This document shows positions 1 through 36,015 of a DNA stretch of 36,015 nucleotides, piece by piece. The position numbers and the translations under genes were made by a program. Numbering within the stretch: position 1 is the first letter of the stretch; each line of letters begins with the position of its first letter. The notes under the pieces were generated by a model. The model did not search any database. It was not told where the DNA came from and worked only from the letters and a program-made list of their open reading frames with translations. This stretch comes from a virus, in IMG/VR virus record IMGVR_UViG_3300037584_000643, positions 1 to 36,015 of that record; one strand, given 5' to 3'.

Positions 1-809
1 TAGGAAAAAACACAACTGGCGACAATAACACAGCGATTGGAAGGGCTGCTTTAGATGCAAATACTACTGCGAGTAATAACACTGCTGTAGGTTTTCATTC
101 TTTATTATTAAACACAACTGGAGCAGAAAACGTAGCAATAGGTTCTAATGCTTTGGATGCAAATACTACAGCAGGTTCATCCGTTGCTATTGGTTATGAC
201 GCATTAGGTTCTAATACGACAGGTGCTGCAGGTACTGCTGTTGGCTATGAAGCTTTAGAGAGTAACACTACAGGAGAAAAAAACGTAGCAATAGGTCTTC
301 GTGCTTTACAGGCTAATACAACTGGAAATAATAATGTTTCCGTAGGAAATAATGCAGGTAATGTAATAACTACTGGTAGTAATAACCTTTGTTTAGGTTT
401 TGACTCAGATCCATCTTCTGCTACAGCAGATAATGAAGTAACACTTGGAAATAGTAGTGTAGCTACCCTTAGATGTAACGTACAGACCATATCCTCATTA
501 TCAGATGCAAGAGATAAAACAAACGTAATTGACTTACCAGAAGGATTAGATTTCATATCTAAGCTAAGACCTGTCAAATTTGAATGGGCTACCAGAGATG
601 GTAATGGTAAAGATGGATCGTTTGAACATGGTTTTATTGCACAGGATTTACAAGCTGCACAAAAAGAAAATGATGCAGATTATCTAAACATGGTTATGGA
701 CGAAAACCCTGATAGGTTAGAAGCAAGTTATGGTAAACTCGTACCGATCCTTGTCAAAGCGATCCAAGAACTTACAATAGAAGTAAACAAACTTAAATCA
801 AATGGCTGA
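1..809 (+). CDS. Tail fibre, C-terminal part (S74 chaperone end), 5'-truncated by window edge
   Basis: This is the distal end of the host-recognition tail fibre whose 5' part is at 33366-36015. Base 36015 plus bases 1-2 make one codon, and the frame then stays open to the stop at 807-809, which gives about 1152 residues if nothing is missing at the join. The first visible part is eight tandem 17-residue repeats of the type NTTGxxNVAIGxxALxA, resembling the head repeats of trimeric adhesins. After these comes SDARDK (codons at about 507-524), the Ser-Lys motif of peptidase S74 intramolecular chaperones, followed by the usual L-DFI-LRPV-FEW and HGFIAQ features. In known S74 proteins the chaperone helps trimer folding and cuts itself off at this serine. 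The stop overlaps the next gene by 8 bases. The only doubt is whether repeats were lost at the cut. Confidence 0.9.
   Translation, partial: GKNTTGDNNTAIGRAALDANTTASNNTAVGFHSLLLNTTGAENVAIGSNALDANTTAGSSVAIGYDALGSNTTGAAGTAVGYEALESNTTGEKNVAIGLRALQANTTGNNNVSVGNNAGNVITTGSNNLCLGFDSDPSSATADNEVTLGNSSVATLRCNVQTISSLSDARDKTNVIDLPEGLDFISKLRPVKFEWATRDGNGKDGSFEHGFIAQDLQAAQKENDADYLNMVMDENPDRLEASYGKLVPILVKAIQELTIEVNKLKSNG
9..416 (+). repeat. 51-bp coding tandem repeats (eight 17-residue units)
   Basis: Units begin at 9, 60, 111, 162, 213, 264, 315 and 366. Each encodes a 17-residue version of (N/I)TTG-x3-(V/T/L)xxG-x6, the last two being more degenerate. They are diverged at DNA level but keep exact length and frame, so they are structural repeats of the fibre shaft or head and not a CRISPR array. 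The window edge lies only 8 bases before the first unit, so the true copy number may be higher. Confidence 0.9.
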
Positions 810-1053
810 ACGCACTACTGACGAAATCGCACAAATCTTCTCTGCTGCTGGAGATAGCGTAACTGTTATCAATACTGCAAAGTCTTCAGATGAAACTGAT
901 GATGAATATAAAGATAAGGTCAAGCGTAATGTAGAGCATCTCGAAATTATTAAGGCATATAAGAAAGAAGATGAAACTACATCTATCTGGACTGGCGAAG
1001 ATTTTACTGCTATCGACAAAGCTATTACTGACGGTAAGAAAGTTTATTCGTAA
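802..1053 (+). CDS. Small acidic hypothetical protein (83 aa) after tail fibre
   Basis: The ATG overlaps the last 8 bases of the tail fibre, so translation is probably coupled to it. The protein is 83 residues and charged, with a predicted helical N-terminal half (MAERTTDEIAQIF...), an acidic DETDDEY stretch around residues 30-36 and a lysine-rich middle. There is no signal peptide, membrane segment or metal-binding motif. I do not recognise a defined family. Its position between the fibre and other tail genes suggests a virion or fibre-assembly accessory, but that is inference from location only. The good reading frame and tight coupling make it a real gene. Confidence 0.75.
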   Translation: MAERTTDEIAQIFSAAGDSVTVINTAKSSDETDDEYKDKVKRNVEHLEIIKAYKKEDETTSIWTGEDFTAIDKAITDGKKVYS

Positions 1054-1112
1054 TATCTAGAACAGACAAAGACTTGACGTATTGGTATTATTGAAATAAT
1101 TACAAATTTTTT

Positions 1113-1331
1113 ATGTCAGCTTTATCTGAAAGATGCGAACAACGTAAGGCAGAAGCACAAGCTCTTGCTGAGAAGTACAACGCAGGTGTTGAAGAGGCAC
1201 AAAAGCTAAACAATGCAAATGCACAACTTCTTGAACAGTTCAAAGTGGCTAATGCTAAATATGCAGAGCTAATGGAACTTGTAAAAGAAGAAGAAGGAGT
1301 AGAGCAACCTGCAACAGAAGTTGTAGAATAA
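1113..1331 (+). CDS. Small coiled-coil hypothetical protein (72 aa)
   Basis: The 72-residue product is almost entirely helix-forming: rich in Ala, Glu, Lys, Gln and Leu with heptad-like spacing from about residue 5 to 58, then a short acidic tail ending EQPATEVVE. It probably forms a coiled coil. It has no catalytic motif and I cannot assign a function. It starts 59 bases after the previous stop. That gap contains TTGACG at 1074-1079, a good -35-like hexamer, but no convincing -10 at the right distance, so a separate promoter is unproven. It lies within the run of small genes between the fibre and the collar-domain protein. Confidence 0.65.
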   Translation: MSALSERCEQRKAEAQALAEKYNAGVEEAQKLNNANAQLLEQFKVANAKYAELMELVKEEEGVEQPATEVVE

Positions 1332-1356
1332 AAGTAACAATTTAACTTAAGTTATC

Positions 1357-1692
1357 ATGGCTATCACTTATACCTGGGAAATCAATGGCACTGCTTGTAA
1401 AAGAGATGTTGCCGATGGTTATTTCACAAATGTTGTCTACAGAGTAAAAGGAATGGATGGCACAGAAGAAAAGGCAAGACATACAGGAGAGGTTACATAT
1501 ACCAAGCCTGAGTCATTACCATCTGAGTTTATTTCTTATGACGCATCTAAGAAAACTCCTGACAGTGCAACCATGATAACTTGGGTTAAAGATGCCCTTG
1601 GAACGGATGCTGTTACTGCTATTGAAACTGGATTGAAGGCAGAAATTGATCTTATCAATACACCAGTACAAGCTACTGGCGTTGCATTTTAA
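1357..1692 (+). CDS. Hypothetical protein (111 aa), marine-phage type
   Basis: The 111-residue protein begins MAITYTWEINGTACKRD and shows alternating beta-type stretches in the first 55 residues (TYTWEI, NVVYRVKG, GEVTYTKPE), followed by a helical region ending VQATGVAF. It reads like a compact beta-sandwich with a helical tail. There is no signal peptide or membrane segment. From memory, similar proteins beginning with a TYTWEI-like motif are common in marine cyanophages next to tail genes, without known function; I cannot verify that here. It ends two bases before the collar-domain gene, so the two are probably co-translated. Confidence 0.7.
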   Translation: MAITYTWEINGTACKRDVADGYFTNVVYRVKGMDGTEEKARHTGEVTYTKPESLPSEFISYDASKKTPDSATMITWVKDALGTDAVTAIETGLKAEIDLINTPVQATGVAF

Positions 1693-1694
1693 TA

Positions 1695-2327
1695 ATGGGA
1701 TTAACTGAAGCTAGTGCTTTTAAAGATGGCAGTATCGGCACTGCTGATATTGCTGATGATGCTGTGACAACAGATAAATTAGCTAACTCAATAAATACTA
1801 CTATTGCTGGCAAAGCTAATATTGGAGCAAACCTTTCAACTTTTACTAACGACACTAATTACATAACCTTAGCTCAAGTCCCTGCTTCGTTTGTCACAGG
1901 TATGATTCTGATGTTCACAGGAAGTACCGCTCCTAGTGGTTGGGCTTTATGCGATGGACAAAATGGTACTCCTGATTTAAGAGATAGATTTATTGTTGGA
2001 ACTGGTTCTACTTATTCTTCAGGTAATACAGGTGGTGCTAATTCAGTTACCTTAACTGAAAGTCAGCTGCCAAGTCATAATCATACTTTCAGTGGTAGTG
2101 GATCTGACTCACATGGTCATAGCATTAAAACTGGACAAGACGATGATAGTAGTACACGAGCAGTAACTACTACAGCGTTTGCTAGTTCGACTACAAATAG
2201 AAGTGGGCTGGTAAATAGCAGTACTGTAACTATCAGTATTAGTGGAAACACAGGCAATAAAGGTTCAGGAAATAGTCACGAAAACAGACCACCGTATTAT
2301 GCACTCGCTTTCATAATGAAAACTTAA
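1695..2327 (+). CDS. Tail collar domain protein (short fibre)
   Basis: The 210-residue protein carries a phage tail collar domain from about residue 70: GMILMFTGSTAPSGWALCDG followed by TPDLRDRFIVG, then LPSHNH (about residues 125-130) and the C-terminal NRPPYYALAFIMK. These are the standard signatures of collar-domain fibre proteins, in which the histidines of the SHNH and HGH motifs can coordinate metal in the trimer. The first 60 residues contain DDAVTTDKLANSI, echoing a KLAN segment in the large tail fibre, which suggests a shared attachment or trimerisation module. It is likely a second adsorption protein working with the long fibre. Confidence 0.85.
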   Translation: MGLTEASAFKDGSIGTADIADDAVTTDKLANSINTTIAGKANIGANLSTFTNDTNYITLAQVPASFVTGMILMFTGSTAPSGWALCDGQNGTPDLRDRFIVGTGSTYSSGNTGGANSVTLTESQLPSHNHTFSGSGSDSHGHSIKTGQDDDSSTRAVTTTAFASSTTNRSGLVNSSTVTISISGNTGNKGSGNSHENRPPYYALAFIMKT

Positions 2328-2337
2328 TAACTTTTAA

Positions 2338-2838
2338 GTGGACTATCCTGAGATAAATTTACCTGATAGCAATAATATTCTTATACCACCTAAAACAATT
2401 TTTTATTCCCCAGTGGCAGAGATTCCATATCTAGATCCTTTACTCCTTCCAAGTTTGGAACAAGTTCAGTCGGGACTTGGGGAAGATCAGGCAGAAAGTT
2501 CTTCAAAAAAAAAGGAAGAAGACGAGGAAGGGCTAAATATAAACCCAGAACAGATACCAACGAACCTGCCACAAAACTTAGAAAATACTTCAACAGAAGA
2601 ACCTGTAGGTACTTTTAATATACCTTTTTTTGGAGAAATGCCTATACCTGCACCAGAAGTTATAGCGTCAAGTGTTATAGCTGCGGGTACTGCGTCTGTT
2701 GTATCTGTAGCTGGTGGTATTGCAATGCAAGCTGTGGTTACACAAATTAAAAAGATATTTAAAAAAATATTTACTAAAGTTCTTAAAAAAGAAGTCGCAA
2801 ATATAAAAGAAAAGATTAATAATAAAGATGGTAGGTAG
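2338..2838 (+). CDS. Proline-rich membrane-type hypothetical protein (GTG start)
   Basis: The 166-residue protein uses GTG at 2338, 10 bases after the collar gene. Residues 1-100 are proline-rich and acidic, with a charged SSSKKKEEDEEG stretch near residue 55. About residues 108-132 are hydrophobic (VIASSVIAAGTASVVSVAGG), and the C-terminus is a lysine-rich amphipathic helix. This one-pass topology with a basic tail would suit a membrane-acting protein, possibly in lysis or entry, but no holin or spanin signature is definite. From memory, similar proteins with proline-rich N-termini and the same hydrophobic-basic ending occur in cyanophages. It converges with the reverse-strand cassette and its stop lies in a shared hairpin. 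Confidence 0.65.
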   Translation: MDYPEINLPDSNNILIPPKTIFYSPVAEIPYLDPLLLPSLEQVQSGLGEDQAESSSKKKEEDEEGLNINPEQIPTNLPQNLENTSTEEPVGTFNIPFFGEMPIPAPEVIASSVIAAGTASVVSVAGGIAMQAVVTQIKKIFKKIFTKVLKKEVANIKEKINNKDGR

Positions 2839-2878
2839 AGTTCACATACCTGTACTATGTGGCGTCTAAACTACCTAC
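2831..2878. terminator. Nested inverted repeat between convergent genes, candidate bidirectional terminator
   Basis: An outer 8-bp perfect stem (GTAGGTAG 2831-2838 with CTACCTAC 2871-2878) encloses an inner 6-bp stem (CACATA 2843-2848 with TATGTG 2856-2861). The UAG stop codons of both convergent genes lie inside the outer arms. A T-rich stretch follows on the + strand (2879-2887, with A interruptions). It is positioned to end transcription from both sides. The stem pairing is direct observation; terminator function is inferred. Confidence 0.5.
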
Positions 2879-3405
2879 TTAAATTTTTCTGAATTAGCAC
2901 GAACATAACTTCTAATATTTATTACATCACTACAAAGACCAGCAAATTTTGATTTAGGGTTAATCATATAACCAGCAGCGTGGAGTTGTGAACACTTTAA
3001 AACTCTCACTAATTGCTTATCATGGACTTGCTTGTTTAGTTCTTCTTTGGCTAGGTCTAGCTTCACTTTTGCTAGTTCAGAACACGTTTCATTATTAGTA
3101 CCTAAAGGAACCATAAATGATAACTGAAATCCCCAACCTTCATTAATGCTGTATGTATCTTCTCCTTGTGCATCATTACCAGTATAAAAAGGTGTAAATG
3201 CCATAGTTGGTTGGCTACAAACTAAATTACCAAACTGCAATTTACCTGTCATACCATTATTAACATTCATATTTTGATTGATAATACTGGAATTACCAAC
3301 AGCATTAGGAGAAGCTATAACATCTGTCTCACCCTCTGCTAAAACTGAGCTACTGACTAAAGACGCTGAGAGAAGTGATAACGCTAGTAGTTGTGATCGA
3401 ATCAT
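2875..3405 (-). CDS. Secreted four-cysteine hypothetical protein (176 aa), reverse-strand cassette
   Basis: Residues 1-23 form a classical Sec signal peptide (MIRSQLLALSLLSASLVSSSVLA, cleavage expected before EGETDV). The mature part holds Cys63, Cys108, Cys138 and Cys158, enough for two disulphides outside the cytoplasm, a beta-type middle (GFQLSFMVPLG) and a charged helix at about 106-137. It is the last gene of the three-gene reverse-strand group, and its start lies 56 bases inside the preceding gene. I recall proteins with the same layout (N-terminal VIASPxAV-like motif, MVPL and CSD motifs) in marine cyanophages, function unknown. It could act in the host periplasm or outer membrane, for example in superinfection exclusion or lysis; neither is shown by the sequence. 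Confidence 0.75.
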   Translation of the reverse strand: MIRSQLLALSLLSASLVSSSVLAEGETDVIASPNAVGNSSIINQNMNVNNGMTGKLQFGNLVCSQPTMAFTPFYTGNDAQGEDTYSINEGWGFQLSFMVPLGTNNETCSELAKVKLDLAKEELNKQVHDKQLVRVLKCSQLHAAGYMINPKSKFAGLCSDVINIRSYVRANSEKFK

Positions 3406-3715
3406 TCTGTGTAATCTTTTCTATCATTTGACTTGCTGCTCTTGTTGTAACAGACAAAGACCAATCAGAAGTTACAGTTTTTGGAGTAAACACTGCATCT
3501 GCATGAGCTATACCACCGCTAGATGCACTTGTAACCTCTATATTAGAACCTTCCCAAGTGTTTATAGCTGATCCATATTTCTCTGTTACTACGCTTCGTG
3601 TGATAGTCTGAGTGGTATTCTCCGTTCTGTTACTAGAGCCAGTAGTCCAAGTTGGTAAAGGATTAGCAAAACAAGGTGTAGTTACAAACAAACTTAGTAA
3701 TAATAGCTTTTTCAT
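3350..3715 (-). CDS. Secreted Ser/Thr-rich hypothetical protein (121 aa), reverse-strand cassette
   Basis: Residues 1-17 (MKKLLLLSLFVTTPCFA) are a short, strong Sec signal peptide. The cysteine at position 15 is not in a lipobox, so signal peptidase I cleavage before NPLPTW is more likely than lipidation. The mature protein is rich in Ser and Thr, apparently beta-structured, and ends TTTSVITSLSVFSQ. Its start overlaps the stop of the upstream membrane-protein gene by four bases (ATGA), and its 3' end overlaps the next gene by 56 bases, so the three are translationally coupled. I recall similar proteins with a TSLSVFSQ-like ending in marine phages, without assigned function. It is probably an exported partner of the other two proteins. 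Confidence 0.75.
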   Translation of the reverse strand: MKKLLLLSLFVTTPCFANPLPTWTTGSSNRTENTTQTITRSVVTEKYGSAINTWEGSNIEVTSASSGGIAHADAVFTPKTVTSDWSLSVTTRAASQMIEKITQNDSITTTSVITSLSVFSQ

Positions 3716-4119
3716 TTTTTTGTGGGATCAACTTTGATTACGTCAGGTTTTGTTGTGACGATCTCTAATGGCTGTTTTATTATTATAGTTGAGGTGCTAC
3801 CACTAGAGTCGTTAATTACACCATTTTCGTTTTCTTTCTTTTTCTTCTTAGCTCCTTGTGCAGCATTAACGCTTATTCCTAGTCCACCTAAAATATTTCC
3901 TAATAAACCAGCAGCAAATGTGCTATCTACCCTAGGTTGATCTGGAATATCTATACCAAATAATTTATTAGGTAACTTAATATATCCAAGAGATAAAACT
4001 AATAAACACCAAGTTAATATAAATGCTTGAGCAATAGTAGATACTAAGAAAGTTATTTTCTCTTGATAGTCTGGTTTATCATCATCTTGTTTATTTATTT
4101 TTTTTTCTTGTTCTGCCAT
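3712..4119 (-). CDS. Membrane protein, first gene of reverse-strand cassette (135 aa)
   Basis: A charged N-terminus (residues 1-21) precedes a clear transmembrane segment at about 23-47 (ITFLVSTIAQAFILTWCLLV...). A second, weaker glycine-rich hydrophobic stretch follows at 66-86, then KKKKK at 91-95 and a polar tail. One or two membrane passes with a basic cluster is compatible with a holin-like or anchor role, but no family is recognisable. The gene is divergent from 4185-4349. The 65-bp gap between them must hold any promoter for this cassette; I see only weak -35/-10 candidates on the minus strand there. Its neighbours in the cassette are exported proteins, so all three probably act at the envelope. 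Confidence 0.7.
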   Translation of the reverse strand: MAEQEKKINKQDDDKPDYQEKITFLVSTIAQAFILTWCLLVLSLGYIKLPNKLFGIDIPDQPRVDSTFAAGLLGNILGGLGISVNAAQGAKKKKKENENGVINDSSGSTSTIIIKQPLEIVTTKPDVIKVDPTKK

Positions 4120-4184
4120 AAAAGCTGAGTATCTTGTCTAATACTAGCAATTTAGCTATGTTTGGAAAGTAACACAAGATTATT

Positions 4185-4349
4185 ATGCTTAAACTTTTAA
4201 AACCAGTACTACTAAATTTCTTTACTACAACTGCTGTAAAACGACTTATTGTTGATCTTCTTAGAGCTATCTGCAAACAAACTACCAACACACTAGATGA
4301 TCGTGCTGTTGACTTATTAGAGCATCAACTATTTCCTAAAATGAACTAA
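4185..4349 (+). CDS. Small basic/amphipathic hypothetical protein (54 aa)
   Basis: ATG at 4185 gives 54 residues, starting MLKLLKPVLLNFF and continuing with an amphipathic helix (KRLIVDLLRAICK) and a second helix containing TLDDRAVDLLEHQL. The pattern of a hydrophobic Lys-rich N-terminus followed by (I/L)VDLLRA and T-DD is one I recall from tiny proteins of many marine phages near structural or lysis genes; function is unknown. It lies one base before the next gene, which supports it as a coding gene despite its size. Membrane association of the N-terminal helix is possible. Confidence 0.65.
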   Translation: MLKLLKPVLLNFFTTTAVKRLIVDLLRAICKQTTNTLDDRAVDLLEHQLFPKMN

Positions 4350-4350
4350 T

Positions 4351-4659
4351 ATGAACCACAAAGAATTTTTTAAAATACTTGTCGGCAACCCACCGCCAGA
4401 AATAGAGTTTGAAATTGAAATTAAACAGCGTGAAACAGAACAAATGCCTGATAAAGCTGTAAAAGAATACTGTCTAGATTTAATTAAATACACTAAACTA
4501 CAAGATTTACTACTATCTTCAGCAATAATGCGTATATCAGAAGTAGAAACTAAATTATATAAGTATGAAAAAGGTGTAAGACTATATAAAAAAGTAAAAA
4601 AGCTAGGTTTTATAGGTAAAATTAGGTATCTTCTGTTTGGCAAAACAGATAAGAAATGA
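4351..4659 (+). CDS. Hypothetical protein (102 aa) upstream of terminase
   Basis: The 102-residue protein begins MNHKEFFKILVGNPPPEIEFEIEI. The first half is acidic and mixed, residues 45-75 are helical (KYTKLQDLLLSSAIMRISEVETKL broken by charges), and the C-terminus is strongly basic with several Lys pairs. There is no signal peptide and no recognised motif. It begins one base after the preceding stop and ends 27 bases before the small terminase gene, so it belongs to the packaging transcription unit. I cannot assign a function. Confidence 0.65.
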   Translation: MNHKEFFKILVGNPPPEIEFEIEIKQRETEQMPDKAVKEYCLDLIKYTKLQDLLLSSAIMRISEVETKLYKYEKGVRLYKKVKKLGFIGKIRYLLFGKTDKK

Positions 4660-4686
4660 TTATATTATTTAAAAACAAGACTAATC

Positions 4687-4908
4687 ATGGATAAAAATTT
4701 TAAAATCCTAGAAAAGTTACATTTACTTCTTGCAAAAGAACTGACAGATAAGATTACAAGTGGAGAAGCAAAGGCAGGGGATCTAAACGTAGCTAGACAG
4801 TTTCTAAAAGATAATGGTGTTGAGTGCTTACCAGTAGAAAAGAACCCAATGCAAGAGCTTATGGAGAACCTACCAGACCTAGATGCTGTACCTTTGGCTG
4901 ATATATAA
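4687..4908 (+). CDS. Terminase small subunit (T7 gp18-like DNA maturase A)
   Basis: The 73-residue protein has a helical core, LEKLHLLLAKELTDKI followed by SGEAKAGDLNVARQFLKDNG, then a proline-containing acidic tail. The leucine-rich helix, SGEA turn and ARQFLKDNG motif are typical of small terminase subunits in T7-like marine podoviruses. It is short compared with T7 gp18 (89 residues), as is common in that group. It lies upstream of the large terminase with one gene between them. In T7 the small subunit recognises concatemer DNA and recruits the nuclease-ATPase; that role is carried over by homology. Confidence 0.75.
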   Translation: MDKNFKILEKLHLLLAKELTDKITSGEAKAGDLNVARQFLKDNGVECLPVEKNPMQELMENLPDLDAVPLADI

Positions 4909-4909
4909 A

Positions 4910-5527
4910 GTGAGAGTGCTTGTAGGGTGCGAATATTCGGGTATTGTTAGAGATGCGTTCGCTATCAGAGGACATGATGCCTGGTCATGTGACATCTTAG
5001 ACACTGAATCATCAGGTAATCATATAAAAGGAAATGTTCTTGATTATTTAGACATGGATTGGCAGCTTGCCATTTTACACCCTCCCTGTACGCATTTATC
5101 AATATCGGGTGCGAGGTGGTTTACAGAGGGTAAAAAACCTATGCACCTTAGAGAAAAAGCACTTGACTTTGTGCAACAACTTATGAACGCACCAATAGAT
5201 CATATCTGCATTGAAAATCCTGTATCTGTTATCTCTTCACATATAAGACAGGCAGATCAGACAATCAACCCTTATCAATTTGGACATCCAGAATACAAAA
5301 AAACTTGTTTATGGTTAAAAAATTTACCTTTATTGAAAGAAACAAATAATGTTCTTGAGGAAACAAAAGAATTGCCTGATAAAATTGCAAAAAGAATTTG
5401 GTGGTTAGGTTCTGGAAAAGGTAAGGAAAGAAGTAAATTCTATACTGGTATAGCAGCAGCAATGGCAGAGCAATGGGGTGATGAAACTAAATTACCAGTG
5501 CCAGTAGAACAGCTGTGCCTGTTTTAA
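4910..5527 (+). CDS. C5-cytosine-methylase-like phage DNA methyltransferase
   Basis: I place the start at GTG 4910, not the in-frame ATG at 4883, because MRVLVGCEYSG matches the usual beginning of this phage family and avoids overlap with the terminase gene. The 205-residue protein has a Rossmann-type N-terminus (RVLVGCEYSGIVRDAF), an acidic loop (SCDILDTE), HPPC at residues 57-60 like the PC catalytic motif of C5 cytosine methylases, and IENP at 101-104 in place of ENV. A conserved FGHPEYKKTCLWL block follows. It is much shorter than a full C5 methylase and has no obvious target-recognition domain, so substrate and activity are uncertain. No restriction enzyme is nearby. Its place between the two terminase genes suggests timing with packaging. 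Confidence 0.75.
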   Translation: MRVLVGCEYSGIVRDAFAIRGHDAWSCDILDTESSGNHIKGNVLDYLDMDWQLAILHPPCTHLSISGARWFTEGKKPMHLREKALDFVQQLMNAPIDHICIENPVSVISSHIRQADQTINPYQFGHPEYKKTCLWLKNLPLLKETNNVLEETKELPDKIAKRIWWLGSGKGKERSKFYTGIAAAMAEQWGDETKLPVPVEQLCLF

Positions 5528-5531
5528 AGAT

Positions 5532-7253
5532 ATGCAGCCACTACCAAAAAAACTACAAGACTTTAGATATTTCTTAATCGTTACTTGGAGACATTTAAAC
5601 CTACCAGACCCTACACCTGTTCAGTTAGACATAGCTGAATATCTACAATATGGTGCAAGACGTAAAATCATACAGGGATTTCGTGGGGTAGGTAAGAGTT
5701 GGATTACTTCTACCTATGTAGTGTGGAGACTTCGTATGAATCCACAACTAAAGTTCTTAGTCGTATCTGCCAGTAAAGATAGAGCCGATAACTTTACTAC
5801 ATTTACCATGCGTCTTATCAATGAGATGCCAATACTTGCTGATTTGATCCCCAGAGACGATCAGAGAAACAGTAAGGTTAGTTTTGATGTAAAACCTGCA
5901 CAGGCCGATCATGCCCCCTCATGCTCTTCTAGGGGTGTCTTAGGGCAGATGTCAGGAGCTAGGGCAGATGAAGTTATAGCAGATGACGTAGAAGTTCCTA
6001 ACAACTCCTACACACAGCCCATGAGAGACAAACTTAGTGAAGCTGTAAAAGAATTTGAAGCGATACTAAAACCAAATGGGAAAATTACCTTTCTTGGTAC
6101 ACCACAAGTAGAAAATTCTGTGTACCTAACACTAGAAGAAAGAGGATATGAAACAAGAATTTGGACAGCCAGGTACCCAGAACTAAAAAACAACTATGGA
6201 GATAGACTTGCTCCTAAAATACAAAAAGAACTTACAGAAGGAACTGTACAGCCTAGAGATCCTGTAGATCCTATAAGGTTCTCTGCACAAGATTTGATGG
6301 AACGTGAAGCTTCCTATGGGCGTTCTGGCTTCAATCTACAGTTTCAACTAGATACAACCCTATCTGACCAAGATAGATACCCTTTAAAAATAAACGACCT
6401 AGTAATTGCTTCTGTAAATAAAGAATTTGCACCAGAAAAAATTATCTGGTCTAATAATCCCGAATATGTCATCACTGATCTCCAATGTGTAGGGTTCAAT
6501 GGTGATAGATTCTACCGACCAGCCCAAGAATTTGGTGACTTTATAGAATACACAGGGTCAGTTATGTTTGTTGACCCTTCTGGAAAGGGTAAAGATCAGA
6601 CCGCTATAAGCTGCGTTAAGATGCTTAATGGTAATTTATACGTCACAGAGTGTTTAGGACTGTCTGGGGGCTATTCAGATGCCGTTCTGGAGAAGATTAG
6701 TAAGATTGCTAGAGACAATAACATAAATCAAATACTCGTAGAACAAAACTTTGGTGGTGGTATGTTCGCTGAACTACTAAAACCCTTCCTTATGAGATTT
6801 CACCCCTGCCAAGTTGAAGACGTTAGAAACAATAAAACTAAAGAACTGCGTATAATCGACACCCTAGAACCTGTAATGAACTCTCACCGACTCATAATTG
6901 ACCGCAAAGTGATAGAAAAAGACTTCCGTTCTAACCCTCAAGAGACACCAGAAAGAAGATTAAAACTTCAACTTGTATATCAACTATCACGTATATCTCG
7001 TCATAGAGGTTCCCTTGTACATGATGACCTCGTTGACTCCCTTGCAGGTGCAGTTGCTTACTGGACTGAATACATGGCTCAAAATGAAGACCTAAACATA
7101 TCCAAAAGAAAAGAAGAACTACTATCAATACACACTGATAATTGGAACTCTCTACTAAACAACACCATTTCTCAAACTGCTATGGGTATGACCCCTCAAC
7201 AAATTAGTAATAGCAATGTATCTGATCAAGGTTTCCTAAAAGATCTCTATTAG
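5532..7253 (+). CDS. Terminase large subunit (T7 gp19-like packaging ATPase/nuclease)
   Basis: The 573-residue protein has all the expected motor and nuclease features. Walker A is GFRGVGKSW (residues 49-57), the Walker B-like segment is VIADDVE (148-154), and coupling motif III is ITFLGTPQ (185-192). The RNase H-like nuclease shows MFVDPSGKGKDQT with Asp348, then VEQNFGGG with Glu404, and HDDLVDSLAG with Asp498/499. Length and order match T7 gp19 (586 residues). It drives ATP-dependent packaging into the prohead through the portal and cuts concatemers. It ends the late transcription unit; the next 430 bases are non-coding, as at the right end of T7. Confidence 0.95.
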   Translation: MQPLPKKLQDFRYFLIVTWRHLNLPDPTPVQLDIAEYLQYGARRKIIQGFRGVGKSWITSTYVVWRLRMNPQLKFLVVSASKDRADNFTTFTMRLINEMPILADLIPRDDQRNSKVSFDVKPAQADHAPSCSSRGVLGQMSGARADEVIADDVEVPNNSYTQPMRDKLSEAVKEFEAILKPNGKITFLGTPQVENSVYLTLEERGYETRIWTARYPELKNNYGDRLAPKIQKELTEGTVQPRDPVDPIRFSAQDLMEREASYGRSGFNLQFQLDTTLSDQDRYPLKINDLVIASVNKEFAPEKIIWSNNPEYVITDLQCVGFNGDRFYRPAQEFGDFIEYTGSVMFVDPSGKGKDQTAISCVKMLNGNLYVTECLGLSGGYSDAVLEKISKIARDNNINQILVEQNFGGGMFAELLKPFLMRFHPCQVEDVRNNKTKELRIIDTLEPVMNSHRLIIDRKVIEKDFRSNPQETPERRLKLQLVYQLSRISRHRGSLVHDDLVDSLAGAVAYWTEYMAQNEDLNISKRKEELLSIHTDNWNSLLNNTISQTAMGMTPQQISNSNVSDQGFLKDLY

Positions 7254-7272
7254 GGACCACTATAGGAGAAAG
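7254..7272 (+). promoter_or_regulatory. T7-promoter-like site right after the large terminase gene
   Basis: The bases GGACCACTATAGGAGAAA resemble the T7 class III core (CGACTCACTATAGGGAGA), sharing the CACTATAGG block and the purine run after the start. In T7 the phi-OR promoter sits just beyond gene 19 at the right genome end, the same position as here. The phage encodes a T7-type RNA polymerase that would need such sites. The match is direct; promoter use is inferred. Confidence 0.5.
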
Positions 7273-7295
7273 AATATCCTCTACTCACTAAGAAC

Positions 7296-7338
7296 ACACT
7301 AAGATTACACTTAGGAATACACTTAAGATTACACTAGG
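7296..7338. repeat. Direct repeat ACACT(T)AAGATTACACT(T)AGG, two copies
   Basis: The first copy covers 7296-7314/7315 and the second 7319-7338, a period of about 23 bases. They differ by a one-base insertion in each half. T7-like phages carry short direct repeats next to their terminal redundancy, so these could mark the genome end; they may also be simple AT-rich sequence. Confidence 0.5.
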
Positions 7339-7404
7339 GGGGAGAACCCTTAGACTGCTGCTGCATGGTTCTTACTCAAAAAAATTTAAGAACAAAAATT
7401 TGAA

Positions 7405-7440
7405 GGGGTTACGCATATATACAAATTGCAATTTTACCCC
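7405..7440. promoter_or_regulatory. Nested palindrome, possible operator or origin element
   Basis: AAATTGCAATTT (7423-7434) is a perfect 12-bp palindrome. It lies within a wider inverted repeat, GGGGT at 7405-7409 and ACCCC at 7436-7440. Its place in the probable terminal/early control region suggests a binding site, but no protein or function can be assigned. Confidence 0.35.
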
Positions 7441-7530
7441 TTGATATAGAAAAAAATATAGAAAAAAGAGATAATACCTAGTAAAACTATTGATATAACT
7501 AGGATCTTATAATATATCTTATATTATTAA

Positions 7531-7549
7531 GGCTATTTCTAGCTTTTTT
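7531..7549 (+). terminator. Weak intrinsic terminator-like hairpin
   Basis: GGCTA (7531-7535) can pair with TAGCT (7540-7544, one G-U pair) around a TTTC loop, and a run of T continues to 7549. The stem is short, so it could only be a weak terminator. Confidence 0.3.
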
Positions 7550-7686
7550 GGGCTTTTTATGTAGTCTATGTATCTTTTTTAGTTATCGGTGCGGGTATCT
7601 TATTGACTTTGCACACATTATATGTAATGATATCTAATGATTAGCTATATGCTGATCAATTAACCACCGAACCTAGAAAATTAAAG

Positions 7687-8070
7687 ATGACTACTTTGAA
7701 CTTCCGTTCAAACTCAACACTAGTTGAGCTTGCAAAGTTAACTAAAGAGAATAAGGTATTTAATCAGCCTTATACAAATAAAACCACAAAAGAAAAGGGT
7801 TTTTATTTAGTTAAAGACGAGGGTATTTATTTAATGAACGCTTTCAATACAAGAAGCGGAAACAATAACCACGTCATCTATGCAAGAGGATATAATCCAA
7901 ACACTCTAGATAGAGATTTGGTATGGGAGAAAGCACATTATGTTAGTGCTGACGATTTCGCAGAATTTATTCCTTTAAGTTCTAAAGCTATTGATTTTTT
8001 AATTGATGGTGGAGACATCAAAGTAAAACTAACAGATAAAGACATCACAGTTACTTGTACTAAGAAGTAA
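7687..8070 (+). CDS. DUF3085-like early protein (127 aa)
   Basis: The 127-residue protein contains GFYLVKDEGIYLMNAF (about residues 38-53), then a conserved YARGYNPN and DDFAEFIPL. This pattern of 'LV-DEG-YLM ... YA-G-NP ... DD--EF-PL' matches, from memory, the DUF3085 family seen on plasmids and phages, whose function is unknown. It is the first gene after the probable genome end, so it should enter the host early. No strong Shine-Dalgarno is visible before the ATG at 7687. A long hairpin starts 10 bases after its stop, so it may be transcribed as a short separate message. Confidence 0.7.
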   Translation: MTTLNFRSNSTLVELAKLTKENKVFNQPYTNKTTKEKGFYLVKDEGIYLMNAFNTRSGNNNHVIYARGYNPNTLDRDLVWEKAHYVSADDFAEFIPLSSKAIDFLIDGGDIKVKLTDKDITVTCTKK

Positions 8071-8079
8071 CACTTAATG

Positions 8080-8117
8080 AATCCTTAGAGCCTTTTTAAT
8101 TAAAGGTTCTATGGATT
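8080..8117 (+). terminator. Strong hairpin after the first early gene
   Basis: Bases 8080-8095 pair with 8102-8117 over 16 positions with a single mismatch and one G-U pair, around a 6-base loop. The bases after it are TCTTAAATT, so the U-run is poor. It could end transcription or protect the 3' end of the 7687-8070 message. Confidence 0.6.
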
Positions 8118-8135
8118 TCTTAAATTAACCTGAAT

Positions 8136-8173
8136 AAATTTTTCCAGGTAAAGGCCAGGAGAAATTTTTTTCT
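8136..8173 (+). terminator. Second hairpin with T-run in front of the acidic early gene
   Basis: AAATTTTTCC (8136-8145) pairs with GGAGAAATTT (8158-8167) with one G-U pair around a 12-base loop, and is followed by TTTTCTT. Together with the hairpin 20 bases upstream it looks like a tandem terminator between the first two early genes. Confidence 0.5.
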
Positions 8174-8219
8174 TGGTGAAATCTACTTTAAAACCTACTA
8201 ACCAAAGGAGAACCACAAG

Positions 8220-8732
8220 ATGGTAACAACTAACCAAGTTGAACAATTAAGAAAGTTTTATGATGCTTTCATAATTGAACCAAGCGGACATATTCAACTT
8301 AAGGAAGATCAAAAGGAAACTTACCAAGATTTTGTAAGAGAGTTACATGATGACGAGTTGCCTAATAATTGGCGATACACAATCATTACTGATCTATTAC
8401 AGAACTTTGTTAATGAGTACGAACAAGACCAACTAGAAGATTGTCTTTCAGAAATTGCTGATAGTTTAGTTGATGTTTACAACGTAGACAGAGCTAGATG
8501 GTTGGCAGATGATGTGTCAAGAGGTTGTATTGATTTGAAGAACCTTAATATAGATGAGCCAAACATGACTATTTTTGACCTTATAGGTCAAGCTCAGCAT
8601 GAAGCAATCTATTCAATGGGTTATCAGATATTAAATCATCAATACCAAACCTTTAAAGAGTTCCACGAGCAACGAATCAAAGAAGATATTGAAAGAGAGG
8701 GCGACTTGGACAAACTCTATGAGGGTCTTTAG
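8220..8732 (+). CDS. Highly acidic early protein (170 aa), unknown function
   Basis: The 170-residue protein has roughly 40 Asp/Glu against about 15 Lys/Arg by hand count, so it is strongly acidic along its whole length. It is predicted mostly helical, with a central LPNNWRYTIITDLLQNF block (about residues 47-63) and no signal peptide, membrane segment or metal motif. A strong Shine-Dalgarno (AAAGGAG at about 8203-8209) precedes the ATG. It is the second early gene, where T7 places host-takeover proteins such as the acidic DNA mimic Ocr. There is no sequence likeness to Ocr that I can see, so a DNA-mimic or anti-restriction role is only a hypothesis. Confidence 0.75.
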   Translation: MVTTNQVEQLRKFYDAFIIEPSGHIQLKEDQKETYQDFVRELHDDELPNNWRYTIITDLLQNFVNEYEQDQLEDCLSEIADSLVDVYNVDRARWLADDVSRGCIDLKNLNIDEPNMTIFDLIGQAQHEAIYSMGYQILNHQYQTFKEFHEQRIKEDIEREGDLDKLYEGL

Positions 8733-8741
8733 ATTCTTTCT

Positions 8742-8786
8742 AGGTGGGCTGTAAAGCCTACCTTGAAAGGCTCATAAACCTTTCAA
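8742..8786 (+). terminator. Two adjacent hairpins after the acidic early gene
   Basis: AGGTGGGC (8742-8749) pairs with GCCTACCT (8756-8763, one G-U pair). Directly next to it TTGAAAGG (8763-8770) pairs perfectly with CCTTTCAA (8779-8786). No long T-run follows, so this may be a processing or stability element instead of a true terminator. Confidence 0.45.
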
Positions 8787-8813
8787 TTGTAAACCTTATT
8801 TCTGAACCACTTT

Positions 8814-9083
8814 ATGAACTCAAAAAAAGAATTTTTTGATTATGTTTGGTCTTTTTACGGAACAGATGATCCAATTTATCCAATAAAGAATTTAAAATAT
8901 TCTGATTTAGATAAAGCTTGGCAAATCTATGAAGCTAGATTGATTGAAGCAGAAAAGCAAGGCGGAACCATAACAGACCGCTTTGGTGTTAATAGACCTT
9001 ATTCTTGGGGCTATGGCGATTCAATAGATCGTGAACGAATGCGAGATATATTACTTGATGAACTTAAGTTTGAATTATTATAG
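8814..9083 (+). CDS. Early hypothetical protein (89 aa)
   Basis: The 89-residue protein starts MNSKKEFFDYVWSFYG and is aromatic-rich. A helical middle is followed by RFGVNRPYSWGYGDSIDRERM near residues 58-78 and an acidic C-terminal helix (DILLDELKFELL). No known domain is recognised. It lies between hairpins on both sides: 8742-8786 upstream and a strong terminator from 9116 downstream. It therefore seems to be expressed as its own early message or as the end of the early unit. No strong Shine-Dalgarno is seen before its ATG. Confidence 0.65.
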   Translation: MNSKKEFFDYVWSFYGTDDPIYPIKNLKYSDLDKAWQIYEARLIEAEKQGGTITDRFGVNRPYSWGYGDSIDRERMRDILLDELKFELL

Positions 9084-9094
9084 ATTCTTTCTTA

Positions 9095-9246
9095 TAAATT
9101 CCGTAGCCGAAATTTGCCAACTTATTTCTCTAAAAAATAGGTTGGCTTTTTTCTTTTTTATTGTCTTTTTTTTATAAAACCACCTAATAAATTCCGTAGC
9201 CGAGATTTATTTTTATGATTCCTAGAATTTTTAGGTTGACTTTTTA
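9095..9246. repeat. Duplicated 58-bp module upstream of the integrase group
   Basis: TAAATTCCGTAGCCGA(A/G)ATTT occurs at 9095-9115 and 9188-9208 with one difference in 21. Each copy is followed 22-23 bases later by TAGGTTG(G/A)CTTTTT (9138-9151 and 9232-9245). The two modules are therefore related over their whole length, but only the first keeps the terminator stem. The 20-bp core is an imperfect palindrome (7 of 9 positions in the first copy), as expected of a recombinase or dimeric-regulator site. It may be a phage attachment site, an operator, or a duplicated terminator. Confidence 0.7.
9116..9160 (+). terminator. Strong intrinsic terminator ending the early region
   Basis: GCCAACTTATTT (9116-9127) pairs with AAATAGGTTGGC (9135-9146) over 12 bp with one G-U pair and a 7-base loop, and is followed by TTTTTTCTTTTTT. 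This is the best intrinsic terminator of the early region and separates the three early genes from the integrase group. Confidence 0.8.
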
Positions 9247-9272
9247 TATATACTTAGGCATACTTACATATA

Positions 9273-9287
9273 GGTATTTCAAATACC
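9273..9287. promoter_or_regulatory. 15-bp palindrome before the integrase operon, candidate operator
   Basis: GGTATTT-C-AAATACC is perfectly symmetric (7-bp arms around one base). It ends 14 bases before the AGGAG ribosome site of the 9317 gene. ACATATAGG immediately upstream (9267-9274) weakly recalls the T7-like promoter core. Its position fits an operator or a 5' leader hairpin controlling the operon that contains the zinc-ribbon protein and integrase. Confidence 0.45.
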
Positions 9288-9316
9288 ATTAACCAAATTC
9301 CAGGAGCCACAAAGCC

Positions 9317-9514
9317 TTGACTAGATCAAAAACTGCCACTCTCTTTGAGCTTGATTGCATACTGCATAGGGCTGTAAAACTTACCGATAGAAACTTTACT
9401 ATCTTTCCGCCCTCTGATTCGGAGGGTAATCTTTTAGTAGATGAAACTATTGAGTATTACAAACAAGAAATTATTAAAACTATTAACGAAATTAAAACGG
9501 AAAAACCACAATGA
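9317..9514 (+). CDS. Small hypothetical protein (65 aa), TTG start, first gene of integrase group
   Basis: I accept the TTG at 9317 as start because AGGAG lies at 9302-9306, 10 bases upstream, and no ATG is suitably placed. The 65 residues include LFELDCILHRAVKL and an acidic linker (PPSDSEGN), then a charged helix to the C-terminus. No family is recognised. Its stop overlaps the ATG of the next gene in ATGA, so translation is coupled. It lies just after the duplicated module and the palindrome, at the start of the unit leading to the integrase. Confidence 0.6.
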   Translation: MTRSKTATLFELDCILHRAVKLTDRNFTIFPPSDSEGNLLVDETIEYYKQEIIKTINEIKTEKPQ

Positions 9515-9654
9515 ATTTTATGGAAGAGATCAACAAAGAAACTCAGGCAATGCTGAAACAAATCAGCATACGAAAAGCTGAGAAAACAAGCAACGCAAAG
9601 AAGCGTATAGCTGAACTAAAAAAACTTATCAAGTTTTGGGAGCAAGACTTATGA
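9511..9654 (+). CDS. Very small helical hypothetical protein (47 aa)
   Basis: This 47-residue protein begins MNFMEEINKETQAML and is almost all helix, with a strongly basic middle (IRKAEKTSNAKKRIAELKKLIKF). Both ends overlap neighbours by ATGA, which is strong evidence that it is translated as part of the chain 9317-9887. The basic helical character could suit nucleic-acid or protein binding, for example as a small recombination directionality factor, but no such motif is definite and this remains a guess. Confidence 0.6.
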   Translation: MNFMEEINKETQAMLKQISIRKAEKTSNAKKRIAELKKLIKFWEQDL

Positions 9655-9887
9655 AGTGCGAAAAGTGTGGAGGTCTTGAGATTAAAGTTCGTGAAACTAT
9701 TTATAGAAAAGCTGAACAAACTAAAGGCTTCCGAAATAAAAGCAGCACACCTTATGTCTATAGACGTAGGGTGTGCCTTTCTTGTGGTCATAGATTTACC
9801 ACAAGAGAATATACAATCCCTGATCTTATCGCCTTTGGTAAGCAGGGTTATCTTGAAATGATAGAAGACCTGGAAAAAAACCTTTAA
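9651..9887 (+). CDS. NrdR-like zinc-ribbon protein (78 aa)
   Basis: I prefer ATG 9651 to the in-frame start at 9636 because it overlaps the previous stop in ATGA and begins MKCEKCGG, like the family. The four cysteines are Cys3, Cys6, Cys42 and Cys45. YRRRVCLSCGHRFTTRE (residues 37-53) closely matches the zinc ribbon of NrdR, the bacterial repressor of ribonucleotide reductase genes (RRR-C--C--RFTT-E). NrdR also has an ATP-cone domain after this; here only about 25 residues follow, so the nucleotide sensor is missing. It may bind DNA as a reduced regulator, either of phage genes or of host nrd promoters. The fold is well supported; the target is unknown. Confidence 0.75.
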   Translation: MKCEKCGGLEIKVRETIYRKAEQTKGFRNKSSTPYVYRRRVCLSCGHRFTTREYTIPDLIAFGKQGYLEMIEDLEKNL

Positions 9888-9896
9888 TGAACCACT

Positions 9897-10739
9897 ATGA
9901 AAACCAAAATGCCAACACTTTCTGAAGCAACTAGAGTTGTATATAAAAGAAGAAAGAACGGAACTAAATCTGCTACTAATTTCTTGATAGGAATGAAGCA
10001 CAACATCAAAGCACTTGGCGACCTACCAGTAAATAAAATTACTAGACCTATGGTTAACAAGATGATGGATATTCTCAAGCAAGAACGCAAGAATAGTAAT
10101 GCTGTAGTCAATCAGAAGATGGGCTACCTAAGAGTCGTACTACAGGAGATGGAGGAAGACGGATACATTGAGATGATTAAGATGCCAAAACCTAGGCCAA
10201 CAAAGAACAGTAAGGTTCATTATCTAACTAAGGATATGGAGATAGAGCTTCTTGATTATCTACTTATTAATGAATACAGAGAAGCAAAGGATATTGTTGA
10301 ATGTCTTATAGACTTAGGGTGTAGAGTTAATGAACTTTTAGGATTAGAAAAAAGATTTGTTGACTTTGACAATAACCAAATTAACTTCAACGATAGAAAG
10401 AACGATCAAGCTGTAGCTGTACCTATGACTAATAGGGTTCAAGGTAGATTGAGTTACCATTGTAATAAATTAAAAGATTTTGATAAAGTTTTTAGTCTTA
10501 ACTACTCTGAACTAAATGCTATATGGCAGAAGGCCAGGAAGGACTTAGGCTATGCCGATAAGAAGTTCTATACCTTGCACTTATGCAGACACACCACTGC
10601 CAGCCGATTGGTACAAAGAGGAGTACCGATACTACTTGTTAAGGATTGGCTAGGGCATGAGGACATAGAAAACACCATGATCTATGCACACTTAGCACCA
10701 AAGGCTTTGCACTCTGTAGTTGATGTATTAAATGATTGA
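9897..10739 (+). CDS. int: Tyrosine recombinase / phage integrase
   Basis: The 280-residue protein has the full catalytic set of tyrosine recombinases: Arg143 (LGCRVNELLGL), Lys168 (DRKND), His228 and Arg231 (LHLCRH), His254 (LGHED) and Tyr263 (MIYAHL). The N-terminal 100 residues resemble a core-binding SAM-like domain. It should cut and join attachment sites through the tyrosine. The gene overlaps the RNA polymerase gene by 8 bases. In some cyanopodoviruses an integrase lies near a host tRNA-like attachment site; I find no tRNA-like sequence here, and the overlap leaves no room for a site just downstream. No repressor or clear excisionase is present, so lysogeny is uncertain. Confidence 0.92.
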   Translation: MKTKMPTLSEATRVVYKRRKNGTKSATNFLIGMKHNIKALGDLPVNKITRPMVNKMMDILKQERKNSNAVVNQKMGYLRVVLQEMEEDGYIEMIKMPKPRPTKNSKVHYLTKDMEIELLDYLLINEYREAKDIVECLIDLGCRVNELLGLEKRFVDFDNNQINFNDRKNDQAVAVPMTNRVQGRLSYHCNKLKDFDKVFSLNYSELNAIWQKARKDLGYADKKFYTLHLCRHTTASRLVQRGVPILLVKDWLGHEDIENTMIYAHLAPKALHSVVDVLND

Positions 10740-13128
10740 GCCTAGTAAAAAACAGTTAGAACTTGAAGCTAGTATCTCAAGCATCTCAGCCTATAACAAG
10801 ATCAGTAAACAAAACAAAAACATAGAGAAGGGCAGGGAGTCCGAGAACTATTATGCTCGCAACATCATAGAGTCAGGACTACAGAAGTTAAGCAAAGCAA
10901 TACAAGATCATATAGATGAAAGTCTTAGCGGTAAGGTAGGAGTCAAAGCTGTCTCTGCTTTGTTTCTTTCTCAGTTCCCAGACGTAGATGTAGTTGCCTT
11001 TATTGCTTTTAAAGTATTACTAGATAATGCTTCGCAGTTAAAGACAACTGTATCTACTGCACTCAAGATAGGGCAGATGCTAGAAGATGAACTTAGGTTT
11101 ACTAAGTTTGAAGAACTAGACCCTAAACATTTTAAGAACATAAAGAAACATACCAGAGATACCAGGAACGAAGGCTACAAAAGAAACCTTATGGTCTATC
11201 ACATGAACAGTAAAGGCCATGAGTTTCAGACTTGGACAAGGGGTAATAAACTTAAGGTTGGGCTGAAGTTGATCGAGTTGATAATGATAAAAATTAATAT
11301 GGTTAACCTAGTAAACAAGAGGGTAGGTAAAGCAACCACAAGTTATGTTGTTTTCACTGATAGGTTTATGAAGTATATAAGACAGGGTAGATCAAATAGA
11401 ATTGCTGCTTTTCCTATCTACCTACCTTGCCTTGATGTACCTAGACCTTGGAAGTCTATAGATGATGGAGGTTATTTTACAGACAGACTAAAAACAAAAG
11501 CTATCAAAAGTTCTAATCGAGACTACCTAAACACACTACGAGGAGAAGACTTAACAACAAGTCTGAAAGCGTTAACTCTGGCGAGTCAGACAGCTTGGGG
11601 TGTAAATCAGTTTGTATTAGAAACTCTTGAATACTGTTGGGAGGAACGAATAGAGGTTGGTTCATTAATAGATAGGGAGCTTGCAGAACTACCAACAAAA
11701 CCACTCGATATAGATACCAATAAGGAAGCACGAAAAGAGTGGAGGTATATGGCTTCTTTAATTCATGATATGAACGCACAGAATATGGTCAAGCGTTATC
11801 AGATACTATCCATGATTGATACAGCTAAAAGATATTGTGATGAAAAATTTTATCACGTTTATCAGTTTGATTTTACTGGTCGTATGTACCCATTAACTGC
11901 ACATTTTCACCCACAAGGTAATGACATAGCAAGAGGACTACATAGATTCCATGAGGGTGCAGAAATAAAGACTAAACAGGACTTGAATTGGTTAGCCATA
12001 GCAGGTGCTAACCATTGGGGTATGAACAAACATACATACGAAGAAAGATTGGAGTGGGCTTACATAGAAGGAACTGACTTTGCAGAAGAAATTTATAAAG
12101 ATCCGATAGGTAGTGTTGGTATATGGGGTAAAGCAAAAGAACCTTTTCAGTTTCTTGCTTGGTGTAAAGAGTGGTCAGAGTATCAGATAGAAGGATGGGG
12201 TTATAAATCTCATCATGTTTGCTGTCTTGATGGTACAAATAATGGGTATCAACATATAGCAGGTCTTATATCTAATCAACATCTAGCTAATAAAGTTAAC
12301 CTACAAAATGTTAAACAACCACAAGATTTATATAAACAAATACTTGATGTTCTCTTGATGCTACTGAAGTATGACAAGTCTGAACAGGCTGAAGTCTGGT
12401 ATGCACAGAAAGATAAGTTAACAAGAAAGTTTATAAAAAAACCTGTACTTATGATTCCATATAACTCAACTACATTCGGCATAGCAAACTACATAGAAAG
12501 ATACTTTGTTAATGAAGATGTTTTTATCGCAAAAAATTTTAAAAATAATTTTTATTTAGCAACCATGATTGAACAGGCAGTCAAGTATGTAACCCCAGAA
12601 AGCTATGAAGTATTAAGGTACTTGCAGACTACAGCTTTATGTTTCAACAAAGAGAACAAACCTATCTCTTGGCATACACCATCAGGGTTTCTTGTTCAAC
12701 AAAACTATTTCAAGAATGACGTTAAAAGAGTAAAGACTAAACTGAGTAACTCAAGTGTCAGGCTTAGTCTTGCTGAACCAGATACGACTAAAGTAGATAA
12801 ACGTAGACAGGCACAGGGTTTTCCAAGTAATTATATACATAGTCTTGATGCTGCACATTGTCACATAAGTTTAGTAGAAGCAAGCAAGCATGGACTAAAA
12901 AACTTTTGTATCATACATGATTGCTATGGCAGTCCAGCTAGTGAGCTTCAAAGGTTTATCGAATGCGTAAAACAAAGTTTCTTTAACATTTATAGTGACA
13001 ACAATTTAGATAATCTATACCGCCAAACAACACAACAACTAAGTGACACAAGTAAGTTACCAGCAGCACTACATATGGGAGACTATAATATTACAGATGT
13101 GTTGACAGCACCATATATATTTACTTAG
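10732..13128 (+). CDS. T7-type single-subunit RNA polymerase
   Basis: The 798-residue protein is shorter than T7 RNA polymerase (883). It keeps DFTGRMYPL (residues 380-388, T7 DWRGRVY region), CLDGTNNGYQH with catalytic Asp500 (T7 Asp537), motif B RKFIKKP-8-FG with Arg565, Lys569 and Tyr577 (T7 Arg627, Lys631, Tyr639), and motif C IIHDCYG with His729 and Asp730 (T7 His811, Asp812). It will transcribe middle and late phage genes from T7-like promoters and probably make primers for origin firing. Its ATG lies within the last 8 bases of the integrase gene, so the two are translationally linked. Confidence 0.97.
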   Translation: MIEPSKKQLELEASISSISAYNKISKQNKNIEKGRESENYYARNIIESGLQKLSKAIQDHIDESLSGKVGVKAVSALFLSQFPDVDVVAFIAFKVLLDNASQLKTTVSTALKIGQMLEDELRFTKFEELDPKHFKNIKKHTRDTRNEGYKRNLMVYHMNSKGHEFQTWTRGNKLKVGLKLIELIMIKINMVNLVNKRVGKATTSYVVFTDRFMKYIRQGRSNRIAAFPIYLPCLDVPRPWKSIDDGGYFTDRLKTKAIKSSNRDYLNTLRGEDLTTSLKALTLASQTAWGVNQFVLETLEYCWEERIEVGSLIDRELAELPTKPLDIDTNKEARKEWRYMASLIHDMNAQNMVKRYQILSMIDTAKRYCDEKFYHVYQFDFTGRMYPLTAHFHPQGNDIARGLHRFHEGAEIKTKQDLNWLAIAGANHWGMNKHTYEERLEWAYIEGTDFAEEIYKDPIGSVGIWGKAKEPFQFLAWCKEWSEYQIEGWGYKSHHVCCLDGTNNGYQHIAGLISNQHLANKVNLQNVKQPQDLYKQILDVLLMLLKYDKSEQAEVWYAQKDKLTRKFIKKPVLMIPYNSTTFGIANYIERYFVNEDVFIAKNFKNNFYLATMIEQAVKYVTPESYEVLRYLQTTALCFNKENKPISWHTPSGFLVQQNYFKNDVKRVKTKLSNSSVRLSLAEPDTTKVDKRRQAQGFPSNYIHSLDAAHCHISLVEASKHGLKNFCIIHDCYGSPASELQRFIECVKQSFFNIYSDNNLDNLYRQTTQQLSDTSKLPAALHMGDYNITDVLTAPYIFT

Positions 13129-13141
13129 CAAGAGATCAAGG

Positions 13142-13169
13142 TATAGTTAGGGAACGTCTTTTATAGACG
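13142..13169. other. TATAG-containing leader and small hairpin before SSB gene
   Basis: The gap 13129-13202 contains TATAGTTAGGGA (13142-13153), loosely similar to a T7-like promoter core, followed by a 5-bp hairpin (CGTCT 13155-13159 with AGACG 13165-13169). It may be a weak middle promoter for the replication genes or an RNA processing site; evidence is slight. Confidence 0.25.
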
Positions 13170-13202
13170 CAATAAAACGGCAACCAAACCAAGGTATTAA
13201 AC

Positions 13203-13859
13203 ATGGAAGAACTTAAGCCAGAGACTATTAAGATAGTCACACCTAACCCTACTAATTTTAGGTATTCATATCTTGTAACCCCTGATGAGTACAAGGGTAT
13301 CAAGAAATATAAAGCAGAGTGTCTTATCAAGAAAGGCATCATGATGAAAGACAGTATGGGTAGGGAGGTTGATGCAGTAGAACATATCTACTCACAACTA
13401 GAGGAACTACTTGATAGATGGAAAGTTTCATTGAAAGAATACTATCCAGATAGAAAGTTTACTCTTACCAAGAATAAGTTTGGAGAACCTGCACTTCCTT
13501 ATTATTTAGAAGATGATTGCCTAGTCATCAAGACCAGTAAAAAGGCAGGTGGGGTAAAACAAAATGGTGATATATGGACTAATCCACCTGTTACTTTTTG
13601 GGCTAACGAAGACCCTTTACGTCTAATGACAGACGAAGAGAAAGAACAGTATGAAAAGATTAGTCCTATGACAGAAGGGCAGATGTCTATGAAATGTAGT
13701 GGCTATGACGCAGGTGCTAATGGTGTCGGTATTAGATGCCAACCTTTGCAAGTCATAGTAAGAAAGCACGTTGAGTGGACAGGTAACCCAGACTTTCAAG
13801 CAGAAGCACCGAGTAGTTATGAAGAGAAAAGCACTGCGTCAACAGCAGCCGACTTCTAA
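13203..13859 (+). CDS. Single-stranded DNA-binding protein (T7 gp2.5-like)
   Basis: The 218-residue protein begins with FRYSYLVTPDEYKGIKKYKAECLI-type sequence typical of gp2.5-like OB-fold SSBs in marine podoviruses. It has a conserved central part (LPYYLEDDCLVIKTSKKAG) and a flexible tail ending TAADF. In T7 the acidic tail with a terminal Phe contacts the DNA polymerase and helicase; here the final Phe is kept although the tail is only mildly acidic. That is notable in a phage with no DNA polymerase of its own. It would coat single strands during replication and recombination. The next gene begins inside its 3' end. Confidence 0.85.
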   Translation: MEELKPETIKIVTPNPTNFRYSYLVTPDEYKGIKKYKAECLIKKGIMMKDSMGREVDAVEHIYSQLEELLDRWKVSLKEYYPDRKFTLTKNKFGEPALPYYLEDDCLVIKTSKKAGGVKQNGDIWTNPPVTFWANEDPLRLMTDEEKEQYEKISPMTEGQMSMKCSGYDAGANGVGIRCQPLQVIVRKHVEWTGNPDFQAEAPSSYEEKSTASTAADF

Positions 13860-14217
13860 ATACAAGAGTAAGTTTGAAGCTGCCTTTGCTGACAACTTAA
13901 CCAAAAATAAAATTGTATTTACTTATGAAACAATCAGCATTGACTATGAAATTACTTGCTGCTACAAGCCTGACTTTATTCTCAACAATTTCATTGTTGA
14001 AACGAAGGGCTACTTCTCCAAAGAAGATAGACGAAAACATCTTGCGATTAAGAAGAAACGACCCGAACTAGATATAAGGTTTTGCTTTCAGAATAGTAGA
14101 ACCAAACTATCAAAAGCCAAGAAGTCCATCTCGTATGCCGATTGGTGTACGAGACATGGGTTTCAATATTGTGACAAATTTATTCCTGATGATTGGTATG
14201 ACAAATCTTCAACCTAA
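13819..14217 (+). CDS. Endonuclease I (T7 gp3-like Holliday-junction resolvase)
   Basis: Frame-compatible starts exist at 13771 and 13819. I choose 13819 (MKRKALRQQQ), which gives 132 residues and the usual beginning for the family, overlapping the SSB gene by 41 bases. Expected active-site residues are present: Glu20 (KFEAAF), Asp52 (YKPDFIL), Glu61 and Lys63 (VETKG). DRRKHLAIKKKRPELDIRFCF and SRTKL match the T7 enzyme closely. It resolves branched DNA and, in T7, helps break down host DNA. With the exonuclease and SSB it forms the recombination set. Confidence 0.92.
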   Translation: MKRKALRQQQPTSKYKSKFEAAFADNLTKNKIVFTYETISIDYEITCCYKPDFILNNFIVETKGYFSKEDRRKHLAIKKKRPELDIRFCFQNSRTKLSKAKKSISYADWCTRHGFQYCDKFIPDDWYDKSST

Positions 14218-14350
14218 AAATCCTAAAACTGGTGATATGTTTTTTGATCTAATTAATAATATGTGGAGAGTTTTTAATGGTGCAACTTGGGTTGAAGTTG
14301 ATTTACAAGAACACAAATGCAACATAGATGAAGAGCCAATACAAGAATAA
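14198..14350 (+). CDS. Small hypothetical protein (50 aa) between endonuclease and primase-helicase
   Basis: The start is taken at ATG 14198, inside the endonuclease 3' end, giving MTNLQPKNPKTGDMFFDLINNMW. A longer form from 14135 would overlap 83 bases of the endonuclease and is less likely. The protein has the pattern P-x-TGDMF-D--NN-W--FNG--WV, which I recall from small proteins in marine phages; it looks like one short beta-hairpin domain. It overlaps the next gene by 23 bases. Function is unknown, though its place suggests a replication accessory. Confidence 0.6.
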   Translation: MTNLQPKNPKTGDMFFDLINNMWRVFNGATWVEVDLQEHKCNIDEEPIQE

Positions 14351-15932
14351 GATAGTCTGTCCTGAGTGCGGTAAAAAAAACTGTGCTGTCTTTGATGATG
14401 GACACCACCATTGCTTCACAATGGATTGCGGATACACCTACTACCCAAACAAAAAAGAAAAGCAAGTGACCAGTAAGATTATTCCTATATACAAACCAAA
14501 TCCACAGCTACTAAAGGTAACACCAATAGCTTTACCTAAACGTGGAATCACTAAGGAGACTTGTGAACTATTTGGTTATGGTATGTCAGAGTATAGAAGA
14601 CAACCAGTACAGGTAGCTACATATAAAGATCAGAAAGGTAATGATGTTGCACAGCATATACGCTTTCAAGATAAGAAGTTCATATGGATAGGAGATATGT
14701 CAAAGGTACAACTATGGGGTCAGCATTTATGGAGACAACATGGAGGTAATGGTTCTGTATTTATAACTGTTTGCGAAGGAGAGATTGATTGCATGAGTGC
14801 TAGTCAGATACAAGGTAATAAGTTTCCTTGTGTGTCTATACCATCAGGAGTGCAGTCAGCAGCCAAGTATCTAGCAGCTAATTACAAATGGCTTGATAGT
14901 TTTTGTCGTATCGTTATCTGTTTTGACAATGATGAAGCTGGCAATAAAGCAGCAGAGAAATGTATGGAAGTATTACCAAGAGGTAAAGCAGCTATAGCAA
15001 GACTAGATCGTAATGATATAAACGATCATCTTGTATCAGGAGAAAGTGAACTTATAAAAGACAGACTATGGAAAGCTAGACCAGTAAGACCTGACTCTCT
15101 TATTAATGCAGCAGACGCCTGGGATTTATTTACCAAAGAAACAAGTAAACCTGTATCAGACTTTCCATTCCCAAAGCTAAACGAATACACAAAAGGTTTG
15201 TTTCCTAGTCAGATATTCACAGTAGCTAGTGCTAGTGGTGCAGGTAAGTCTACAATATGCAGAGAACTATGCCACCACTTTTTGAAAAGAAATCTTAAGG
15301 TTGGATACATTGGGCTGGAAGAATCAGTACAAAGAACTCTTCAAGGTCTTGTAGGTATTGACTTGAATATTCCTTTGCACTTAAATGAAGATGTCATAAC
15401 TAAAGATGATCTGCGGATTGCGTTTGATAACCTCACATCAACACGCAATCTTTTTTTATACAACCACTTTGGTAGTCTTGAGCCTGATGTATTACTAGAA
15501 CAGATAAGATATTTAGCTACTGTTGATGGAGTAAAGGTAGTCATATTAGATCACATAAGCATAGTCTTGTCTGGCCTTGAACTAGATAATGAACGCAAAG
15601 CAATAGATATAATAATGACCAAGCTAAGAAGTTTGAGTGAAGCAACTGGCATAGCTATCGTATTGGTCAGCCATCTACGCAGACCACAAGGACAATCACA
15701 TGAGTCGGGCAGAGAAGTTGATACATCAGACTTGAGAGGTTCGCATAGTCTTCTTCAGCTATCAGATGTTGTACTATCTGCATCAAGAAACCAGACAGGA
15801 GATGCTAGTGAAAGACAAAGACTACAGCTAAAGGTACTGAAGTCTAGACATACTGGCATGACAGGTGAAGTAGATAAATTATTGTACGACCAGAAGACAG
15901 GTCGGCTTGTAGTATATGAGGATTTTATTTAG
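14328..15932 (+). CDS. Primase-helicase (T7 gp4-like)
   Basis: The 534-residue protein begins with a zinc-binding domain (Cys11, Cys14, Cys29, Cys34). A TOPRIM primase domain follows: ITVCEGEIDC with Glu150 and VICFDNDEAG with Asp200 and Asp202. The DnaB-type helicase has Walker A ASGAGKST (302-309), EES at 331-333, Walker B VVILDHIS with Asp408, and VSHLRRP with His449. Both activities of T7 gp4 should be present: RNA primer synthesis and 5'-3' unwinding by a hexamer. In T7 this enzyme works with gp5 polymerase; here no polymerase gene follows, so it may couple to a host polymerase. The C-terminal acidic tail is short. Confidence 0.95.
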   Translation: MKSQYKNKIVCPECGKKNCAVFDDGHHHCFTMDCGYTYYPNKKEKQVTSKIIPIYKPNPQLLKVTPIALPKRGITKETCELFGYGMSEYRRQPVQVATYKDQKGNDVAQHIRFQDKKFIWIGDMSKVQLWGQHLWRQHGGNGSVFITVCEGEIDCMSASQIQGNKFPCVSIPSGVQSAAKYLAANYKWLDSFCRIVICFDNDEAGNKAAEKCMEVLPRGKAAIARLDRNDINDHLVSGESELIKDRLWKARPVRPDSLINAADAWDLFTKETSKPVSDFPFPKLNEYTKGLFPSQIFTVASASGAGKSTICRELCHHFLKRNLKVGYIGLEESVQRTLQGLVGIDLNIPLHLNEDVITKDDLRIAFDNLTSTRNLFLYNHFGSLEPDVLLEQIRYLATVDGVKVVILDHISIVLSGLELDNERKAIDIIMTKLRSLSEATGIAIVLVSHLRRPQGQSHESGREVDTSDLRGSHSLLQLSDVVLSASRNQTGDASERQRLQLKVLKSRHTGMTGEVDKLLYDQKTGRLVVYEDFI

Positions 15933-15934
15933 CT

Positions 15935-16669
15935 ATGACTTTACTTATTGATGCTGATTGGTTGGTCTACAATTCTTGCTGTGCCTGTGAACAAGACACA
16001 AGATGGAATGATTGGGAGCATACTCTTCACTCTGATGAAAGAGACATACTTAATCTGATAGAGAATAGACTAGATGTATATAGAAGTATTGCTGACAGCA
16101 AGCACGACATAGTTATGTGCTTTACTTCTTACCCTACATTTCGACATGAGATATTTCCTGAGTACAAGATCAACAGGATAGGCAAACGTAAACCACTTGC
16201 ACTCAAGAGTGTTATCAAAGAAGTAAAAGAAAGATATGAAACTGTTGCCTATGAGAACTTAGAAGGAGATGACGTACTAGGTTTGCTTGCTACTAATGGC
16301 AGATACAAAGACCCGATAATAGTTTCAGTTGATAAAGATATGAGAACATTACCATGCAAACTTATAGCTGATGATTCGATAGAACATATTACCAATAAGA
16401 AAGCAACTAGACATTGGTTTGAGATGTCGCTAGCTGGTGATGCTGGTGATGGGATACTAGGTATTAAAGGTATGGGTATGGTTACTGCTTCAAAGACTTT
16501 AGCTAGTACACCTGATACAAAAGAAGCACTATGGTCTAAGGTACAGGAAACATATACTAAGAAAGGTTATACGATTGCTGATGCTATCTTGAATGCAAGA
16601 CTTACAAGGATACTGCGAGAAGGAGATTATGATTACAATACAGGTGAAGTAAAACTTTGGAACCCATAA
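15935..16669 (+). CDS. 5'-3' exonuclease (T7 gp6-like, FEN family)
   Basis: The 244-residue protein is shorter than T7 gp6 (300) but has the expected metal ligands: Asp6 and Asp8 (LLIDADWL), Glu110, Asp112 and Asp113 (LEGDDVLG), Asp133 and Asp135 (SVDKDM), and AGDAGDGILGIKGMG (168-182), the helix-three-turn-helix region. It removes RNA primers and makes recombination tails in T7. It starts two bases after the primase-helicase stop, exactly where many T7-like phages have the DNA polymerase gene. A terminator hairpin begins two bases after its stop. Confidence 0.9.
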   Translation: MTLLIDADWLVYNSCCACEQDTRWNDWEHTLHSDERDILNLIENRLDVYRSIADSKHDIVMCFTSYPTFRHEIFPEYKINRIGKRKPLALKSVIKEVKERYETVAYENLEGDDVLGLLATNGRYKDPIIVSVDKDMRTLPCKLIADDSIEHITNKKATRHWFEMSLAGDAGDGILGIKGMGMVTASKTLASTPDTKEALWSKVQETYTKKGYTIADAILNARLTRILREGDYDYNTGEVKLWNP

Positions 16670-16670
16670 A

Positions 16671-16738
16671 GAAAACCCCAAGAGGAACCACACCCTTGAG
16701 GTTTTCTTAGCGTTGCAACAAGGTAACCACTCCTTGTT
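16671..16738 (+). terminator. Tandem hairpins closing the replication operon
   Basis: GAAAACCCCAAG (16671-16682) pairs with CTTGAGGTTTTC (16695-16706) over 12 positions with one mismatch. A second hairpin, AACAAGG (16717-16723) with CCTTGTT (16732-16738), follows and is trailed by ACTTTC. They separate the replication genes from virion genes. Confidence 0.65.
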
Positions 16739-16754
16739 ACTTTCACATTAACAT

Positions 16755-16768
16755 ATACTATAGAAATA
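16755..16768 (+). promoter_or_regulatory. Candidate phage RNA polymerase promoter for virion genes
   Basis: ATACTATAGAAATA lies 15-28 bases before the GTG start of the first virion-region gene and just after the tandem hairpins. It shares ACTATAG with the site at 7254-7272 and with the T7 core. The location fits a late promoter; the match is short. Confidence 0.4.
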
Positions 16769-16782
16769 GCCCTTTAACTTTT

Positions 16783-16977
16783 GTGTCTTTACCAGTAATT
16801 ACTGACGAACTTATTGAAGCTTTAGATCAAGTGTTTCCTAATAGACATCCAGACCTATCGCTATCTGACAGAGAAGTATGGTATCGTGCAGGGCAGAGGT
16901 CTGTTGTTGACTATCTAATCGAACAACAACTAAGACAAAAAGAAACTATGTTAACTAACAGAGTCCTGGAGAACTAG
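16783..16977 (+). CDS. Small conserved hypothetical protein (64 aa), GTG start
   Basis: The 64-residue protein starts with GTG at 16783 (MSLPVITDELIEALDQVFP). It contains FPNRHPDLSLSDREVWYRAGQRSVVDYL, a pattern I recall from a short conserved protein just upstream of the portal region in T7-like marine phages. It is helical and has no metal or catalytic motif. It is the first gene after the terminator/promoter region and runs to two bases before the next ATG. Function is unknown; a virion-assembly role is inferred only from location. Confidence 0.7.
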   Translation: MSLPVITDELIEALDQVFPNRHPDLSLSDREVWYRAGQRSVVDYLIEQQLRQKETMLTNRVLEN

Positions 16978-16979
16978 CT

Positions 16980-17321
16980 ATGTGTCTTGGTGGTGGTGTA
17001 GGTAGAATGTCTACACCTCAACGTGAATATCAAAACAGACCTGTTACTGTAACTGGTACACAGACAGGAATTGATGACCCTAAAGATACAGCTAAAGCAA
17101 CAGAGACTTTAAGAATAAAGAGACAGAAAGAAGAAAGAACTTATGTAGACCCTAACCTTACAACTGCTGAGAAACTTACAAGAAGCAATGGAGGTGGTAA
17201 TAAAACTGCACAACAAAAAGCTAACTTTGCTAAAAATAAAACAAAGGCAAAAAGCCTAGCAAAGGCTAGAATGAATAGAAAATCACGAATGTCTGGAAGT
17301 AGATCCAGAGGGAGACGTTAA
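16980..17321 (+). CDS. Basic hypothetical virion-region protein (113 aa)
   Basis: The 113-residue protein begins MCLGGGVGRM and is strongly basic towards the end (AKARMNRKSRMSGSRSRGRR), with little hydrophobic core; it is probably disordered. The MC(L/F)GG-type start also occurs in the next gene (MCFGRPSPPP) and in the gp14-like gene (MCVAAFP), and seems common among virion proteins of marine T7-like phages. No enzyme motif is visible. The basic tail suggests binding to DNA or to an acidic virion surface. It is packed between neighbours with 2-base gaps. Confidence 0.7.
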   Translation: MCLGGGVGRMSTPQREYQNRPVTVTGTQTGIDDPKDTAKATETLRIKRQKEERTYVDPNLTTAEKLTRSNGGGNKTAQQKANFAKNKTKAKSLAKARMNRKSRMSGSRSRGRR

Positions 17322-17323
17322 GT

Positions 17324-17554
17324 ATGTGTTTCGGTAGACCAAGCCCACCACCATTACCAAAACCAGAACCAGTTGATTCTGCTATAGAACAAACTGCTGA
17401 TAAAGTTGTCATTGGTTCAAATAGAAGTGACCCAGAAATGAAAAGAAGAAAAAAATTATCTACAGCTACAGGTCGGAGAAGATTAGGTACTAGGTCTTTA
17501 CAAATCCCTTTATTAACCAACTCAATAGCCTCTGGTAATTTAAACTATTCTTAA
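17324..17554 (+). CDS. T7 gp7.3-like tail/host-range protein candidate (76 aa)
   Basis: The 76-residue protein has a proline-rich start (MCFGRPSPPPLPKPEP) and a basic C-terminus with MKRRKKLSTATGRRRLGTRSLQIPL, ending NSIASGNLNYS. The order of a Lys/Arg cluster, then G-(R/K)-SL, then a Gly/Asn-rich last few residues resembles the C-terminus of T7 gp7.3, a small virion protein needed for adsorption and tail assembly. It lies immediately before the portal gene, as gp7.3 does. Similarity is limited to this short tail, so the assignment is moderate. Confidence 0.55.
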   Translation: MCFGRPSPPPLPKPEPVDSAIEQTADKVVIGSNRSDPEMKRRKKLSTATGRRRLGTRSLQIPLLTNSIASGNLNYS

Positions 17555-17555
17555 A

Positions 17556-19166
17556 ATGGAATACTCCGCACAAGGAACAACCGCAGCAGGTAGATATGAA
17601 GCTCTTGTTAGTAGTCGGTCTGTCTACGATAGAGAAGCAAAAGAATCTTCTAAGCTAACTATACCTAGCCTTATACCAGAACAAACATCAGGTACTAGAG
17701 CTAAGATCAAGACACCTTTTCAAGCAACAGGTAGTCGTGGTGTAAACTCTTTATCAAATAAATTATTAATGACTTTGCTACCACCAAGCACAGCATTTTT
17801 TAAATTAGAAATAGATGATCTTGAAATAAGAAAGCAAGGACAAGAAGCACTGCAAAGTGAAATAGATAAAGGATTACAAACAATAGAAAATGCTTTGATG
17901 AATCAGATAGAAATATCTAACGATAGAGTTGCTATGTTTGAAGCACTCAAGCATCTTGTAGTATCAGGTAATGTCTTGTTATATCTAACAGATAAAGGAC
18001 TTAAAGTGTATCCACTATCTAAGTTTGTCTGCAAACGTGATGAAGTTGGTAATGTTTTAGAAATATTAATTAAAGAAACAGTACACCCACAGGCTCTACC
18101 TCTTGAGTTCTTAGAACAGATTAAGAAGAAAGAGAACTATGATGCAGAAACAATGAAGGGTGATTTGGATATATATACATCTATTAAAAGAGTTAATGAT
18201 GACTTCTTTTGGTTTCAAGAATGTAAAGGAGAAAAGATACCAAACACAGATGGCAGATCAAAAGTAGATGTCACTCCCTTTATTCCTCTTAGATTTATTC
18301 GGATAGATGGTGAAGATTATGGTAGAGGATATGTTGAAGAATATAGAGGAGACTTAATTAGTCTTGAGTCTTTAATGCAAGCAATCATAGAAGGTGCTGC
18401 TGCCAGTGCTAAAACAGTATTCCTGGTTAACCCAAATGGCATTACAAGAGCAGCTACTTTAGCTAAAGCACCTAATGGAGCTATTCGTGAAGGTGCTGCT
18501 TCAGATATTTCTGTTATGCAAGTAGGTAAAGCAGCCGACTTCTCTGTCGCAGAAAGAGTTATACAAAGAATTGAGATGAGACTTGAAGCTGCTTTTTTAA
18601 TGGTTAGGTCAGTACAACGTGATGCAGAAAGAGTAACAGCAGCCGAAGTAAATCTTATGGCACAAGAACTAGAGAACAGTCTTGGTGGTATATATAGTAT
18701 CTTGACTCAAGAGTTTCAATTACCGTATCTCAAGAGACGTATGCACTTGTTGGTAAGACAGGGCAAGGTTCCTAAACTACCTGATGAACTCGTTAAACCT
18801 AAAATAGTAACAGGACTTCAAGGTCTTGGTAGAGGTAATGATAGAAATAAACTGATTGAATTTATTGGAACTGTAGCTCAAGCATTAGGACCAGATGTGA
18901 TGAGGCAGTACGTCAATGTAGATGAAGCAGTGAAAAGACTAGCTACCAGTATCGGTATAGATACTGCTAACCTAGTAAAAACACAAGAACAAATCCAAGA
19001 AGAACAACAGGCTGCTGCACAACAACAGTTAATTCAAAGTCTTGGACCTGCTGCTTTGGGATCTAAATTACTTGATCCTAAAGCAAATGCTGATGCTGGT
19101 TTAGCTGATGCAAAAACACAACAACTACAACAAGGAGGAACCCCTGATGCCAACCAAGAAATCTGA
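17556..19166 (+). CDS. Portal protein / head-tail connector (T7 gp8-like)
   Basis: The 536-residue protein matches T7 gp8 in length and in many motifs: an N-terminal helical segment (GRYEALVSSRSVYDREAKE), RGVNSLSNKLLMTLLPPSTAFF, the SGNVLLYL region and YGRGYVEEYRGDL. Its C-terminus is Gln/Ala-rich with coiled-coil character (EQIQEEQQAAAQQQL). A dodecameric ring at one vertex should form the DNA channel and the seat for gp11/gp12. The next small gene starts inside its 3' end, preceded by a strong AAGGAGG site located in the portal coding sequence. Confidence 0.95.
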   Translation: MEYSAQGTTAAGRYEALVSSRSVYDREAKESSKLTIPSLIPEQTSGTRAKIKTPFQATGSRGVNSLSNKLLMTLLPPSTAFFKLEIDDLEIRKQGQEALQSEIDKGLQTIENALMNQIEISNDRVAMFEALKHLVVSGNVLLYLTDKGLKVYPLSKFVCKRDEVGNVLEILIKETVHPQALPLEFLEQIKKKENYDAETMKGDLDIYTSIKRVNDDFFWFQECKGEKIPNTDGRSKVDVTPFIPLRFIRIDGEDYGRGYVEEYRGDLISLESLMQAIIEGAAASAKTVFLVNPNGITRAATLAKAPNGAIREGAASDISVMQVGKAADFSVAERVIQRIEMRLEAAFLMVRSVQRDAERVTAAEVNLMAQELENSLGGIYSILTQEFQLPYLKRRMHLLVRQGKVPKLPDELVKPKIVTGLQGLGRGNDRNKLIEFIGTVAQALGPDVMRQYVNVDEAVKRLATSIGIDTANLVKTQEQIQEEQQAAAQQQLIQSLGPAALGSKLLDPKANADAGLADAKTQQLQQGGTPDANQEI

Positions 19167-19284
19167 TTCTAAAAGTGAACCAACAAAAGCTGTAGTAAGC
19201 AAGTTGGGTGTAAATGACGAACCTACTGCAACAGAGTCAAAGGTGGTCAAGACCAAAAATGGTAATACAATAACATTTAACTAA
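19147..19284 (+). CDS. Very small hypothetical protein (45 aa) overlapping portal 3' end
   Basis: This 45-residue frame starts at ATG 19147, 20 bases inside the portal gene. The perfect Shine-Dalgarno AAGGAGG (19132-19138), 8 bases upstream, is one of the best in the window. The product (MPTKKSDSKSEPTKAVVSK...NTITFN) is small, Lys/Ser/Thr-rich and likely disordered. It lies between portal and scaffold, where T7 has no gene. The ribosome site is the main evidence that it is expressed; function is unknown. Confidence 0.65.
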   Translation: MPTKKSDSKSEPTKAVVSKLGVNDEPTATESKVVKTKNGNTITFN

Positions 19285-19294
19285 CCAAAAAATT

Positions 19295-20143
19295 ATGACT
19301 TCATCACAAGTACAGGTATCTGAAACACCACCAATGTCTCAACAAGATCTTGAAGGTCTTAAAGATGAAAATGGTTTGTATGCTGGTAAGTTTAAGACTG
19401 TAGAAGATTTAGCAAACAGCTACAAAGAACTAGAAGGTAAGCTTGGTTCTGTTACAGAAGAAGATCAAGTATCTGAATCAACAGAAGAAACTACAGGAGT
19501 ACCAGAAGACTATAAAGACTTTTATCAAGAAGATGGAACTGTAGATTACAACTCTGTAAATGAAAACTATGGAGAAATCTTAGGAGAGATATTCAAAGAA
19601 AACAGCATTGACCCTTATAAAATTGCTGCTGAGTTTGATAAGAATGAAGGAGAAATACCAGAAGAAATGTATCAATCTTTATTAGATGCAGGTCTATCTA
19701 AAAATGCTGTTGATTCCTATTTAAAAGGGGTAGCAGTTGAAAGAGGATTTGTTGAAGGTGAAGAAGGTGCAGCAGAAGAACTAGCACAGGAAGAAGTAAA
19801 AGGTATTAGAGATTCTATAGGTGGAGATGAAGCTTATGGCAAGATGGTTAGTTGGGCTTTAGACAATCTATCCAAACCAGAGATAGAAGCTTTCAATGAA
19901 GCAACAAATACAATGTCTGGACCACAACTAGGTATGATGGTACAAGGACTATATACTAGATACCAAAACGCTATGGGAGTTGAACCAAGCTTATACTCTG
20001 GCAAACCTGCTGCTGGTGGACCTACACCTTATAGATCTACAGCAGAAGTCGTAACTGCTATGTCTGATCCTCGTTATGGAAAAGATGTTACATATACCGA
20101 AGACGTACAAAGACGTTTAGGTGGTAGTGATGTATTTGGTTAA
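19295..20143 (+). CDS. Capsid scaffolding protein (T7 gp9-like)
   Basis: The 282-residue protein is very acidic and helical. Its N-terminus contains the conserved LYAGKFKTVEDLANSYKELEGKLG (about residues 28-51), usual for scaffold proteins of T7-like marine phages. An acidic disordered stretch and a long helical middle follow, then a C-terminal domain including ARGxx-free YRSTAEVVTAMSDPRYGKDV. It lies between portal and capsid genes as in T7. It guides prohead assembly and leaves before or during packaging. Its stop overlaps the next ATG by one base (TAATG). Confidence 0.9.
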   Translation: MTSSQVQVSETPPMSQQDLEGLKDENGLYAGKFKTVEDLANSYKELEGKLGSVTEEDQVSESTEETTGVPEDYKDFYQEDGTVDYNSVNENYGEILGEIFKENSIDPYKIAAEFDKNEGEIPEEMYQSLLDAGLSKNAVDSYLKGVAVERGFVEGEEGAAEELAQEEVKGIRDSIGGDEAYGKMVSWALDNLSKPEIEAFNEATNTMSGPQLGMMVQGLYTRYQNAMGVEPSLYSGKPAAGGPTPYRSTAEVVTAMSDPRYGKDVTYTEDVQRRLGGSDVFG

Positions 20144-20310
20144 TGGCTAAACTATGTGCCAGAGGTAAAGCAGCAGCAAAGCGTAAGTTTAAGGTCTATC
20201 CTTCTGCTTACGCTAATGCTTATGCTGTCAAAGTTTGTAAAGGACAAGTAGCTGTTGGTGGCAAGAAACGAGTTGCTAGTGGCTATACAAGAAAATCATT
20301 GAGGATTTAA
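20143..20310 (+). CDS. Tiny basic protein (55 aa), small-basic cluster gene 1
   Basis: The 55-residue protein (MAKLCARGKAAAKRKFKVYP...) contains YPSAYANAYAVKVCKG and ends with Arg/Lys-rich sequence. From memory, proteins with this CxRGKAAAKRKFKVYPSAYAN motif are widespread in marine phages, including T4-like cyanophages, with no defined role. The high basic content and two cysteines suggest DNA binding or a packaged virion factor. It begins at the last base of the scaffold stop, which supports coupled translation. Confidence 0.75.
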   Translation: MAKLCARGKAAAKRKFKVYPSAYANAYAVKVCKGQVAVGGKKRVASGYTRKSLRI

Positions 20311-20312
20311 TT

Positions 20313-20438
20313 ATGCCATTAAAAGGTAAGCAGTATAAACTAGATGTTGATGGTGATAAAAAAATCACTAGAAAAGATTTTATGATCTTGTCTAAAAATT
20401 CTAAAAAGAAAAAAAAGAATGGCAAAGCTAACACCTAA
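20313..20438 (+). CDS. Tiny EF-hand-like protein (41 aa), small-basic cluster gene 2
   Basis: The 41-residue protein MPLKGKQYKLDVDGDKKITRKDF... holds a calcium-loop-like stretch, D-V-D-G-D-K-K-I-T-R-K-D, with Asp at loop positions 1, 3, 5 and 12 and Ile at 8, as in EF-hand or dockerin loops (position 12 is usually Glu in EF hands). The rest is a Lys-rich tail (NSKKKKKNGKA). It starts two bases after the previous stop and overlaps the next gene by 20 bases. Calcium binding is inferred from the pattern only; a single loop would need to pair with another copy. Confidence 0.6.
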   Translation: MPLKGKQYKLDVDGDKKITRKDFMILSKNSKKKKKNGKANT

Positions 20439-20571
20439 ACAAATAGTTACTCTCAACAAACATTCAAAACATCATTCCAAGAAACATATGGATATGATGA
20501 GAAAGCTTATGCGTGAAGGTAAAACATTTAATGCTGCACATACAGCAGCACAAAAAGAAGTAGGCAAATGA
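20419..20571 (+). CDS. Tiny His/Lys-rich helical protein (50 aa), small-basic cluster gene 3
   Basis: The 50-residue protein begins MAKLTPKQIVTLNKHSKHHSKKHM and continues MDMMRKLMREGKTFNAAHTAAQK. It is basic, with five histidines in the first 25 residues, and should be helical. I recall near-identical tiny proteins (KLTPKQ-TLNKHSKHHSKKHM--M) in many marine phages and even large algal viruses; no function is known. It overlaps the previous gene by 20 bases and the next by four (ATGA), so it is embedded in a translation-coupled set. Confidence 0.7.
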   Translation: MAKLTPKQIVTLNKHSKHHSKKHMDMMRKLMREGKTFNAAHTAAQKEVGK

Positions 20572-20813
20572 GTTTACGCAGATGGTTTAAAGAAGAATGG
20601 GTAGATGTAAAAACAGGTAAGCCTTGTGGTCGGCAGAAAGGAGAGAAGCGTGGTGGCTACCCTGCTTGCAGACCTTCAAAGAGAGTTAGTAGTAAGACTC
20701 CCAAAACTACAAAAGAAATGAGTAGTGGAGAGAAGAGAAGATTTAAAGCAAGCAAGACCAGTTCAAAAAAAATATCTTATCAACATAGACGCAATAGTTT
20801 AAAAATTAAGTAA
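20568..20813 (+). CDS. Small basic protein with CGR-type motif (81 aa), cluster gene 4
   Basis: The 81-residue protein has LRRWFKEEWVDVKTGKPCGR followed by KRGGYPACRPSKRVSSKTPKT and a Lys/Ser-rich tail. The arrangement W(V/I)D-----CGR----KRGYP-CRP--- is one I recall in small proteins of phages and large eukaryotic viruses, sometimes listed as DUF5872-like; I am not certain of the name. Two cysteines about 16 residues apart could form a minimal metal or disulphide site. It starts within the ATGA of the previous gene. A DNA-associated virion role is plausible. Confidence 0.65.
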   Translation: MSLRRWFKEEWVDVKTGKPCGRQKGEKRGGYPACRPSKRVSSKTPKTTKEMSSGEKRRFKASKTSSKKISYQHRRNSLKIK

Positions 20814-20863
20814 TAGTGTTATATTTGGAATAGCTTACATCTTTTATGTCTAAGGGCGTATCA

Positions 20864-21109
20864 ATGACTAAGAAGGATAAAGACCCCACTGGTGGTCTTA
20901 CTGCTTCTGGTCGTAGAAAATACAACCGAGCAACAGGTGGAAACTTGCAAGCTCCTGTTACTAAAAAGACAGGTCTTTCCCCTAGACAGAAAGCAAGAAG
21001 AAAATCTTTTTGTGCAAGAATGTCGAAGGTAAAAGGACCATTAAAAAAAGATGGCAAGTTAACTCGCAAAGCTCTTGCACTACGCAAGTGGAATTGTGGG
21101 TCTGCATAA
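20864..21109 (+). CDS. Small basic DUF6321-like protein (81 aa), cluster gene 5
   Basis: I choose ATG 20864 (MTKKDKDPTGGL) over 20846 because AAGGG lies about 10 bases upstream and the shorter form begins like its relatives. The 81-residue protein contains DPTGGLTASGRRKYN, then KTGLSPRQKARRKSFCARMSKVKGP and TRKALALRKWNC. From memory this matches the DUF6321 family, found in marine phages and bacteria, function unknown. It is strongly basic with two cysteines. It is the last of five tiny proteins directly before the major capsid gene. Confidence 0.75.
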   Translation: MTKKDKDPTGGLTASGRRKYNRATGGNLQAPVTKKTGLSPRQKARRKSFCARMSKVKGPLKKDGKLTRKALALRKWNCGSA

Positions 21110-21227
21110 ATTAACAAAGTAGAAATCTAAATATCCTTGTGCCTGATGCGTCAGATACCACTTGAGAAAAAGGATTGAAACGAAGTTAGTTACTTAAATT
21201 TGTAAACATTAATCAAGGAGTTTTCCT
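21110..21227 (+). promoter_or_regulatory. Leader of the major capsid gene with strong ribosome site
   Basis: The 118-base gap holds a small hairpin (CTGA 21143-21146 with TCAG 21151-21154, flanked by GTG/CAC that can extend it with bulges) and an ideal AAGGAG at 21215-21220, 7 bases before the capsid ATG. No clear T7-like promoter core is seen. The leader probably boosts capsid translation or is an RNA-processing site. Confidence 0.45.
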
Positions 21228-22214
21228 ATGGCTAACGCCACAGTATCACGTCTTGGTTTGGTCAACAATACAGGAACATCATTTGATGCCCTGTTTTTAA
21301 AGGTTTTCTCTGGGGAAGTGCTAACTGCGTTTGCCAGGAACAATATCTTTAACGAGCAACTTCATTCAGTTCGTACTATCACAAGTGGCAAGTCAGCACA
21401 GTTTCCTGTTCTTGGAACTGCTACTGCTGCATACCATACAGTAGGAACTCCTCTTGTTGGTGCTAACCAAATCAAGGCAAATGAAAAGATTATCAACATT
21501 GATGATCTTCTAATTGCACAGAGTTTTATCGCAAACATAGATGAACTCAAGAATCATTATGACGTAAGAGCAACTTACGCTGATGAGCTAGGTAAGGCAC
21601 TTGCTAGAACCTATGACCAGAACGTAGCCAAGCAGATTGCTAATGCTTCCAGAGCTTCTACTAACCTTAGTGGTGGTAATGGTGGTATTGTTTTAACACT
21701 TGGTTCTGGTAATACTACTTCTTCTGCTGTGTCAGGTGATGAGATAGCTGCTGCTATCTATGACATTGCACAGACAATGGACGAAAGAGACATTCCTCCA
21801 ACAGATCGTTTCTGTGTACTACCACCTGCTGAGTATTACAAACTTGCTGAGTCTGCTACAAGAACTGTAGACGTTGACTTCAACCCACAGGGTAATGGTT
21901 CGTTTGCTTCTGGTAAGGTACAACAAGTTGCTGGCATACCAATCATGATGTCAAACAACGTACCTCAAAGTAACGTATCTTCTAACCCAACTGGTGCGAA
22001 CAACACTTACTCAGGTGACGATAGTAAAACTATTGGTCTTGTCTTCCACAAGTCTGCTGTTGGTACAGTAAAACTTATGGACATGACAACTGAGATCTCA
22101 GGCTCCGACTACGGAATTATGTATCAAGGTACATTAATGGTTGCAAAATACGCACTTGGTCATGGAATCCTAAGACCAGAATGTGCTGCAACAATTAAAC
22201 TTGCTGCTTCTTAA
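21228..22214 (+). CDS. Major capsid protein (T7 gp10-like, HK97 fold)
   Basis: The 328-residue protein follows the scaffold region and has the marks of T7-type capsid proteins: an N-terminal arm (VNNTGTSFDALFLKVFSGEVLTAF), the E-loop region with SGKSAQFPVLGTA, then IDDLLIAQSFIANIDELKNHYDVR, and a C-terminal axial domain ending with GTLMVAKYALGHGILRPECA. Length is close to T7 gp10A (345). It forms the icosahedral shell. A strong ribosome site upstream and a terminator downstream fit high expression, as in T7. There is no sign of the gp10B frameshift extension. Confidence 0.95.
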   Translation: MANATVSRLGLVNNTGTSFDALFLKVFSGEVLTAFARNNIFNEQLHSVRTITSGKSAQFPVLGTATAAYHTVGTPLVGANQIKANEKIINIDDLLIAQSFIANIDELKNHYDVRATYADELGKALARTYDQNVAKQIANASRASTNLSGGNGGIVLTLGSGNTTSSAVSGDEIAAAIYDIAQTMDERDIPPTDRFCVLPPAEYYKLAESATRTVDVDFNPQGNGSFASGKVQQVAGIPIMMSNNVPQSNVSSNPTGANNTYSGDDSKTIGLVFHKSAVGTVKLMDMTTEISGSDYGIMYQGTLMVAKYALGHGILRPECAATIKLAAS

Positions 22215-22226
22215 ATTCAATTTATA

Positions 22227-22257
22227 GGGTATCTTATTATTAGATACCCTTTTTTTT
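22227..22257 (+). terminator. Intrinsic terminator after the major capsid gene
   Basis: GGGTATCT (22227-22234) pairs perfectly with AGATACCC (22242-22249) around a 7-base loop, followed by eight T (22250-22257). It lies at the same place as T-phi of T7, directly after the capsid gene, and should make capsid mRNA more abundant than downstream tail mRNA. Confidence 0.9.
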
Positions 22258-22263
22258 ATCATC

Positions 22264-22332
22264 ATGTATTCATCAAAGAAAAAGAAAAAAAAGAAAGGTG
22301 GGAGGGATTCACTTAAAATAAAAAAGTATTAA
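22264..22332 (+). CDS. Possible micro-protein (22 aa, Lys-rich)
   Basis: A 22-codon frame, MYSSKKKKKKKGGRDSLKIKKY, fits exactly between the terminator and the gp11 gene. Its lysine content could simply reflect an A-rich leader. I recall similar short MYS-KKKKKK frames at this place in marine podoviruses, which is weak support. Treat as a candidate only. Confidence 0.35.
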   Translation: MYSSKKKKKKKGGRDSLKIKKY

Positions 22333-22335
22333 ACA

Positions 22336-22947
22336 ATGACTGTAGCTGCAACCACTGAACTTGAAGCTGTCAATATAATGATGGCTGCTATAGGTGAATC
22401 ACCTGTAAATACTTTGACAGGTACTTTACCTGCTGATGTTGTTATGGCTCGATCTACTTTAACTGAAGTAAATAAAGAAGTTCAGTCTGAAGGCTGGTCT
22501 TTTAATACTGAAATAGATGTAACCCAACAAAGAACAGATGGCACAAATCATATTAATTTGAGTACTGATGTTTTAAGAATTGATCCTAATATTCATCAAC
22601 ACCCTACGATTGATGCAATACAAAGAGGACTTAAGTTATACGACAGATTAAATAATACTTATATATTTAGTGAAGATCTTATTTGTACTATTGTTTATTT
22701 AAGAACTTTTGTCGAAATACCAGAGCCAGCAAGAAGATATATAACAATAAAGGCTGCAAGAATATTTGTAGATAGGCTTGTTGGAGATCAAGGATTAAGA
22801 ACTTATACACAACAAGACGAAACAAGAGCAAGAGCAATATTAATGGAGACAGACTATGCTAATGCAGATCATAATTTACTAAGAGGAGACCCTTCTTTAA
22901 CAAGTATTTTTAATACTTACAATCCTTCTAGTGCATTAATTAGATAG
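22336..22947 (+). CDS. Tail tubular protein A (T7 gp11-like adaptor)
   Basis: The 203-residue protein begins with LEAVNIMMAAIGESPVNTLTG, the standard opening of gp11-like adaptors (length in T7 is 196). It then shows VNKEVQSEGWSFNTE, YDRLNNTYIF and RRYITIKAARIFVDRLVG. It should form the dodecameric ring that connects the portal to the gp12 nozzle. It comes first after the capsid terminator and lies two bases from the gp12 gene. Confidence 0.95.
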   Translation: MTVAATTELEAVNIMMAAIGESPVNTLTGTLPADVVMARSTLTEVNKEVQSEGWSFNTEIDVTQQRTDGTNHINLSTDVLRIDPNIHQHPTIDAIQRGLKLYDRLNNTYIFSEDLICTIVYLRTFVEIPEPARRYITIKAARIFVDRLVGDQGLRTYTQQDETRARAILMETDYANADHNLLRGDPSLTSIFNTYNPSSALIR

Positions 22948-22949
22948 CC

Positions 22950-25394
22950 ATGCCTGTTATATCAAGAGCTATACCTACATTATTGAGAGGTATATCACAA
23001 TCTTCTGATGCCTTAAAGCAACCAGATCATGCTGATATACAGGACAATGCTGATAGTAACCCTGTTCTTGGTCTTACAAAAAGAAGTGGTTTTCAGTTTG
23101 TGACAGCATTACAATCTTCAACTCTTGGTAATGTTCACATACAAACTATAAATAGAGATGCAAATGAAAGATATGTAGCAATATTCAGCAATGGCAATGT
23201 AAGAGTATTTGAATTAGATGGTACTGAACTAACAGTAAACAAACCTGATGGTACTGCCTATTTAAATACTTCTACACCTAGAAGTGTGATGAAGACAGTT
23301 ACTATTGCTGACTTTACTTTTGTTGTTAATACAAGTATTACAGCAGCTATGGACTCTACACTTAGCGGTGGTACTGGTACGAAAGCAATTATATTTATTA
23401 ACCAGGCAACAGCAAAAACAACTTACTCAGTAACAATAGATGGAGTTACAGTTACAGATAATACAGATGGAGACTCTACTTTAAGTACAGATACAATAGC
23501 TGCTGATTTAAAATCAGGATTAGATTCTGGTCTTACTGGTTTTACTATTCAAAGAAATGGTCCTGTTTTATATGTAAGAAAAAATGATAATTCTAATTTC
23601 TCTATAGATGGTAGTGATACTCAAGGTGATACTAAAATGACGATAGTTAAAGACTCAGTACAAAGATTTACTGATCTACCTACTGTCTCTCCTAATGGTT
23701 ATGTCGTAGAAATAAAAGGAGATGACGATACAAACTTTGATAACTATTACGTTAAATTTGTAACTAATAATGGCGGTGCATTTGAAGAAGGGCAATGGGA
23801 AGAAACTGTAGAGGCTGGCATACCTTTTAAATTTAATTACGCTACAATGCCACACGTTCTCATACGTCAAGCTGATGGAGAATTTAGGTTTGCAAGAGTA
23901 GATGGTGATACATATACCGCAAGCAGTCAATCATTTAATTTACCAAAATGGGGAGAAAGAACTGTTGGTGATATTGTATCTGCACCTGATCCTTCTTTTA
24001 TTGGTAACAAAATTAATAATGTATTTTTCTTTAGAAACAGACTTGGCTTTCTTGCAGGTGATAATGTAATTCTTTCAAGAGTATCAGAATTTTTTAACTT
24101 CTTTCCTGAAACAGTTGTATCTGTTTTAGATAATGAACCCATAGATGTAGCTGCTTCTCATACAAAAGTTGCGATCTTAAAAAGTGCAGTAACTATGGGA
24201 GAAAAACTTATATTATTTTCTGAACAAACGCAGTTTGTGTTGACCAGTTCAGCAGATAACCTAACTCCTAAAACAGCTAACGTGATAGTTGTAACTGAAT
24301 TTGAAAGTAGTGCAGCAGCACAGCCAGTAGGTTCTGGTAGTTCTATTTATTTCTTAACTCAAAAAGGTTCTTTTGCTGGTATCAGAGAATATATTATTCA
24401 AGGTGAGTCACAAATAAGAGATGCAGCAAATGTTACTATTCATGTTCCAAGACTGATACCAAGTAATATTTTTAAAATGGCTGTATCTACTAACCAAGAT
24501 ATTCTTGTTTTATTAGGTACAGACAATGCAAATAAGTTATATGTATATAGATGGTTATATGGAGCAGATGGACAAAAAGCTTTAAGTAGTTGGTTTACTT
24601 ACACAATAAATACCAACCGATCTATTTTAAATATAGATTTTATTGGTACTGATTTGTTTGCTGTTATAGAAGAAACTAATAAAGTAACACTTGAAAAGAT
24701 ACCATTTGAAACTGAATTTAACGAAGCTAACGCTACTTTTGAATATCACTTAGATCATAAAGTAACAGAAGCAACTACAGGTGTAAGTGTAGCCTTTAGT
24801 AGTGGTGTGACTACTTTTACAGTTCCTTATAGATTAAGAGCTAACATGAACATTATTGGTCGTTATACATCTAGCAGTGAAACAAGCACTTATGTTGATA
24901 GTAATGGCACTACTAGAACTTTAGTAGCAGGTCAAGTAATACAAACTACAAATTCTACTGATGGTTCTACTTCTACTATTACAGCTACAGGAGATTATAG
25001 AAATAGTAAATTTATTATTGGTGAACCTTATGAAATGCACTATAGATTTAGTAAACAAAGGCTAACAGAACAAGGTGCTGGATCACCAGAATATATAGGA
25101 GGTAGATTACAATTACATCATTTTTATATTAAATATGAAGATGCTGGATTTTTTAAAGTAGAAGTAACACCAGAAAATAGAAGCACATCTACTTATGAAT
25201 TTACTGGCAATATATTAGGTGCAGCATCTAGCACGATAGGACAAATTAATTTAGATACAGGTACTTTTAGAGTGCCGATTATGAGTAAATCAGATAGGGT
25301 TGATATAGATGTAAAGAACAATACTTTCTTACCTACAAGATTAGCTAGTGCAGAATTTGAAGGTGTATTTCATATGAGGAGTAGAAGAATATAG
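22950..25394 (+). CDS. Tail tubular protein B (T7 gp12-like nozzle)
   Basis: The 814-residue protein is close to T7 gp12 (794). It opens with IPTLLRGISQSSDALKQPDHADIQDNAD, the strongly conserved beginning of this family. Typical later segments include FFFRNRLGFLAGDNVILSR, LFSEQTQFVLTS and WFTYTI, plus a beta-propeller-like body. The C-terminus ends EFEGVFHMRSRRI, also usual. Six copies make the tail nozzle that contacts the fibres. Its stop overlaps the GTG of the next gene by one base (TAGTG). Confidence 0.95.
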   Translation: MPVISRAIPTLLRGISQSSDALKQPDHADIQDNADSNPVLGLTKRSGFQFVTALQSSTLGNVHIQTINRDANERYVAIFSNGNVRVFELDGTELTVNKPDGTAYLNTSTPRSVMKTVTIADFTFVVNTSITAAMDSTLSGGTGTKAIIFINQATAKTTYSVTIDGVTVTDNTDGDSTLSTDTIAADLKSGLDSGLTGFTIQRNGPVLYVRKNDNSNFSIDGSDTQGDTKMTIVKDSVQRFTDLPTVSPNGYVVEIKGDDDTNFDNYYVKFVTNNGGAFEEGQWEETVEAGIPFKFNYATMPHVLIRQADGEFRFARVDGDTYTASSQSFNLPKWGERTVGDIVSAPDPSFIGNKINNVFFFRNRLGFLAGDNVILSRVSEFFNFFPETVVSVLDNEPIDVAASHTKVAILKSAVTMGEKLILFSEQTQFVLTSSADNLTPKTANVIVVTEFESSAAAQPVGSGSSIYFLTQKGSFAGIREYIIQGESQIRDAANVTIHVPRLIPSNIFKMAVSTNQDILVLLGTDNANKLYVYRWLYGADGQKALSSWFTYTINTNRSILNIDFIGTDLFAVIEETNKVTLEKIPFETEFNEANATFEYHLDHKVTEATTGVSVAFSSGVTTFTVPYRLRANMNIIGRYTSSSETSTYVDSNGTTRTLVAGQVIQTTNSTDGSTSTITATGDYRNSKFIIGEPYEMHYRFSKQRLTEQGAGSPEYIGGRLQLHHFYIKYEDAGFFKVEVTPENRSTSTYEFTGNILGAASSTIGQINLDTGTFRVPIMSKSDRVDIDVKNNTFLPTRLASAEFEGVFHMRSRRI

Positions 25395-25846
25395 TGGGGT
25401 ATTTAAGAAAATCAAACCTTAAAGATTTTAAATTTGTAGTAGAAAACATGAGAATTATGGATAAAATTGAAGCTATGTATCAAACAGGCTTGAGTCCAGA
25501 AGATGCTCTTAGTTATACCTTTTTAGGTAGTAAGACTAATATGACTGTTGCTGATGATAATGACCAGCCAATAGGATTATGTGGTGTACAGAAAGATGGC
25601 TGTATATGGTTTGTTGCTACAGATGAATTGTTTGATAATAAAAAATATAGAATACAATTAATAAGACAAGGCAGAGATTGGGTTGATAATCTACTTGAGT
25701 CTTATAAAATACTTTATAATTATGTATATGCAGAAAACACTTCTGCTATAAAATGGTTAAAAGCTCTTGGTTTTACATTTGTAAAACTACATGAGAGTTA
25801 TGGTCAACAAAAAAAACCTTTCTACGAATTTCTGAGGATCGCCTAG
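25394..25846 (+). CDS. Internal virion/assembly protein, T7 gp13-like with GNAT fold
   Basis: The 150-residue protein starts with GTG at 25394. It resembles T7 gp13 (138 residues) in order: an N-terminal LRKSNLKDF segment, GLCGVQKDGCIWFVATDELF, then RQGRDWVDNLLESYKILYNYVYAENTSAIKWLKALGF and a final FYEFLRIA. The WFVATDE and N-x-x-A-I-(K/R)-x-L-K-x-(L/I)-G elements are those of GNAT acetyltransferases, although catalytic activity is unproven for this family. In T7, gp13 is needed for assembly of the internal core. Its place between gp12 and gp14 is exactly as in T7. Confidence 0.85.
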   Translation: MGYLRKSNLKDFKFVVENMRIMDKIEAMYQTGLSPEDALSYTFLGSKTNMTVADDNDQPIGLCGVQKDGCIWFVATDELFDNKKYRIQLIRQGRDWVDNLLESYKILYNYVYAENTSAIKWLKALGFTFVKLHESYGQQKKPFYEFLRIA

Positions 25847-26503
25847 ATGTGTGTTGCAGCATTTCCAGCAATAGGAGGATTAGCAGCAGGTACGCAATCA
25901 GCGTTATTTGCAGCAGGTTTAGGTCTTACTGCTGCCAATGCTTTTGCTCAAAGATCTGCTGCTCAAAGTGCAGCTAATCAAACTTATAACCAAGCATTGA
26001 TAGCACAACAATCAGCAGAAGATTCAAAAAGATTACAACAACAAGCACTAGCAGAACAAAAATCAGAGACAGAAAAATCTAAAGCACAAGATATATTTGC
26101 AAAAAATATTGAAGCTTTGCAAGCAAGTCGATCTATAATAGCTTCAGAACAGGCAGGTACAACTATAGGATTATTATTAATGGATCAAGAAAGACAGGCT
26201 GCTAATTATAGAGAATCAGTAAATCAATCATTAGAATCATTTAGAAGACAATATGATAGAAATATACTTGCAACTGAAGCAGACTATCAAACTCGAATAA
26301 ATCAATTACAAAGTAATGTAAACCAAGCTTACAATCAGATACCTACACTGGGATCAGTTCTGTTAAATACTGCTGTATCAGGTCTTAGCTCGTATGTTGG
26401 ACTTACAGGTGGGCTTGGTGGTGCAGGGGGTTCAACAGGAGGAACTAAAGCTTTGGAACTTGGCACAGCAACCACCGCTGCTCAACCATTTACTGTTGTT
26501 TAA
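25847..26503 (+). CDS. Internal virion protein B (T7 gp14-like)
   Basis: The 218-residue protein begins MCVAAFPAIGGLAAGTQSALFAAGLGLTAANAFA, a long hydrophobic Ala/Gly stretch suited to membrane insertion. A Gln/Ala-rich coiled coil follows (residues about 40-160), then a Gly-rich tail. T7 gp14 (196 residues) is ejected first and makes a pore in the outer membrane; the same architecture here supports that role. It is directly adjacent to both neighbours. Confidence 0.9.
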   Translation: MCVAAFPAIGGLAAGTQSALFAAGLGLTAANAFAQRSAAQSAANQTYNQALIAQQSAEDSKRLQQQALAEQKSETEKSKAQDIFAKNIEALQASRSIIASEQAGTTIGLLLMDQERQAANYRESVNQSLESFRRQYDRNILATEADYQTRINQLQSNVNQAYNQIPTLGSVLLNTAVSGLSSYVGLTGGLGGAGGSTGGTKALELGTATTAAQPFTVV

Positions 26504-26505
26504 TT

Positions 26506-28977
26506 ATGACATCTAGTTTTCAAAGTACAGCTTTTCAATCCTCTGCAAAACCTGTAGATACTTTTGTAGCACCGCCAAGTGTTCTACCTAAAACTGGTAT
26601 TGAATCTTTAGCTGAAACACTGGCTGTTGTAAATCCTAATCTTCAGAAGTTCATTGGTGCAAAAATAGAAGATGCTATTGATGATGAAAAAACAAAATTT
26701 CAAAACCTAGCAATACAAGAAGATTTAACTAATGGTGTCTTTGGTAATCTTGTTACTAAAATAAGAAAAAAAGAAGGTTCAGAAGCTGCTGATCAACTTA
26801 TAGGTGCTTCTATTATTGGTAAGAAAGCTTATGCTAAGCAGAAATTAATAAACTCTACTTTTCAGATAGATAATCTTTTACAACGCAGATATAAAACAGA
26901 TACGATTGATATCGTAAACAAAGATGGATCTATTACAAATACACCTCTAAATCAAGTTTCTCCTGATTCAACAGAATTTAAAAATTGGTCTCAAGGTATT
27001 ATTAATCCTGTAATTACGAATATATCTGCTGATAGTGATTCAGAAATTATTAATAAATTTGTTTTACCACAACTACAAAAATCATTAATTAATTTAAATA
27101 CAGAAGCTAGAAAACAATTTAATACTTTTAATAAAAATAGATTATTACAAGAAAGCACAACTACTGTTAAGACTGCTGCAAAGTTTTTTATAAAAGCACA
27201 AACATATAATTTTAGAGATCCAGAAACAAAACGAGCTATGGAAGATGATCTTAAAAATAATCTTTCTAATTTAATTGTTAATATGAAAAATGCAGGTATT
27301 ACAGGTAGTGACCTAACAACCCTAAACGAAAATTTAATAGATAATGTTGTAAATATTGGTGATTTATCTGTTACTCAAGGTCAGTTTAATTATGCTCGTA
27401 AGCTAGTAAATTTCTTAGGTGACTCTATACCAGGTTCTTCACCTGGAAAAACATTAAAAGATAATCCTAAATGGCTTGAAAAAACAACAGATTTTTTTAC
27501 TGATTTATATGAAAAAGAAGTAGAAAATACCTTAAGACCAGAGAAACTACGCAAGGCACAAAGAAGAAATTCTTTTAATACTCAAATCGAAGATTATCGT
27601 AATGAGAAAGATCCAATAATTAGGAGTCAAAAATATGAAAAATTAAAATTAGATTTTCCAGAGAAAGAATTTAAAACTGATATTGATGAGTTTGGTGTTC
27701 TTGATAATAAAACTTTTACCGAAAGAGCTAATCAATTTAGAAAAGACTTAAGGAATGGGCTGTATCTTGTTGATGGTGAACCTGATAAAGGAGATGCTTT
27801 GCGTGAATTAGATATTATAGAACGCTTAGATCCCACCCCAGATTCAGAAAGTCAAGAAATACTTAAAGATTTAGAAACTCGCATAAAGGAAATGAAAGGT
27901 TATGCACTTGATCTTGAAAAATCAAAAACAAAAATAATGAATGATGCTAAATCAGCATTAAGCAGAAAAAATAGATTTGCTGGCAGAAGTTTAAGTAATA
28001 AAGATGCAAAATTATTATTACGATATGAAAGAATTTTAAATGATGAAATTGATGAAAGGATGGATGAGTTTGAGGAAGAGAATAAAAAACCAATGATAAG
28101 AAGGGAAGCAAAGGAAATGTTAAGAGATTTAGATAATCTCTTAAAACTTGAACTTGGAGTTTTCACAGAAAGTGAAGCAGGGATTGAATATATTCCAGAA
28201 GATGATGCTATTGGTAAACAAGGTGAAATATTAAATCCATTCTCAGCAGCAGACAGAAAGAAAAAACCTATACAACAATTAGAACAACCAGTAAATGAAT
28301 CAAGAAATGAGACCTTAAAAGACGATTCTTTTGATATACCAAAATTAAAAGATCAAGCTTCTAATAACCAAGTTACAGACAATCGAATTGTAAGTGACAT
28401 GACCCCTACAGGTCTTGGGGCAGAGGATGGAGATCTAATTGCTATGGCAAGAATAAATCAAAATACAAATAAGGAGAATGATTTGACGGAAAAAGAACCA
28501 GCAATATTAAGAACTGGAAACGGAGTAACAAGGATGGAAACAAACTTTCCAATAATTTATAACTTAGCAAAAGAAGTAGGTATTAAATTTCCAGAAGTTG
28601 TAGCTGCTCAATTCGGCCTAGAATCTGCTCATGGAGAAAAAGAATCAGGCAAGAATAATTATTTGGGCATTAAAGCAACACAACAAGAAATAGCTGATGG
28701 AAAAGCTACATTACGTAAAACAAAAGAAATTATTAATGGTAAAGAAGTTCTTGTTGATGCCTACTTTAAGAATTTTGATTCAATAAAAGATATGTTATTG
28801 CAGTATAAAAAAGAATGGAATGATGATTTCTTAGATAGAAAAGGAACTATTAATGTCAATACAGCAGAAGAAGCTGTTCAAAGATTAAAAGATAATAAAT
28901 ATGCTACAGATCCAGATTATGTTAAAAAGGTAATAAGTGTTATAAAAAGTGCTAAAACCAATCCTCCACTTTTCTAG
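26506..28977 (+). CDS. Internal virion protein (T7 gp15-like) with C-terminal glucosaminidase domain
   Basis: The 823-residue protein is in the gp15 position and of similar size (T7 gp15 is 747). Residues up to about 640 are helical and charged, as expected for the core and ejection tube. From about residue 680 it carries an FlgJ/LytF-type glucosaminidase domain: FPEVVAAQFGLESAHGE with likely catalytic Glu706, then SGKNNYLGIKA, a YFKNFDSIKDM segment and AVQRLKDNKYATDPDYVKKV. That domain should cut peptidoglycan during DNA entry. In T7 the wall-cutting domain is at the N-terminus of gp16 instead, so the activity has moved to this protein. Confidence 0.85.
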   Translation: MTSSFQSTAFQSSAKPVDTFVAPPSVLPKTGIESLAETLAVVNPNLQKFIGAKIEDAIDDEKTKFQNLAIQEDLTNGVFGNLVTKIRKKEGSEAADQLIGASIIGKKAYAKQKLINSTFQIDNLLQRRYKTDTIDIVNKDGSITNTPLNQVSPDSTEFKNWSQGIINPVITNISADSDSEIINKFVLPQLQKSLINLNTEARKQFNTFNKNRLLQESTTTVKTAAKFFIKAQTYNFRDPETKRAMEDDLKNNLSNLIVNMKNAGITGSDLTTLNENLIDNVVNIGDLSVTQGQFNYARKLVNFLGDSIPGSSPGKTLKDNPKWLEKTTDFFTDLYEKEVENTLRPEKLRKAQRRNSFNTQIEDYRNEKDPIIRSQKYEKLKLDFPEKEFKTDIDEFGVLDNKTFTERANQFRKDLRNGLYLVDGEPDKGDALRELDIIERLDPTPDSESQEILKDLETRIKEMKGYALDLEKSKTKIMNDAKSALSRKNRFAGRSLSNKDAKLLLRYERILNDEIDERMDEFEEENKKPMIRREAKEMLRDLDNLLKLELGVFTESEAGIEYIPEDDAIGKQGEILNPFSAADRKKKPIQQLEQPVNESRNETLKDDSFDIPKLKDQASNNQVTDNRIVSDMTPTGLGAEDGDLIAMARINQNTNKENDLTEKEPAILRTGNGVTRMETNFPIIYNLAKEVGIKFPEVVAAQFGLESAHGEKESGKNNYLGIKATQQEIADGKATLRKTKEIINGKEVLVDAYFKNFDSIKDMLLQYKKEWNDDFLDRKGTINVNTAEEAVQRLKDNKYATDPDYVKKVISVIKSAKTNPPLF

Positions 28978-28980
28978 TAA

Positions 28981-31900
28981 ATGACTGACTCCAATCTAAA
29001 TAACTCCAGTAAAAAAAAGAAAGCTGAAGCCCTCAGAGCAAAAAGACTGAATATCATTAAAAGTGAGCCTATTATTAAAGGTCTTGATACCGTTGATGAA
29101 GCCTTACAACAGTCTTATGCTAAAACTGTAGATTTTTTTGATAATACTTTTTTAGGAGACAAGAGATCATTAGACGAGATTAGAGCTAATAGAGATAAAA
29201 TATTACAAGACGCTAGAAATAAAAGCAAAGAACTGCAAGATAAATATGCAGATAGTTTAGGACCTGTTGGTGATATATATAGAGGATTTTTATCTGTTCC
29301 TATTGGCTTAGCAAACGGTGTAAATAATCAAATTAAAGGTTATCTTTCTACTTTAAAAGGTAATCCGTATGAAGCTGAAGATCTTATAAATATAGACGCT
29401 TTAGGATTAAGAAGACCAGGAGATGAAAATAGACTTGGTTATAGTCTTACTTACAATTTTGGTAAAGCTTTTGTAGGTCTTAACTTAGCAAGTAAAGGTT
29501 TAAAAAGTGTTGGTCTAAAAAATGCACCAGTTAGATTTTTTGCATCAGGTCAACTTGCAGATGCTGTTGCTTTCACACCTTACGAAGAAAACGTATATAA
29601 CATGCTTAACAAATGGAAACCAATAAGAAATGATTTCTTTGAGCATTGTTCAGCAGCACCCAAAGATTTACCTTTTATAGAAGCAAAATTAAGACAACAG
29701 TACTGCATGGGTCTTGCAGGTGAAGCTATTGGTTTTGGTGGTCGTTTTGCAGGTAAACTTGCTAGTGGTAGTACTGAGTTTATTAAAAAATCACCAGATA
29801 TAGCGTCTGGATTAAGAGGTCTTTTTTCTGAAGAGACAATAAGAAAAGCAGATAATATGATTGAAGGTTTTAGAAGCATAAGAAACAATCCACTTAAAAG
29901 AAAACAATCTCTAGATGTTGTTTCTCAATATCAAAAAAACACATTAGATGATGTTGATACCTTTGCTAAAAGCAATACTGAATTACTTGTTGATGAAGGT
30001 GATGATGACATTATTGATGAATTGCTTAAGGTATCAAAAACTGATGTAGGTGAAGAAGTAACAGAAGATTTAGTAAGCAGACCAAAACCACCTGCAACTC
30101 AAAAGTTTTCTAAAGATTTACAACCTACAAAACCAGTAGGAATTTTTGATCAAGAAAAAGGTACTCTTATTCCAAGTCGTAAAGTATTGCCTGATTCTGA
30201 TAAAGATGCACAGTTAATTTATGACGGTATTAATGCTTCTGACCTAACTGATCCTAAAACTACAAAGGTAATGACTGATCAGATGCAATTAGGTCGTATT
30301 GTAAAAATGACGGATGAAACTACAGTTGCAAACCTTACTTATCTATTTAATAACTATGCAGATCAGACACAGGAAACACTGGCTGATTATGTTCTTAAAG
30401 GTATAAGAGTACAAAGAAGATCAGCAAGAAACATTAATAGGTCTCTTGAAATATTAGAAGAAGCAAGATTAACTGATAATAAAGAATTATATGAGAGAGC
30501 AAAACCAATATTTATTAAGAACTGGAGAAAGTTTACTAGCTTTATAACAGAGCTAAAAGGACTTAGATCTGAAATAGCAAGAACACAAAGAATAGGACAA
30601 GTAGCTGGTGAAAATCCAACCATTCTTAAAGATGGATCAAATCTACAAAACGTTAAGCAAACAAAAACAACAGATAAAAATGTTTTAGGTCAAATACAAG
30701 AACAACAAAGAATTGCAGAAGATCAAAAATTAATAAAAGAGTTAGTTCCTTCAGAAGAACAAATTGAAAGAGCCTTAGACTCTAAAGACTTAAATGAACT
30801 TTTAGATTTTAGTAGAAAACTTAGAATGATAAATGGTGATCCTAATGCTCTAACAAAACTATTAAAGGGTGATGTATCAGGTGATGAATTGATAGAAGAT
30901 TTAGCCTTTGGTCTTAGGATGAGTAAAGAAATTTATATTAATAATTTACTTGGAGCAGTAGAAACACAACAAATAAACGTAGCTTCTGGTCTTCTTAACA
31001 TGACTCTAGGGCCTATAAAATCAATAAGTTATGCTGCTTTATCAGATGAAGGCAATTCAAAACAAATAGCTAGAGGTATTGCAGAGTTAGTTGCTCAACA
31101 ATTAGTTTTAAAAGATTCTGTAAGAATGGCAAAACGTGCATGGACTTTAAATCAGAATTTAGTTGCACCTGCAAATAGAAAATTTGTTGATAAAAGTAGC
31201 ACTTTTACTGAACTAGCAGAAAAAATAAAAAATGATCCAGAGAATTTATCTTTTCTCGGTAAAAAATCAGAAACTGTTAATAGAGCAGTCAAAGATCTCA
31301 ATATACCAATAACCAAAGAACCAGTAGAATTACCTTTCTTCAATAAATCCATTGCACCAATATCAATTACAAACGAATCCATATCTTCATTAGTTAAAAC
31401 TTTTGGTACTGCTGTAAATTTACCTGGTCGTTTTACAATGAGTTTTGGTGATGAACTTGTAAAACAACAGATATTAAGAAGTGGTGCTTTAGCAGACTTT
31501 ATTGAGAAGGGTTGGGAGACTGGATTACGTTCTGATCAGTTTGAAACTTTTGTTAGAAGAGGTATGGAAGATATAAATAAGTTATTAGTTAATCAAAACA
31601 TTGAAGGTGTTTCAGATTTAGCTCAACAGGTATTTGCTAAAAACGCAGAGCAGGCAATTCTTGATACATTTACTCGACCTATGGGACAAGGCTATTTTAA
31701 AAAAGTTACAAAACCTATTGCTGATTTAGCTAGAAAACCTGGAATGGATTTTATTAATGCTTTTGTTGGTACACCAGTAAATATTAAAAAATTTGTATTA
31801 CGAAAGTTTCTTACTGCTCCTACCTCTCTTATAGGCACAAAATATGACGCATCAAGGCCAGGTAGTTTATTAAACAAATTAAATTTTCAAACTGGTAAAC

Positions 31901-33363
31901 CTATTAATATTGGCTTTGGTAATGTTTTAAAAGAATATAACGATGCAATGTTAAGTGATGATTGGAGTACAAGGTCTAAAGCGTTAGGAGAAGCAATAAT
32001 AGGACAAGGTTTCTTATTAGGATTAGGGCTTATGTCTTCAGCAAGAAATGACCCTGATGCCGAAATGGTTTTAGTTGGTGCAGGTCCTAGAAATTATCAA
32101 GGTCAACAATTAAGAAAAGAACTGGGTGAAATACCAAGTAGTGTTGGTTTTTTAAAAAAAGATGAAGAAGGTAATAAAATTCTTGGTCCAGATGGAAAAC
32201 CAGAACGATATTATTTGTCGTTTACAGGCTTAGATCCCTGGGAAAGTGCTTTAGAAATTATGGGTGATTGGCCCGAAGTAACAGCAGAATTAGATGCAGA
32301 AGACAAAGAAGAAGCTGGTAATGTTCTACTAGCTTTAACTTGGAGATCATTACAAAATGATATTTTCTTACAAGGAGTTACAGAGTTTGTTGATGTATTT
32401 AGAAACCCAGATAGGGCTGCAAGATGGATGGGAAGGCAAATTATTAATAGAACTCCATTTTCTGGTAGAGCTTCTATAGGCGATATTGCAAAAAGTCTTG
32501 GTATGCCAGAAAGCACAGTTAAGTATTTAGATATTTACTCTTTAGGTGCTACAGAAATACCAATACCAATGTGGCAAACTACCGCTAGATCTATAAAAAG
32601 AGCTAATGATTATGATTATTTTGATGAATCTACAGGAATACAATACAACTTAGAAAATCCTAAATTTGATAAAAAAGTACGCAAAGGTGATATAACAAAA
32701 CAAACAACTAGGGATGATGGAACACTTGTCGATATAGAGCCAACAATACCAGTAGTTGAAAACTATTTTAAAAAGTTTGGTTTAAGTTTTAAACGTACAT
32801 TATCTCAAGGAGTTACTGGTTGGGATGCTGATTTAGAACCAGTTCGTAATGTATTTACTGGTAAATTTATGCAATATCCTGTTGGTTTTGGTTATAAAAA
32901 CTATAACCGTTTTAAATATAGTGAATCAGAAAACAATCCTCTTCTTACTTTTATGGATGAAATAGGATACATCCACACACCATTGTCTGATGAATTATTA
33001 GGTGGCATATATTTAGATAGCGAAAACTGGTTAAAGATTAACAACAGTATTCCTTTGCTAAGAGATGAAGAGGGTGTTTCCATACAAGAAAAATATCTTG
33101 AATATATTAATGATCCAGAAGTAAAGAAACGTAGAAAAATATTAAAAGAAGGTCCAGATGCTATAGATTCACAAAGGTCAAAAAGATACAGAGATCAAAT
33201 TACTAAAGAATTAAGAAATGGATGGAGGGATATTTATAAGGAACAAGAAGAAAGAGCTATTATGAGGTGGTTAGAACAAGACAGACCAGATCTGCTTGAC
33301 GCATACATTAAAGAACTCGAAGCTCTTGACGAAGGCTTTGAACGCAACCTTGACACTAATTAA
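28981..33363 (+). CDS. Internal virion protein D (T7 gp16-like)
   Basis: The 1460-residue protein is the largest in the genome and lies between gp15 and the fibre as in T7 (gp16 is 1318). It has many helical, charged regions and hydrophobic patches (for example FVGLNLASKGLKSVGLKNAP and IIGQGFLLGLGLMSS) that could insert in the inner membrane. No lysozyme or SLT catalytic motif is visible near its N-terminus, unlike T7 gp16; the wall-cutting domain appears at the end of the preceding protein. It should form the ejection conduit and pull in the leading DNA end. It stops two bases before the tail fibre gene. Confidence 0.85.
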   Translation: MTDSNLNNSSKKKKAEALRAKRLNIIKSEPIIKGLDTVDEALQQSYAKTVDFFDNTFLGDKRSLDEIRANRDKILQDARNKSKELQDKYADSLGPVGDIYRGFLSVPIGLANGVNNQIKGYLSTLKGNPYEAEDLINIDALGLRRPGDENRLGYSLTYNFGKAFVGLNLASKGLKSVGLKNAPVRFFASGQLADAVAFTPYEENVYNMLNKWKPIRNDFFEHCSAAPKDLPFIEAKLRQQYCMGLAGEAIGFGGRFAGKLASGSTEFIKKSPDIASGLRGLFSEETIRKADNMIEGFRSIRNNPLKRKQSLDVVSQYQKNTLDDVDTFAKSNTELLVDEGDDDIIDELLKVSKTDVGEEVTEDLVSRPKPPATQKFSKDLQPTKPVGIFDQEKGTLIPSRKVLPDSDKDAQLIYDGINASDLTDPKTTKVMTDQMQLGRIVKMTDETTVANLTYLFNNYADQTQETLADYVLKGIRVQRRSARNINRSLEILEEARLTDNKELYERAKPIFIKNWRKFTSFITELKGLRSEIARTQRIGQVAGENPTILKDGSNLQNVKQTKTTDKNVLGQIQEQQRIAEDQKLIKELVPSEEQIERALDSKDLNELLDFSRKLRMINGDPNALTKLLKGDVSGDELIEDLAFGLRMSKEIYINNLLGAVETQQINVASGLLNMTLGPIKSISYAALSDEGNSKQIARGIAELVAQQLVLKDSVRMAKRAWTLNQNLVAPANRKFVDKSSTFTELAEKIKNDPENLSFLGKKSETVNRAVKDLNIPITKEPVELPFFNKSIAPISITNESISSLVKTFGTAVNLPGRFTMSFGDELVKQQILRSGALADFIEKGWETGLRSDQFETFVRRGMEDINKLLVNQNIEGVSDLAQQVFAKNAEQAILDTFTRPMGQGYFKKVTKPIADLARKPGMDFINAFVGTPVNIKKFVLRKFLTAPTSLIGTKYDASRPGSLLNKLNFQTGKPINIGFGNVLKEYNDAMLSDDWSTRSKALGEAIIGQGFLLGLGLMSSARNDPDAEMVLVGAGPRNYQGQQLRKELGEIPSSVGFLKKDEEGNKILGPDGKPERYYLSFTGLDPWESALEIMGDWPEVTAELDAEDKEEAGNVLLALTWRSLQNDIFLQGVTEFVDVFRNPDRAARWMGRQIINRTPFSGRASIGDIAKSLGMPESTVKYLDIYSLGATEIPIPMWQTTARSIKRANDYDYFDESTGIQYNLENPKFDKKVRKGDITKQTTRDDGTLVDIEPTIPVVENYFKKFGLSFKRTLSQGVTGWDADLEPVRNVFTGKFMQYPVGFGYKNYNRFKYSESENNPLLTFMDEIGYIHTPLSDELLGGIYLDSENWLKINNSIPLLRDEEGVSIQEKYLEYINDPEVKKRRKILKEGPDAIDSQRSKRYRDQITKELRNGWRDIYKEQEERAIMRWLEQDRPDLLDAYIKELEALDEGFERNLDTN

Positions 33364-33365
33364 CT

Positions 33366-36015
33366 ATGGCTACTAACACTGCTGCATCTTTTACTACACC
33401 TACTGCTAATGGTACTGCTGGTCCTTTTAATATAGGTTTTAATTATCTTGCACAATCAGAAATAGATGTAACAGTTGATGGTGTTTTGAAAACTCTTAAT
33501 ACTCATTATATTTTTCACAGCACTACTCAAATATCTTTTACTTCTGGTAATTTTCCTACTAGTGGACAAAGTATAAGATTTCAAAGAAATACCGATATAT
33601 CAGCTAAAAAAGTAGATTTTCAAGATGGTTCTGTTTTAACAGAAACAGATCTTGATAATAATAGCGATCAAATTTTATTTGGTTTACAAGAATTTGTAGA
33701 TGAATTAAATACTAATGTTGTTAAAAGAGATGGTACTCAAACTATTACTACCAACCTTGTATTTGAAGGTTCTTCAGATGATGCCAATGAAACTACTTTA
33801 GGTGTAGTAAATCCAACTGCTGATCGTACAATAAACCTACCTAATGTGTCTGGTACTGTAGTTACTACAGGTGATACAGGTACAGTTTCTAATGGCATGA
33901 TTACTGATGATGCTGTTAATGCTGCCAAAATATCTGAAGCAGATCTTAAATCTTTATCTAACTGTCAAACAGGTAGTGCTGCCAGTCTTGCTAATTTAAC
34001 AAATAATGAAGTTTCAATTCTTGATGGGGCAACAGTAAGTACCACAGAACTAAATACATTAGATGGTGTTAATAGTACTCTTACTGCTTCAGAATTAAAC
34101 ACACTTGATGGTATTACAGCTTCTACAGCTAACCTTAACCAACTAACTAATAAGGAAGTAGAAACTTCTTTAACAGCTAACAGTGATGCAAAGATACCAA
34201 CATCAAAAGCTGTTAATGATCGTATTCTTACGGTTACTAATGCTTTAGGTGGTTTTGTTGCAATAGCAAATGAAACATCTTTCCCTTCTACACACCCTGA
34301 TCCTAGTAGTAATGCTGGTACTGTAGTTTCTATATCAGATGCAGGTGGGGTAGTTGTTAATAGTAGTGGTGTTGCGACTATAACTAATGGTGCTGGCACA
34401 GGTAATACTGTCACTATAAATAGTTTTCCTTCTGACCTACAAAGTAAAACTTTAGGTAGTGGTGTTGGTTTACAGGTACAGACAACAACTACATTACATA
34501 CTTACACTTACCATAAAGTCTTATTAAAAGAATCTGATCTAATAAATTTAAGTAATGATATTGATGATTTTGGTAATAGATATAGAGTTGTAGAAACCAC
34601 TCCAACATCTAATAATGATGAGGGTGATTTAATTTTTAGAAAGTCTGATAATAAACTTTTAGTATTTAATGGTACTGCTTATCAAGAAGCAAGTTCTGTT
34701 GGTAACTTTCATACAAATACCTTAAGTAGTTTTAATGGTACTGGTGGAGGAAGTGCAACTTTTAATGGCAGTGCTTATAAATTTAATATTAACCACCCAC
34801 CAGAACTAGCAGAACAATTACTTGTAAGTATTAATGGTGTTGTACAAAAACCTAATAATGGTTCTAGTCAACCAAGTGAAGGTTTTGCTCTTAGTGGATC
34901 ATCAGTAATATTTAGTACTGCCCCTGCCAGTGGATCAGATTTCTTTATCATTACTATTGGTAAATCAGTAGATATTGGAACTCCTAGTGATAATACAGTT
35001 ACTACAGCTAAGTTGGCTAATACTTCGGTATCAACAGAGAAGATACAAGACAATGCTATTACAAGTGCTAAGTTAGTAAAACCAATAGATCTTGCTGACA
35101 ATGAAAAAATAAGATTAGGAAATTCTCAAGATTTAGAGATTTTTCATCACTCTGCTAGTTTTTCATTTATAACAAACAATACTGGTATTCTTCATTTAAG
35201 AAGTGTTGATGGTATCAAATTGCAGGATCAAGATGGTTCTGAAATGTTTGTTAATTGTATTGATAACGGAGCAGTAGAAGCGTATTACGACAACAGTAAA
35301 AAGCTAGAGACAAGTTCATATGGATTAGAAGTTACAGGTTCAATTACAGTTGGAAAATCAACAAGTGGAAATAAAGGGTTAGAAATTTATCAAGCTACTG
35401 ATGCTGCACTTCGTATTCAAAACTCAACTACAGGTACAGGTAATCAAGATGGACTTCTTCTTGAAATGGCACATTCACATTGTTATTTTATTAACAAGGA
35501 AGACGGCAATATAGATTTTTGGACTAACAATATTAGCAGATTAAGATTAGATAATAACGGAAATATCCTAATACCAGCAGATAATAAAAAGCTACAAATC
35601 GGTGCTGGTCAAGATTTATCGCTATATCACAATGGTAGTAACAATAGTTCGTTTATAGATAACACCACAGGCGATTTAACTATTAGAGGCGGCGGTGGTG
35701 ATATTATTATTAACCCTGTCAATAATGAAACTGCCATATATGCAATAGCTAACGCACAAGTACAACTTAGATATGACAACAGCACCAAGTTAGAGACAAC
35801 TTCAACAGGCGTTGCTTTAACAGGAAATTTAGAATTAACTGGTGCTGGTGGTAACGTAAGTACAAATTGGGATAATGCTGCTTGGGAGAAAGTAGTATTT
35901 GATGCTAGTTATAATACACACGCTCAAGGCCCAAATAAAATTGTTTTACAGAATGATAGTACTTGGAAAGCTGGATTTGGAATAAATACTAATCAACTTG
36001 GTATATATTCTGGTG
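33366..36015 (+). CDS. Tail fibre, N-terminal and central part (T7 gp17-type anchor), continues at base 1
   Basis: This open frame (883 codons plus one base) has no stop before the window end and continues in frame at base 1. Residues 1 to about 125 match the T7 gp17 N-terminal tail-binding domain (FNIGFNYLAQSEIDVTVDG, then GQSIRFQRNTD and FQDGSVLTETDLDNN). At about 220-265 there are repeated ELNTLDG(V/I) motifs. From about 580 to 830 come two related modules (IRLGNSQDLEIFHH / LQIGAGQDLSLYHNGS, each ending YDNS-KLET-S-G--(V/L)TG) common in marine phage fibres. The 17-residue repeats and S74 chaperone then follow at 9-809. It anchors to the nozzle and binds the host surface. Confidence 0.9.
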   Translation, partial: MATNTAASFTTPTANGTAGPFNIGFNYLAQSEIDVTVDGVLKTLNTHYIFHSTTQISFTSGNFPTSGQSIRFQRNTDISAKKVDFQDGSVLTETDLDNNSDQILFGLQEFVDELNTNVVKRDGTQTITTNLVFEGSSDDANETTLGVVNPTADRTINLPNVSGTVVTTGDTGTVSNGMITDDAVNAAKISEADLKSLSNCQTGSAASLANLTNNEVSILDGATVSTTELNTLDGVNSTLTASELNTLDGITASTANLNQLTNKEVETSLTANSDAKIPTSKAVNDRILTVTNALGGFVAIANETSFPSTHPDPSSNAGTVVSISDAGGVVVNSSGVATITNGAGTGNTVTINSFPSDLQSKTLGSGVGLQVQTTTTLHTYTYHKVLLKESDLINLSNDIDDFGNRYRVVETTPTSNNDEGDLIFRKSDNKLLVFNGTAYQEASSVGNFHTNTLSSFNGTGGGSATFNGSAYKFNINHPPELAEQLLVSINGVVQKPNNGSSQPSEGFALSGSSVIFSTAPASGSDFFIITIGKSVDIGTPSDNTVTTAKLANTSVSTEKIQDNAITSAKLVKPIDLADNEKIRLGNSQDLEIFHHSASFSFITNNTGILHLRSVDGIKLQDQDGSEMFVNCIDNGAVEAYYDNSKKLETSSYGLEVTGSITVGKSTSGNKGLEIYQATDAALRIQNSTTGTGNQDGLLLEMAHSHCYFINKEDGNIDFWTNNISRLRLDNNGNILIPADNKKLQIGAGQDLSLYHNGSNNSSFIDNTTGDLTIRGGGGDIIINPVNNETAIYAIANAQVQLRYDNSTKLETTSTGVALTGNLELTGAGGNVSTNWDNAAWEKVVFDASYNTHAQGPNKIVLQNDSTWKAGFGINTNQLGIYSG

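Follow-up and report, generated by a model that had tools for sequence, protein, structure and literature searches.

A conserved envelope-directed gene module of picocyanophages as a candidate host-lysis module

The window, which is the whole 36,015-nucleotide stretch of viral DNA analysed here, belongs to a T7-like cyanopodovirus that lies near P-SCSP2 and P-SCSP1 in clade MPP-C, and its capsid protein matches that of P-SCSP1u at an E value of 2e-94. An integrase-like ORF is present and no DNA polymerase was noticed among the ORFs, in line with PMC9860041. Three overlapping ORFs occupy the minus strand at 2875-4119, where an earlier note had described a three-gene cassette, and their coordinates, order and overlaps of 4 and 56 nucleotides are all reproduced. 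With the names gp165 and gp166 taken from the S-SSM2 and S-RIM8 records, the features of the locus are as follows.

2338-2838, plus strand: pro (P0004), Pro-rich, with a membrane segment and a cationic C-terminus, convergent with gp165 here; phrog_9426
2875-3405, minus strand: gp165 family (P0001), 176 aa, putative signal peptide, four Cys; phrog_1755/848
3350-3405, minus strand: gp166/gp165 dual-coding overlap, where the 3' end of gp166 encodes the putative signal peptide of gp165, in the +1 frame here
3350-3715, minus strand: gp166 family (P0002), 121 aa, putative signal peptide, Ser/Thr-rich; phrog_650
3712-4119, minus strand: tm (P0003), 135-aa membrane protein, DUF6450-like (PF20048); phrog_2714/721
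4120-4185, minus strand: AT-rich leader upstream of tm, similar across several MPP-C loci
4687-4908, plus strand: small terminase subunit (PF11123), the flank marking the T7 holin/spanin slot

The proteins of the cassette (tm, gp166 and gp165) belong to PHROGs of unknown function. That they are envelope-directed, as had been claimed, agrees with hydropathy: tm has hydrophobic stretches at 25-42 and 67-84 and a Lys-rich C-terminal side, while gp166 and gp165 each have an N-terminal hydrophobic segment followed by an AXA-like site, the signal peptides being assigned by eye and hydropathy. The C-terminus of gp166 carries a conserved SLSVFSQ, and the four cysteines of gp165 are conserved without exception across 89 aligned homologues. 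In pro, the N-terminal part is Pro-rich and a single membrane segment at 108-125 precedes the cationic C-terminus. The reading frames of tm and gp166 share only the ATGA at 3712-3715. Elsewhere in the window, the internal virion protein at 26506-28977 ends in a C-terminal Glucosaminidase domain (PF01832), which was not found in P-SCSP2 or in 20 other cyanophage records searched. A 214-aa ORF at 4883-5527, between the small and large terminase genes and absent there in P-SCSP2, resembles a DNA methyltransferase fragment by eye, with no Pfam match.

The overlap between gp166 and gp165 is a distinctive feature of the locus, since the signal peptide of gp165 is encoded within gp166 and the reading frame used differs between clades. 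The gp165 frame is strongly depleted of stop codons over the last 60 nt of gp166 in MPP-C (+1 frame; 1 observed against 112 expected), over the last 180 nt in other podoviruses (-1 frame; 17 against 407) and over the last 90 nt in T4-like phages (-1 frame; 13 against 129), these being counts from related and so not independent sequences. Together with gp165 homologues in 18 MPP-C isolates, 83-90% identical to the window protein used as query, the depletion in MPP-C marks the genes as real beyond chance. The overlap, 56 nt at 3350-3405 in the window, is about 189 nt in many other loci, and for a majority of 88 other podovirus loci the closest gp165 start codon is an ATG located 189 nt ahead of the gp166 end. 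A programmed frameshift may serve gp165 in other podoviruses, but most loci have instead this ATG at -189, where the stop depletion begins. Because the coding frame runs back inside gp166, several annotated gp165 starts are wrong, and those of P-SSP7, P-RSP2, S-RIP2, S-TIP37, S-RIP1, S-SBP1 and SS120-1 fall past the signal peptide. Such a nested start, with the frame varying by clade, makes this overprinted signal peptide unusual.

The earlier note had mentioned similar proteins in other marine cyanophages, and this is borne out: 249 phage records are matched by the window gp165 and 462 by a myovirus query, and all 462 are by organism name Synechococcus, Prochlorococcus, cyanophage, marine or uncultured phages. 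A further 11 loci with gp165 homologues lie in bacterial genomes and are taken, from titles and contig sizes, for phage contigs that were binned with cellular genomes. The genes also behave as the single unit that had been proposed. In searches that drew mainly podoviruses, gp165 is present in 66 of 66 gp166-anchored loci and both gp166 and gp165 in 51 of 51 tm-anchored loci. Among 254 loci surveyed gp166 is absent from 14, of which those inspected begin no more than about 170 nt from the end of a contig, so that gp166 accompanies gp165 wherever the flanking DNA sufficed. Since the plus-strand pro ORF travels with the cassette, the unit comprises at least four genes. Independent occurrence of homologues, which the note had named as evidence against its proposal, holds for tm only and not for gp166 and gp165: tm is separable, with weak homologues in 5 of 13 phages that lack gp165 and gp166. 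These five are T4-like phages with a GH19 endolysin, a point against the lysis reading discussed below.

Across the same 254 loci the podovirus layouts are either pro-tm-gp166-gp165, all co-directional, or tm-gp166-gp165 with pro convergent, and the T4-like layout is a gp166 paralogue, gp166 and gp165, then usually pro and tm. The T4-like genes are homologous and syntenic with the window cassette, from which they differ in that the gp166 paralogue (phrog_564) precedes the cassette in place of tm and that pro and tm are mostly found past gp165. In three T4-like loci (L004, L005, L011) this secreted paralogue is directly upstream and often ends in ELSVFK. The orientation against the rest of the genome, which the note had emphasised, holds in the window, P-SCSP2 and P-RSP2, whereas in the other cyanopodoviruses examined the genes are co-directional. 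Of the podoviruses examined, MPP-C and P-RSP2 alone show the inversion; in the T4-like S-SSM2 the cassette is opposed to the neighbouring replication genes. Genome comparison therefore speaks against cargo genes, of which the cassette had been called typical: the gp165-gp166 pair recurs in conserved order in many picocyanophage genomes, T7-like and T4-like alike, which on this comparison marks the module as core and its inversion as a lineage trait.

What, then, does the module do, and what does its position say about this? T7 keeps its holin and spanins between the tail-fibre and terminase genes, and it is between these genes that the module sits in T7-like cyanophages. S-SBP1 has, in order, tail fibre, pro, tm, gp166, gp165, a phrog_12220 protein and TerS, and P60 has tail fibre, gp36, a GH19 lysozyme, a phrog_12220 protein, gp39 and TerS (TerS read by eye in both). 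The S-CBP42 locus resembles that of P60, and gp165, gp166 and tm are all absent from both phages. The GH19 endolysin locus, found in P60, S-CBP42, S-CREM2 and S-B68, resembles the module in the host group of its phages and, in P60 and S-CBP42, in its slot, but unlike the module it encodes a recognisable cell-wall hydrolase. More broadly, gp165 and gp166 are absent in 13 of 13 GH19-endolysin cyanophages and the GH19 catalytic domain is absent from 13 module phages and the window (0 of 14), so that the two do not co-occur across 27 genomes; the first set was picked by GH19 and tested for the module and the second picked by gp165 and tested for GH19, the split is counted without correction for phylogeny among non-independent lineages, and one phage tested, KBS-S-2A, is more distant and classed with neither family. 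No Amidase_2 or Phage_lysozyme match was found in any module-bearing podovirus tested. This exchange at the same spot with a cell-wall-cutting enzyme suggests, from gene order, that the module helps to burst the host cell. The module is nevertheless not simply a substitute for an endolysin, because DSL-LC02 has both the module and a free-standing Phage_lysozyme ORF, in which the GH19 profile covers only the N-terminal 54 positions and the rest is Phage_lysozyme domain. This 224-aa ORF (DSL-LC02 88000-89600, locus L466) fuses an N-terminal stretch, in common with cyanophage GH19 endolysins, to the lysozyme domain. The small phrog_12220 protein (L012 2931-3185, L310 4704-4967), which adjoins the module as well as the GH19 lysozyme, has one hydrophobic segment and a coiled-coil-like tail and is possibly i-spanin-like.

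The distribution of the module also bears on superinfection exclusion or host-surface remodelling, whereby secreted proteins placed late in the outer membrane would block the receptors or the DNA entry of other phages. Signal peptides, membrane anchoring and confinement to phages of one host group would all fit such a role. Known exclusion genes, though, are usually patchy in distribution, and here many lytic phages from two families share the module in conserved synteny; the GH19 endolysin swap would be left unexplained, and PADLOC and NCBIfam return nothing for tm, gp166 or gp165 as defence or exclusion families, which together make this role unlikely. A single weak match of pro to LeoBC (E 0.0014, over a charged low-complexity stretch) was disregarded. 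Less probable still is that the proteins are virion-associated or assembly components, such as tail or ejection parts, as their late-region place beside tail-fibre genes might imply. Signal peptides would take them out of the cytoplasm, where virions assemble, and no module member matches solved structures by sequence even though the P-SCSP1u capsid chain is present in the same set. Hypothetical virion proteins of S-CREM2 were rejected as cassette members, for S-CREM2 has neither gp165 nor gp166.

Promoter motifs bear on timing. Upstream of T4-like cassettes, [AC]TAAATA occurs at -45 to -10 in 50 of 58 cases, with 2 expected and 75 of 306 control upstreams containing it, an excess that is partly post hoc because this form was tested after the sequences had been seen, yet one that agrees with the published S-PM2 late promoter NATAAATA (PMC2984593), which the motif resembles. 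The strict T4 late promoter TATAAAT shows no excess there (3 of 58). For the window cassette no repeated motif was found as a phage-RNAP promoter, and the AT-rich leader at 4120-4185 has no second copy in the window.

The slot, the GH19 lysozyme swap in P60 and S-CBP42, the GH19 split and the T4-like late-promoter motif point to lysis, one of the three functions that the earlier note had proposed and the best explanation here: we give about an even chance to the cassette and its Pro-rich neighbour being a late-expressed host-lysis module of picocyanophages. The likeness to T7 extends to gene content, in that T7 17.5 (holin) and 18.5/18.7 (spanins) likewise comprise a small membrane protein and two overlapping envelope-directed proteins in the same slot. 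A nested or overlapping pair in a lysis-type slot is expected of spanins and is found here, with stop depletion indicating dual coding. Unlike in T7, the secreted proteins lack a lipobox, Pfam and NCBIfam yield no match to a named family of holins or spanins, there is an extra Pro-rich membrane protein, and the gp165 records are by name from picocyanobacterial, marine or uncultured phages. The lipobox pattern occurs in 0 of 89 gp165 and 0 of 100 gp166 sequences, although many gp165 rows begin inside the signal and make that test partial, and for want of a lipobox gp166 and gp165 are not standard spanins. As regards an i-spanin, gp165 has a long predicted helix at 104-144 but a cleavable-looking signal; as regards a class II holin, tm has two segments in the window and P-SSP7 and one above threshold in P-SCSP2, S-SBP1 and S-SSM2. 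Pfam and NCBIfam give no lysozyme, amidase or peptidase match for the cassette proteins, and the lack of a recognised muralytic domain in every module member, like that of a lipobox, tells against the lysis reading.

In the mechanism that we propose, tm would insert in the inner membrane and permeabilise it like a small two-helix holin, while gp166 and gp165 would leave via Sec and form oligomers, either periplasmic or in the outer membrane. The predicted gp166 (pLDDT 85) is a long two-stranded beta hairpin with antiparallel strands at 25-47 and 97-120, which could act as a stalk, and the predicted gp165 (pLDDT 61.6) combines a beta hairpin at 68-97 with the long helix, an arrangement that two disulfides could stabilise. 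With pro bridging from the inner membrane, these proteins would jointly breach the cyanobacterial outer envelope, the task of spanins in E. coli phages. The same models raise the alternative of a trans-envelope channel, in which gp165 would resemble an outer-membrane TolC of half size and gp166 would supply a beta-barrel stalk, the two forming a pore for export, nutrient uptake or gradual leakage and not for bursting. Weak OEP (PF02321) matches occur in 7 of 89 gp165 members (best E 0.014), several TolC/Opr chains are among the Foldseek top 50 for gp165 (E above 1), beta-pore stems are among the top fold matches of gp166 (E 0.1 to 1), and hhalign of gp165 against host OEPs gives P=0.0015 but a probability of 16% over the strand-to-helix motif. 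Every one of these matches is, however, below significance, the gp165 model is of low confidence and a two-residue alternation is not significant in either long strand of gp166 (p 0.10 and 0.76), leaving the channel improbable. A fold assignment for gp165 was dropped, its structure being too uncertain.

Marine fixed carbon is moved when phages lyse Prochlorococcus and Synechococcus, yet the papers searched identify no lysis cassette in most phages of these hosts; nor was a description of this module found in the open-access literature searched. Returning to the lysis reading, a wider and distinctly more tentative form of it is that in many of these phages lysis proceeds through secreted beta-rich pore-like envelope proteins that replace spanins, exchangeable with a GH19 endolysin locus and possibly without a dedicated free endolysin. 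A lysis role is testable at once, because S-TIP37 carries the module and has a genetic system (PMC8776855). If the module does carry out lysis, then these would be named lysis genes that span two phage families.
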